Origin: Dryococelus australis
Lineage: Eukaryota; Arthropoda; Insecta; Phasmatodea; Phasmatidae
Length of the DNA stretch: 64,000 nt
Assembly: GCA_029891345.1 (NCBI GenBank)
Contig: CM057003.1
Location: 10,668,209 to 10,732,208, forward strand
Direction: 5' to 3'
Shown: piece after piece, positions 1 to 64,000 of the stretch
Layout: each line of letters opens with the position of its first letter
How positions within the stretch are numbered: position 1 is the stretch's first letter
Program-made: the position numbers and the translations under genes
Notes under the pieces: generated by a model
The model's input: only the letters and a program-made list of their open reading frames with translations
Told to the model about the DNA's origin: nothing
The model's database searches: none

Positions 1-213
1 TTATGTTTAACATGGCGCCCCGAAAGCGCAATCCCGACGGACACGAACAGACAGGATGGTGGAGGAGATGGAGGTGGTGGCTGTATTAGTGGCCCTCGGA
101 AAAAAAAGAAGGCTCGCGGATTGGTAAATGTGTTCGGAAATTTCCTAAAGGGATTCAACAATGTCGGTGTGGTGCTATCTTCTAAAATGGCGGATAAAAG
201 AGAGCATGAATAA
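1..213 (+). other. Left-edge open stretch, possible exon fragment
   Basis: Frame 1 is open for 70 codons from the window edge to TAA at 211-213. The first 120 bases are GC-rich and encode a Gly-rich run followed by a basic GPRKKKKARG cluster, like a nuclear-localisation signal. A donor-like TTG|GTAAAT occurs at 123. Nothing identifies the protein and the stretch is short, so this may be chance. Confidence 0.15.
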
Positions 214-214
214 T

Positions 215-1110
215 CTAATTGGATACTTGTATGAATACTGCGAGTATACAAAGTCAGGCTGAAATGTGTCACGTAGTTTCATAGATATAGCATACTGAGC
301 TGAAATGTTTATATGACTGACATTTTTAATATAAGCTTCGGACCCACATAATATACACCAATTTATATCGCCTGCTGTATTACTGATAGACTGCCAAATT
401 TGGTACGAATCGGTTTATTCTTTCCCGATATACGACATACAAGCTTTATTTCTTCATGTGGCACTATCCTGAACAAATTGCGGATAAAGCGTCTATTTGT
501 TAGCCTATGTTATGCTTGTAAAATATATTTTCAGCATACAACTTTTGATCAACATTTATAGAACGGTATGGTAGTTTTAACAAATAAAAATATTTGTATA
601 GTCACCATTTTAATAATAAGTGCCTTATCCATTTTAATCGGATATGTTTACACGGCTTACTATAGTATTAAATTCTTGCCAAATTTGGCGAACCAACAAT
701 GATATAATTTCTAAATTCAATGCCTATATGATGTACTGCCAAACATAAAAAAAAAAAAATTGGTTTAAATCGATTAGATGGTTTCCAAAATAGAACACAT
801 CAACCTAAATTTTAAATGGTCCCCATTTTTAAAATAAGTACTGGGCGTGCTTGAAAACTACAGAAGTCGGCTATCCTATTTAAGTAATTTATGTGTACCG
901 AGTTTAGTGAAATTCATTTCACGCATTCAAAAGTTTTTAGGGGGACAAACACACAGCACGCGCGCACACACACACACACACCTAAACACACAGTCATATA
1001 GACAGGGAATTGATCTCATAAGCCTATTTTCCTTTAGGAAAGAATGCCTAAAAATTTGCGCACTGCTTACTACAATATATTACAGTCACAATTTATTTTG
1101 TTAGTTTTCA
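215..1110 (+). repeat. Dispersed repeat R1, copy 1
   Basis: Shares order and sequence with 46250-47780. Shared blocks: a repeated CATTTTnAAAATAAGTG word at about 310, 607 and 822; GTATGGTAGTT at 567; AATCGGTTTATTCTTTCCCG at 411; GTTTAGTGAAATTCATTTCACG at 901; a G/CA-rich stretch; and ATTGATCTCATAAGCCT near the 3' end. Internal blocks recur at roughly 215-300 bp. No ORF. Class unknown; the AATCGGTT...GATATACGACAT motif is of a type common in insect interspersed repeats. Confidence 0.6.
961..982. repeat. CA-type microsatellite inside R1
   Basis: Runs of CG/CA dinucleotides (CGCGCACACACACACACA), at the same place as the G-run/CACACA block of R1 copy 2. Confidence 0.8.
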
Positions 1111-1909
1111 CTTCTCGCGTCCGTGTAGAAATCGAAAATTCAGTGGGCAAGGCTTACTGCGAAAAGAATAAACAACAAATAACAAACGTGTCGACAAACT
1201 AATAAGAGACTAGCCATACAACGACCTATACAAACTTTCTACGTCTGGGTGACCTTAAAAGATGGAGTAACTACACACAGTCCCTGAGGTGTTAACTGAA
1301 TATATGTGCTTCGTGTAGAAGCCAATTGCTAATGACACTGATAATATTCCACGTAACTATAAACAAGCACATTTTTCAACAAATGTGCCTCTTTCTTTCT
1401 CTATAAACGGCACATGATATCAAAATACGAAATAAAAGAATTCTCCTTCTGTAAAGTGGCGTTAAACAATATATACGTTATTATCAACAAACAAAAAAAC
1501 GCAATGTCTTCAGTTACGAATGACCGACAGTTTAAAACCTCGCGGATTTATTCTGTATGGTAACGAGATTTGCCAGAGTTTAAAAATAATGGAAATTGCT
1601 GTTGTGAACTGCATACAGAAAAACTCTTGGTCTGCTTACACACGTGCGTACATACACACGTTTTAAGAAATTCGTAGCGAAAATACGCCATTATACTATA
1701 AAACAAGGTTCGGTATATAATATGCGGTGCAGATTTCATTGTGTGACACACAGCAATTACGTGTTTTTTTTTTTTTTTTTTTTTTTAGATGGAAATTCTC
1801 CAACAAAAATGTAGGTAATAGCAAAATATCCTCAAATTCCTTGTCACCGCTATGGTAGTATAATGTATGTTATGGTGATTATTGTAGCAGTTAGAGAATA
1901 CGTATTTTG
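1111..1909. other. Gene-free AT-rich stretch
   Basis: No supported feature. Contains a 22-base T-run at about 1766-1787. A 67-codon minus ORF (1548-1751) has no recognisable features. Confidence 0.5.
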
Positions 1910-2269
1910 TATAAGCCCTTCACAGTTAACTAAGCACGTTTGAAGCCTACCTTTTAGAAATGCCAACGAGCTACTTGTATATATTTTAACAGCCATATTA
2001 CATGACATGCGCCCAGAAAAGTATTTCTTGATGTTTATTATTTCTTATGCTTTCGGTTTTTTAATGATAGTAAGTGAAGGAATTTGGAAATTTGTAAAGA
2101 AAAATACTTCTCTAATATATTTAGAGTTTCTGTTGACAGACGAATGAATTAAGTGACCAAGCCAATGGCAACGTTAATTTTACATGAGGTGGAAGAATAC
2201 ACAATGTTCATACAAATAGATATCAAGCGGGGCCCTCAAAAATGCTCAGTTTAGCATGGACAGCCTATA
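1910..2269 (+). mobile_element. Family B long form (B1), complete
   Basis: Left end TATAAGCCCTTCACAGTTAA and right end TTTAGCATGGACAGCCTATA are inverted and match family B TIRs. The interior shares GGAAGAATACACAATG and TACAAATAGATATCAAGC with the 19133-19569 copy. About 360 bp, non-coding. Confidence 0.7.
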
Positions 2270-3149
2270 GTTGAGTATGGCTTCCTTACTGTATTTTCAA
2301 TAAATCTTCAATTTAAGAGGACTACGTCGCTGCGCGTCCAAGGTCAGGTAGCGAGGGAGCGATAAGGGCGACAGAAACACACACGCACGCCTAGCGCCTT
2401 ATCGCCCCTACGCGCAAGGCGTGCAATGTTATCGACGTAATGCTCTACTCTGCAAATTAGATCTGTTACACTGGGGTTTTATTACACGCGATGAAAAACC
2501 ACAGCTTGAACTAAGCCTGTATCGTATTTTTTTTTTCTTGCCGCTTAAGGAATCTGTATAGGTAAGCTTTTAAAATGCTATATTTGACCACTTTCAAGAT
2601 TTATTTTCTCCATTAATACAGTTAATACAATAAAAGTACAAATATAGGGACATAAACAATAGTTTTTTTTATCCTTTCTGGCAAAAATTCGTACTTCCAG
2701 AACATATATTTGCCGAGATACGCGTTTACGCGCAAACAACGATTTCACAGAAAACGTTTCCGTACATAGGAGACTTAAAATGGAAAGAATACATTTTCTC
2801 TACCAAGTATCTGAACTCGATACCTCGTGATCTGATGTAATCTCCGCCAGGGTAGTAGCTTAACTGTCAAATCGGTTCGACTATTCTTCCCCCCCCCCTC
2901 CCCCCGCAAAGGTTAATCTGCACATTTGTTACCGCCTTTAGGAACGACAAAATGGTGAGAAGGCTGGTGCTAACTTGAGCCAGCGTCCCTACACAAGGAA
3001 CAAGCGTGTTGTTACGGCCAATCCGAAAAATATACTAGGCCGGGGATGAGATGTCGATGGAGCAGCAGTGGAATGTAAACAGAGCTAAAAACAAGAGTGA
3101 CAATAGAAAACTCGAACACATTATGTTAGAGTTACCGTGCAAAATGTTA
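2270..3149. other. Gene-free stretch
   Basis: No gene recognised. A local GC-rich patch (2330-2450) contains CTTATCGCCC words, and a C-run lies at 2890-2906. Confidence 0.45.
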
Positions 3150-3232
3150 CGCCCGCCCTAGGCCTGGGATCGAACTGAGAAACCTATCAGTGCAAGGCTG
3201 GTGACTAACCACTGTACAAACAGCCGGTTGTG
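3080..3232 (-). repeat. tRNA-headed SINE-like repeat
   Basis: On the minus strand the segment starting at 3232 has an A-box-like TGTACAGTGGTTAGT and a B-box-like AGTTCGATCCC, spaced as in a tRNA, then runs into non-tRNA sequence. It reads as a SINE head rather than a tRNA gene because the acceptor stem and the rest of the fold are not closed. The body boundary is uncertain. Confidence 0.4.
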
Positions 3233-3790
3233 GTCATTTCATCTATTGCTTTGGTTACAGAAATAAGCCTACCTAAGCAAGCGGAAATAGGCTTTAACCA
3301 AAACAAAGTACGAAATGTTCCCCTTTAACATGCAACTCACGAAACGACTAGGGAAAACCTTTGTTCGGAGTGTGTCAGGGCTACTAAAAATGAAGCGCTT
3401 CTAAGGAGAGAACGTGCCCTCAGAATATCGCACATAAAAGAGGAGACATCTGGGCTGGGCATATAGTCTAAGAGTTAGGAAAGTCCTGTTGGAATATTAA
3501 GAGCCAGAAGTTTTGTTTGTTCGCATGTTTCTTCTACTTATTGTAAGTTAATAATAATTGGCCACATGTTCTGAATGGCGGTCAATATTTCATAAACAGC
3601 CTCCATCTAGAATAATATGCAACTAATAAAATATTTTGTTCTCTAGTTACAATTATTCTACCCGCTCATACAGTTGTTGTTGAGGCATAGTAAGTTTAAA
3701 ATTAGCAATAACTATGATCCATACGTAATATGAAAGTATTATTTTTAGTTTTTAAACGAAATTCTTCAAATACACAATATGCAAGTCCAT
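3233..3790. other. Gene-free AT-rich stretch
   Basis: Nothing recognised by eye on either strand. Confidence 0.45.
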
Positions 3791-6100
3791 TTACACAATA
3801 TAGGAAAGTAATTCACAGCACTTTTTTAAAAACAGTCCATTGATTTTGTTTATGTTTAAATGTTCTGAAACATTGATTTCTCTCTTGACGTATACAAAAT
3901 GGACAGAAGTTTTCCATATTAACTCTTCAGGAGCAAATATTAGCTCTTGCACAGTTTTAGCAGGTGCAGGGCGACACAAATCCAGTAGGTTTTAAATACT
4001 CTGTCCTTATGATCTTCTTAAAAGCGTCACATTCTTCTGTGTAACCGTGTAGTAGAGGGTCCAGTGACTGGTTTGACTTTACATTCAGCACATTTATCCA
4101 TATGTAGCACTGATAATATGCTAGCTTGATATGAAAGACTACTGTTGAGGAAGGTGTACACAGTTGAGAAAAATTGATTGTCTTTTGTTTGTCGTACTGT
4201 TAACATCGTGCTTTATCACACTTTATTTTTTATAAGTAAGGACTTCTGCAATAAGAAGTTCTGCATTGTGTACCATCTCTTCAACAAGAGAAGCAACATC
4301 AAAATTTGGCAAAAGATTTCCTGAGGAAATTGTGGTTTTAAGTGCCATATGCTTAGCCCCTATCTTGTTTGTTGTGTCGTAGTCTGTTAAACTGTGTGCC
4401 GCAAGTAATATTTATAAAAGTATGCCATCCATATCTTCCATAATATGTGTACAACAGATGCTCGCGTATTTTTTATTACCCACAGTTCCTTAAGACAGCT
4501 TTCTTGAAAAGTTTCTTTAAAACGGCAAAGCGTATCTGTGTCAGTTGATGCAATCATAACTCTTTCAGCAGAGCCAATTTCAACAATGTTTTCTATGTGT
4601 TTTATTATCCTATCATCAGCTTCTTCGCATACACAATGCAATGATGGTTCCAAAGTTACAGAACCAGCAACTAGTTTCAAACATATTTTTGGGTCCCATT
4701 GTTTCTGCCTGAACAAGAATTTGCAAATCTCCACTGTCTTTTGAGATACAGCCCGATATATGAGAGTAAAACTTTTTATAGATGAAACCCTCCAAGGCCA
4801 AGAAATGTGTTGTAAAACTCTTCTGGCTGATGAAGCTGGGGTTTTTTTTTTTTGTTGCTGTGTGATATACTCCTTCATCACACGCAACGAACCCTCTTGA
4901 AGATTCAACAGATTTGGAATATCTTTGTGTTGTATAAACTGAATCATGCCGATTTGGAGGATACGGCAAGATTGGGACGAATCCTATAACCTTCATTGAA
5001 TATGGATGCTTAGACAATATGCACATAAAATAGTTTCTGGATGGAATCTTAAATTTTTCAGGGAAACCTAATTCAGGTACATTTTATTTTTTAAGAAATA
5101 TGGATGGAAGCCATACAATGTCCAAATTTTGGCCTGTTGTTTTTATATAATTTGCTGTTGTGCAAGTCTCTGCTTGGACTATAGGCACTAGGAATAGCGC
5201 AACTTTGTTTAGGCCTTTGATAGTACATAAGTTTTGTGCACCTATTTATTTGGTTATATTTCGTTTATTTTTTAACGTCAATACCAAATGTATTTGTATA
5301 GTTTTCTAGGCCACCATTTTCTTCTAATGAAACATCAAGTTGTATCTCAGACCTGCTGCTATTGAAACAATACTAATACTGTGTCGTGTGCCCCATGCAT
5401 GCCTGGATTGGTAGCTTATTCTCTGTCGAAATTGTCCATAGCACCACCGACTGGAATATCACATTTTATTGAAAATGCTATTGGGACGCGGTGGTCTTCA
5501 ACTTTGATGACAGTTCTATTTGCTAGCATTTTGACTTGACGAAGTACATCACCATAGCTGCAACGTAGTACTTTATGACTGAACATGGTAATACGCGCTT
5601 TCAATCTATACTTAAATTGTATACTGCCTGAGAATTGGCGATATGGAATGGCGTTTTTTTTCTTTTCAAGCCATTGCGGATGAGAAAATTAACTTTCTGA
5701 AACAGAGTACCACGCCTACGCTCAGTACTGGTTGATTTACAGGATGAAAGGGCCAATGCTTGTAGGAACCTTTACTTCTGCTTTGGTCATGATCGTTCAA
5801 ACTCAATTTCAGGCATTTTTAGATCGACTGTCACCAAACTTACTACTTAATTTAAAGTAATACATTTTTGCTTCTTCACGAAGTATACAGCACATTTTGT
5901 AACTACATCAGTAGATTGTACTTTATCCGCAATCACACCATTATCAATATTTGATGCATAAACAAGCTGGGATAATGCCTTTTCCTTTGGGTACGAGAAA
6001 CATACACTATTTCCGTACATGTCTATGATCTCAGTTTGTTGTGGCACGGTTTGTATTTTGTTGCATAAATTCGTCCCGAAGATCAGAAAATGCATAACAT
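3791..6100 (-). pseudogene. Decayed EEADTR/DTD-type transposon-associated protein gene
   Basis: Fragments in order on the minus strand resemble a protein family widespread in invertebrate genomes, usually as multi-copy genes. About 5604-5416 gives IPVGGAMDNFDRE; about 4960-4850 gives LPYPPNRHDSVYT and CDEGVYH; 4620-4500 gives CEEADDRIIKHI followed by STDTDTL; 4490-4390 gives a LKELWVI...KYYLRH tail. A weak C-terminal match (FVYVKREINVSEH) is at 3950-3850. From memory, the family carries VDNID, CDEGVYR, EEADTR and SxDTDV in this order, with a nuclease-like acidic core. Here stops and at least one frameshift (near 4850, around an A-run) break it. The function of the family is uncertain to me. 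The collinear order is what supports the call. Confidence 0.55.
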
Positions 6101-9100
6101 TTTGTGCGAAAATTCACACTCTCAACGAAACGTCTACGAATAGCTTTACCTTCGTTTTCCAGCAGAAGACTTTCTCTTGATGCAGAGGTTCTGAGTTTGG
6201 TAATATATTTATTGTTTCATGCAGTTACTATGTTAAAGGATGTCTGCAGCGAACAGACTTGATATGCCATTCAAAGAATATGTTCTTTCAAAAAATTTCC
6301 TCATTAAAAAGCTTCGCTGTATCCACAAATTCCTACGCTCTTCCAGGTTCTCAAATACGAAAAAGTTGGGTTTCGTTGTTATGTTTGGAATTGTTGCAAA
6401 TTATGCATACTTTTGAGTGTAATCCAACTTCACTTAATCTGGGCGTACATTTTTTCTTCTGGGTTATTTGTGTCTTTTGACGTACCTTGTGATGATACTT
6501 GGTCTGAAGATTTTACTGTTTTTTCGAACTTAGAATATAAGGTCTGTAGCATGTCATATGACAGAAAAATATTGCTTCTATTTTTTAAAATAACCCACCA
6601 TTTAACAATTTGCTTGCTTCTTTAACTTACTGGCAGACAGAGTCTGTTCCGTATAGCTTTTCTCGACCCTGGGTTTTGCACGAAACACAAATACTCGTTT
6701 CATCAGACTCTTCCCTCTTCTTTGGAGGGGACTGCTGAAGTTCCACAATGTTCATTCCTGTCTTATTTAATTACAATTGCAAATTGCCTCAAACAGAAGA
6801 AGAAAGCAAGAATCAATACAAGTACTTTTGTTGGCTTAACTGAAGAACTATTTGGTCCTGTGCAAAAAGTCTTACAACAGGTTTCACGAGCACTTTTAAG
6901 AAATCTGTACTTATATAGTATATATTTTTGTTTTTGCAATTTTCTGACTATGTTATTTAACATGTACATGAGAATACATAAAATGGCAAAGAACAACATT
7001 AAATGAAACATCAATAACCTATGAAGAAAATATGGGTGATGGGATAAAGATGGCCACAATTCAAGAATGATCACAAATCTGAACATGTGACCAACTTTTT
7101 TTTTAAACTGTACGCATAGTACAACCCGTCAAAACAAACAGAAAGTTTGGGTCTCCAACTTCCAACAGAAATTTCGTAGCTGCTACATTAATATAACACC
7201 CAAGGGTCTGCTTAAGAAAATTCCAAGGATAGAATACATTAACCAAGTAATAACGTACACAAGCTGCCTCTGCTTAATGCGAACTGGAGGCACTTGCCGA
7301 CGATCGATGAGCCTGGAGAACAGCTGCCAACCAATTATGTAACTGTTTACCCAAGAGGAAAAATTTAAGGCGAAGGGCTGAGTTTTACAGTGGTGTTTTA
7401 AGGAAGAAAGATAACGTAAAATGTGATAATTTCATAAATATTTAAACTTAAAAAATGTTTCAAATAAAATATCCTCACTTTATAAACTTTTATTCTTGAG
7501 AAACATTTTACTGTAAAATAATTATACACCAAAGAGTGAAAATGACAGACATGGGTTCGTGGCACCAGTTTACTTACTGTATAGAATACAAAACGAACAT
7601 GACCAAGCCAGCTACCACATGAATATGGTTGCGAAACGCCGCGTGAAACGGCAAAGTCCAGATTCACTAACGGATTACCGCGAAGAGAATTAGCGAGGGA
7701 AATGAAGTATTTCTCTTTCTCTCCGTAATGAAATTTCGGCAGCTTGCGAGAGAGTACTGTTTGTTTCCCCTTCGCGGGTAAATTGAATTTCCGTCCCTTC
7801 AAAAACTCGTAACACTCTCTATAGTGAAACTAACGTAATATAATTTTCCCTACGGGCATAGTTATTTCTCACTTTACTTGTGAAAACAAACTACCCTTGC
7901 CGTGCTTTGCCGAGCACAAGCGTACGTCGCTAACTCTACAAAGCGTGTGTGTACAGCACGCTTTGAATTACTACGTTCGTCGTGTTATTTAAGCATAGCA
8001 AAGCGGATTTACCTTTTCTAATTAGTGTTTCAAATGAATGTCGTTTGCATCAAACAAGCTAAATTTGATGAACAAAATTTGCCACATAATCAACCCTTTA
8101 TGCCGAAAATCACCGAACATTATTCCTTTCCGTACTTCACATTCCGCGGATTCATTCCTCTAAAAAGTAGTTTATTATCGTTTAACAAGTGCAGTAATCT
8201 TCATCATGGGCGAAAAGCAAACACGGGCCTTGAAGTATAATTTGCAGCCTTTGGATTAAAACAAAGTCAACGATGTTAACAAATAGGATGTGGCAAACCG
8301 AAAACCAAGCCAAGTTTTCAAAGTATTTATTGGCGTTGGCGGGACTGTCGAAGGAATAATCTTATTAGCAAATGAAAGGTCGCAGTTTTGACTGGCTCGT
8401 CTGCTAAGGGACACGTCATGAATGCGCAAACCCGTTTAGCTATCTCTTTCTATATGTATTTCTCCGGACCGACTCACCGTCTATCAAAAGCATTTTTATT
8501 TCACCTTGATTAATCTTCGTTATTTCTGTACTCTGAGAGTCTGTTTTGCCTCTTCTAGTTTCAACAATTTCACAACTTATTATCGTGCGAAGTGTCGCTT
8601 GTCGAAAACTGTATGTTATCTTCCTTACATTTTTCATATATTTTGAAGTAAACTTTTGATTTTTCTGATAGTATGAAATAATTTGTATCAACATAAAGAC
8701 CAGTACTCGGTATCCTTCTAATACCAGAATATATTTTTCTATTCTTAAATTTTGTTCTTCATGCTAAATGCAAATTATTTCCAAAACAGAATTTCAAATT
8801 AAGGAAATAATATCAATATATTTATACAAGTTTTTGAATTTTTTCTACAGCTTGTGTCTCATTAGAAAACGCCTGTCAATATTTAAAAGTTATATGTGAC
8901 ATTTCGTAGTTACTCAGAATACATAAACATAGCGATATTTTCTTTTGAAGCTGAACATAAGTTACACGTACCACATTTTCGTAAACTTTAACTCATTCAA
9001 CTAGTGGGAAAGTACTCACATCGCTGCCTGATATCTCATTAGAAAACCTTATACCCTGTGAAATGTGTCATCTGAGTGAAGGTCCCTTAATCTTCCCAAA

Positions 9101-9399
9101 CAAAAGTATTTTTGCGAGAAGAAATGTTCGCACAAGTTTCCGAAAAAAAAATTAATTAATTAAAATAACAACATAACGATGTCTTCCGCCACAAACTAAA
9201 AGTGAACGTAAGTCAATATTTAACATCTCCTCGATCTGAAAAGACGGAAACTGTTGCTCGCATCTACTCTCCAACGACGCCATGTGGTGCATGAGTGATG
9301 CACGCTTCATGTACCACAGCGAATTCTATTGTCGCTGCTCGTTTCTCGCTATAGATCATTCCTTGCTCGGTGGCATTACACCGCAAATGGTATAAACTA
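6101..9399. other. Gene-free AT-rich stretch with unexplained ORFs
   Basis: The longest open stretch is 7398-7802 on the minus strand (134 codons, with a GNPLVNLDFAVSRG segment and a hydrophobic AT-rich C-terminal half); I recognise no family and rate it 0.15 as real. Plus-strand short ORFs at 6259-7006 overlie the distal side of the decayed gene and look random. No RNA gene or TE ends seen. Confidence 0.4.
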
Positions 9400-9809
9400 C
9401 ACTTGTCATTCATGGTTAGTTCCGACTTTTCTGGACACTGCTGAAGTTTTGCTTTCAGACTATTCCTCAGCAACATGCTAAAAACGCCTAACTACGTATA
9501 GAGAAAATTACACCAAAGAGACAAATCACAGTATTTGTGCGCTCTTAGTTGATAATATTTTGCACCCGAATTATTTCTTACTAGACATTACCAACACATT
9601 TATTTTATCTCTGTTTTTATTCGGCTTAATTTTAAACGAGCTATAATATGTGATACATTTAAATAAAAACCAAGTTACTGTAATGTTAACATAAGTATAG
9701 AATGTTTGAGACAGAAGACATGTTTACGAAACTACCAAACACGTCATACATGGAGTGATTTTTCAAGGGTTTCATCAAAAAAGTGTAAAAATATTGTGAA
9801 TAGACTATA
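9400..9809 (+). mobile_element. Family C TIR element, diverged
   Basis: Collinear with 31976-32402. The left end is degraded (CATGGTTAGTTCCGACTTTTC), then AATTACACCAAAGAG, GATAATATTTTGCAC and TACATGGAGTGATTTTTC, to the right end GTGAATAGACTATA. About 410 bp. Confidence 0.55.
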
Positions 9810-12701
9810 GCGAGTATACATGTGCCAGTTGCACATAAACCAACTCTCGAGTAATGTTATCTTAATGTTTAAATATACACGTGTTTCGAAGTTGTTTCTT
9901 GTCGACATTAAAGAAACAGGAAGTTAAGTTTATTTTTGTTAGGCCACAAGCCAGTTGGACAACAAGTAAACAAAAGTAAAACGCGCTGTTCGATACATAA
10001 CGCTGACAGATCTGTAGGTGATTTGCGAAGCAGTGTTCAGGACAATATCTGAAGACGTAAATGAATTTAGCTTATTCTTACTCTATGCCTTATACAAGGT
10101 AGGAATTGCGTCCAACACATCATTGATATTTGCATGCGGTGCTGAAAAATTCCTGACTGTAAGCGAGGCGTTATATGTATGGTAATAATTTTTTCACAGC
10201 TGGGAAGAAGAAAAAATCTCATGCAGTCGAAATTCGTGGCAGCTCGAAAAAAAAAAAAAAAAAAAAAAGACCTAAAATTGTCTCTTTCTATCACGAATTG
10301 AGCACGAGATGCCTTTATTATATGAACTAAATATTCCGACACAACTGCTGTAAATCTCTTCGTGGTGCTTAATAAATGATCTCGTAAAGTTCTATAACAA
10401 TAAAAGGCATTATGCTATTTGTCAAGTTATTAAAAGAGGTTTCATTACACGCAGTTAAACCAAACTTGAACTCTGCTCCTATAAAGTTTAACCATCCCTC
10501 CGTCATACTCCGTTATTCGTCCATTAAGTTTCGCAGCGCCTTCGTAATAATTACAGCGCCGATAGTAAGGAATAAAATCAAGAGTCTGTTAATTCCCATT
10601 ATCGAAATTCGTATTTTTTTCTTTCATTCCCAGCACCACTTCACTCGATCATATGGGGTTTTATGGGTATCACTGGGTTGCTTTTGAGATTCTCTTTCCA
10701 ACCGCATACGACTTCTGTATTTCGACTTGGCTTTTTGACGTATAAAGGCCAAAAATTTGTTATTTTTTCTTAATTTTTGACAGTAAACGCATACAATTTC
10801 ACCTTAGCCACGCCACACGAATATTTTTCTGCACGTGATCGATTTATCTTGACGAGAGCTGTCGATTCAAACTTAGACGAGCGTCGTAGCTTCTCCTAGT
10901 CAGAAGTTATACTACGCGGAAGTTATGAGACACGGCGAAACGAACTCAAAATTGCGGCGCATTCGCTCCCCCCCCCCCTTCACCATGCGCGATGCTTTGC
11001 AGTCCTCACTCAACGTAACATATTCTTTGACCCTTTAGCAATCGAGTGGTGTAATTGAATTTTGAGTGTTGACGATATATTCGGAGCTGCAATGCCAAAC
11101 TGTATCCCCGATTTTGTTATCATCGGATTTTTGTGGATTGCCTCCCACTATGGTTGCAAATTTAAAGACGTATTCACGTCAAAAGTAACTGAGAGTTCAC
11201 CAACTGACAACGAAGAGGGATGGTTGATGTGAAAAATGTTTGAACGGTGTGAGGTCAGGAATGGACAGTTCACGACTTGGCAAGGTGAGGCTATATTAAT
11301 GATGACTTCAGTGTTGACAATGTTCAACTTCATGCACAGAAGACGACGACCTACCTCAAGCCTCGAAGAAAGCGCTGGATTTGGCCAAATTCCGGTCAAA
11401 AATTATGCGGTGATTTTCAGAATTGTAACTTTGTTTCAATTATCTTTCTGACACGACACTAATAATAAAAAGTTCCTGCTTTTTAGTTGAGACTTCTTGG
11501 TTAAATTTATGACAGATAGGTCTGAAGTATCTTTTACAACACATTTTGCAATCCTTATTCTTCATTCCAGGAATATATTGCTGCGTTTCTTTTGCTGTAC
11601 TATACTTTCCTACTTTCACGCTGTCTTGAAGAGGCTGTAGGTTAACTTGTTGATTACTGTTTATTATTGGGAAATGTTTTAATTATTAAGTAATAAAATT
11701 CATTTTCTCAATTTTAAAGCGTTTAATTTTTTTTTATTAAAGTGTGTAACACTTTAAATCTTGACGTACAAATAACTAAATACTTTTTGCGATGTCTGTA
11801 TCAAAATAACATTCATCTGGACCAACGTCCAATAGATTCAGACATGAACTATCATGTGCCTGACAACGTATGCCGTTTATGGGTTATTGCCAAATTAAAT
11901 TTACAAATTTCTCAATAAATAACTTACTCACCGTAGGAACATGTTCTTTTAATACACAAAAATTGTTTATAGCGCTACTTTGTGAAAAGTTAAATGGGAA
12001 TGTTGAAAGACCGTATGTTTCAAGTCTCAAAAATACATTTGTAGTAATACTTTGCATAACATACAATTGTGTTATGCTACTGTTATTCTTAACCAACTTT
12101 TCGTCATTAAAATCTTGACTTTTGCCAATGTAGAAAAAATAATAATTTCTTCGTGGCACCAAAACAATTTTCAAAGAAAAGAATATCTGGCAGTCATACT
12201 GTACTTAATCCCCAAAATAATATTCCTCGCTTTTCACTCTGATATACGTATGTAAGTCACTTCTCCCTCCCCCCTCCACAAATATTTTAACCCTAAGCTT
12301 CACCGCCTCAAAACTTTACATGGGGAATAATGTTCGTTCATTACCCGCCCATAAGTATTTTAATGTTGAATCTGTAGATATTTTTAAAAATATGTTCGCC
12401 ACTTATCACATCACTGTTCGTAGATAATCATAAACACTTTTCGCCTTATTTCACATATAGGCTATAAATATAATTTTTATTCGCATTAGCTGAATACTCA
12501 ATAACTTCATGCCAAAATGATTTTAAACCGCGGAATTTCGTATGCTGAAATACAAATTTTCCCAGGGTATTGCCCGTCAACAATTCGCATTATTGGGGGA
12601 ACAGTGCTCCCCTAACAATTTTAACTCTCGCCCCCTCAATTACTAAACTGATGTCAGTGCCCCTGGTTCGCTGAACAAATAATTGTGCAAGTAAGGTTGA
12701 G
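9810..12701. other. Gene-free AT-rich stretch
   Basis: No supported gene. Notes: an A-run at about 10248-10268; a C-run at 10970; a 46-codon plus ORF from ATG 11092 beginning MPNCIPDF; overlapping plus and minus ORFs at 11148-11451 with no recognisable domain; and an acceptor-like CTTCATTCCAG at 11571 followed by 24 open codons. None is convincing alone. Confidence 0.4.
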
Positions 12702-12947
12702 GGCCTCCGGGGTGTCGTGGTCAGATTACACTCCTCCCGTCACTGAAAACTGGACTCGATTCCTGGCGGGAACACCAGGATCTCCACATGTGGGAAACGA
12801 GGTGGTCGGCGGGGTTTTCTCGGGGATAGCCCTGTTGTTTCCCTCTGCTTTTGCATTCCGCCGCTGCTCCAGCTTCACCTCCCTCACTTCGCCCTCACCA
12901 GCGTTTAAGGCCTCACTGTTAAGATGGAGAGATTCCATCCATCCCGG
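12702..12947 (+). repeat. SINE-A copy, diverged
   Basis: Shows the SINE-A order: altered tRNA-like head (GGCCTCCGGGGTGTCGTGGT), GATTCCTGGCGGG, CACATGTGGGAAACG, GGGTTTTCTCGGGGATAG, CGCCGCTGCTCCA, and a degenerate tail ending at a microsatellite. A plus ORF through it (12685-13047) is a by-product of the repeat. Confidence 0.7.
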
Positions 12948-12971
12948 ATATATATATATATCTCTATATAG

Positions 12972-13021
<50 letters not shown>

Positions 13022-13036
13022 ACACACACACACACA
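12948..13036. repeat. Compound TA/GA/CA microsatellite
   Basis: Consecutive runs of TA, then GA (about 28 bp), then CA (about 18 bp), directly after the SINE-A tail, suggesting expansion of the SINE's simple-repeat tail. Confidence 0.85.
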
Positions 13037-13935
13037 AATTTTCGTAATCAAATTCATGACCGGACATTAAAAATCAAAACCCTGCATGCCAGTTCAGAGC
13101 CTTGCGCGTAGTGGCTATGGCGCAATTCACGGGCATAACACTGTAACCCTTATCACTCCCGCACTTATTGGCCTCAAATACGGAAAGTAACTTCCAGCTG
13201 GCAAGCCAAGTGGCGGCTAGTAACTTTCTCTTTACTTTGCTAGTAAGATGAACCATTTCAATTGGTGTGTTATAAAAAAATGAAGTAAATCGCGCGATGT
13301 TATATGGCTGGTTCACAATCAAAATACAAAAAGACAGAGGAAATAACATAGCAGTATAACATTTATACAACCAGACTTCTAGAGCGTAATTGAATCACAA
13401 TATTATGTATTATTTTTAGCTAATGATATTTTGCGACGAGTCTGAAATGATTTGGCAGTAATGGCAAACAACGGATTTTCGTAACAGGTTTTGATACTGT
13501 GTCGAAAATTGACAGTTATTTAAAATATTTAGCACTTTTGCTTTTCTATAAACTCTTTGCTTTTTCTGTAAATATTTGGATAAACTTTAAAAACTGCTGC
13601 TAGTAAACTGCACCTCTACTTTATTCTAAATTTATATATTGCAACATTTTTCCGTTATTGCAACACAACTATTCTTCAGATCAAAATTGAAAATTTCGAT
13701 AAACAATTTATGCTCTACTCCGATTGGCTGTTGCCCTATGCGCCTGCACAAGGAAGGAAAAATGTAACAATTTCCTTTGTGTGCTGTCAAGACCTTTCTG
13801 CACACGACCTGTTATGTGCAAGTTGTGTATCAATAGGTTCGAAAACATGGCGCTCAATGCTTGTGTACACGACCAATGTTCTGTGGTTACTGTAATGCTT
13901 TCAATTGTGAAACAAGCTTAAGCCGTGGAATATTC
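13037..13935. other. Gene-free stretch
   Basis: No supported feature. A Cys-rich 65-codon plus ORF (13724-13921) has several CxxC-like spacings but matches no zinc-finger pattern I can name. Confidence 0.4.
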
Positions 13936-14225
13936 TGCGCGCTGTTCACGGTAAACTGAGCACTTTTGAAAGCGCTGCTTAAGATCTACTTGTATGCGTG
14001 ATGTGTATTCCTATACCATACGTAAAATTAAAATTCCCAGGGTCCAGATCACTTCGTCCATGCGTCGGTCAAGTGAAACTGTGAAATGCTTACTCTTATG
14101 TGTAATAAGAAAAAGTATTTGTAAATTTTTACCTTGTACTTTAAATTCAACGTTAGGACATGGAGTTAATTAGCTTACGTCTAAATCAACTTCAAAAGTT
14201 GCACGTGATTGTGACTGTAATAATA

Positions 14226-14794
14226 CACTATCTACCAAAAATTAATTGGGCACCTGTCCACAATGTTTACTCTGTGGTTGTCACCCCATTAGAATCTCGC
14301 AGGGCCACCTCTTGCGGCTATAACAGCAGCCACCCTGTCTGGCATGCTCTCTACGAGTGTTTGCAGGACATCCACATGGATTCGTCGCCATTCCTCTTGC
14401 AACCATTCCATGAGTTGAGCAATGGATTTTTGCCGCGTCTGACGAGCCCTCACCCAGCGATCCAATTCGTCCCAAAGATGTTCTATAGGGTTGAGGTCGG
14501 GGCTCTTGGCGGGCCAGTCCAATCGGCGAACATTGTTGTCGGCGTACCACTGCATAGTAGCTCTTGGAACATGGCACCTGGCATTATCGTCCTGAAAGTA
14601 ACACGGGTCCATTCCGCAAAAATGCCACAATGTTGGGGGCATTTCATTATTCAGAAAGTTACAATAGGCCTCTGTGTTCATGCGACCTCGAATAAATACC
14701 AGCGGTCCTACGCCGAAGGCCGTGAAACACAAGTCAACTGACGTACTGAAATACCTATCTTCACGGGTGACCAATTACTTTTTGGTAGATAGTG
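14226..14794 (-). mobile_element. Internally deleted Tc1-like DNA transposon
   Basis: Terminal inverted repeats start CACTATCTACCAAAAA at both ends and extend to about CAATTGGNCACC. They are flanked by TA (14224-14225 and 14795-14796), the Tc1/mariner target duplication. The 569-bp element keeps only the C-terminal half of the transposase, so it cannot move itself but may be mobilised in trans. It lies inside a family B element. Confidence 0.92.
14289..14774 (-). pseudogene. Tc1-like transposase, C-terminal half
   Basis: About 161 open codons on the minus strand. Contains the second catalytic Asp in YFQDDNARCH, the third acidic residue in SPDLNPIEHLWDELDR (DD34E type), and the C-terminal MPDRVAAVIAARGGPARF. 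The N-terminal DNA-binding region and first Asp are missing: the 5' end runs straight from the TIR into mid-catalytic domain. The frame is intact over this half, implying a fairly recent element or a copy of one. The plus ORF opposite is only a shadow. Confidence 0.88.
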
Positions 14795-14869
14795 TACATG
14801 CTGCTAGAGGCAGTGACATTTTTCAACTGTTGATTTCAAAAGTGTTCAGTTAATACTGAACAGCCTGCA

Positions 14870-15524
14870 TGCTACGCGGTGTATTGTAGCGGTTGGGGGA
14901 GAGAAACTTGTCTTCGCAGCGGTGCTTGAATCACGTCTCACGGAGCAGCGGGACAGACTGTACTTCTCTGGACCCGGGGATCCACCAGAGGCAGCAGACC
15001 CCCCGCGAACCATTCCCTTCTCCGGGCCAATCTGTATTCCGGCATCTTCAGGTGACCCCCCAGCCACTTGGAACGTACCCTGGTCACGTCCTGACCTCCA
15101 CCGGCAAGTGACCTTCCCCCCTTCCCCCCACCACACCATCCTTCCACCCTTAAACCCACCATCGGTTCCTAAACTGCCTAATCACTGCCCGGTCCACGGC
15201 TGCTGCCCCAGCGTCCGGCCGCGTGGACCAACCTCCCCCGTCACTCCCTCTCGGACAACCATCTCACGCTCCACCTCGCGAAACTGCAAGGAATCTCGTG
15301 CTTCCATTGTCGCTGTTCTCGCTTTGCACAAACAACCCCCCGTGTAACAGAATCCCTTTCACTGGCGACGACACAATACAGGAGAAGTTTAACTACGACT
15401 GATGGCCTGCGAACGGTTTAACATTAAGATGGGCAGACGCTACCGACCGTGGAAATTTTTTCCTCAAATATTCGCAATAAAATTTCGCGACTAGTCATTA
15501 AAAATCAAAATGGCGTAGAGAATA
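14870..15524. other. GC-rich, C-tract-rich patch of unknown nature
   Basis: 14900-15350 is markedly GC-rich for the window, with many CCCC tracts and ORFs open on both strands. Composition resembles the GC patches at 22080-22560 and 29880-30420. No domain recognised; it may be an old repeat or a CpG-rich regulatory block. Confidence 0.35.
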
Positions 15525-15900
15525 AGTGATACTCTCTTCGCGGTTTCATAAACAAACATTTGCAAAATCACCCTATACATGACGAGTTGTTTAGTTATTT
15601 CATAAATGTGCCACGTATTACAAGCGTTTTATACATGTTTTAACATAAAAAGTATTTAATTTTTACTTCAATTAAACCTTCGCTTAAAATCTCTGTATGA
15701 ATGATTACATTTCATATATAGCAAAAAAAAAAAAAAAAAAATCTATGTTGCCAATTCCTAGTAAGGAATAGTTGTCGTACAAAATAATCTTACATTGAGT
15801 GCGCATGAATCTCGTTCGTTGTCCCTTTCGAGTAATTCTACAGAATTGGTTAAGCTTTGTTCGCATGAGGCGGAGGAATGGCTATAACAAGAACGTTTGT
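15525..15900 (-). mobile_element. Family C TIR element, reverse orientation, diverged
   Basis: Starts TCTCTTCGCGGTTTCATAAA and contains GTGCGCATGAATCTCGTTCG, GTAATTCTACAGAATTGG and GCATGAGGCGGAGGAAT, the reverse complement of the family C interior. The right TIR is not clear. An A-run lies at about 15723-15741. Confidence 0.5.
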
Positions 15901-17774
15901 AACTTGTAAAGTTTAAGTTTTATCTGTGGGACGCAAATTTTTAAAATCATGACGAAATATTCTATTACTCATAGGTATAGATGCGGAAATAAAACGGGAG
16001 GGAAAAAATTGTCTTTCTAGATGACTGTAAAGATGTTTCCTATTTCCTGAAAAGATTAGTAAAAAAAAAAAAAATCCGCAAATTATTTTATGGTAGAATA
16101 TAAGTCAATTCAAAATGGCGGGGATCTCTTCCTCCTTATCCAGCGTGACCCGTTGCTAAGTGTGAGATGTTTTGCATCCGTCGAACCTCTGGTTATTGAC
16201 ATCTGTGAGATTACATCTCTGCCAAAAATTGTTTCTAGAAATAACAGGTAAACTCGTGTTAACAATAGAGCGGATATGTTGAAAATAGCTCTGTTCCTTT
16301 TGCGTTGTTTTTGTATTCAGCGCTGTAAATAACCAGCGAAATTTACAAAACTACACTGATATTAAACTACAGCGTGTTCGATCATTTTTGTCCCACAACG
16401 AAACGCTGGGTTTCGTTCCACACACTTGGTTCTCACTGTTAGTTTGGTTGCAATTTTTACACCAGAATGAAGCTGAGTTTAAATGTATTTCAACTGCTTT
16501 CCCGTCCTCCATCGCGGCTTCAAACTGAGCGCGATGAACATGAAAGCTGTTGCTGACTCGAATATACGCCACAACGCGCACGATGGTGTATTTATTATTA
16601 TTCTCGGTTTGTTACTTGCGCTGGAGTAAACTCGCGCCGTTAATTCACCGCTCGGGTTAGTGAAAGTTGCAGACAGCTCAACTGTTATTTCCGCGCACAG
16701 CAAAATTGGAAATGTCAACACACGAAGCTCCAAAGGACCTCCCTACGAGAATAATGGTCATAATGGTCAGAATGCTGTGCACTGCGATATGTAAACTTTA
16801 GTTTCATTCTATTCGAGCACCGCGTTCACTGCATGGCTTCCCGGAAAACAGCCTTGAGTGTCTAAAGTTAAAGTATACGCCATGGCGTAAAATTTACAAC
16901 TACGGTTTTAAATACTACAAAATTTTGTTTGCGTAACTAATAGTAGCTATTTTTTGTTTTCGCCCTTGGAATATTTATGTGATGTAGCTGAGTTTTTCCA
17001 GTAGCTCAATAAGGCGGGTTTTAATTTTATTAAATTATTTAAACAGATCGGATACTTTTAAAACTTGGTAAATTTTGTAATTACCAAATTATTTTTAATA
17101 CAAAACTTATTTCAAGAACGAAAACTAAATTTTTACGAAAACATCGTAGTTACTGACGCATTTAGTTAAAAATTACTGCAGATTAAATCAACTATGGATT
17201 AAGTCAAGAACTCGTAAAATTTTAAGTAAACTATGTTCAAAAATTTAAAATATACTGCAATATTAGGCAGACTCTTAGAAAATATAATATTATATAAATC
17301 TACATAATTATCGCTGTTTTGACAAAACACAAACAGGAGGATAGAATAATTACCACAAAAACCTTCCTTAGAGTTAAATTAGCTATTCGTTTAAGGATTC
17401 ATAACAATAAAGTGCTTTCTAGGTAAAAAATGTGCAAGGAATTTATTGAACGTTTTCTTTTATGTAATAGTTAATGCCAGAAATGTTCAAGGCTTACAAT
17501 TTCCAACATAAAGAGTAATCTTCATAAATCCCATCCTACATACGTGTCATATTTAGTTTCTTAAAAACATTGAATTTAGATGGAGAATTGACACAAGTTT
17601 CCGAGGAATGATAATTGGTATGATTATCATGTAAATATTTACCACTGAAAAAAATTTAAGTCTATGTCCAAGTGCTATCGTAAGTAGTTGACACCTGTTT
17701 TGAAAAGTTCCATTATCCAACAAAATAATTTGATTTTCTGAAAATTTTGTGATGAACGAACTTAAAAAATACAC
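15901..17774. other. Gene-free stretch
   Basis: No supported gene. Two overlapping minus ORFs (16351-16581, 16479-16733) occupy a less AT-rich patch but show no domain. The remainder is very AT-rich. Confidence 0.4.
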
Positions 17775-17957
17775 TATTGTATTGGGTATTTTAACGCCAC
17801 CTGGTTTTTATGCTTGAAAGCTTAGCAGGGCGCGGCTTACATACTGACTTATAATCCAAGTTAAATTAACACCCAGTTCTTGCCGGGGACTCGAACCCAG
17901 AGCCTACCGCCCCCACGAGATCGGTGGCGCACCAACCGACTGCGCCACGGGATGTCG
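17775..17957 (-). repeat. tRNA-headed SINE, second family
   Basis: On the minus strand from 17957: GTGGCGCAGTCGGTTGGTGC (A box) and GGTTCGAGTCC (perfect B box), spaced like a tRNA, followed by a non-tRNA body reaching about 17775. Read as a SINE rather than a tRNA gene because the acceptor stem is not paired and a body follows. It probably carries an internal RNA polymerase III promoter. Confidence 0.6.
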
Positions 17958-19132
17958 GATAAAATAAGTAATTAAATGTACAAGAAATATATTGTGCCCT
18001 GTAGAGGTGGTATTGTGAACCAGTTTAACAGCAACTAATAGAGTTATTCTAGGATTATTACATGAAGATTTAATTTGATTAGGCAAAAACTAATAATGTG
18101 GTTGCTGAAGCTATTGCTACGGATTTTAATATTTTTATAAGTTGCTGCCAGTATGCGAAATTTACTTTGAGTTGGTAAAAATATTCATAAATTTGCCACT
18201 TAACTAACAGGGTAACATAGGCTAATTTTAAACGTCGAAATGACATTTTATAAAATAATATATCCTTTTCATAACGGTACTGTATATCGAGTTCGGTGAT
18301 ACTCGGTTCCAAGTTTACGAAAAATTATAAAATACCCTTTGTTTTTAAGTTGACACCATCTCCCGCAACCACCAAAATGGCGGTTGAATGCTGTTGGTAG
18401 TGTATAAAATAAATAATTACTTGTTTCGTTGTCATACTAAGTTTGATCCCAATTTTACAAATTAATCTTCAGGTAAGTTAAATCACATTAAAATACGAGA
18501 TAAAGCGTTTATTACCTAAACATCGAGAGTAAAATATAATAATATATATATGTTCATATGTATATATATATTCATATGTATATACGAGGTAACACCTGCT
18601 GAGTTAGTTTAAGAGTGTACCCTGAGGAGCAACATTCACTAACGAAGTCATCGGCGCATGCTTATTTCTACGACGACGCCAGCAGCCTTGTCAACCTCCT
18701 GAAAGCAGGCAGCCCACTGAGAACGTTACACAAGTTGGTTGCATGTAAGTAGGGGCTGTTTGTAGCTTGCGCGTAGGCTATTCTGACGTCACACCGGATG
18801 AGCACGCCGAAGGAATTACAGGCCTTGCCATTCACCGTATGTAACATCAAAGGTTGTAAACCTGCTAGCCTGACCATCTGGCTGTCACAGCACACATTCT
18901 ACTGGCGCTTCGCACAGGCTGCAGTAAGCGGCTACGCTGCATCGAAACAACTGACACTTGAACTCGGTGTTATTTCGGAATCTGATGCTGTGACAAGATG
19001 AAATCTGTAAGCGCAAGTAGATTTAGCGGATATGCACCTAGCGTATAATGCTGCTAGCGGGAAACATGGGATGTCACTCTACATGTGTAAATATTTGAAT
19101 CCCATGGGACGTACCACATTGCGTCACATTTG
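17958..19132. other. Gene-free stretch
   Basis: AT-rich to 18650. The region 18650-19010 is less AT-rich, with a 67-codon plus ORF (18798-19001) and a minus ORF over the same DNA, neither recognisable. CAG|GTAAGT, a strong donor, occurs at 18475 after AAAATGGCGG (18376), but no coding frame joins them. Confidence 0.35.
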
Positions 19133-19569
19133 CTAAAGGCTGTTCGCGATTAAGTGAGCACTTATGAAATCAACCTTAGAAAAAAAGTCACTATCCCTAC
19201 CTGCATATATTTTAACGCGTGAACTGAGTGACATGCGTTGGTAACGATGAATGTAGAGTTGGTAACGATGAATGGAAAGTAGTTCCATAACTTACTGTCA
19301 ATTGAAAAGTGTCAGGTAACAATTTGTGATAACTTAAATTATTTATTTCACTTTCTGTTTTTTTACTGCATCCAAGTGTAAAAATGAACAGATTTGCAAA
19401 ACATTTTCTTTTGTAATAATTTCACAGCTGCACTTGCCGACGCATGAATAAATTGACAAGGCCCATGGCAATGTTAATTTCGCATAAGGCGGAAGAATAA
19501 ACAATGCGCATACAAGTAGATCTTAAGCAGGGCTTCCAAAAGTGCTCGTTTTACCGTGAACAGCCTATA
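19133..19569 (+). mobile_element. Family B long form (B1), best complete copy
   Basis: Left end AAAGGCTGTTCGCGATTAAG and right end TTTTACCGTGAACAGCCTATA are inverted. Interior landmarks: CCTGCATATATTTTAAC, TTGGTAACGATGAATG, TTGTGATAACTTAAATTATT, AATAATTTCACAG, GCATACAAGTAGATCTTAAG. 437 bp, non-autonomous. Used here as the B1 reference. Confidence 0.75.
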
Positions 19570-20100
19570 CCATTGTTCAGTGATCACGGGATACAGAGTC
19601 AGGAGCTAAACGGAAACATGACACTGGGCACGGATTATTTTACTCCACAGTTTGATGACATCTTTGCGTCCCTCGAAGAGTCGCCATTCACCAAACCCGA
19701 TGCTCTGTATACGGCATGAACTCTAGTTAATGAGCTGTGACACGTGTCCTACATGCGCAATAATTACATAATTATCTCCTACATAAAATTGCAGATTGCA
19801 AAGTCAGAGCAATTTTCTTCCACGCTGGCTACAATTCGCTTAGTGGTCTTTGCGAAGGTACAATATCGAGCCATGCTTCTCTACAGTCCCGAGGCGGTCA
19901 AACGAGCACGCTGTTTATAACCAGAAAGACGCATGAGGGCAGGAAACAACCCAGACAGTACCCACATATGAAAATGTAACCAGAGGTTTTGTGTGAACAA
20001 TCGGGCAGTTGCTTCGCGCTGATCATCTCATTGGGCCATTACGTTTGTCTACATTGCTCAACGAAGTTGACTACCGAAGTTCCGTTGAGCACACATATCA
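19570..20100. other. Stretch leading into a transposase relic
   Basis: Plus ORF 19504-19719 crosses the B1 end and is not a gene. The rest has moderate GC and may include undetected 5' parts of the transposase relic that follows. Confidence 0.35.
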
Positions 20101-20240
20101 CAGCTGATGAATGATGTTCCGTGTAACGTGCGTATGCAGTTATGGTTTCAGCATGACGGCGCACCAGAACATTATGGCCCGAGACGTGCGAGAATATCTG
20201 GATATAGCACACTGAGCAATGGAGCTGGTTGAGCGATGAC
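20101..20240 (+). pseudogene. Tc1/mariner-superfamily transposase relic
   Basis: The plus frame from 20101 reads QLMNDVPCNVRMQ then LWFQHDGAPEHYG. This is the conserved block around the second catalytic Asp (WFQHDGAPxHF) of a Tc3/mariner-like transposase group common in insects. Downstream (VREYLDIAH) shifts frame and stops. Only this catalytic-core scrap is recognisable. Confidence 0.65.
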
Positions 20241-21887
20241 CTCGTAGCTTGACCACTACGTTCGCCTGACATGACTACCCTAATTTTTCTTTATTTTTTT
20301 TCATTTTGCTGACATTTTAAAACCTTATTGTACGAAATTCCAGTCGAAAGCTACGACGAGAAGCTATCTGAGATTTAAAAAAATGCTTTTGACAGGATGT
20401 CTCATTCAAAAAGTATTTGGAAAGGGCACGACGATTCATGAAACAAAGCTGTTGCCTGTGCACAGAATTTACTGGACAGTACTTTAAAAAAACTCTTATA
20501 AGAAATAATAATGTTTACTGATATATTATTTTTAATAAACGCAATATTTTTTTAAATGGCAATTCTGAGTTTTCTTGCGTACATTTAATATCTGCGTGCA
20601 GCAAATGGCCTGGCCAAAAAACATATGCAAATGAGTGGAATTTTCTTGCCTCGGCAAATTCAGCGAGTAAAACAAATTATAAAGGCGTGGATCATACACG
20701 ATAAATGCAATTACTAGAACATGTAGGCGTATATTCCTCGCTCACGTAGTGAAATATCTCTCTACGTTGAACTGACGACTACCTGTAGAGTTACAAGCTT
20801 TCATTTATTCACAAAATTACATTTGTAAATCTACAGTATTCGCACGAGCACAAGTCAATCCTCTGAGCAGATGACATGAAAACTATTTTATTACAAACGT
20901 TAAGTTAAAAGGATGAAAACATTATGCCAATCACTATTTCTGGCTTATTGCTCATAGAAAGCTGACAATTTATGTCATTTAATTTCCACTATAATCTGAC
21001 GAATAATTTTTGCAACTTCTGCTGTAATAAAAGAAAAATTTCGAGACAGGATTTCCAAAGTTAATTAGTACCGATTCTATTATTTCTTATGTGTATATTA
21101 TTTCTTAAGTATATGTATTGAATATCAAGCAATAATTTTCAGAGAATATATTTAATCCTTAATTCATAATTGTAAAACTGTACAACAATATTACTCATTC
21201 AGCATTACATTAGTATTTTGGTTGGGCTCGCTGTCAGGAAATAAAAGAGCGTTAATGTCATTTCAATAATCCAACAATTCAACTGAGTCAAGAGAACTTG
21301 TATTTAATTTTAGGAATGTGTGAAACTAACGCGACGCAACGCAGTTTTTGCGTTGGATAAGCGTACTTCGCAAGTTCAATAGACACCTAACGCGTGGATT
21401 TTAATTCGGACTCGAATAAGAGACCTTCATTGAAGGAAAGACCCTGCTTATCACGATAATAACCTACATAATTATATTTAATGTGCCAAAGGTTCGTTTA
21501 TAGTTGTTCTTCTAGAAAAACTCCTGCTTATTTTGAATCACTTGACACCGAAAGATTCGTTTCGGCCAACAACTTGTTTATGTGTGGCCATAAAAAAATC
21601 ATGCCATTTCTCTTAAAAAAGAGTTTGTCGGCTAAACAAAATCTGTACTGTCATAAAAATGTTGGTTTGCTATAAAATATATACGTTTGTGAGATGACAA
21701 AAATTTTCCTGAAAACTAAATTACTAACTAAATATATATATATTTTTTAAATTACAACTGCAACGAACATTTCTCTCGATGTAAAGAGAGATTCCGGTGA
21801 AGCATTGCGTGTAGAAAGAGAATATATTATTTTTAAATTGTTTAGCATACGTCTAAAAGCAAAAATATCAACTTTTTAAGAGAAGGA
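20241..21887. other. Gene-free AT-rich stretch
   Basis: Nothing recognised. A 64-codon plus ORF (21481-21675) is unremarkable. Confidence 0.45.
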
Positions 21888-22076
21888 ATGTTCCCAATTG
21901 TGAATGGAGGTGACGGGCGATACGGAAGTGATGCAGCGTTGACTCCGGATCGCTTGAGTTCACACCTCGACCAGGAGGTTCGCGACCTGGAGTCGAAGCT
22001 CGTGGCTGCGTGCCGACTGTTGGAGGGAAACCAGGGTCGTAACTACATGCAGCTTCTCTCGACGTCACCGTGCTGA
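21888..22076 (+). CDS. Possible exon or small ORF, coiled-coil-like
   Basis: Sixty-two codons from ATG 21888 to TGA at 22074. The middle reads as an amphipathic helix (LDQEVRDLESKLVAACRLLE), and third positions favour G/C (CTG GAG TCG AAG CTC GTG), as in the AKR exons and unlike the flanks. A pyrimidine-containing ACTTTTTAAG precedes it and GCAG|GTAAAC follows at 22089, but a stop lies between. I do not recognise the protein. It could be an exon of an undetected gene or part of the adjacent GC-rich block. Confidence 0.3.
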   Translation: MFPIVNGGDGRYGSDAALTPDRLSSHLDQEVRDLESKLVAACRLLEGNQGRNYMQLLSTSPC

Positions 22077-23091
22077 ATGCGTAAGCAGGTAAACTTGGAC
22101 CCCTCCCTCTTCCTACCCCTTCGCGCAGGAACCCCCTGCGACGCCACCTACCCGTCAAACTCCACCCCTTGCCAGGAGGAACTGTCAGAATCCTGACTCC
22201 CGACTGACGTGGGATGGCTTGTGCCGCGCGGAGTTCCGGCTGATCAGCACTCCAGTCAGTTGAGCGAGAGGTGGGGTGAAGAGCGTTGCCAGACAAAGCC
22301 CCCTGCTTCAACCCTCAGGCACTCCCACCCTCTCTCTCTCTCTCTCTCTCTCGTCTTCCCCTGCCGATCCCAATTAGCTATTCCGGACGGGTCGTGCCCC
22401 GTACCTGTCTCATACGGGACGTGACGCTAGTATTCAATTAATAATAACGCTCCGGAGAACCTTCTGCAAGGGGCTAGCACGCAACGTCCTCCCCCCTCCC
22501 TCTCGGCCCCCATAATCACCTGGCCCATCATCCTGCCGTCGGAGGCAGGTACGGCCCAAGGTCTAAGGCGGCTCTATGGACCATGTTTCAAAACAGCTAT
22601 GAGCAATAAGTCACTACTTCCTCCTTCCAAGCCTGCATCTTCCCATCTAGCTATTCTCCCCCACCTCTCTTTCTTCCTTTATCCCCACTTCGTACTCCTC
22701 GTCATCAGATTTATGCTCTTCAATCCCTTCAGGTGGGTCTTCCTCTATTCTATTTGTCTTCCTGGATGGCCTCATAATTTCAGTACTTCAAAAACTCATT
22801 TCACGATGTCCTAAAACTCGATCATAAAATAACGCATCGTTAGGGATAGGTAGTTTCAACCTAATGAAATAGGTAATACGTATGTGGTAGTTCATGTAGC
22901 GGTAAATGCCTCCCAGTGTTACAAAATATTACTGTACTTTATTTCTGTCTGCGGCTTCGCCCGCGCGTACTACGCCAAGCAACTACTGATTTCCTTTACC
23001 CATGGACCTCTTCGTAGACCACATTAGTGATGTTCACCTCAGGAGCTGGGATTACCAGTTGCTAGATGAGCTTACTGCGGAGCAGGCCACA
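22077..23091. other. GC-rich patch then AT-rich DNA
   Basis: 22080-22560 is GC- and C-tract-rich with a CT microsatellite at 22329-22352. A minus ORF (21868-22311) covers it without recognisable domain. Nothing identified after 22560. Confidence 0.35.
22329..22352. repeat. CT microsatellite
   Basis: Twelve uninterrupted CT-type dinucleotides. Confidence 0.9.
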
Positions 23092-23793
23092 TATAATCAA
23101 TTCACATTTACTGCCATCCATTCTGAAGCCCTACTTAAGTTCTGATTTTAGGATATTCCTCCGTCGCGTGCAAACAATTGCGCAGCCAATTATAGCGAGT
23201 AAGTGAAGTTATTTGGGTGGCTCTTAACATCGAGGTCTTTTGAGCCAACGAGGGTGATTGAAGTGAACGTGGAGCGGCGCCGGAAAGAAGGGGCGGGGGG
23301 AAACGGGAGATCCCCGAGAAAACCCGCTGCACAACGGCACATCGTCCGGCACGATTCCCACTTGCGAAAATACGGTGATCCGGCCGGGGATTGAACCCGG
23401 TTTGCCTTGGTGGGAGGCGAGCGTGCTAATCGCCCAGCCATCGCGGCCTACGCAGCCAATTATAGAGAAATTCACCAGATGGAGAACATACCGCATTCGT
23501 GCGCACTCATTCCGTCAGTATGTTGACATAAGAACTATTTCTTAATAGGCGTTACCAACATACCTATTTTCTCCCCGCTTTTATTAATATTAATTATAAA
23601 ATAAATATTCAAATTTATGGATAAAATATATGTAACAGTTGAACTGACCAAAAATAAAGTACTTTTAAGTTACCGCGAGTATAAAACGTTTCTGATATGA
23701 GAAATATTTTGGAAACAACGGAACATGCCATGCATGGGGTAGTTTTTCAAAGGTTTGGTTCGTAAAGTGTTAAGATACCGCGAATAGACTGTA
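23092..23793 (+). mobile_element. Family C TIR element interrupted by SINE-A
   Basis: Left end TATAATCAATTCACATTTAC and right end CCGCGAATAGACTGTA. Collinear with 31976-32402 (GGATATTCCTCCG, CTATTTCTTAATAGGCGTTAC, CATGCATGGGG...TTTTTCAAAGG). Subtracting the SINE and one target duplication leaves 432 bp against 427 bp in the reference copy. Confidence 0.75.
23196..23450 (-). repeat. SINE-A copy with 15-bp target duplication
   Basis: Flanked by CGCAGCCAATTATAG at 23181-23195 and 23451-23465, an exact target-site duplication of the kind made by LINE machinery. On the minus strand the head is GCGATGGCTGGGCGATTAGC (A box) and GGGTTCAATCCCCGG (B box). Then come TTTTCGCAAGTGGGAATCG, TTTTCTCGGGGATCTCCCGT, CTCGATGTTAAGAGCCACCC, and a short CACT-type tail. 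255 bp, no long coding frame. Confidence 0.93.
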
Positions 23794-23934
23794 GCTCCCT
23801 ATGCGAGACGCATTCCTCTCTGAAGTCTATCCCTGCCACCTTCGGCGACCGTACCTTGACCTCACTAACAGTTACAGCAAAATAGACATTGAGAGGGAAT
23901 TGCCGCAGTCGCTTTCACTCGGAACGGTTTTCCG

Positions 23935-25301
23935 TATAAAGGCTGTTCGCGATAAAGTGAGCACCTTTGAAATCAACCTTAAAAAAAAAAAGTCACCGCT
24001 CCTACCTGCATATATTTTAACAGGCGAACTGAGTGACAAGCGCCCAGAAAAGTTGGTAACGATGGATGGTAGTAGGGATTTAGGAATCCTACATCACTTT
24101 TGATTAATTGGATTATCGATTTGATATCAAATTGATTGATCGGATTAAGTCTTAATCCGTTCAAAAAATTAATCCTATTTTAATCCTATAAAATAATTTA
24201 ATTGATTGGTCCAATTAATGTAATTGAATCAATTAATATTTTTTAAATTTTGTTTGTATTGATAAGTGTATAGTTTGGTGTAATAGTGTGCTAAGGTACT
24301 TTATTTTTATTTTTGGAGAGCGCTATGTTACGTCCTCACTCTCGGAGGTCTGTCGTACTGAGGCGTGGCTGTGTTGGGGAAGGGGTGTACATAGGTATTG
24401 TGTAATATTTAGTGTTATTGAGTTCCTTCCCGTCTGTGAGGTGACTGAGGGCTAAGAAACGGTCTGCTTCGACCGTCGTCTGGCAGGCGACAGAGCTTAT
24501 GGCGTAATTAATGGAACTCAAAGAGACGTGAATCCGATTTCCTGTATGCCAGTAATATAATTTGCACGAAGGACTCATCGAATCGCAAATTCCAAACGAA
24601 TTAGAGACCCCAGCTATCCTGGTGTCACAGATAATTCAAGTGACGTGTTATGGGTGCGATTTATGACGTAATAAATAACACGATTCGAATTAAACAGCAG
24701 TCTTTCCTAAACACGTTAACAAGGGATTTGAAAACACGTGCAAATTACACTACCTGACGCACACGCCGCTCTGTTCTACGTGTACCTTAAATGATTTTAA
24801 TATACGTTCGTTCGATCGTGAGGTTTCTGCAGGAATGGCGTCATTATAGGATGTGCGGAGACTTATAAGCTGCGTGTCGTTGAGAATTGCGGCTCGACCG
24901 GCGTCTGGCAGGCGACTCAGTTCTCGATACGCGAAAAGTCGGAAAAATTTCCGGCGAAATGAAATGGTTAGGAAAAGAGAGGTGAATGCGATTTACGTCC
25001 AAATACACACAACAACGTGACAAATGGATAAAAATTACATCGAATAAAAAATGCTAGGTAACCATTTGTGATAACTTAAATTATTTCTTTCGCTTCCTGT
25101 TTTCTCTAATGCACGGAAGTGTAGAAATTAACAGATTTTTAAATTTTTAATTTTTAAAAATAATTTCACAGTTTCACCTGGCTGACGCATGAATAAAGTG
25201 ACGAGGCCATGGCAATGTTAATTTTACATAATTCGGAAGAATACACAACGTGCATACAAGTAGACCTATATCTTAAGCAGGGCTTTATCGTGAATAGCCT
25301 T
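23935..25301 (+). mobile_element. Family B long form (B1) carrying a ~975-bp insertion
   Basis: Left end TATAAAGGCTGTTCGCGATA. B1 sequence runs to GGTAACGATGGATGG (about 24069), then resumes at TAACCATTTGTGATAACTTA (about 25049) and continues to TTATCGTGAATAGCC. The right TIR has a small deletion. Removing the insert restores the 19133-19569 arrangement. Confidence 0.7.
24070..25045. repeat. Unidentified insertion inside B1
   Basis: Opens with a very AT-rich block with many GATTAATTG/AATTGATTG words (24100-24240). It contains a direct repeat about 427 bp apart: GTCTGGCAGGCGAC at 24476 and 24903, each preceded by TCGACCG and followed about 50 bp later by GTGAATnCGATTT. No ORF or known TE end. 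It may itself be composite. Confidence 0.4.
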
Positions 25302-25507
25302 AAGAATGTGTGATATGCGCAATATGGAAAGTGATTCCCCAAGCACATCCAGTGAATAATGTGGCCTCGAATACATATTTCTTGCCACGTCTTCGCCTGA
25401 GGCCTGGTGCTACAGGAGCAGTTTGGCAGGTTAAGTATTCGCAGTAACGTTAATGCAGTCCCAACCTTGAGGAGAAACTTGTGTGGTGATAGGTCAGAAG
25501 AGTAGAG

Positions 25508-25763
25508 TGAGTGGGTGAAGATATTTGGGCGGCTCTTAGCAGCGAGGTCTTGAGAGCCGATGAGGGTGATTAAAGTGAATATGGAGCAGCGCCGGGATGA
25601 AAGGGTGGGGGAAACGGGAGATCCCCGAAAAAACCCCGTCGACCAGTGGCATCATCCGGCACGATTCCCACATGCGAATATCGGGAGTCGCCCAGCTGGG
25701 AATTGAAACCGGTTCGCATTGATGGGAAGCGAGCAGGCTAACCGCTCAGCCACCGCGGCCCCC
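25508..25763 (-). repeat. SINE-A copy with 13-bp target duplication
   Basis: Flanked by CAGAAGAGTAGAG at 25495-25507 and 25764-25776 (exact). On the minus strand the head is GGTGGCTGAGCGGTTAGCC (A box) and GGTTTCAATTCCC (B box), followed by TTTTCGGGGATCTCCCGTTT and the TTAAGAGCC-type 3' part. 256 bp. Confidence 0.93.
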
Positions 25764-25776
25764 CAGAAGAGTAGAG

Positions 25777-28584
25777 ATGTTAATGAACTCCGGGGGGTTA
25801 AGGACTGCATATTCAGTTCTGAATAATGAAGATTTTAATTGACATTAAGAAAAATGGTTGATTGAATAATGATAAAATGGCCACGGATTCTTATTTTATA
25901 CGCAGATAAGAGTGGGAACAGATAAATTACTGTTATTAAGACCTTCCCGCTTCGGTGCTTAATAAAACCGATAGTTTTAAGCAATTGCGTTTCTGAAAAA
26001 TTAAAATCAGTGCTCCGGATAAAATAGCAAAATTGAGCTATGAATATAGCGACGAGCTGACGATATTACTTTTGTGTAAGGCATGTACAATGCCAAAACG
26101 CTTGTATAAAATGCAAAAACACAAATTTTCTAATTCTTAAATTATAACTCCATATAATATTGCACATAAAATTGTAAGTTTTTTGAAATGTTACCAACGT
26201 AATTAACAACTTTTTTCCTTCCTTCGTTTTACACTGCAAGATTGATTGTTTTAAGAGAACACACGCTATAAAAGTACAGTGAATTCTGAAAAAAGTAAAT
26301 GAAAATTAATTTTATATAACCATCGCTTGTGGATACTGAAAAATCTATATATTTCAGTTCTACTTATTAGTTAGGAAACTAGCCAATACTAATTAATAAT
26401 TCTGTAACGAAACTCTTAAACTTTGAACGCAATACATTTGCTAGCAATAAATAATTCCTCTTTCTCGATAAAAACAAAATAAACAATTAATAAATGTTAA
26501 AGTACGCCTTTAGATTCAGAAAATAGGAAACTCAATGATCTCGCCGTTAAAAATTGTTTTTTTTTTTATAACAAGGAACTTATGTTGAGAAGTTTAGTTA
26601 AGATTAAAATCTGTACAAAAATCTTTACAACATTGTGTTAAAAATAAAGTAATCGTTACTGTATAGCAGCTGTTCATTGAACCGCCAACATTTCCCGATG
26701 TCACTGGAAGCATTTGTAACTGCCTGACTTAATAGCATTTGTAGGATATATGTTCCTCACTGTAATGTATGAACTCAACATCATTTTTCTCCGCTTCTAA
26801 GGGTTTTATATATCATGCTTCTCAGCGGTCTAAGAGATAATACAACTCACACGTCAATATGAACTTACTGCTGAGAAAGTCCCTTCCCCTACGTTTCTGC
26901 TTTAACTTTTGTTATGGATGCAGCACATGCGAAATTAACTTCATTACATATCTCTGAGCTGTGAATAATTCGTTCATATTAAGAACTTTTTAACCTAAGT
27001 TACTTTATTAATGTTTTATGCTAACGATGGACTAAACATACACACTCATTTCTTGTATTGAAAACGCTTCGAGGATAACGTAATTATAGCTCCTGTCAAC
27101 GAGTACAGAGTCCAAAGTCACCCTTAAAACATTTTTACTTAAATATTACTTTTATATTTATTTCGTAATTGTTTGAATGCTTTCCAGTGTTGTATAGTAT
27201 TGTATTAATTTTCATTCTATTTATATCGCCCTTCTGTCTAATTTCACCAATAAATAAGAATTAATGATAATAGTGTAATAGATCAACAGCTCTGGCCTCT
27301 GCTTAATCTAGGAACATTTTACATTCAATGTTCTCCTCCGTGAATTAATATTCTTTCTTATATATGAGATTATTTATGTGGATCGGGCCTATTTTATGTC
27401 GGATACAAAGATAATTGTAGTTGGTTTCATGTTTACTTTCACGCAGTTGTCTGTCCGAACAAAGAGCCAAGGAGTCTGCATCAGATGAAATGCTTGTTTT
27501 ATTTTTACAATTAAAATTTCGAAAACCATTTCGGAATTTTCTCAGCAAAGAAAAAAATAATTTGTAAAATAAATTATCTACACGATTGTTTGTTTAAAGC
27601 AAAAATTTTATTTTTGGCTTAATTAATTTGTATTCTGTTAGTCTGGCCGGCGAAGGGGAGTATATTTTGGCACCGCCCACCTCATGCGTAGAGTTGTTCT
27701 TATGTTTACAGACACATAAAAGGCATGTTATACATAGAATATTTAGGAAACAAATATAAATGTCATACAAGAGATGATTTTTCAAAGGTTCGATTCAAAA
27801 AGTGTGAATAAACCCCGCGAATGGACTATATTCCACATGGTCAAATAATAATGTTACTCCAATAATATCACAGCTATTCAAAAGTCTGAGAAATTTACTA
27901 TACCTTGTCAAAGGAGAAATTTCAATAATGAAAGCAGAATGCATATTATGGATTTTAAAAATGTAGCTAGGCCACAATGGTTTCTCTATCTTCCCCTTAA
28001 CGCTCGGACACATTTGCGTATGTTGAATAGTCTATTTATGTGCAGTAAATTCCTTTTCAATTAAATAACTTAATATTTCTTATTATTGAGCGTTTACATT
28101 TTACAGATGTTTTCAAACGTGGTCGCCAAATGTTATACCCACTAAGAATCAATTGCCAATTTGAAAATGTTGCTGCGCTAATTGCGTTTAAATTTCTTGA
28201 CGAAAGTTCAGAATTGAAGTTGGTTATACAGCGTAATGCACCTAAAGTAACAGTCTAAAGTTTAAGACCACTATCCTTAATTACTAACAATTTATTTTAA
28301 CTCTCGGTAAAGTGGAAATGAGACAAGAACACAGTTTCTGTCTTGTAGCAGTTTAAACATACTCGTTTATATTCGTAGTCTCTAACGGATCGTTCAGCAG
28401 TTATAAAACAAGGAATAACTGCCCATCTTTTGTGTAAATTTAGAAAAAAAAACTATTAAATTTAGAGCACATTTTTGGACGCAAATTTTTTTTTACCACA
28501 GTGACACCCATGTAACCTTATTCTAAGCAAAATGTTTGGTGATGATACTCGCAAAGACATTAACTCATATAGTAACTTATCTTA
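25777..28584. other. Gene-free AT-rich stretch
   Basis: About 2.8 kb of AT-rich DNA with no supported gene. Minus ORFs at 27345-28013 are short and featureless. A family C fragment lies at 27700-27830. Confidence 0.5.
27700..27830 (+). mobile_element. Family C right-end fragment
   Basis: Shares CATACAAGAGATGATTTTTC, TTCGATTCAAAAAGTGTGAA and the right end GCGAATGGACTATA with family C. The left part is unrecognisable. Confidence 0.5.
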
Positions 28585-28597
28585 CAACTCTTAACAA

Positions 28598-28844
28598 GGG
28601 GCCACGGTGGCTGAGCGGTTAGCCTGCTCGCCTCCCTTCATGGCGATTCGTGTTCAATTCCCGGCCGGGTAACTCCGGATTTTCGCATGTGGAAATCGTG
28701 CCGGACGATGCCGTTTGGGGGGGGGGGGTTTCCTCGGGGATCTCCTGTTTCCCGCGCCCTTTCATTCTGGCGCTATTCCATACTCACCTCATTCACCCAC
28801 ATCGGCTCTCAAGACGTCGATGTTAAGAGCCAACCAAATCTCTT
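28598..28844 (+). repeat. SINE-A copy, best plus-strand example
   Basis: Head GGCCACGGTGGCTGAGCGGT (A box region) and GTTCAATTCCCGGCC (B box), then TTTTCGCATGTGGAAATCG, a G-run, TTTCCTCGGGGATCTCCTGT, GGCTCTCAAGACGTCGATG and TTAAGAGCC. Flanked by CAACTCTTAACAA (28585) and CAACTCCTAACAA (28845), a 13-bp target duplication with one mismatch. Confidence 0.93.
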
Positions 28845-28857
28845 CAACTCCTAACAA

Positions 28858-29155
28858 TACACAATACACATCACCTGAGTCTGTGTCCTTATGTACTAAT
28901 TAAAGGAATTCGCTGGAAGAAATTCACAGCCATGTTGTGGCAAAAGATTAGGTTTCGTTCTGCATAATATTTATTGACATTGCCTGATTACACGGTCTCA
29001 AACTTTTGCCTAGTACTGTTAATTGACAGAGGGGTGTGGTTGTAATTTCAAAATAAACGCCTCACAAAAAGTTTGTAATATTGTGAGATACAGTCATTTG
29101 GGCGGTAGGAGTTATGTAGTTGTTTTGTGATCCACAGAGAGCGCACTAACGCATT
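28858..29155. other. Short gene-free stretch
   Basis: Possibly the upstream remains of the transposase relic that follows, but no readable frame. Confidence 0.35.
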
Positions 29156-29350
29156 GAACTTGCCTGGTACAAGCAGACAACAGCAGTTTATAATCGTACA
29201 CAAACTCCAGAAACACTTCCAGATCTCATAACAGCTGAGCAGATGGAATGAGTCCTTCGTCCGGAAGATTACATCGTCACATTGATTACAAGCATGCTAC
29301 GGCGTGTTATGGACCTGTACAATGCTCATGGAGGTCATACACGGTGTTAA
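29156..29350 (+). pseudogene. Tc1-like transposase relic, C-terminus
   Basis: Plus frame ELAWYKQTTAVYN, TLPDLITAEQME, stop, VLRPEDYIVTLITSMLRRVM, DLYNAHGGHTRC, natural stop at 29348. The end MxRRVxxxxxAHGGHTRY is the conserved C-terminus of Tc1/IS630-type transposases. One internal stop (TGA) breaks it. The catalytic core is absent. Confidence 0.7.
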
Positions 29351-29399
29351 GCTGCAGTGGGAGGAAAGGAGCCCTCCCTAGTCATTGACACCATTAAGT

Positions 29400-29640
29400 T
29401 ATAAGCTATTCACGGTGAAGTGAGCACTTTTAAAAACCCTCTCATTTGGAATAATAGACCTAGTGAATAAATATTTTTTATTTTATCTTTATACGGCAAC
29501 TTCAGAGTGCGGTGTTATATACACACTATATTACTTACATGGCAATATTTATTCGAAACGGTGGTTACAGGATAAAAAATGGCTGAAAGTATAAATAATT
29601 AGGGTATCAAAAGTGCTCACTTTATCGTGAACAGCCTATA
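29400..29640 (+). mobile_element. Family B short form (B2)
   Basis: Left end TATAAGCTATTCACGGTGAA and right end CTTTATCGTGAACAGCCTATA. 241 bp. Interior shared with the other B2 copies: CCCTCTCATTTGGAATAATA, TTACATGGCAATATTTATT. Confidence 0.8.
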
Positions 29641-30447
29641 ATTTTGTTGTCCGTGCGTTTTTATTTGTCTGCAATATTGGGAAAATGTTTTTTTTTTTGT
29701 TAGAAACACATTGAATTTCACGTTTTGTATCTATGCTGCTGGTAACGTCAAATTTGTATGATTTATTTTATGTACACTCCATACGTTTGTGAATTCCGTA
29801 TGTGTATTTAAGAACTTAGTGAGGTGTTAAAAGTGTTCCTAAACGACTAAAGTAAGCTGTAAGAAACCGGTAATTCAAGAAGGCGCGATGGTATTCGTGT
29901 CTGCTCCCGGGGAGTGGCTCTCGCTCCCAATCAACCCTTTAGCCGACGGCTCGCGGCGGCGAAGTGAGCTAGACACGCGCGCCATTGAGGGACCCCCCCC
30001 CCCCCCCCCGCAATTCGATCACCCCCCGCGCGTCGACGATGAGTATTCGATTAGGCGACAAGACGATGGTAGGCCCTGGAGAGACCCACCCCTAGCAACC
30101 TTCCCACACAGCCACAGACCCTCGAGTAACAATGCCGGCGGCTGGCTGCATTAGCGGCTCCCGCGGCGCAGACATGGGTAATCAACCCTCCGCCATTTCT
30201 CCCCCACGCCCACCGCGGTCGCAGCCCCCTTTTCCTTCCCCATAGGCTGCGGCCCGACTTCCCTGTGAATGGAGCTCTCAAAGCGGTTCCCACCCCGGAG
30301 TGGAGTGACGGGAAAAGAGATGAAAACTGGCGGGCTGTCATCTCCGAGCCAGACAACGATTCTACAGGCCAGCGCCAGGATCCAGATACAGAAGGGAAGA
30401 TTGACACTTCTTTAGAAAAAAATTTCTTAATATCTGACGTGTTTTAA
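29641..30447. other. GC-rich patch
   Basis: 29880-30420 is GC-rich with a C-run (about 29993-30009) and frames open on both strands. The plus frame near 30290 reads EWSDGKRDENWRAVISEPDN and runs to 30447. On the minus strand CCAG|GTAAGT at 30466 is a strong donor. I recognise no protein; similar composition at other GC patches suggests an old repeat or a CpG-rich promoter. Confidence 0.35.
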
Positions 30448-31173
30448 TAGACCCTGAGAACTTACCTGGCAGGTTCACTTAAGGGAATTGTTTTGACTGC
30501 GGTATTTTCAAAGATATATTTATTTACTTCAAAAACGACATAACTGCCAAACCACGCATTTCCGGACTTGGGATGTCGTCTCTGTGTATTTTTAACATCC
30601 TATAGATCGTGGATATTTCACACGTTCTAGAAAAAAGAAATATGCTGTACGTAAGTAGACAACACTGCCATTCACGAGATTTTATGATAAGTGCAAGCCT
30701 TCTATAAATGCGTTACCAACAGTCAGATATATAATTAATTACGCAGATATTTAACATACCTTCCCAAAAAAAAATTTTAAGGGAAGACTTTTTTTGTTTT
30801 TTTTTTCTTCCACTTTTTGTGGTAAGCAATTAAAAGTAATTAAGTTACGTAGTTTGACTCCAGAGAAGTGGAATTGTTCTTGTTGCGGTAAGATAAATTA
30901 TTGGTATTGATAAGAATTGGCGCACTGTCCAAAGAAAAGTCACTTACTCTTCCTACAGCTGACAGCAACAAACGGATATCTGCCCAGTTTTCACCGGTTC
31001 TTCGGGAAAATCTCGCAAAACGTACGAGTAAGCTGATTCGAACAGGGAGTTACTGAGTACTGGAATTAATTTAATCAGTGAGGACATTTATAAGGCTCGC
31101 TTAAGGGATGGGTATGGAAAACAACAATGCAGATGGCCTGAACCGAACTCTTAAAGGGAACTTTCCCCGCCAT
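30448..31173. other. Gene-free AT-rich stretch
   Basis: No supported feature. A patch at 30900-31150 could be degraded transposase DNA, but no frame is readable. Confidence 0.4.
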
Positions 31174-31376
31174 TATAAAGGCTGCTCGCGATAAAGCGAG
31201 TCTTTTTGAAAGCCCTCTCATTTGAAATAATAGTCAATAAATATTTTTGTATTTATGCCGTATACGCTAACTTCCCGAATGCGGTGGAATATACACACAG
31301 TGTTTATTACTTACATGACAGTATTTATTTAAAATGGTGGTTAACCAAGGTTCTCACTTTACCGTGAACAGCCTAT
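31174..31376 (+). mobile_element. Family B short form (B2)
   Basis: Left end TATAAAGGCTGCTCGCGATA and right end TTTACCGTGAACAGCCTATA. 203 bp; interior AGCCCTCTCATTTGAAATAA. It directly abuts a B1 fragment that begins at 31377. Confidence 0.75.
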
Positions 31377-31814
31377 ACCTGCATAGATTCTAACTAGGCC
31401 ACTTGGTGACATACACCCAGTAAAATTGGCAACGATGGCGGGAAAGTATAGGGTGAGTCGTTTAAAAGATCCCCCGTGTCGCTCCGTTACACACAAGTCC
31501 CACGGGGCTCCTTTTAAATGACTCGCCCTGTAGTTCCATGTCTTAACGTGGAATAAAAAAGTGTTAGATAACTACTTGTGATAACTTAAATTATTTCTTT
31601 CGCTTTCTGTGTTTTTTTTTTAATGGGCCGAAGTTAAAAAATGGGCAAATTTGTAAATTATTTACTTCTATAACAATTTCACAGTTTTACTTGACAGACG
31701 TATGAATAAAGTGATCAGTTAATTTTTCATAACGCGGAACAACACACAACGTGCGTACAAGTAGATTCTAAGCAGAACTCTCGAAAGTTCTCACTTTACC
31801 GTGAACAGGCTATA
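31377..31814 (+). mobile_element. Family B long form (B1) missing its left end
   Basis: Starts CCTGCATAGATTCTAAC (an internal B1 position), then GGCAACGATGGCGGG, TTGTGATAACTTAAATTATT and the right end TTTACCGTGAACAGGCTATA. The missing left end is replaced by a complete B2 copy. A small palindromic MITE is inserted at 31447-31532. Confidence 0.65.
31447..31532. mobile_element. Tiny palindromic MITE
   Basis: Inverted ends TATAGGGTGAGTCGTTTAAA and TTTAAATGACTCGCCCTGTA, with arms of about 28 bp and an interior of about 30 bp. It sits where B1 copies have continuous sequence, so it inserted after B1. TA at the borders fits TA target use. Confidence 0.65.
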
Positions 31815-31975
31815 GATCCTTGGGTTTTCAAGCTCGTTTGTATTTTTATAAAAGAAAATTGTGAACGTATCCCTGAACAGAACTGGCTTTTAAACTTACA
31901 TAGCGGTGCAAACATAACGACTGAACTACGAGATCGTATTTGCATCACGATAAAGTTTATGCCAAATTTTGGTAG

Positions 31976-32402
31976 TATAATCCATTCACGGTTATTTCAC
32001 ACTTTTCTGAAACCCTGCCAAAGTTCTACTTCCAGGATATTCCTCCGCCTCATGCAACCTAAGCTTAACTAAGTCTGTAAAATTACACCAGAGGACAATG
32101 CAAACGCATTCCTGCGTACTCAGCTGTTATAATATTTTGCATGAGAACGATTTATTACTAGGCGTTACAAACACACATGTTTTCTCCCTGTTTTAAAATC
32201 ATATGAATTATAAATAAAATATTATAAATTAAAGCGAGGTTATAAATAACATTTCAGTTTTAAAAAAATGTTTATTTATGAACACAAGTGTAAAACACGT
32301 GTGATACATGGTCTAAGTAGGAAATAACTAAAAACGTCATACATTGGGCGAATTTTCAAAGGTTTTATTCAAAAGGTGTGAAGAGACCGCGAGTAGTCTA
32401 TA
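31976..32402 (+). mobile_element. Family C TIR element, reference copy
   Basis: Left end TATAATCCATTCACGGTTAT and right end ACCGCGAGTAGTCTATA form inverted ends. 427 bp. Interior landmarks: AGGATATTCCTCCGCCTCAT, AATTACACCAGAGG, GATTTATTACTAGGCGTTAC. Non-coding. Confidence 0.75.
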
Positions 32403-33666
32403 CCGATACTGCGACGTAAGTTTAGGAGTTCGTCGTTACGCCCGCACCGCCCTGTAAGGTCAATAGCTAGTCGCTTATGGGGGTACTTCAGGATTTTTCT
32501 TGTTTTTTCTTTCTGTCGAGACATGCTATAAAAAAAGCCAAGAAGGGAGGGGGGCAAGTATTGCCTTAACCTGTGCGACAAAATAATAACAAAGTCCTAT
32601 GCATGTCAACCTCGCACCTGTCTGCTTTCAGTTGTCTTTCCCCTCTCGTGGAATAGCAGGAAGTATATTTTGATGGGCGACGGGGGGGGGGGGGGCGGTG
32701 TGAGGTGAGAGGAGATACAACCAGGACAAGACGAATGTCTGCGAGGGTTCGGAGTTCAACCGCTTGTGGCGGAACACGAACCCTCGTGCCCGCCTGTCAT
32801 GCGGAAACAATTCCTCACACCTTGACAACTCCCTGTTCCCATCCTACGTGTCACTTCGGTGGAGCCCGGGACTGGCAACAAGCCCTTAGATATTATCACT
32901 TTTTTTTTATTATTTTGTTCTACAAAACGCAATATATCTGTACACGTGAACAGGAGAGGTGTTAAAGAAGAGTCATCGTTTACATATTTTATCCTTTACG
33001 TTGTTACTTTTTTTTTTTTTTTGGAAATCAAACAATATCAGTTTTCAACCTGTATTCTGAGAATTTTTGGTGCAAAAATAATGCAAGTTTCAACAATACA
33101 AACCCGCCAGCTACTTGATATTTCGGCATAATTATACTATTCATGAGAAGAGTAATTTAAACATGTTTAAACATGTAATTTAAACATGTTTTGCACTACC
33201 TAAACGTGGTCATATTTATGCCCAAAAGAAGACATAAAATATTAATTTATTTTATAATAAAAATTTGCTACAAAATTGACAAATGTATATTAAAAGAACA
33301 GAAACGCCTGAAAGAATATGAGAAAATAATATGTGTAAATATAAATAAATTTCCTGGTCGGCATAAACCTACGAGTGATTTCTTCAACTATGGTTGTGTT
33401 TGGCAGTATTATGTAATTATCAGGGTTTTATAGGCAGTACTCTTGCAGTAGTTTTCTTCTGGAGTTTCGGAACAAGTTTTATTTTTTTTTTTTTTCTGGT
33501 CTAAGATGATGTACGTACTTCTGAGCTGAACAATATGGACATTCCTGTCGCAATTGTCTGCAGTGTTCAACTTGGTAGAGTGGACGTGCATTTCATCTCC
33601 CGAAGAACATGCAATCATAAAAAATAACTGCTTTCGTTACTTTGTCTGCTGCTTGTTCCACGCTGT
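32403..33666. other. Gene-free stretch
   Basis: 32400-32900 is moderately GC-rich with a G-run at about 32681-32695 and overlapping ORFs on both strands but no domain. 32900-33500 is AT-rich with T-runs. Confidence 0.4.
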
Positions 33667-33900
33667 TTACGACCGACTCCATCTTGTTGTTCTCCCGCCC
33701 GCCGGACGTCTCACAAGAACCTCGTATACAAACCTTTGTCCACTGCCTTCCTGGAAATTGTCTAGTACTTCGATGTAACCATGAACTGCAGAACTTTCTT
33801 CATGTAAAGTTGAAAATACTGTTCTCGATAAGCCAGTGATTTTATTATTCACTTTAAATTTTCTGACGCATTTCCTATATGAGACCACATCACCTGCCAT
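33667..33900 (-). CDS. Hypothetical ORF or first exon
   Basis: 77 codons on the minus strand from ATG at 33900 (context CAATATGG). It has protein-like composition: MAGDVVSYRKCVRKFKVNNK, then TVFSTLHEESSAVHGYIEVL and an Arg-rich end. A possible donor CAAAG|GTTTGT near 33730 would cut off the Arg-rich tail. I do not recognise the family. It could be the N-terminus of a TE protein; the surrounding DNA gives no context. Confidence 0.3.
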   Translation of the reverse strand: MAGDVVSYRKCVRKFKVNNKITGLSRTVFSTLHEESSAVHGYIEVLDNFQEGSGQRFVYEVLVRRPAGGRTTRWSRS

Positions 33901-35500
33901 ATTGAATTTTTTATTTATTTCTTCCTGATTAAAATTTAGGACGATTTACTTAAAAAATGTGACGATAGAAGCTTAGCTAAATGCCTTACCCATTATTACA
34001 CACATAATATATTAACTTGTAATGCAGACTTATGCAACTATTAACTTAATACAAAATTGCTTATATTAATTGGTTATCAACTTTTAATGACAACCGGGGA
34101 ACGCCTATTAACAATCAGATACAAAAATTTACACAAAACCATGAACTGTAATGCTTCTATGATGAAACTTTTTCAGTAATGGCTCTGTTTCTTCTGTTAT
34201 GGCACTAAAACACACCATTTCTGTATAAGGGATGATCCAGCTTCTTAACGGGTATTTCCAATTTGTATAAGATTACGGCCTCCTAAAATATACCAAATCA
34301 GATTTTAAAATGTTCAGTTTTAATATACCTGTAAAACTCTCTTATGAACTAATTGTTAAACTTTTATAATGTTTAACACAAATATAATGAACCGGATAAT
34401 TTTGTAATTATGGTATATTTATTTTCCATAAATAGATTACGGTCGTCGAGTTATACAAGGTACACTAAATAAATAATAATATTAAACTTGCTTTGATAAA
34501 GCTTAATTAAGCGTTTGTATGCTAAGACCTACTAATTTTATTGTATCTTTATGCCTTTAGGCAAGTTGTACAACGAACTACAAAGAATGATAAACCGTAA
34601 ATTAACCATAAACGGAATATATCCCTATTCCTTTCCAAGGATTTGAATCCAGTGCCTCTTCCGCCGTAAAATAATGCTGCATGGAATAGGGCCTTTAAAA
34701 GGAACTGAAAATATAAAATTAACCAAATTTGTCATTGTAATAAAATATGTAATTATTTCTTATGTAATATTCGGAAAACTGGAATTTTGTAAACCTTTAT
34801 AATTTAATTCACATTCTCTGTCTGGGTTTTGAAGTATTCTACAAAAGGTGTATAAGCTTTCACGTCAATACAAATTATGTGCATACATAAATGGGGAGTC
34901 TTACACCACATACTAAGGGTGTAATTTATTTACTGAATTCGGAAGTGCCTCAAAATTAATTACAAACGTTTACTAAATTAATATAAACAAGCACTTTGCT
35001 TTTGAAACAAGAAAAGTATGTGCTCTCTAAAGATATTGTAATATAGGGAAACGATTTTATGTCAGTACATTTTGTATACTTCATATAGCTTGTTATGTTA
35101 TAATTTTGCATAATACTGTGTGAGGAATATCGGCATAAAAACTCCTTTTGAAATACAATTATAAGTTTTAAAGAAATGAGCAATTTTTCTTCTTGTCATA
35201 ATGTGAGCGAAATTATTACGTCATTGGTTCCATTGTCGCATTCTTTTACAGATAAGCTATAGCCGCGAGAAGTCTTTATCACGATAATGGGGTAGGAACC
35301 AGTTGTCTACTGACTCTATGTGAATCTGTGTACGAACTGTTACGCTCCATACCGATTTTAATGGCTTAGGCGTTGTTTATGGTACAGGCATTGTTCGTCA
35401 CACAAAAATTTCCGAGACTAAAGCAAAAACCACAAGTTATGGAATAGTATGAAGATCAAAAACTAACTTCCACTATTTGCCCATTACGGGTGTGATTTTA
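33901..35500. other. Gene-free AT-rich stretch
   Basis: Very AT-rich. A tRNA-like B-box word on the minus strand (GGATTCAAATCC near 34644-34655) is isolated. No gene recognised. Confidence 0.45.
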
Positions 35501-36289
35501 CCAGTCATTAAGATTTTTTTCTTTAATACACTTAATATTTCAGATAGAACTGTACGGATTGCTTTGCGAAAGAAATGTGGTACAGGTATAGTTGAATAAG
35601 AAAAGATTGGGGGAAGACGCCAGTAATACAAAGATCGAAATATTAAGATTAAAATGACAATTCGTGTAAATAGATTTCCACGAGCTGAATCTCACTACAC
35701 TGTCGGAAGAGTTTTACGAGAGAGTCTAAAGACGGAACGAATAATACACCTAAAATGTACTACAGGTATTTAAATGATATGCAGAAAGGATTATTCACAA
35801 GTAGCCTTGAACAGTACAGATTTATATAATAGAATGCGTCGTTTTTAAGACTTAAGAAAGACCAACGTATTTTTTTTATATGAGCCACCGTTAAGGTGAT
35901 TCTGAAACGAAACAAATATTGAAAGAGAAATTAAAAATCAAAGAAAGAACCAAATCAGAGAAATAAAAGTTGTGGTAAAAAAAAGGGACCTATAAGTGAT
36001 TCTTCACATGCTTACACTGCTTTTGATTTTACAAGGAAAATAAATCATCCGTTTACGGTTTTACAGTTTACAGTATTGCCACAAATGATTGTTTTTGTTA
36101 TGCATGAAATACAACTTAAGGAAAAGGGGATTATCAGAAAACTTGATGACCAGGGACCAAAACTGTTACACTCTTTGCAGAGAGCTGCGGCAGACAAAAT
36201 AAAAATGTTTTTATCGTCCGAAAACATTGTTGCGCTGACAAGGAAGTGTGAAGGGTAACGTCACCAAGAACAAGAAATTATGACAAACT

Positions 36290-37500
36290 GAGACTCGTAT
36301 AAGCAATATTTATTGCGCTATACATATCTCTATCAATATGAACGTCGGACCGCCGTGTTTCAGAACACATTTCTCCAGACGTCGCGGCATGGAGTTGTGT
36401 AGATCCTTAATGGTGTCCTATGATAATCCATCCCAGGCAGCTTGAATATTCGCTCGCAGTTTTTGAATATTTTCCAGTAGGGGTGGAGTCGCCATACGGA
36501 TGCCAATATAATCGCGTATATTTTCTCAGTTGGGGACAGATCTGGCGAAACTGTTGCCCATAAAGGCGTATACATTACCTCAAGGTACGCTCTTGAGATG
36601 GCAGTGGTATGGTGGCGATTGTTGTCTTGTTGAAATAGGGCACTGGTGTGAGCGTTCACAAACAGCAGGGCCACTGATTGCAGGACCTCGTGAACGTATC
36701 GTTGGGGTATCAGAGTACCCGGGATGAAGACCAATGATGGCTGGGCATCGCACGAGATGGCACGCCACACTATGACACTATGACGTCTGGACGCGTGACA
36801 ACGAACTGTTAATCTTGGCGCTGCCCACGTTGCCCCCCCTCCCCCTCCACGAACGGTTCGCCAGTCGTCGCCACAAGACAAAAGCGGACTCGTCACTGAA
36901 GGTTGCCGCGTGCTGTTCTGCTTGGCTCTCCGGTAGTCTTTCACGGGACCATGCAGTCTGTGCCGCGCACCTCTCCGCGTTCCAGCGTGACGGAGCGGGC
37001 TGTCACGTAAGTCCTGCGCCGTGCTTACCATCTGCAACAGTACTGGCAGTGACACGATGCTGCGGCGGATGTCATCGTCCTCTTAATGTCCGGTGTCGCG
37101 TGTGGAGCTCTTCGCGCAATGTTGGTCAATTCCGGCCGGTTCTCCTTCGGCGTAATTCGTGGCGGTCTCCCAGATCCTGCGTGTCGCGTGTGCATGTCTA
37201 TCAGCTGGCGCCAAAAGCATACTATGGTAATATCTACACGATCGGTCCGGTGCGCAATACGGCGATATGGCCACCCCGCTTCCCGCAGCACGAACCCACC
37301 CGAACACGTCCAACTGTTCAAAATGCTGTTGGACTTGTCTCAAAGGCTTACTACACTTAGAAGAGGTGCTACAGTCACAACAGCACGAGTCAGAATGGAA
37401 AGGATGCACACCAGGACGATCTTATATGGTCCGGAAGGTACAAATAAAACCCCCACCCTTGCTGACGTCACTTGCGCGGTCGAGTGTGAAACGTGAATTA
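36290..37500 (-). mobile_element. Degraded full-length Tc1-like element inserted in the DSCGGQN relic
   Basis: Contains both halves of a Tc1-like transposase on the minus strand, and splits the host relic between its catalytic motif (about 36215) and its C-terminal part (from about 37550). Ends are not certain: GGTAACGTCACCAAG at 36257 and the reverse complement of GCTGACGTCACTTGCG near 37461 are partly similar and may be the worn TIRs. An AATAAA lies past the ORF end on the minus strand. Confidence 0.6.
36360..37409 (-). pseudogene. Tc1-like transposase pseudogene
   Basis: N-terminal helix-turn-helix remains at 37320-37100: LREAGWPYRRIAHRT followed by AGSGRPPRITPKE, split over two frames. 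The catalytic part is at 36800-36380: SVIVWRAISCDAQPSLVFIP, then LFQQDNNRHHT (second Asp), SPDLSPTEKIYAII (third acidic residue region) and a MPRR-like end. Several frameshifts and substitutions (QDNARPH became QDNNRHH) show it is long dead. Opposite-strand ORFs up to 181 codons are shadows. Confidence 0.8.
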
Positions 37501-38193
37501 TCTTAAAGTCTCACATTGTCGATCATACCCACCGCGTTTCATTTCTGGAAACTGCTTCCTCGTGGGTGCGATTTCGTTTTTACAATGAGTGTATTGTAGT
37601 CGCAGCAATGCTTCTTAAAGTAGATCACAGTTCATTTGTATAAGAAATTACCCCTGTTTCTATCAAACCTAATCATGGAAAAGAAAGAAGGGTATTGGGC
37701 TCATAGCGTAATAGCATATGCGATCAAACAAGCAAGTGGTATGCTTATATGATCTGATCTTATCCCAATCTTTCACCTGGCTAGGAGAAAGGCAACGCAG
37801 ATTGTGCATGACATGCAATCTACTGACTCTGACTTCAAGCAACTCTCAAAATACATGTGCATGCATTCGTTGACGAATACTGATAAGCAAACGATTTTCT
37901 TCAACACACATCCTTCACAGAGATTGTACGAACGTTATTTACTGAAAAGGCAAGTTGCAGAGATCATTTTAAAAACAACCAAACCTCTTGTAGAGCGACC
38001 AAAACTACCCAGTAAGAAATATCAGAATCTGCTATCCTTGTGTGAAGGACAAACGCCAGTGATAAGATCCGAGACCCGCAAAGATTTTGTATTGCAAAAG
38101 CCTCACGAAGACCAATCTTTGTTAGTCAACCTCATCGCCTATTATCATTTACACGATATTTCACCTAACGGTATGGACATCGTAAGCGTATGA

Positions 38194-38856
38194 ATTAATG
38201 AGATTATAAATGATATGTTCTAAGGAGATTACCAATTCCTGAAGGCATTCATAATCACCTTTAAAAAAAACGTTTAAAATTGAACATTTCAATAAGGCGA
38301 CAATCGAACACGCATGCATGTAACTTGCTCGTACGTATTTCTTCATATGTTTAGGAGCAAAAAAAGTATTGCTGGAGATTTTATTTAATGAGAGTCGGCG
38401 ATGGTTCTGCAAGAAATAGCAGTAAAACAGAAGATTACTTAAGGTAGATACTAATTGTTTATGTGGAGTTTATTTCCTCTCCGAAAAAGATCTAAAAGGG
38501 CATTACTGCATTCTTGAGAGCAAACCAACATTTAAGACTGAGGAAAACAGAAAGAGTCCTCAATAGAAACGGAAGCCCTACAGCGAAACATTACTTGGTA
38601 GAGTTCGTAACACTACTTTTCTCTTAGTCTTTTTATTTTGGCTTCACTCCACTTTTTTCAAAGACTAGACGCTGCAAGCAGACAAAAGTAAGACTTGTAC
38701 GGACACATTTATCACGATAGCCACTCGATAAATTATCTCAACACCCCCTTTTTCTTAATGTCACTGTAGTAGGATTTGTTAATATAAGAGAATTAATGTT
38801 CGGAAAATATCTCCACCATAAATGCTATTTTTAACGTATAAGTACTAAATATTTCA
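38194..38856. other. Gene-free AT-rich stretch
   Basis: Possible worn 3' flank of the preceding transposon relic. Nothing recognised. Confidence 0.4.
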
Positions 38857-39093
38857 TATAGGCTATTCAAGGTAAAGTGAGCACTTTTGAAAGCGCTCTC
38901 GTTTGGAATACTAGTCAATATATATTTCATTTTAGAATTAGACGTTATCGTCTGAGTGAAGTGGAATAAATACTTTGTGTTTATCACTTACATGGTAATA
39001 TTTATTTAATTATATTGTTATAGCATAAGAAATGGCTGAACGTAAAAAGTAACTGTACCTCAAAAGTGCTCACTTTACCGTGAAAAGCCTATA
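38857..39093 (+). mobile_element. Family B short form (B2)
   Basis: Left end TATAGGCTATTCAAGGTAAA and right end TTTACCGTGAAAAGCCTATA. 237 bp. Interior GCGCTCTCGTTTGGAATACT and ACTTACATGGTAATATTTAT. Confidence 0.8.
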
Positions 39094-40784
39094 CTTATAC
39101 TATTTAATTAGGCGTACAAGAGCAACAACCTCCAGCTGGCCAGATTGTGAATTGAATATAGCCCTGGACCAATAGCATTCCCAGTTTTTAATAATACTGT
39201 GATTACTTATCAGCCTCCTCAGAAATGTTTAATAATCATGCGATAGTATAACAAACATTTGTTTTACGGAATGAATGATATTTCCACTCGAACATAAGTG
39301 TTTGAAAACACGTTTATTTTAAAATGATTTAGTAAATGAACGAGGTTATATTTTTTACAACGACCACTGCAAAACTTGGTGCATCTCACAAAAAAAAAAC
39401 CCTGCAGTAGCGCACTAAAAATTAATTAAACCATTTACGCTCTTCGCCAGAATCGTTTAAAGAACACACGACAAATTACAACTGCCTGGGTGTGGCCTGG
39501 CTTGGTTAGTGAAGGGATGAATGTAACAAACAAGAGAGATAAATTCAGTTTTCCAATTGATTTTCAATACCAAATACCAGTACCAGCTCGTGAGTCCTAA
39601 AGTAGGTGAGGTGCCACGAGCAAGGAGTGGAAATAGAATTTGGAGTTCACTGCGTTGGGAAGGTGTTGTTGTCAGGAGAGTATCACTAGAAAAATCTTAA
39701 GGTTTTATTTATAAAATTGATTGTTTTCTTTCTAAAATCGGCAAAACTTGGTAACATCGTTACATGTGTCTACACAGGATGATGAGAAACTCTGCGCCCT
39801 AATTCCAGACATAGTTTCTTTGGACCAATGGTAACACGAAAGCCTTATACACTTGCATCTGGAAACGTATTTTTTTTTTAAGTAAAGTCGCATAGGAATT
39901 AGGGGTTCTACACTGCACATGTAGTAATTTTGTGTAGCACGCCTGCGACCTATGCAACTTCCCCTACATGCATGTTCTGAAGGTGTTGCAAGTCGCCACT
40001 CTAAACAAAATAAAATAACATTTCCGGACATAAGTGAATAGGGCTTTTGTGTTACTATTAGTCTGGAGTCTGCGCACTGAATTTTCGAATAGTCTATGTA
40101 TTCATGTATGAAATTTCCAAATGGAAAGGCGAGGATTAATATCTCCGACGTCTGTGTCGGCACCCAGAGCTGAGCAACCCAGCATCCAGTCAAGTTTCTG
40201 GCCTCCCACACAACCAACCAACTTTCTACCCGCGAACGTATCCCACGCTATGAAACTTAGCGCCAGACTTCTCGCCTCTTCTCTCCGGGTCGAAGGTGGA
40301 AGACAAAACCCAATAATCGTCTTGTCGCGAGTGTCTTTGCGACAGTTTGAGAGAAGACACTCGCGAACCGCGGGGAGATCCAACTTCCTGGCTCCGCGGA
40401 AATTCGCAGGAGCCAAACTTCACGCCAGGCGTTCGCCTTCTCTATCCGACGCGTTGTGTGTAGTCGTATCACAGAAAGAGACTTGAACATGCAGCCAGTA
40501 GTGACTTCATTTCATCGTGTTCCTTCAAGCACATATGGATATGGCTCGCAGTTTTAAAACAAATTATATACATGCACTACAAAATTTCACTGTACATAGA
40601 CGTGGCAGCAGAATAGGTCCGTAAAAATGCTTCAGGGCACAGTGAACAGATGGTCTTGCGAGTTTATTATAATAATATTTGTGGAGGGAGCAATTTCAAT
40701 ATTGCTAAAGCTGTTGTGTTGATGTAACTACCTGTTCTGTAGGAGGAACAAACAGGATGCTTTACTGTGAAAGTGGCGTGTAGA
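39094..40784. other. Gene-free stretch with a less AT-rich patch
   Basis: 39730-40490 is moderately GC-rich and open on both strands (longest minus ORF 161 codons, plus ORF 121 codons) with no domain. It contains a perfect 13-bp inverted repeat, TCGCGAGTGTCTT (40326) and AAGACACTCGCGA (40354), with a 15-nt loop. Confidence 0.4.
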
Positions 40785-41078
40785 GAATTGGGCGGCTCTC
40801 GACATCGAGTCCTAGAGAGTCCAATGAGGGCGAAGTGATGTGAGCGTGGGGCAGCTGCGGGGGAAACGAGAGATCCTCTCCCACCAAGGCCAACTGGATT
40901 CGATTCCCGGCGGGGTCACTTCCGTATTTTCGCACGTGGGAATCACGCCGGACGATGTCCCTGGTGGACGGGTTTTCTCGGGGACCTCCCGTTTCCCCGC
41001 CCTTGCGTTCCGAAGCTACTGTACGCTCATTGGCTGTCAAGATCCCAATGTTAAGAGCCGCCCTACCTTCTCCGCTTG
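40785..41078. repeat. Two SINE-A copies joined tail-outward (inverted composite)
   Basis: 40785-40876 is the 3' half of SINE-A on the minus strand (GGCGGCTCTCGACATCGAG to GGGAAACGAGAGATCC). At 40877 it switches to a plus-strand SINE-A starting inside the tRNA head (CTCCCACCAAGGCCAACTGG), then GATTCCCGGCGGGGTC, TTTTCTCGGGGACCTCCCGT and TTAAGAGCCGCCC. The result is a large imperfect hairpin. Confidence 0.75.
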
Positions 41079-41896
41079 TTTCGAAGTGAGACAATGGCAA
41101 CAGTTTCGGCCAAGGTGATTGACAACTCTGCTCAAGCCATGACGCGTACGTCCATCTCTAACCATAATAAAAATGACCAACGCGTGTAGAGCTTGCCCCA
41201 AGACTGACTCTGCTACTGACAGGCTTGCCCGGGGGGGGGGGGGGGTGAGGAACCATAACTGTGTAAGGGCTCACGCCGACGTAGCGAAACTAGGAGGCCC
41301 GCAAGTAAAAAAACAATGCCGAATTATATGCCAAGTCTCCGCGACTGTTGGGGAGCTTCAATCCACCAGTCGTACATTTCCACGTAATTATATTTTCATT
41401 CAGGCAAAGAACCTTACAGCCGAGCAAAAGACTACAACTGCCACTCGCCGCCGGCCTAATGATTCGAGCCAAGTCTGTTGGGCTGCAAATTATTTCGTAC
41501 GACTCACGCCAGATTCGTTGTGGTAATCTGCGTTCTTGGGACTCGCTGCCTCCAGGGACACGCGTGAGTCCACCGGCAATGTGTTCCCACCATTATCAGT
41601 CTTGCCTTCTTACGACCGAGTCTATCATCGTCCAGGGGAGCAGTACAGTAGTTCAAGTCTAATATGGCTCTGTACGATCTGCGGGGAAAAAATTCGCTTT
41701 TCAAATTATTTATTTCACATTTCCCAACACTGTACCAGAACATCGCCATAAGAAACTTGAGTCTTTATTTGATACGCGGATATTCAATTTCGCCTTAGAA
41801 AATATATTAATCAGGTACAAGTTGTCTTTAGTCTTATTTCTGCAATCTGATAACCATTTACCTAATTCAAATACTATACATCCTGTCTCACTTTAG
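41079..41896. other. Gene-free stretch
   Basis: A G-run at 41230-41245. Overlapping ORFs at 41173-41751 on both strands show no domain. Confidence 0.35.
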
Positions 41897-42149
41897 GCGT
41901 CTCTTATCAAATTCTTCTTTGGAGGACAGTAGGTCTAAAACTGGACTTCTAGCTCTATATGCATTAAATGGGAACAAATGGAATATCGATTGTGGATTGA
42001 GCCTGCCGGATGCTAATGATCTCTCATTACAGTTTTACGTTGGCCATGTTATGCTGGTGGCAATGTCAGATGGTTTTCAGCTTGATCTTAAACCTCCAGT
42101 GACGTTGATAGTGGGAATCTCATCTATAATACCAAAATATCGAGATTAA
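41897..42149 (+). CDS. Possible terminal exon
   Basis: A good acceptor (CATCCTGTCTCACTTTAG at 41896) is followed by 84 open codons to TAA at 42147. The sequence is protein-like (LLALYALNGNKWNIDCGLSL, then LQFYVGHVMLVAMSDGF). I recognise no family and see no upstream partner exon, and no AATAAA soon after the stop. Chance is a real alternative. Confidence 0.22.
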
Positions 42150-42312
42150 ACCCCGAAAAAAAGTAGCAAGTAATACATTAATTATACGTCGATATACTAT
42201 AATTTTTAGTCTAATTATTTGTTCCGTCGTTCGGCAAAACTCGTTACTTCCTCTCTTTCTTTCTCGCTAACTCCACTCGACCATTTATAAAGTATTTTCA
42301 GGTACATAACAC

Positions 42313-43788
42313 CAAAAGAAAAAGACACAAAGCACGAAAAAACACGCAATATCTTATCGCACCGGCCCCTTATCAGGCGAAGGATTGGCTCCATATCTCT
42401 ACCTGTTTAAACAATCAAGGTTAAAACTTCTAAACTAGATTACCTGACGCTAAGTATATTACCTCGAAAACAAACTCACCAATATAATCTTAACCACTGA
42501 ACCGAATTCAGTCAAACAAACAGCAATGTAATCACAATTACTCCAGCAGTACAATTATGACAAAAAATTGCAAATATGAAGCAAGAATAATAGTGTTACA
42601 GTCGTCACAAACAATTAAATACGTAGTTAATATCCTGTATATTGGATCAGAAATCGACTATCAAACCACAACCTTAATACACCGCAAGGGTGTATCCCTC
42701 CTAATGAGTTCCCTTCATGAACTCTAATTCCACTGTCAACTGTCAGTCACGTATGTGTGTATTTATTGGTGCAGGTGCAAATTCATTTTTCTGGTTCGTT
42801 TGGTGCAAGGGTAATGACAGGTAAGCTAGTCAGGCTTCCTTTATGGCATAAAAGATATATATTTTATAATACTACCAACATCCTACTACGAATAAATGTT
42901 ATCTATGGGCCAATTAACAAAAAAGGACGCACAGAAAAAACAAAACATATACCGATTACGACGGCGAAAAAGATTTATTATGGATTAAAATACAATTCAG
43001 CATGACCATGGATATGAATGTCACCAGTCGTACCAACCAGCTTGCGATACAACCAAATCTGATCACCAAGTTCAAACTTAAGTTTCTTACGCGAAAACAT
43101 GGAAGCGTTACCAAATCCATAATAAATATTTTTTGCCGTAATAATTGGTTTAAGTTTAATTTTTTCCTGTGCTTCCTTTTTTGTTAATTGGCCCATAGAT
43201 AACATTTATTCGTAGTAGGATGTTGGTAGTATTATAAAATATATATCTTTTATGCCATAAAGGAAGCCTGACTAGCTTACCTGTCATTACCCTTGCACCA
43301 AACGAACCAGAAAAATGAATTTGCACCTGCACCAATAAATACACACATATGTGACTGACAGTTGACAGTGGAATTACAGTTCATGAAGGGAACTCATTAG
43401 GAGGGATACACCCTTGCGGTGTATTAAGGTTGTGGTTTGATAGTCGATTTCTGATCCAATATACAGGATATTAACTACGTATTTAGTTGTTTGTGACGAC
43501 TGTAACATTATTATTCTTGTTTCATATTTGCAATTTTTGTCATAATTGTACTGCTGGAGTAATTGTGATTACATTGCTGTTTGTTTGACTGAATTCGGTT
43601 CAGTGGTTAAGATTATATTGGCGATTTTGTTTTCGAGGTAATATACTTAGCGTCAGGTAATCTAGTTTAGAAGTTTTAACCTTGATTGTTTAAACAGGTA
43701 GAGATATGGAGCCAATCCTTCGCCTGATAAGGGGTCGGTGCGATAAGATATTGCTTTTTTTTCGTGCTTTGTGTCTTTTTCTTTTTGT
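42313..43788. repeat. Giant near-perfect inverted repeat (foldback / hairpin locus)
   Basis: Arms 42313 to about 42985 and about 43112-43788 are reverse complements, roughly 98% identical by eye over the outer 600 bp, with a centre of about 125 bp. Examples: ACGTAGTTAATATCCTGTAT on the left has its exact complement on the right, as does AGGATGTTGGTAGTATTATA. Towards the centre (42915-42985 and 43112-43185) the arms diverge. Outer boundary: AGAAAAAGACACAAAGCACG and its complement. Each arm contains the same short ORF (42757-43005 plus, 43156-43344 minus), and a minus ORF (43205-42978) crosses the centre. The RNA would fold into a stem of over 600 bp. No TE family is identified. Confidence 0.88.
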
Positions 43789-44026
43789 ACTCCTCGCACT
43801 AATGATTCATTAACACTAATTAATTATTGTTTCTGCCACTTCACTCCATGCACTCGACTTACCAACTTGATTCTGTAAACGAAATTCAAAAATTTCCAAA
43901 ACATTATAATCAATTTTAAAAATTGGTAATGAAATAATATAATAATAAGGTAATAAAATTTGTTTTAGGGATTTTGTATTGGATTTTCCCGTCTCCTATG
44001 TTTTACCTTTATCATCTTTGTTTCAG
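43789..44026. other. Gene-free AT-rich stretch
   Basis: Ends in a clear pyrimidine tract and acceptor (TTTACCTTTATCATCTTTGTTTCAG). Confidence 0.4.
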
Positions 44027-44095
44027 ACACTGGTCACTACGATCAGTGATGGGGACGATGATGATGTGTCATTTTTAACGTTAAAATGCTTGCTG
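44027..44095 (+). CDS. Possible 69-nt internal exon
   Basis: It has a consensus acceptor (CATCTTTGTTTCAG) and a near-perfect donor (GCTG|GTAAGT). Exactly one of three frames is open, the phase 0-0 frame: TLVTTISDGDDDDVSFLTLK, then CLL. An acidic DGDDDD run is the only feature. Intervening DNA is AT-rich and non-repetitive here. No partner exons are identified, so the gene is unknown. Confidence 0.3.
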
Positions 44096-44404
44096 GTAAG
44101 TAGCTGTTGGTCAAGTGTAACCTCCAGCTCAGCAAATAAATAATAAACCTTTATTTCCAAAACCCTTGTCTTTAAAAAATAATCAGACTTTGTCTATTTA
44201 GATACAAGATTTCTAAAGAAGCCGAAACAGGGAAATAAATCCGAATTTTCCATGGCACCATTGTAATCGTGAAATAAGTCAGCCGCTAGATAAATATAAC
44301 AAATATTTTATGAAATGTTTGCTATTTGTATTAGAAAAAATCGAATTATAAAAACAATACTTATAATTAGGAGGTTTAAGACAGAAATGCAGCGTATTTT
44401 TACG

Positions 44405-44572
44405 GTAGGGTTCGATTCCCGGCGGGGTCACTCCCGGATTTGGTCGGCGGGTTTTCTCGGGGATCTCCCGTTTTCCCAGCATTTGCATTCAGATGCTGCT
44501 CTATTGTTAGTTCAGTTCTTCCTCGTCGGCTCTCAAGACCTCTATATTAAGAACCGCCCAAATCTACTCAGT
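44405..44572 (+). repeat. SINE-A copy, 5'-truncated
   Basis: Starts in the B box (GGTTCGATTCCCGGCGGGGT), lacks part of the middle, then GGGTTTTCTCGGGGATCTCC, CAGATGCTGCTC, GGCTCTCAAGACCTC and TTAAGAACCGCCC. 5' truncation fits LINE-assisted insertion. Confidence 0.8.
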
Positions 44573-45875
44573 CTCAAAAATCCATTGTGATTAGAGTTTG
44601 ATTGATATCATAGTACAATGATTTGTTCAAGGCATGCAGTTGCGAGTATTATTCAACTGGTCAAACAATCTTGTTAAAAACAGATCGTGGGCATTGGCAA
44701 ACCATTGCCATCTCGGGTATATCAGAGTCTAGGTGACGAATATCTATTGGTACATACAAAACTAAATAATATTAATTGTATTCCTTACACGTTTACACAC
44801 AGACAATGTGTATCAACTGTAGGGAAGTAACTGGCAACATCAGAGCTGACTGTATTTCGGGCCAGGCCTCTGTGAAATTTTCCGATCTCTCAATGGTTGA
44901 TGTGTGCCAATAAATTCTAAATACCTTACTGTCGTATACAACGATCGGATAAGATCGTTACTGCCTCTAAATATTAAATCTGGTAATCAAAAATAAAAGA
45001 GCGAATCTCCATGGTGTACTGGTATTTAATTTACGCCCGTATAGCGGATTTTATTGAAAAACATTACATTCTTTCGTTAACGCTGAAAAATGTTATTCTA
45101 CTTTACATGAGAGATTGGCTGCGCTGGTGTTGCAATGGCGTGCCTTGTTTCTGCAGACTAGAAAAACGCCTAAAGGTCTGCTTAAACGTTGTGTGTAGGA
45201 AAAAATTTCTCAATTAAATACCTACAAATAGTTCCTTATTATGTGCCACTGTATACACAAGGCATAAGACTTTTATAACTACCCGAAATAATTACCAACC
45301 CGACTTCTAAAAATATCTTAGCGAAAAAAACATGTTTGAATTTTGCTTGAAGCACACAGAGAGAGGTTTTTTTTTTTTTTTTTGAATGCTGTTAGTGGAA
45401 TAGCAAAAATAAGTGGTTAAATTTCTTTTTAAAAAAATCGGAGATAGAATGCAACTGTAAAGAATGTCTAGAATAAATTTTTTCTCAGAAAAATACCTCA
45501 ACTTTTAATTCACATAACACAGATTTTTTTTTTGTGTGGTGTTGTTTTCTGTCTCTATTAAGTGATTAACGCAGGAAAGTATGGAAGATGATGAAGGAGG
45601 AAATACGCTCCCACTCCTTCTCGGGTCGACAAGAGCTCAACTTCTCCCCAGATAATTGTATATACATTATTTATTTTAATGAACAAATGACTATCAGAAA
45701 GCAATCTAAACATATCATGAACGCTTGACTCATTTCAAAAATATCAGCAACCTTTGGTTATAGGCCCACATTTTAAAGTGAGTTGGGAAGAAAAATTACC
45801 GTTTAAATAACTGCGTTCTGTAGCACTTTCTTTGTACGTAAAATACCTCTTAGTTTAATGTAAGCACGTTATGTT
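44573..45875. other. Gene-free AT-rich stretch
   Basis: Nothing recognised. T-runs at 45367-45383 and 45523-45532. A 68-codon plus ORF (45011-45217) is featureless. Confidence 0.45.
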
Positions 45876-45905
45876 TATAAATACGAGTGCTTTGCGTTCA
45901 TCTCA
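45876..45905 (+). promoter_or_regulatory. TATA box and start region before a candidate first exon
   Basis: TATAAATA at 45876-45883 followed 24-29 bp later by GTTCATCTCAC, an initiator-like site at the right distance. The first ATG (45908, CACAATGG) is 8 bp further on. Layout resembles short-leader insect genes. Confidence 0.3.
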
Positions 45906-45912
45906 CAATGGC

Positions 45913-45979
45913 ATGGCATACTTCAAACAAAAATATGTTACTGATATAAACGAGCCTGCTTCCCTCGATATGGACGCAG
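45913..45979 (+). CDS. Possible first coding exon
   Basis: ATG 45913 opens MAYFKQKYVTDINEPASLDM, then DA, into a strong donor GCAG|GTAAGT at 45980, phase 1. It lies just after the TATA box at 45876. Against it, an overlapping ATG five bases earlier has the better start context (CACAATGG) and stops after 13 codons. The protein is unknown and no downstream exon was found. Confidence 0.28.
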
Positions 45980-46111
45980 GTAAGTTTTAATTAAGACCTT
46001 TTCTTAGAGGGTATGTAGGCCTTGACTTCTCGTTTACATGAATATCATTAGAGATGAAACCAGAAATATATGCAACTGTACCGAGAAAATTACAAACACA
46101 CAATATGTGCC

Positions 46112-46182
46112 TTATCCAGGACTCGAACCAAGGCAAATTTGTAAAAAATAAGCTACCGAGCAATCAACTGCATTACAGGGGA
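46112..46182 (-). repeat. tRNA-like SINE head
   Basis: On the minus strand: AGTTGATTGCTCGGTAGCT (A-box-like) and GGTTCGAGTCC (perfect B box), separated as in a tRNA. The rest of the cloverleaf does not close, and R1 follows within about 70 bp. Confidence 0.45.
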
Positions 46183-46249
46183 AAAATTCGAAGCACCAAC
46201 TTCGGATGTAAACAGTCTAACGTTTGGAGTGATAGGGTTCACTAACCTG

Positions 46250-47680
46250 ACGTTGTATGAATACGGCCATCATATTTAAAGTAAGTGCCTGAGTCACTTA
46301 AAGCATGTAAGATTACATGGCCTTCCGTAGCGCTAATTGTAGGGAAAATTTGATACAAATCGGTTGATTGGTCCCCGATATATGGCATAAAAATCTCATT
46401 TTCTTAATCGGTGCTATATTACAAAATTGCCTAAAAAAAAGAGGTTCGTTAAAGAATGCTTCTTATAGATACTATCATCATTAAAAGTTTGGTTGAATTT
46501 CGTTAAATTGTTAAATAGATATAATTTTATGTAGGGCTATCCTACAAAATGTCGGAGAAATGAGGCTCTGTATAGATACATTTTATGGATATAATAGATA
46601 CTGACCGCAAACAAAATTGAGTTAAAATTTGTTTCGTATTTTCGTAAATTTATATACTGAGCTAAAATATTTATATGGACGCCATTTTGAAAATAAGTGT
46701 CTGATAAACTCGAGGAATATTAGTCTATATTGCTCCGTAGTGGTATTTAGTTGCCAGATGTGTTGTTTTTCTTCGGAGATATAACATAATTTTAATTTGT
46801 TATGTGATACTATTTCACGAAATGGTGGACAAAACAGACCTTGTATAGACACATTTTATGGTTGTAATCTGTACTGCCAGCATACGAAATTACGTTATAA
46901 TTTACTATGTGGTTTTGACGATACAGCATACAAAACTAAAATAGCTATATGACAGCCATTATGAAAATAAACGGCTGACCTACTTAAAACATTACAGTTT
47001 ACATCACCTGCTGTAGTCATATTTGTTTGCCATATTTGTTGGGAATAGGAGCAATTGTTTCCTTAGATATGACATAAAACTTTATTAATTAATATAATGC
47101 TACATTACAAAACGTCGGGCAGCAATAGTTATTTCTTAACATATATGATACTTGTAATAGATACCATCATCACACAAAATTTGGTATTATTTAGTTGAAC
47201 AGTATGGTAGTTACGCCAAATAAACTTAGAGTATATTTGTCTAAAAGACATTTTGAAAATGAGTAGGGCTCATAAATTTGAATTAAATACGTGTAAATAA
47301 CTTACCATAGTATTAATTACGTGCCAGAGTTGACAATAATTGGTTGGGTAATTTTGGAGGTATGACGTAAGATCTTTATTTTTCATTTTGTGCTATCTTG
47401 AAAAAAGAGCGCAAATATCAATATCCATTTCTAAATGCATTACTTACACAATGCCCTGCAAACAAGCTAAATTTTGTTTAAACCGGTTAAATAGTTTCCG
47501 AGGTACGACATAACACCATAAAATTTAAAATTGGCCACAATTTTTAAGTAAGAGCCTTGCGCTGTCGAAAAAAAGAAGTCAGGTTCCTTACTAAGTACTT
47601 TATGTGCAGTAAGTTTGGTGAAATTCGATTCACGAGTTCGAAAATTGAAAATTGGGGGGGGGGGGGGGGACACAAAAATG
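46250..47680 (+). repeat. Dispersed repeat R1, copy 2, internally periodic
   Basis: Same family and orientation as 215-1110. A block with CATTTTGAAAATAAGTG recurs at about 46262, 46684, 46958, 47259 and 47535, and AATCGGTTGATTGG...GATATATGACATAAA blocks follow each. The spacing of 275-420 bp marks diverged tandem units. Ends in GTTTGGTGAAATTCGATTCACGAG, a G-run (about 47653-47669) and the CA-rich tail that seeds the tandem array. Confidence 0.65.
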
Positions 47681-48480
47681 CACATACACGGATACACACA
47701 CTCAGACAGGAAAGTAATCTCACAAGTCCTTTTTTGGTTCGGAAAGTACTCTCAAAAGGCTATCAATAGACTGACAGGTTTGGACGGAGCTTAACAGCCG
47801 AGGGCTTCATCATCGACGGGAGTGGAGTGACGTGTAAATGCACATACACGGATACACACACTCAGACAGGAAAGTAATCTCACAAGCCCTTCTTTGGTTC
47901 GGAAAGTACTCTCTAAAGGCTATCAATAGACTGACAGGTTTGGACGGAGCTTAACAGCCGAGGGCTTCATCATCGACGGGAGTGGAGTGACGTGTAAATG
48001 CATATACACGGATACACACACTCAGGCAGGAAAGTAATCTCACAAGCCCTTCTTTGGTTCGGAAAGTACTCTCTAAAGGCTATCAATAGACTGACAGGTT
48101 TGGACGGAGCTTACCAGCCGAGGGCTTCAGCATCGCCGGGAGTGGAGTGACGTGTAAATGCACATACACGGATACACACACTCAGACAGGAAAGTAATCT
48201 CACAAGCCCTTCTTTGGTTCGGAAAGTACTCTCTAAAGGCTATCAATAGACTGACAGGTTTGGACGGAGCTTACCAGCCGAGGGCTTCAGCATCGCCGGG
48301 AGTGGAGTGACGTGTAAATGCACATATACGGATACACACACTCAGACAGGAAAGTAATCTCACAAGTCCTTCTTTGGTTCGGAAAGTACTCTCAAAAGGC
48401 TATCAATAGACTGACAGGTTTGGACGGAGCTTACCAGCCGAGGGCTTCAGCATCGCCGGGAGTGGAGTGACGTGTAAATG
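47681..48480 (+). repeat. Tandem array, 5 x 160 bp
   Basis: Five units start at 47681, 47841, 48001, 48161 and 48321, each exactly 160 bp and differing by a few bases. Unit landmarks: CACATACACGGATACACACA, GGAAAGTAATCTCACAAG, TTCTTTGGTTCGGAAAGTAC, GACAGGTTTGGACGGAGCTT, CGGGAGTGGAGTGACGTG. The first ~95 bp are the R1 3' tail. The last ~65 bp align with the minus-strand 3' part of SINE-A (TTTGGGCGGCTCTTAGCAGC...). A SINE-A remnant continues right after the last unit. Confidence 0.95.
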
Positions 48481-48605
48481 GAGCAGCGCCGGTGGACAAA
48501 TTGAGAATATCCCGCTACGTTCCTCACCCTGTCTCGCTTGACTCCTCCGGAGAACGAACCTGGCTTGTCGCATTGGGAGGCGAGTTCTCAGACTACTGCA
48601 TCACC
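48477..48605 (-). repeat. SINE-A remnant at the end of the array
   Basis: Begins ATGGAGCAGCGCCGG, as in the minus-strand SINE-A copy at 25508-25763. After an internal deletion it shows GAACCTGGCTTGTCGCATTG and GGGAGGCGAGTTCTCAGAC, the minus-strand tRNA head region. Confidence 0.65.
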
Positions 48606-49404
48606 ACTGCCCTCAAAACAGCTGTTGTGACTATACTTGTGCCTTCGTCAATTGGATTAAGGAAAGGATACCTCGTTAACAAGATCATACTGCAAATATA
48701 TATATATATTTTTATCCTTGATGGCGATTTTCTTGGTCGAGATTGTTAAAGTGTCAGCTCGGACAATCAGGTTCTGGGTTGGGATCCTGAGCAAGTCTTG
48801 GTTGTGTGTGTCAACTTAAAAAGTTAAACTTAAATTGTATTAGTAGGTACACCAACCTCTATCAACGTACCTATAATAGGGCTCGTCAAAAGCACAAGTG
48901 AATTAATTTTCCTCGGTAAAATTTTCTGTTAAAATGTCCCATATATCCTAGAATTACGTGACAGGCATGCAGACATACGGTTGGTTGTGTGAGGATTTGT
49001 GAAGTTCTAAGATTCATATTGATGAAGATCGATCGATATCAAACAAGGAAAAGGAGATTTACATTCGTATTTTACAGAACTCTCGCCTTAAAAGAATCCC
49101 CCGCATAAGCAAACCTTGTTTTTTTTTTTTTTTTTTTGGATGTGCAAACTATGGTAAAAATGCTGTAGTATTATTCTCTCCCCCGTATCTATCGTAAAAA
49201 TGTACTAAAATGTCTTAGTGTTTCAGTATTCCTGTTTCCTTGTTAATTGTAAGAGGATCTAAACAAGAATTTTCCTCATTAGCAACACTGCTGAGATGCT
49301 GACTGGGAAAAACCAAATAACAAATTCCGTGCACATTTACAATGATCTCACTATATAAGCAAAATATATAATACTCCATTGATAAGTGTACTCCTTTCTC
49401 TCCA
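48606..49404. other. Gene-free AT-rich stretch
   Basis: A T-run at 49120-49138. Nothing else recognised. Confidence 0.45.
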
Positions 49405-49592
49405 GGATTATATTGCTGAGCTCTCGTACAAGACACAAGTTACCTGTTGGACGTAACTCGGCCTCTGCTAAGCGGTTTACGGACAGAAATAATTCTACTG
49501 TAATTACAGGCAGTCGTAATCAAGACATACTTGTATACAGTTATTTGAAAGGCATTACTGCAAAGGAAAAGAAACATTTTGTCCATTTGTAG
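49405..49592 (+). CDS. Possible terminal exon
   Basis: Acceptor with pyrimidine tract (TACTCCTTTCTCTCCAG at 49404) followed by an open frame (entered with one base) of 62 codons to TAG at 49590. It has basic and polar composition (SSRTRHKLPVGRNSASAKRF...GITAKEKKHF). An AATAAA follows at 49721. No known domain; another frame is open only for 16 codons. Confidence 0.22.
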
Positions 49593-49798
49593 TATTGTTT
49601 GAGGTCGCACATGTTTAACTACATCATTTTTTTTAATTCTATTGTTTTTTTTAATAATTAGGCGAATAGTGAAAGGGAAAATAACTATGGGTTGCTGCAT
49701 TTTTTTTATTATTTGAACAACAATAAATGTTTGTTTGTAATTTTGTGTAGCTACTGAGTAGTCATCACACCTAATGGCGTGTAGTTAAGGAAGAGTTG
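49593..49798. other. AT-rich stretch with polyadenylation-like signal
   Basis: ACAATAAATG at 49720. No other feature. Confidence 0.35.
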
Positions 49799-50111
49799 TT
49801 TATAAAAATACAGCACAGCTGTTGAAAGCTGGAAGCAGCTCAGGATTGTTTTCTGCGGGATGGTAACGCAAGGGAACGCAAGTTGTGGATTTTGCGTAAT
49901 CCCTTGTTTCCTCACTTGCGGCAATGCAGCCGCAGGGTAAATAAGGGAGACAGAGAATTCGTTCCCGTGCTAAGCCGATTTCCTTACTTGATGGTGGTTT
50001 TCGAGGGTGGGTGAATTATAAGTCCCTCTTGAAAACTGCCAACTTCAGAAAGTAAAGAAATTAAGTAAGGCGAATAAAATGGACGACGTCAATCTACGCA
50101 TCTCTGCGTTA
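49799..50111 (+). promoter_or_regulatory. Candidate promoter, leader and start codon of an unknown gene
   Basis: TTTATAAAAATAC at 49799 is TATA-like. About 250 bp of less AT-rich sequence without splice sites follows. ATG at 50079 (context AAAATGGACGACG) opens MDDVNLRISAL into a donor TTAG|GTATGA at 50111. Unspliced, the frame runs 44 codons to 50213. Unknown product. Confidence 0.25.
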
Positions 50112-50573
50112 GGTATGAAGAAAATTATTCGTTTTATAATCTGGGGACTTGAACGTTTCACTTATCATGGTGAAAACGGCCTTGGGTTGGTGGTGTTCAC
50201 TGCATTGCACTAAAAAAAAGTCAAAGATCTAATTATTTGGATACTACTTCATCAAATCAGATTTTATTATCCTTAGAAAAATTACTGTGGCATTCGCACA
50301 TCAGTTCTGTAGCTGCAAATCTCAGTTTTGTCCTTCATTACATATTTTTCAATTGTTGTTATATTTTGTTACGTCTGGTATATTTACGTGCACCAATATA
50401 CCAATAATTATATAGTTTTTTTTCGGTGACAATACTTTAAACTGCATGTGTTTCTATTCCTTTGCCTGGACATACAATATGTTTCTATATTGTAAGAAAC
50501 CTACCCTTTGGTTGAACAAACTAGGTAGTCAAAATTATGTCGTTAGGATAGGAAAATTTCGCGAGTTCAACAC

Positions 50574-51674
50574 TATAAATCGGAATCAGTTATTTTTTTA
50601 CTGATTGTCAGTTGAAACTGCTCCATCCGGAATCAGTAGAATAATAAAACTACTAATCTCTTCAGTTAAATGAAATCCACTAATACAAACAGTAGAAAAT
50701 CAGTGATTTAAAGTCGATTAATAAAAAGCAAAAGGGTTTAAAACCGTGCATTACGGTTTGAAATAAATTAGGTGTGAAATAATTTTGTCGTAAAACAAAA
50801 TTATTACAAGTACAAGGAAATTTTAGAAGTGGTTTGTATCGAGCCACCACCCTAAAACACAACACATTCTCTCGTTTCTTGTGGCTGACGTTCTACCAAC
50901 TCTGCTACTTTGTCACTGAGATAAACGGCCTCGCATTTGCGTAGTAACATAGACTTACAATGGCGAACGACTGTAAGTTTCGTAATGTGAAAGTACTTCA
51001 TGTTGTAGAAATATACACCATATTATACGTATATAGGTACATGTCTTTGTAAGGCTCGAAAGTCATTATAAGTTAAGTTTAGTTCAGATTGTGTGCTTTA
51101 AAAGTGAAATATAGTGGTTTTAACGGTGATATCGGTGTTTTCTATGTATCTGCCATTTTACAATTCAACGAGATTTTACAGAATGAAACTGTTATTTTGA
51201 AGAGACTGACTGACTAGAAATAACTGTGTTAGTCGCTTCCTCATTATTTGATCTGTTAACTTGCAGACCACAAAACTTTTGTTGGTGTAAATCCACCTTT
51301 CTTATTGAATCACCGCACTATCGAGTCAGTAAAATTATTTCTGATCTATCTGTCACTAAAAATAAGTTTTAATCTGTAGTGGTCTCGTTGCATTGTAAAA
51401 TGGCGGATACTAGTTAACATCGATAACTTCGTACATAGAAACCACTATATTTATATTTTAAAGCACAGATTCCGAACTAAACTAAAGCTAGTAGATTGAC
51501 TTTCGAACTTTGCAAAGACAAATACTTGCATTAACCAACTATAAATAACTAATTATCTACTGCTTGAATTAGTAGATTTCTTTTAACTGATGAATTAGTG
51601 ATATTTTTTCTACAGATTCCGGATGGAGCAGTTTCAACTGACAATCAGTAAAAAATAACTTATTTCGATTTAGA
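50574..51674. mobile_element. Foldback-type element D1
   Basis: The left arm starts CTATAAATCGGAATCAGTTA and holds TGATTGTCAGTTGAAACTGC and TCCATCCGGAATCAGTAGAA. The right end is the reverse complement. The inverted arms continue (GTGCTTTAAAA, CATTTTACAATTCAACGAG) but the left arm is interrupted at about 50720-51030. That insert contains a minus-strand tRNA-like stretch (TAGCAGAGTTGGTAGAACG, GGCTCGATAC) and AAAACAAAATTATTAC. Non-coding. Related in design to D2. Confidence 0.65.
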
Positions 51675-53585
51675 GTAAATTATCTGTATGCTAGACTCCA
51701 CAATACTTTGTATAGTCGAACCTTAGATGTTTGTTCATTGGCTGTTGCCCCAGTGTCACCCCACATTTAACAGTGCGGGATTCGCTTCCTGTTCCCTTGC
51801 AGGTCGGCTATTGGTGCGGAGTCGTCCAGGGCGTGTCCAATAAACTCTGATCCAATAGCAAAGGCGAGGTCAGTGTACACGCGTTTGAAATCTATCTTGT
51901 CCTTAAATGAATTCGCGAATTTTTCCTATCCCTTGACATCGTAAGTTCCGTTATGCGACAGAGGGAAAATTTTTGTTTTTCTCCAGGCTTTGTTAGTTTA
52001 GTCTTATTTTCTCTTACAACAGGTCAGGTGAGCCCAAAAGTTATCCCTTGAATAATCTTCGAACGCATTATAGCAAGCCATATTTTTTTTTCGAAATTTT
52101 CTTGCGTCAACACATTCAAACTCCACGACTGGTGGCTATCGATGGGAATCTGAAGATTGGAAATTGATTTTAATGGAATCTTTACTAATACCGTAAAAGA
52201 GCTTGACTTAGCCAGTTAGTACGGAGTATAAGCAAAGTTATCCAGTTAGTAGCAAGAGGATTTTTTTAGGCATCTGTTGCTCCCGAAGATTAAATTTGCT
52301 AGTGCTATCAGTATCTTCATTGGGTTTGGTAATCAAACATCAGGAATTCTCAAGCACCTACTTCAGAGAAAAATAATTTTTTGGACCGATAACTTAAAAC
52401 AGATTTATAACTTTCTATTAAATGATTACCAGCATATATTGTATATTACAAAAATAATTTTTACGCTGGTTCAGTTTTTATGTTAGCGTAGATTAAAACT
52501 GTATCTACAATTCGTAATTATGTGATTAAACCGGGGTAATTTCATTTTGTCTAAAGCCTCGATGCTCTAAATTCCACATTTTACATAAAAATAAGATTTC
52601 CATTTGCTTAAATCTACAAATTGACGTTCATCTTGAACTAGCCACGGCCTAAATAGTACAGCTGTTCTGGAGTTCAGCGTTCGGTAGAATTTTCGTTAAT
52701 ATTCACAGTAGTATATATTACGCTCACTTAATCCAGCTGAAGCATTTCGATACTATGAGACACGTGCAAATCTAACTCAAGGTATGGTGGTAATATATAA
52801 ACTCGAAATCCGTGATTGAGAATGACGTTATTTTCCAAACCGCAACAACTTTCGTGGATCACCGAGGCGCAGTAAGGTGCTTCGTGTCATTAATAATGCT
52901 GTAACGGCAACGGAAACTAACTCTTTTAGCGCGTGTTACGTCAGCGCTGGTGTTTCAAAATTTTCCAGTTAACTACTTGCAATGAATGCGATGTTCTCTA
53001 GATAACATTTGCTCATTTATTTTGCACTTAACTCATGATATTACAGCTGATATGACAGCTGTTTGTGCAAGCGGGTTGACGTACATTTTTGAGATGCATG
53101 GTGTACAGAGCACATTATAAAGGTGTTTCGTAAAAAATGGGTTAAAGTAGTATATATTTAATGGTGGCTAATTTACTAGAATTATTTGAATAACGAAGTT
53201 TTTAAATATATAACAAAGGTGAAAAATGTTTGATTACAACTGATACTGAAGTTTCTTCAACATTACCTGCAAAAATATTATGTAAATTATCATTCTGAAC
53301 AAATATGTAAACTGCTCTCGTTAATAAACTTACAACGTGAAATATTTCCTTTCGCGCGAACGTGCAAAAACATCTGTACAGCAAAAATTTAAATATATGT
53401 ATTATTATTATTATTATTATTAATTTTATAAGATCACAACATGAGCTGTAATGCTCTGGGTTGGAAAATATGTCAGATAGAATACAAGTTGACGCAACAT
53501 TTACAACAAATACGTGTGTTCAAAATTAGATGATAAATACTAAATTAAAAGGATTTACTACACATTTCACAGTGCACAAAATTGA
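51675..53585. other. Gene-free AT-rich stretch
   Basis: No supported gene. A less AT-rich patch is at 51720-51880. TTA/ATT microsatellite at 53401-53421. Confidence 0.45.
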
Positions 53586-54012
53586 TGTAGGGATGTTGAT
53601 ATTGGAAATGAAAACGGTATTATTTATATCGGTTATTTATAAAAGTATCGTTGTACAAACCGATATATCGAAAGAAAAATTATTTATTTTCGGTGCACCT
53701 AAATCCGATATTTTATGTATTAAAGAACTTGACGAATGTAAAATTGCTTGTAATATTACATATTGAAGACACGAGGCATTGCAGAAAGATGTGGTGTCTG
53801 TTTTTGGTGCATGTTACCAAAGTAAACTTTATAACTTTTAAATTCGATTTCTGTATTCAAAACAGATCTTATTAAAAGGACATTTTAAGAATATTTATTT
53901 CCGAAACCTGGAAAAATATATAGATTTCGATTAAATATAGTTGACATATCGACTATTTATATCGATATAATATCGCCATTTCGATATATCGATAATATTG
54001 CAACATGCTTAG
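53586..54012. mobile_element. Probable AT-rich MITE
   Basis: The ends GTAGGGATGTTGATATTG and AATATTGCAACATGCTTA are imperfectly inverted. The interior is dense in CGATATATCGATA words at both ends. The ORFs at 53530-53875 run through it and are not genes. Confidence 0.4.
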
Positions 54013-54229
54013 GCATAAGTGAAACCAGAGAGAAAAACTACTGTGAGAATGGTAAAATAAATCCATATTTAGAATTTGACGCAACAGTTTCCTTAAGAGG
54101 TAGGAAAAAAGTGCAATCATATGAACGTAGTTTATCTATAGGTTTTCATTGCGTGTAATGAAGTCCCACAGTTAAAAAAATTTAATTTTAATAGTACATA
54201 GCACAGACGGAAACACTGCACTCTTTGCG
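54013..54229. other. Short AT-rich stretch
   Basis: Nothing recognised before the GC-richer AKR upstream region. Confidence 0.4.
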
Positions 54230-55471
54230 CGTAGGAGCGACGAGACGCTGGGCGTGCCCGTTATTGTCGCCCGTATCGCTGCCTAGCTTATAGTGCAGGG
54301 AACGAGTAAAATAGCTCCCGTGCTCAGGTGCGTTTACGCGCGGAGCAACACTTTGGGACGGCGCCCAAGGGAGGCTGGTGTAGAAGCGGAGCGAAGGTCG
54401 TGTAGTCTCAAGGCCGCAGCAGTGGCTCCCGACTCGGCTCGCATTATCTCGTGAGATGGAGCGTAGTCGAGTGCCAGATAAAGCGACCTCCAGAAGCCAA
54501 GCAAGCAGTGCCAGTCATAAGCCCCGCCCCCACCAAGTTCTCTCAGCCAATCAGAGCCCTCTGGCCTATATTACTGTTTAACTTCACTCACGCGACGTGT
54601 TTTCATGGCTCTGCTTTCGAATTTTACAAGTCTAAATAATTATCGATACGGAATATAGTTCAAAACAACTTTAAAAATATAAATTCACGCCTTCAGCGAA
54701 ATTATACCGCCCGATTTCATAGAAATAAGGCCCCGAAACTGGCAGGAATTTTCCGATCGGTCCGGGACAAAAATCGACCACGTTTAACAAAACTATTTGG
54801 CGCTGGCATCGCGCCAGCCATATCGCTCTCGGACTTCCCCGAGTTAACATGTTTTACATGACTTTTAGTCGCTCGTCACAGTACATTCAGACATGCATTT
54901 ACACACCAATCAGATTATTTAATGATTTTTAACAATAACTCATAAGATATGAAATACATTACTGAAACAACTACACTGATTTAAATTCTCGCGCAACGTA
55001 AATTCACCACTACAATATACATATAATTAATTTAATTATATAAACCCTTGCCACTCCAGTCATGGGAAAGCTACTTATATCGATAATTTAACTTCATTTG
55101 GCTATTAACCTCCGCTTTTGATACCAAACTGTCATTAGCTCTCTCACAGGGAGCTCGTGACAGTACATCACAAGTCCTGAACTTTAAAATTCCGCGCTGA
55201 TAAATTCAATTAACTTCACCACTCTCTTTTATCCCGTACAGGCAGGGAAAAAGAGAGTAAAACTCAGCTATGGAAACAGCTCCCAGGCGCTACCCTGGGA
55301 ATCCTGTAAAAGAATGCTAGCTTTGCAGCATAAAGTAAGTTTGATGGGTGCGGAGGGGGGAGGGTGTTAGCTTCTCCTCGCCTCGGCAAGCTAACTGACA
55401 ACTAACTGGGTGGCCAAGGTCCCTCACAAGGGACCGATCCACCCCCGCGCTGAGGGAGTAGCGTCCCAGTC
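54230..55471 (+). promoter_or_regulatory. CpG-richer region upstream of AKR, with GC-box/CCAAT/TATA cluster
   Basis: GC content rises well above the AT-rich surroundings. At 54525-54575 a GC box (CCCCGCCCCC), a CCAAT box (AGCCAATCAGAG) and a TATA-like CTATATTAC follow each other within about 50 bp on the + strand. They lie about 950 bp before the AKR ATG, so they may drive a longer 5' leader or belong to another transcript. Nothing else is recognisable; short ORFs here (for example 54451-54639) match nothing I know. Confidence 0.35.
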
Positions 55472-55517
55472 ATGTAAAATGGCGGAGTCGCTAGTCGCAG
55501 CTGACGTCGGCGCTTAG
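55472..55517 (+). promoter_or_regulatory. Upstream ORFs in the AKR leader
   Basis: Immediately before the AKR start are ATGTAA (55472), a start-stop element, and an ATG at 55479 in the context AAAATGGCG that opens 12 codons and stops at 55515-55517, four bases before the AKR ATG. Both are out of frame with the main ORF. If the transcript starts upstream of 55472 they could limit initiation at the AKR ATG. The AAAATGGCGG string also resembles a YY1/Pho site, and TGACGTCG at 55502 resembles a CRE; either could be core-promoter sequence instead. Confidence 0.45.
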
Positions 55518-55521
55518 CATC

Positions 55522-55596
55522 ATGGCTGCAGCAATACCCAACGTCGAGTTCTACAACGACCAGAAGATGCCAATTGTCGGCCTGGGAACCTTCTTG
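55522..55596 (+). CDS. AKR exon 1 (25 codons, initiator)
   Basis: Encodes residues 1-25, ending GLGTFL. The start ATG sits in the context CATCATGG, and the AKR N-terminal strand ([13 protein letters not shown]) lies at the usual distance from it. No GT gives the phase needed by exon 2. The sequence TTG|GCGAGT at 55597 matches the U1 donor consensus except for C at +2, so a GC-AG intron (55597-56158) in phase 0 is the best model. The next GT (55601) would be phase 1 and leaves exon 2 out of frame. Confidence 0.88.
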
Positions 55597-58500
55597 GCGA
55601 GTCTCATTTTTGTTTTTTTTTTACACTCCGACGTAGAGTTGGTCGCTGTGTGCGCGTACGTTTTGGAAAACTGCGTCGATGCACTGAACTGTGTCGACGA
55701 ATTGAAACAGCAGTGCATCGCTGCTTCGAAGCAGTGAGATAACTGTTTCCAACCTTAGGGACATGTCCCTATTTGTAGGGATTTTTTTTTTTTTTTGTGG
55801 ATTTTGGGTTTCTGTAGGGTTAGAGACGGATATAAATTTTCCAGGGCGAAAGTAGGGGCATTTCAATTATCTTTAAAATATGGGCTCATAACTCTTTAAT
55901 TCTCTTTCAATGTTAAATTCTTCTCTTAACGGTATCCAACAACATGTCGGGAATGCCGTTCACCAATCAGCTACTTACGCCAGCCGAAACGAACATTGCT
56001 CAGCACGCAGTAACCAATCAGAAGAGAGGCTCGTTACCGAAAGCTTCACACCAGCCTGTCGGCAGATTGAATCGAAGACATCCCGAGCAAACGCCACGCG
56101 GTCTCTTTTCTGCACGCTTACCTATTCTGTATTCTAGAATGTTCACTGCTCTGCGCAGGCGTCCGGTGAGGTCGTGGGAGCAGCGGTGGCCGCTGCTCTG
56201 GAAGCTGGCTACAGGCGCATCGACACATTCCACGCGTACGGCAACGAGGCGGCCATAGGAGAGGTGCTGAAGAAGTGGCTGGACTCCGGGAAGGTCAAGA
56301 GGGAGGAGCTGTTCATCGTCACCAAGGTACACCACCACTGCCCGTCCTTTTGAGGCCTTGTCCACAACAGCACGTCCGCGGACCGACTTCGTCCGCGGAC
56401 GCATGTCGCAACGTGCGTGTCTACAATAACGACGTCCGAAGCTAAGCTTTCAGACACTGAAAACAGAGTGCACCCTAATCGGCGCGTCAATGAATTGCAT
56501 GCGATTACTCGTGGATATTGATATTTCTGTCTTGTTTTGTTTTGTTTTCTCATTTGAGTTATGCGAGGGAGTACGTTTTGATTTTGCTGTAATTTTACTT
56601 CATATGGGAATTTTTTTGTTTTGCTCTAGTCAGTAAATTTTTGTACTTTTACGTGTTAAAATTTCGTTTCCGCTGTTGCGAAACTGAAGGTAATTGCTTT
56701 GAACAAATAGCAAGTTTTATATTTTCGCTCTTCACGTTTCATTATCAATATATCGTTATTTACTTTTACCGATTGCGCGTGGTAAAATGTAAATAAAACA
56801 AAAAAAAATTGGAACACGCCCGCGCGTGCGTCCGCGGGACCTTGGAACATTGGGACGGCGAGCTGTGACGTCAGAGGGCCACGTGCACAAATCAGCAGTT
56901 AGGCGTCCGCGGACCGTGGTTATTGTGGGCCAGGCCTGCGACACCCACCTTTCCTACGGTCTGAGCATACCGCAGTGTGTTCCAAACCTGCTATTTTTTT
57001 TTTTTTAATCGAAAGAAATAAAAACACACGTGGTTTCTTCCTGAAGCGTGTATAAGAGGAGGCTTGTATTATCGAAGCCTGCCGCCCTACCCGATGGACA
57101 GACCTGTCGCTCCGACCAGCCCGAAGAACGGGATGGGGTAATACGAGACGGGTGTGGAGACGCAGTGGAATGAATACAGGGGGAGGAAACGGGAGAGCCC
57201 CGAGAAACCCCCCCTCCCCCCTCCACATGGCAGCATCCGCCACACTCCACACTTGAGAGCTCCCCTATCCGAACTGTCGAGGCCTGGTATCGAACCAGGG
57301 ACCTTAAGAGTCGAGGGCCACTAACTTATCCAACTCAGACAACCATGGTCCATACTTTCTACGAAATCACTGAACACAAATTCTACAAATAACGGTGAAT
57401 GCACAGTTACAATCGTGAATTTCAAATACCTGTACGCTATAATCTCACCATGCGGGTTGTATCTGCGTTGATCATTCATGAATAAATAGTGTTATAGGCT
57501 AATCACGGTAAAGTGAGCACTTTTTAAGGCCCTTGCAACAGGCATTAACCACAAATAAATATATTTTATTGCAGCTCTAGACGTAAACTTTTGGGAGTGG
57601 TGGAATGTATAAACTGTGGTTATTAGTCGCATGGCAATGTTTATATTGAAAAGCAACAGGAAGACAGTAATCGGATGTAAAGAAAAATTCAGAATGTCCT
57701 TAAAAAATGCTCACTTTACCGTGAATCGCCTATAGTATTGTTTAATGCATTGAAGAGTAAAGATGATGAGTGGACTTGCAAAATATTGACTTTCCTAATA
57801 ATTTCGCAGTTTCACTTGACCGACGCGTGCATAAAGTAAGAGGCCCACGCCAATGTTAATTTAAATAAGATGGAAGAATACACAATGTGCATACAAGTAG
57901 ATCTCAAGCAGGGCTTTCAAAAGTGCTCAGATTACCATGAACAGCCTATACTAAGCAATACCAACACTCCTACTTCATCCAGGTTTTATTCATAGAAGTA
58001 TAGACGATATTGTAATTTATAGATTAATTATAGGTTAAAGTTAAATTTACTAAATATAAGTTACTTTTATGTAAACGAAATTATAAAATGATTGTGATGC
58101 ATGGCACATTCTGGAAACAACCAAGCATGCCATACACGATGAGGCTTTTCAAAGGTTTGATTTTTAAAAAGTGTGAAGTAAACGTGAACAGACTATAAGC
58201 GGTAACCCTGTCTTCTTACAGACGGAAAGTCTGCATCAAGGTTCAGTACAGGCTGCCATCGTAGTTTCGCTCGTGCCTGGATAATGTGATTCGAAATGCG
58301 ACAGTCTGTAAAAAATAAAGCCGTTTTTAATGATACCGGAGGGCTCCGAAATAATTTTCTTAGTACGCGGGTGAGATATTTAAAGTACCATGCCGTCCTC
58401 GTCAGGGGTATGTTTCCTTTTGGTCGTAGGCAAATATAGCAGGGACATGTTTAACAGCTTAGACAAAATATGTGTATTTCAAACATGCGCCCAGGTAGGT

Positions 58501-61500
58501 GGGAGCTGTAATGAATTGTTTATCATTGTTCTACTGCTTGGAAAATTGTTTCTAAATTCTATTCACGGTTTCATCACACTTTTTAAATTAAACCTTTGAT
58601 AAATCACGCCATGCATGACATGTTTGGCTATTTACTAATTATTTTGATGAGTGTTGAAGGGTTTTATATCTCTGTTAACATAAAAGAACATAACAGTGCC
58701 ATATTTTTCTCCAAGCTGAAATATAATTTATATTTCATTTATACATAATAACATTCATTTATAAATGATATGAATTCAAACAAAGAGGACACAGGTGTAT
58801 TGGTAATACCCAGTAAAAAGTAGTTCTTATGCAAAACATTATTACACCGAGTGCGCATGAATACGGTGCGTCGTCCCTTTGGTGTAATTTCCTACACTTG
58901 GTTAACCTTTCTTTGCACGAAGCGGAAGAACATTTTGAAAATATAACTTCAGCAGGGCTTCAGAACAGTTGGAAGGAAACGTGAATGGACTACACTCTAA
59001 ATTAGAGTCAGTGGGAAGCCACTAATTCGCAGCAGTGAAATTCAACTACTCTAATTAGTGAAAATGGCTCAACTTAGAATCAGTGGTGAAGAATTTTCAC
59101 TGATAGAATTGGTGACGTAAAACAATTTCACTGATTGAATAAGTGACGGCCGACTGCAGTGGCTAAATAAATATTGCTTGTGATGAATGTAGGCGGATAA
59201 TTACGTGAAATAGACATATTTACGATAGTTTACTATTTATATTGTGCAATTTATCTTAATTTAAAAAAGTAAAAAAATTTATCAGGTGGCTGGGATTGAA
59301 CGCGCACCCTTCGACTCTGATCGTTTCCTTAAAATCTGAGCTATCACACACCAAGCTCAAATAGTGGGAGGTAAATACATGTGTTATAATTCTTCTGGGT
59401 AATCGTGTAGTTTTAAGTTGTATGTTCAAACATTTCGTGTTTGGTTTGATTGGTATCGTTAGGATTGTTAAAACAAATAGTATGTGTGAGTGAAATCCCT
59501 TCGTGTGCTCATATTATCTCGTAAATTGGCATTTAGAAAGACGAAACACATTTCAGAAAGTATTTTGTATTTGTTTTATTCGTTTATTCGTTGTAACTTC
59601 ACTTGATACACGTTGTTTGACGGCCATCTTTAACCGATGTTTAACGACCATTTTTACACGCAGTTTCACTGAAACGTCGGTAAAAAATAATTAGAGTCGG
59701 AGCAAGTTGCTCAGATGTTTCACTGGTCCATCAGTCAAAAATAAACCACTGGCAAAACGGTGGGGAAAAAATGACTGACGAATCAATGGGAAATGTCACT
59801 GAATCAATCAGTGAAGGAAATATGGCATTTTTTCCACTGGTTCACCAGTTAAATTCACTCAAGTGACTGCTGCATCAGTCAGAAACGTTTGGCTGATTAA
59901 AGCAGCGAAATTCTCACTGATTCAGATTTATAGTGTGTATCTATGCTTCCTAACCACGTGTTTCTCGAACTGGCTTTCAGCTTCCCAACACAGCGAACCG
60001 CGCGGTGGTCGTGGAGAAGTGTCTGAAGAGATCGCTGGAGGCGCTCAAACTGAGCTACGTGGACTTGTACCTCCTCCAAAGCGCCGTGGGTTTCCGAGAA
60101 GAAGAAGAAATGGTTCCTTTCTCCCAGAGGGTCCTTGACCCGAGCACGGATCACCTCAGTCTCTGGAAGGTAAAGGCTTTCACACAATTGAAAACTTTAA
60201 CATTTGACTTCACGTTTGCTTTCCGACATGTTGTTTCTTATGGAGCTTGACACAATGGAACAGTCAAAGGTAACTTTTGACTTTACGATTTCGAAAAGTT
60301 GAAATTTAAAGTCAAAGTCAAGCAGCTATTTCGCCGAGAATCTATCAGAGGTTATGTGAAAAGTATGTTATTTTATTGCAGGCCGATTTTAATCTCGGTA
60401 TATTAAACAAAGCTCGTCTTAAATTAAATAAATGGCAAACAAATATAATGTGAGGAGGAAATATATGTATTGACATATTTTAATAAAGTAAACAAACGAG
60501 TTTTTTGTTTTGAAGTAAATTTTTAGTGTGAATTTTAAGCCTATTTTTGAAAAAGTTAAGTAAAATGCATTTCTGGATAATATTCGCATAACAAGATACA
60601 CATTTTTACGAAGCTCGCAGAACTGATGTTCAGTTGCCTGAACTCTGATTTTACAATATTGTATTGTGTATTGGTGGTTTCGTCAGAGGAAAAGAAATGT
60701 AAAGTAAAATGCTTAAGTTTTCTATCGTGTAAGAATATATAGACAGACATCATTCGCCATTCCTACAACCAGGTATTTTTATTCCTCTAAAGTCCAGTAT
60801 TGTTGACTGTTTGTTACTTCAGCACTAGTAAAATTAAATCATGTAAAAATTCTCGCACTGTAACTGCCATACACAACTGCATTTATCGTCTAAAGGAAGC
60901 CTACATTCCTTTACAGCGGTAGTGAAATCAATAATATTTTCTCAAGTGGATCTACACAGTCATATACATGTTCTTGTAAAATTTGAAACTTCAGTAACAC
61001 AGTCCTTTCAAGCCACTTCAAAACTGGCATTTTCGCCGTCCCTGTAGGTCACAAACGATCTTCCGGATACGTATTTTCACCGATTAAATTCGTCCACTAC
61101 TCGTAGACACATTGCCTAAACTTCGACTACGAAACCAATATGATTTTTAATGGCAGTCATTTACAGTTGTTACTGTTATAAACGTACGAAACTAAATATA
61201 TGATTTTTTTTTTGTGAATTCAAAAAGAATTATGGTATTACGAAAAAATGCAGTTCCACTGAATTTTTTTTTTCACTGCAAACAATTCTTTTTTACTATG
61301 AATAGCTTTTTTTTTACTATGAATAGTTAATTTTTCTGTGAATAGTTTGATACACTGATTAACTTGTTCATAGTAATTTTGGCAGAAAATTAAGACAAGA
61401 TATCTGTTTTAAAATTTTATTAAAATGTAATGTTTAAAAGTATTTTTAGTGAAATCGGCATTTTCTGTTTTTGTACTATATTATAGACTAAGAATTGGCA

Positions 61501-63835
61501 TAGGTAGCAGAAACTTATTATATTTCTAACACTTTCACAGTATTATTTGAAGAACGCATGGGGGCGACTGAAAAGTAACCATTCAGAATGGTTACCACTC
61601 CGGAAATTTTGCATCAATACTTGCGCAGAAAAATCCGGAATGGTAACCAGTCACATTTTATTAGCAACGCACTGCGTTACTGAATCCTGAAAAGTATCCA
61701 TTGTAGGAATAGTTACCATTCCGGATTTTTGCACCGACATTCACATCCCAAATATCCTGAATAATGCCCACAGTCGGAATATTTACAATTCCGGTATGTG
61801 GGTTTTTAAGTTGTCATCCACAAAAGCCTGAAAACTGTCCACTGCCTTAATGGTAACCATTCAGGACTCAAGTGTAAACATATGTTGACAATATTACAAA
61901 TACTACAAAAATATGTTAAATTGCAAAAAACACACGCACATTATTTCTCAGTGCAAATAAGCCACACACGACAATCATTTATGGGGAAACTCCAAGCTTC
62001 GCTGATGCGTGACGCTTCGCCTCACCACCTAAAAAAAAAAAAAAAAAAATTGTCGGAACGTCTTGAATCACTGATTTGAGTATTTACTCCCCTGCGGGCG
62101 CTGGGACTCCGGCTCGATGCATAATATTTGGCTACGCTTGCACAGGATTTTTAGGTGCGATGGGGCTCTGCTTGAAAATAATTTGTGGGGAAACTCCAAG
62201 CTTCGCTGACGCAAAAAAGACAGATTGGTTACCATTCAGGCAGCGGACAGTTTTCAGGCTTCCGTGGATGACAGCTAAAATACACACATACCGGAATTGT
62301 AAACATTCCGACTGTGGGCTCGTTTCAGGATATTTGGGATGTGAATGACGGTACAAAAAATCCGGAATGGTAATCATTCCTACAATAGATACTCTTCAGG
62401 ATTCAGTAACGCAGTGCTTTGCTAATAATACGTGAATGGTTACCATTACGAATTCTTCTACGCAAGTACTGATGCAAAATTTCCGGAATGGCAACAGTTC
62501 CGAATGGATACTTTTTCAGCCTCCCCCTCCCTCCTCCTCCCGACGCACGGACACCACTGCAGCTTTAATATATAATGTGTGATTAACAGATACGAAATGA
62601 AAACAAAATAAACGCTTTAAAAAAATCTTAGCCCCAAACTCACTACAATAAAATAATGGATATTAGGATAAAATCTTCCAATTCGGACTATCGTTTGAGT
62701 GTTAATTACGTAAATCCCGTAAAAATGGCGCAGCAGATATTATTGTGTTGTGGTACTGACATAAAAATTTCTTCGTGTCTTCCTGAAGAAAATGGGCATC
62801 TTTATCGATACAAATTAAAATTACATCCATATTATATAATTTCGTTATATGTGCGTGTCAATTCATATCCTATCCAAAGAATCGTTCAAGTTTGTGATAT
62901 TTTATAGACACTGTTCGAGTCTAGATGAGTTTAATATATAATGTGTTGGATTAGTCAGTATTCAAATTTAAGAATTGTATTAGCACTTCTTTGGGCTAGC
63001 AACAACAGTCGTATGATGAAAATGTTCGGCCATTCAGTGTTCGGCTATTCGGGATCGATTATGCACTTTTTTTAAAATGCGTGTCAAGCATGTTTCTGAA
63101 TAAACAAGCATGCCAGCAGGTTGGTAATTTCTCCGTTTTTTTTTTTTAATAATTAAATCTAGGATTAATGTTTTTCTTTAAATATGCGATTCTACACGAC
63201 TGTGGTGATGAAGAGGGCGATGCAGATTTAGGGCAAACAAGATGAGATCATTTAAATGATAGCAAGGCGCATTAAATAGCCTATGATTTGTAAGGTTCGT
63301 AGAAAGAACTGTGCGGAGTTGTTCTTATGCGAGCTACTTCTGCTTAACTTTAGGATCCACTGTTTGGAGTGCTTGGGAATCAGGGTGTCCCAGATCGGGA
63401 AGTTGGCAATTCAACTGTGCACCCTGTACGAGTCAATTAATTTTTTTTTTATATTTTAACTACTGAAAATCATTACAAAAACATTAAATTGAAAGTAAAG
63501 CAACGATGTCGTAAATTATCTGATAATATTGGTACTCACCCTCACATCTCCACACATATACAATTAGTAATATGTTTCGTGTAATGCTTGTTAAAGGCGA
63601 TGGAGGCTCAGGTGGATGCAGGAAGGGCCCGCTCCATCGGGTTGTCCAACTTCAACGCCCGCCAGATCAAGAGGATCCCGCCAGCCAACCTCCAGATCGA
63701 GTTGAACGCCTACTTCCAGCAGAGAGAACTGGCAGCATTCTGCAAGGCCCTCGACATCACCGTGTGTGCATACGCTCCTCTGGGTTCGCCGGGCTTCTTT
63801 GAATCCATCAAGAGGTCGGGCAATGTTCGACCTGG
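55522..63835 (+). CDS. Aldo-keto reductase gene, four exons visible, 3' end outside window
   Basis: NADPH-dependent carbonyl reductase of the aldo-keto reductase (AKR) superfamily, a cytosolic TIM-barrel oxidoreductase. Join is 55522-55596, 56159-56326, 59981-60169, 63597-63835, giving 223 residues of a family usually near 320. Visible: N-terminal MPIVGLGTF strand, Asp47 in GYRRIDT, Tyr52 in HAYGNE, Lys81 in FIVTK, YVDLYLL, the SIGLSNFN nicotinamide-binding Ser-Asn, and AYAPLGSPG. Spacing Asp-Tyr-Lys-x is 5, 29, 33, as in AKR1. The fourth tetrad position, normally His (DLYLIHWP), is Gln114 (DLYLLQSAV). Exon 4 is 6-8 residues short between SNFN and the NLQIE stretch. Exons are GC-rich at third positions against AT-rich introns, supporting real coding. 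The C-terminal NADPH-phosphate motif lies beyond the window. It may be a normal AKR paralogue with altered chemistry or an early pseudogene. The substrate cannot be told from sequence. Confidence 0.93.
56159..56326 (+). CDS. AKR exon 2 (56 codons, Asp/Tyr/Lys of the active site)
   Basis: Acceptor CTGCGCAG at 56158 and donor AAG|GTACAC at 56327 bound a 168-nt phase 0-0 exon. It encodes residues 26-81, from ASGEVVGAA through [14 protein letters not shown] to FIVTK. It carries the catalytic Asp47, Tyr52 and Lys81, and ends exactly on the Lys. Base composition is strongly GC-rich compared with the flanks. Confidence 0.93.
56353..56937. mobile_element. Short TIR element (MITE) in AKR intron 2
   Basis: Left end AGGCCTTGTCCACAACA and right end (reverse complement AGGCCTGGCCCACAATA) form terminal inverted repeats about 585 bp apart. 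Subterminal copies of GTCCGCGGAC occur on both sides. There is no transposase ORF, so it is a non-autonomous element. Target duplication was not found. Confidence 0.6.
57145..57350 (-). repeat. tRNA-headed SINE (variant head, SINE-A-like core) in AKR intron 2
   Basis: Read on the minus strand, it begins near 57350 with a tRNA-like head: A-box-like GTCTGAGTTGGATAAG and B box GGTTCGATACC. The body carries GTTTCTCGGGGCTCTCCCGT, nearly identical to the core of SINE-A, but the tRNA head differs. It is antisense to the AKR gene. Confidence 0.65.
57493..57734 (+). mobile_element. Family B short TIR element (B2) in AKR intron 2
   Basis: Starts TATAGGCTAATCACGG and ends CCGTGAATCGCCTATA. The length (242 bp) and interior match the copies at 29400, 31174 and 38857. 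Non-coding, MITE-like. TA at both edges fits TA target use, but the duplication is ambiguous because the TIR itself begins TATA. Confidence 0.75.
57778..57950 (+). mobile_element. Family B long form (B1), right half only
   Basis: Shares TGCATACAAGTAGATCT and the right TIR (ACAGCCTATA) with the complete copy at 19133-19569. The left half is missing: the block starts about 44 bp after the preceding B2 copy. Confidence 0.65.
57955..58197 (+). mobile_element. Family C TIR element, right half only
   Basis: Matches the right half of the complete copy 31976-32402, including TTTTCAAAGGTTTGATT and the terminal GTGAACAGACTATA. Its left half is absent and it abuts the B1 fragment, giving a B1/C chimeric junction near 57950. 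Confidence 0.6.
58553..58993 (-). mobile_element. Family C TIR element, complete, reverse orientation, in AKR intron 2
   Basis: Begins TTCTATTCACGGTTTCATCA and ends AACGTGAATGGACTAC. The interior (GTGCGCATGAATACGG, GTAATTTCCTACACTTGG) is the reverse complement of the family C interior. About 440 bp, no ORF of note. Confidence 0.65.
58996..59933. mobile_element. Foldback-type element D2, ends 48 bp before AKR exon 3
   Basis: Left end CTCTAAATTAGAGTCAGTGG and right end (reverse complement CTATAAATCTGAATCAGTGA) are inverted. Both termini are studded with repeats of the type CACTGATTCA/ATCAGTGA. About 290 bp in, a minus-strand tRNA-like stretch is seen (GATAGCTCAGAT, then GCGTTCAATCCCAG). It is organised like the element at 50574-51674. 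No transposase is visible. Confidence 0.6.
59981..60169 (+). CDS. AKR exon 3 (63 codons; His-to-Gln at the active site)
   Basis: Acceptor GGCTTTCAG at 59980 and donor AAG|GTAAAG at 60170 bound a 189-nt phase 0-0 exon. It encodes residues 82-144, [20 protein letters not shown] through [13 protein letters not shown] to DHLSLWK. Codon CAA (Gln114) stands where the family has His. A TE with long terminal inverted repeats (58996-59933) ends only 48 bp before the acceptor, so the branch point must lie in or next to that TE end. Confidence 0.93.
60170..61559 (+). other. AKR intron 3, first part
   Basis: AT-rich intron between exon 3 and foldback E. It contains T-runs near 61207-61330 with several repeats of TTTTTACTATGAATAG. 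No ORF, RNA gene or known repeat recognised. Confidence 0.6.
61560..62525. mobile_element. Foldback element E in AKR intron 3
   Basis: Two inverted arms of about 310 bp (61566-61875 and 62215-62525) flank a 340-bp centre. The arms are built from repeats of the self-complementary word GGAATGGTTACCATTCC and variants. The outer ends are GGGGCGACTGAAAAGTA and the reverse complement of TACTTTTTCAGCCTCCCC. Possible imperfect 8-bp target duplication: ACGCATGG (61554) and ACGCACGG (62543). The centre carries a direct repeat of GGGGAAACTCCAAGCTTCGC (at 61981 and 62187). Non-coding. Confidence 0.7.
62526..63596 (+). other. AKR intron 3, last part
   Basis: AT-rich, TE-free by eye. A short ORF of 83 codons (62656-62907) matches nothing I recognise and has random-like composition. 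Ends at the exon 4 acceptor. Confidence 0.55.
63597..63835 (+). CDS. AKR exon 4 (79 codons plus 2 nt)
   Basis: Acceptor TTGTTAAAG at 63596 and donor CCTGG|GTGAGC at 63836. Encodes [20 protein letters not shown], then [18 protein letters not shown] and AYAPLGSPG, ending SGNVRPG in phase 2. The acceptor has a weak pyrimidine tract. Relative to family members the loop between SNFN and the NLQIE strand lacks 6-8 residues. Reading on without splicing hits TGA at once, so the donor is needed. Confidence 0.9.
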
Positions 63836-64000
63836 GTGAGCACCACTTTGTGTCATTTATTGCCACTCTTTTGTATGGCTATCAAAATATCATTTTAAAC
63901 TAATAACTTAAGTGTAAACGTGAAAAACTGTAGATCATGGAAGGGTTGTCGAATATTTATGATCAAATCGTCATGCATGTATGACATTTATGCCCCAGAG
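63836..64000 (+). other. Start of AKR intron 4
   Basis: Follows the GTGAGC donor. AT-rich; the remaining AKR exons must lie to the right of the window. Confidence 0.7.

What the first reader, a model, noticed from the sequence alone, without database searches (positions are those of the whole stretch)
42313..43788. A 1.5-kb almost perfect hairpin locus
Two arms of about 670 bp are inverted copies, about 98% identical, around a centre of about 125 bp. Identity is very high in the outer 600 bp but falls abruptly near the centre, where only the shorter words still match. Such a locus could be a foldback transposon, a pair of long TIRs from a large element whose interior was lost, or a hairpin-RNA source of endogenous siRNAs. 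The high identity implies recent origin or gene conversion. No family I know matches, and identical arm ORFs follow from the duplication, not from coding constraint.
Basis: partly seen in the sequence, partly recalled or inferred. Interest (0 to 1): 0.8.

Follow-up and report, generated by a model that had tools for sequence, protein, structure and literature searches.

The report
Fold-back relic of ssDNA virus family
The 1.5-kb hairpin is a folded-back copy of a short, much-repeated DNA element that appears to descend from an unknown small single-stranded DNA virus of arthropods, and about half of the copies examined carry the same kind of inverted join, each at a different place.

Summary
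The hairpin is real: arms 42311-42986 and 43114-43788, 127-bp loop, 98.1% identity over the outer 617 bp, about 82% over the inner 60. It is not one of a kind. The arm is a dispersed repeat of the same 3.4-Gb arthropod genome (40 of 1163 first-look candidates scored). Longer copies show a ~1.3-kb unit joined head to tail, so probably circular (10 of 39 loci); the loop is simply the next part of that unit. In 19 of 39 loci, window included, a forward piece abuts an inverted one, at differing breakpoints. A shared region also abuts a gene with HUH- and SF3-like motifs; its N-terminal piece in one locus matches Pfam's geminivirus Rep domain weakly (E=5.6e-4, below cut-off), and all five PDB hits are Reps at E 0.03-1.2. 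Best reading: an endogenised, amplified CRESS-like ssDNA virus family. The window copy is a snap-back: a strand starting at the putative Rep nick site folded on itself, was copied to its own 5' end, and integrated. Mechanism is inferred. Foldback transposon and hairpin-RNA gene are less supported; small RNAs were not testable.

The parts
42311..42986 (+). Left arm; family unit from u1 inwards (u1 to about u710, u = L025:1575-2873)
42987..43113 (+). Loop; continuation of the left arm in the family unit (to about u833)
   Evidence: matches other copies at up to 96.9%; chain
43114..43788 (-). Right arm; inverted copy of about u710 back to u1
43111..43119 (.). Inverted junction; the two family matches overlap by 6 bp in BLAST, about 3 bp (AAT) of microhomology by eye
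42978..43113 (-). Remnant of ORF X: about its last 44 codons with the stop; the 75-aa open frame P0001 is a chimera of right-arm sequence and this remnant
42303..42310 (+). Possible 8 bp of the other end of the unit, just outside u1; doubtful

Best explanation
The locus is an integrated snap-back (self-copied) fragment of a ~1.3-kb subgenomic circle of a dispersed repeat family derived from a CRESS-like (Rep-encoding) single-stranded DNA virus of arthropods. Shown: the dispersed family; the head-to-tail ~1.3-kb unit; frequent inverted joins with differing breakpoints; a recurrent outer border u1 beginning 5'-AC; linkage of the same shared region to a gene with Rep-like motifs. Inferred: a linear strand with its 5' end at u1 (putative Rep nick site) and its 3' end near u833 annealed to itself near u710 and was copied back to u1, giving a hairpin with both ends at u1 and a 127-nt loop, which then integrated without a target duplication that I could see. 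The divergent inner 60 bp needs an extra step: later conversion of the outer arms only, or a template switch to another variant.
For: Dispersed family, 57 match rows from 40 scored of 1163 candidates. End of unit joined to its start in 10 of 39 loci, one being the ruler copy L025. 21 inverted junctions in 19 of 39 loci, all coordinate pairs different, 12 of 21 with 2-8 bp overlap. Nine of 12 outer borders within 5 bp of u1 meet unrelated flank at 5'-AC, both window ends included. Shared region runs into a Rep-like block in L046 with 40 matches of 44 candidates in the genome; the unit lies in the held flanks of 6 of 10 Rep-like loci, one of them L046's own. Walker A/B, B' and C-like motifs in natural frames; H-x-H and Y-x-x-K-like motifs; Gemini_AL1 E=5.6e-4 for the L069 piece; five of five PDB hits are Reps, E 0.029-1.2. 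Window arms 98% alike but 84-87% like the best other copies listed.
Against: The Pfam match is below its cut-off and the L073 piece has none. Helicase frames have no Rep or SF3 hit in Pfam and their profile none in PDB; RNA_helicase PF00910 finds 0 of 93 candidates in the genome. No relative in IMG/VR. No conserved origin stem-loop was found (two copies). The inner 60 bp diverges, which a simple snap-back does not predict. u1 was defined from the window's own right end and the query began 2 bp inside it, which favours copies holding that end.
Confidence: 0.66

Rival explanations
1. A foldback-type or long-TIR DNA transposon: the arms are its terminal inverted repeats, moved by a transposase.
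For: Long inverted arms with symmetrical ends at u1; dispersed in the genome.
Against: Other copies fold back at other coordinates or are single fragments (20 of 39 without a direct inverted join). No target duplication seen by eye at the window flanks. No transposase gene was seen linked to the unit, though not searched for systematically.
Confidence: 0.14
2. A captured or tandemly repeated satellite DNA or other circular DNA of non-viral origin, rearranged on integration by end joining; the Rep-like gene is a hitchhiker or a host-side partner.
For: Inverted and direct joins with short overlaps are also typical of end joining; ORF X has no known relative.
Against: The unit's shared region directly abuts the Rep-like block in L046, and unit and Rep-like pieces are neighbours in 6 of 10 loci.
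Confidence: 0.13
3. A selected hairpin-RNA locus giving endogenous siRNAs.
For: Geometry: 675-bp arms at 97-98% would form a long duplex if transcribed.
Against: Fold-backs are common in this family, so geometry alone needs no selection. No RNA data are at hand.
Confidence: 0.05

Closest known systems
Endogenous circular ssDNA virus sequences and ssDNA-virus-like transposable elements (Liu et al. 2011, PMC3198968; passages seen)
   Same: Rep-like genes dispersed in eukaryote genomes, animals included; a geminivirus-like element in truffle with no obvious target duplications.
   Different: The passages give generally under 10 copies per species and near sixty in two arthropods; the truffle element has fixed 37-bp TIRs and transposase ORFs. 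Here a Rep-less ~1.3-kb unit is far more abundant by first-look count and forms fold-backs with variable breakpoints.
Geminivirus-type Rep (Pfam Gemini_AL1, PF00799)
   Same: N-terminal piece of one locus aligns to the catalytic domain; PDB Reps align over 62 residues.
   Different: Below the Pfam cut-off; no coat-protein relative; arthropod host.
Snap-back (fold-back) defective DNAs of small ssDNA viruses (recalled, no paper seen)
   Same: Self-complementary arms, single-copy loop, ends at a fixed replication end.
   Different: Here integrated in a chromosome; free molecules not observed.
Foldback (FB) transposons (recalled)
   Same: Long inverted arms around a loop.
   Different: No fixed arms in this family and no target duplication seen.

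Membership tests
CRESS-type ssDNA virus, endogenised | Rep with HUH endonuclease domain | tested here: inconclusive
   Motifs by eye in L069 and L073; Gemini_AL1 E=5.6e-4, below cut-off, for L069; none for L073; PDB Reps E 0.029-1.2
CRESS-type ssDNA virus, endogenised | SF3 helicase domain in Rep | tested here: inconclusive
   Walker A, B, B', C-like motifs in aligned natural frames, but no Rep or SF3 hit in Pfam, none in PDB and PF00910 0 in genome
CRESS-type ssDNA virus, endogenised | Circular genome or component | tested here: inconclusive
   End-to-start joins of the unit in 10 of 39 loci; tandem repeats would look alike
CRESS-type ssDNA virus, endogenised | Origin stem-loop with nonanucleotide | tested here: not met
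   No convincing stem-loop in two copies scanned; the only ATTATTAC match in the locus is at 43138 and is no more than chance for the window
CRESS-type ssDNA virus, endogenised | Capsid protein | tested here: inconclusive
   ORF X has no relative in Pfam, PHROGs or PDB
Foldback transposon | Fixed inverted termini across copies | tested here: not met
   21 inverted junctions, all coordinate pairs different; 20 of 39 loci without one
Foldback transposon | Target-site duplication | tested here: inconclusive
   None seen by eye at the window flanks; other loci not tested systematically
Hairpin-RNA (endo-siRNA) locus | Transcript processed into small RNAs | not testable with these tools
   No RNA data are held

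The most novel reading that the evidence does not exclude
An undescribed lineage of multi-component, geminivirus-Rep-like ssDNA viruses infected arthropods. Its Rep-less 1.3-kb satellite circle entered the germline by Rep nick-and-join at u1, hundreds to a thousand times or more, and snap-back replication intermediates were captured as unique hairpins. The genome thus holds a fossil record of ssDNA replication intermediates. The lineage also carried a small Cys-rich protein resembling the UPF1 zinc domain.
Probability: 0.33. Interest if true: 0.85.

Novelty: new variant of a known kind. Interest (0 to 1): 0.65.

Why it matters
If right, one arthropod genome keeps many independent snapshots of aberrant (snap-back, template-switched) ssDNA replication products, each with its own junction, so that mechanism and nick site could be read from genome sequence alone. 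It would add a high-copy, satellite-like case to endogenous ssDNA viruses, which the 2011 survey gave as generally under 10 and at most near sixty copies per species (PMC3198968, passages), and it points to an arthropod virus lineage whose other ORFs no library recognised.

Tried and rejected
Two chance insertions of one repeat: rejected; the arms are 98% alike but at best 84-87% like the other copies listed.

TIRs of a large deleted element: rejected for the window, because the loop is the next stretch of the same unit.

Retroposition with 5' inversion: rejected; both arms duplicate the same 675 bp and I saw no poly-A end.

Polinton-like parent: a stretch of L049 that looked DNA-polymerase-like by eye is an abundant repeat of its own (rows over query 1-275), and its pieces have no Pfam hit.

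RNA families: Rfam gave 0 in the window. Phage records, IMG/VR and PHROGs gave no relatives. PF00910 gave 0 in the genome.

Codon-position test on ORF X: weak bias only (pairwise 0.091, 0.070, 0.113; shared variable columns 20/16/25, singletons 57/44/54). No firm claim of selection. Substitution along the unit showed no clean coding/noncoding contrast.

Not answered: genome searches with P0002, P0006, P0010, P0011 and PF00799, so the copy numbers of those genes are unknown. Structure prediction was not used; by its stated rule proteins of genome-search loci are not among those admitted.

Full report
Observation. Two arms, 42311-42986 (+) and 43114-43788 (-), flank a 127-bp loop. They are 96.6% identical over 677 columns; the outer 617 bp are 98.06% identical, and 11 of the inner 60 or so columns differ. 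No other piece of the family was found in the window (E up to 1e-3).

Host. The genome has 3,415,067,245 bases in 646 contigs. It gives 139 matches to the cuticle domain Chitin_bind_4 from 143 candidates, against 0 of 14 control genomes (the controls named are bacteria and archaea). I take it to be an arthropod; the species was not established.

Family. The left arm as query gave 57 rows from 40 scored of 1163 first-look candidates; the true number is unknown. I fetched 38 further loci (20, 18), taken from that list by similarity to the arm. With one natural copy (L025:1575-2873, 1299 bp, called u) as ruler, the window reads u1 to about u833 forward, then about u710 back to u1 inverted. The loop is the next part of the unit and matches other copies at up to 96.9%.

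Unit. In 10 of 39 loci the end of the unit is followed by its start: L016, L019, L020, L021, L023, L028, L031, L037, L046 (gaps of 0-23 bp) and the ruler L025 itself. A circle or a tandem array would leave this. The minus strand holds ORF X. Eight natural pieces align (identity to the first 70-86%). At least one fetched copy has a frame spanning both halves; other copies are broken by frameshifts, stops or truncation. ORF X has no credible relative in Pfam, PHROGs or PDB. The window keeps about its last 44 codons.

Fold-backs are common. In 19 of 39 loci, window included, a forward and an inverted piece lie within 100 bp of each other: 21 junctions, all coordinate pairs different, 12 overlapping by 2-8 bases. 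The other 20 loci show none within the fetched flanks. Within-locus arm identity lies mostly between 75 and 96%, with 99.3% over 593 bp in L025 and 99.1% over 107 bp in L060. The window's arms are thus among the youngest or best homogenised; against the best other copies listed they score 84.2-86.5%.

Common border. Of 78 outer borders, 12 were within 5 bp of u1. L009 and L015 continue into the other end of the unit and L036 starts two bases in; the other nine (L011, L013, L017, L020, L025, L031, L033 and both window ends) meet unrelated flank at 5'-AC. Two cautions: u1 was set from the window's right end and the start of L025, so these three are not independent; and the query began at u3, which favours copies with this end. 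A cut just before AC is what Rep leaves in CRESS genomes (recalled).

Linked genes. In L046 the shared region runs into an ORF block. That block has 40 matches, itself included, among 44 candidates, 66-81% identical apart from two matches under 60 bp. Natural frames align with SF3-like motifs (by eye). Pieces in L069 and L073 show HUH-like motifs (by eye). The L069 piece matches Gemini_AL1 at E=5.6e-4 (20.3 bits, cut-off 24); the L073 piece has no Pfam hit. The five PDB hits of the L069 piece are four replication-associated proteins and one 'ATP-dependent helicase Rep', E 0.029-1.2. The helicase part has no Rep or SF3 hit in Pfam, none in PDB for the profile of seven frames, and PF00910 finds nothing in the genome. 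The unit lies in the held flanks of 6 of 10 Rep-like loci, one of them L046's own. In L046 ORF X and the Rep-like block lie on opposite sides and strands of the shared region, an ambisense plan as in geminiviruses and circoviruses (recalled).

Further genes. L037/L063, L060 and L061 hold other ORFs near the same shared region: a Cys-rich ORF (P0006; UPF1_Zn_bind E=0.0013, 19.1 bits, cut-off 25; best PDB hits yeast NAM7 at E 0.26-0.3), P0010 and P0011 (no credible relative). Diverged relatives lie near the unit in L023, L038, L042 and L045. Different ORFs beside one shared region fit several genome components or rearranged deletion products; I cannot tell which.

Mechanism. I favour a snap-back: a linear strand with its 5' end at u1 and its 3' end at about u833 folded on itself at about u710 (about 3 bp of microhomology, by eye) and was extended to its own 5' end. 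This predicts both ends at u1, near-identical arms and a short single-copy loop, all seen. It does not predict the divergent inner 60 bp. Either a later conversion homogenised only the outer arms or one inner part comes from another variant; the best other match is L017 for the left and L012 for the right inner part.

Known context. Passages of Liu et al. 2011 (PMC3198968) give generally under 10 copies of circular ssDNA virus sequences per species, near sixty in two arthropods, and a geminivirus-like element in truffle (42 Rep genes or remnants, 37-bp TIRs, no obvious target duplications). Five library searches (listings seen, only that paper opened) showed no description of this family; that does not prove absence.

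Verdict. Real, not a one-off hairpin and not shown to be an RNA gene; most likely a captured ssDNA replication by-product of a virus-derived repeat family.

Noticed in passing
window 61571-61862 and 62223-62515: A second, older fold-back: arms of about 295 bp at 88% around a 360-bp loop. No hit to the unit.
   Followed up: no
window 50594-50644 and 51605-51655: 51-bp terminal inverted repeats at 96%, 960 bp apart: a likely short DNA transposon.
   Followed up: no
window 47676-48480: Tandem array of five 160-bp units, 97% matches.
   Followed up: no
window 14292-14774, minus strand: 161-aa open stretch that looks like part of a Tc1/mariner-type transposase, by eye.
   Followed up: no
L037:3471-3773: Cys-rich 100-aa frame P0006 with a sub-cut-off match to the UPF1 zinc-binding domain, E=0.0013, inside a fold-back next to the shared region.
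   Followed up: partly
L025 (G000:C3:2020000-2024000): Fold-back with 593-bp arms at 99.3% and a 733-bp loop: another young member of the family.
   Followed up: partly
L049:370-645: Abundant separate repeat, listed copies 90-95% identical to this stretch, polymerase-like by eye, abutting family sequence; no Pfam hit.
   Followed up: partly
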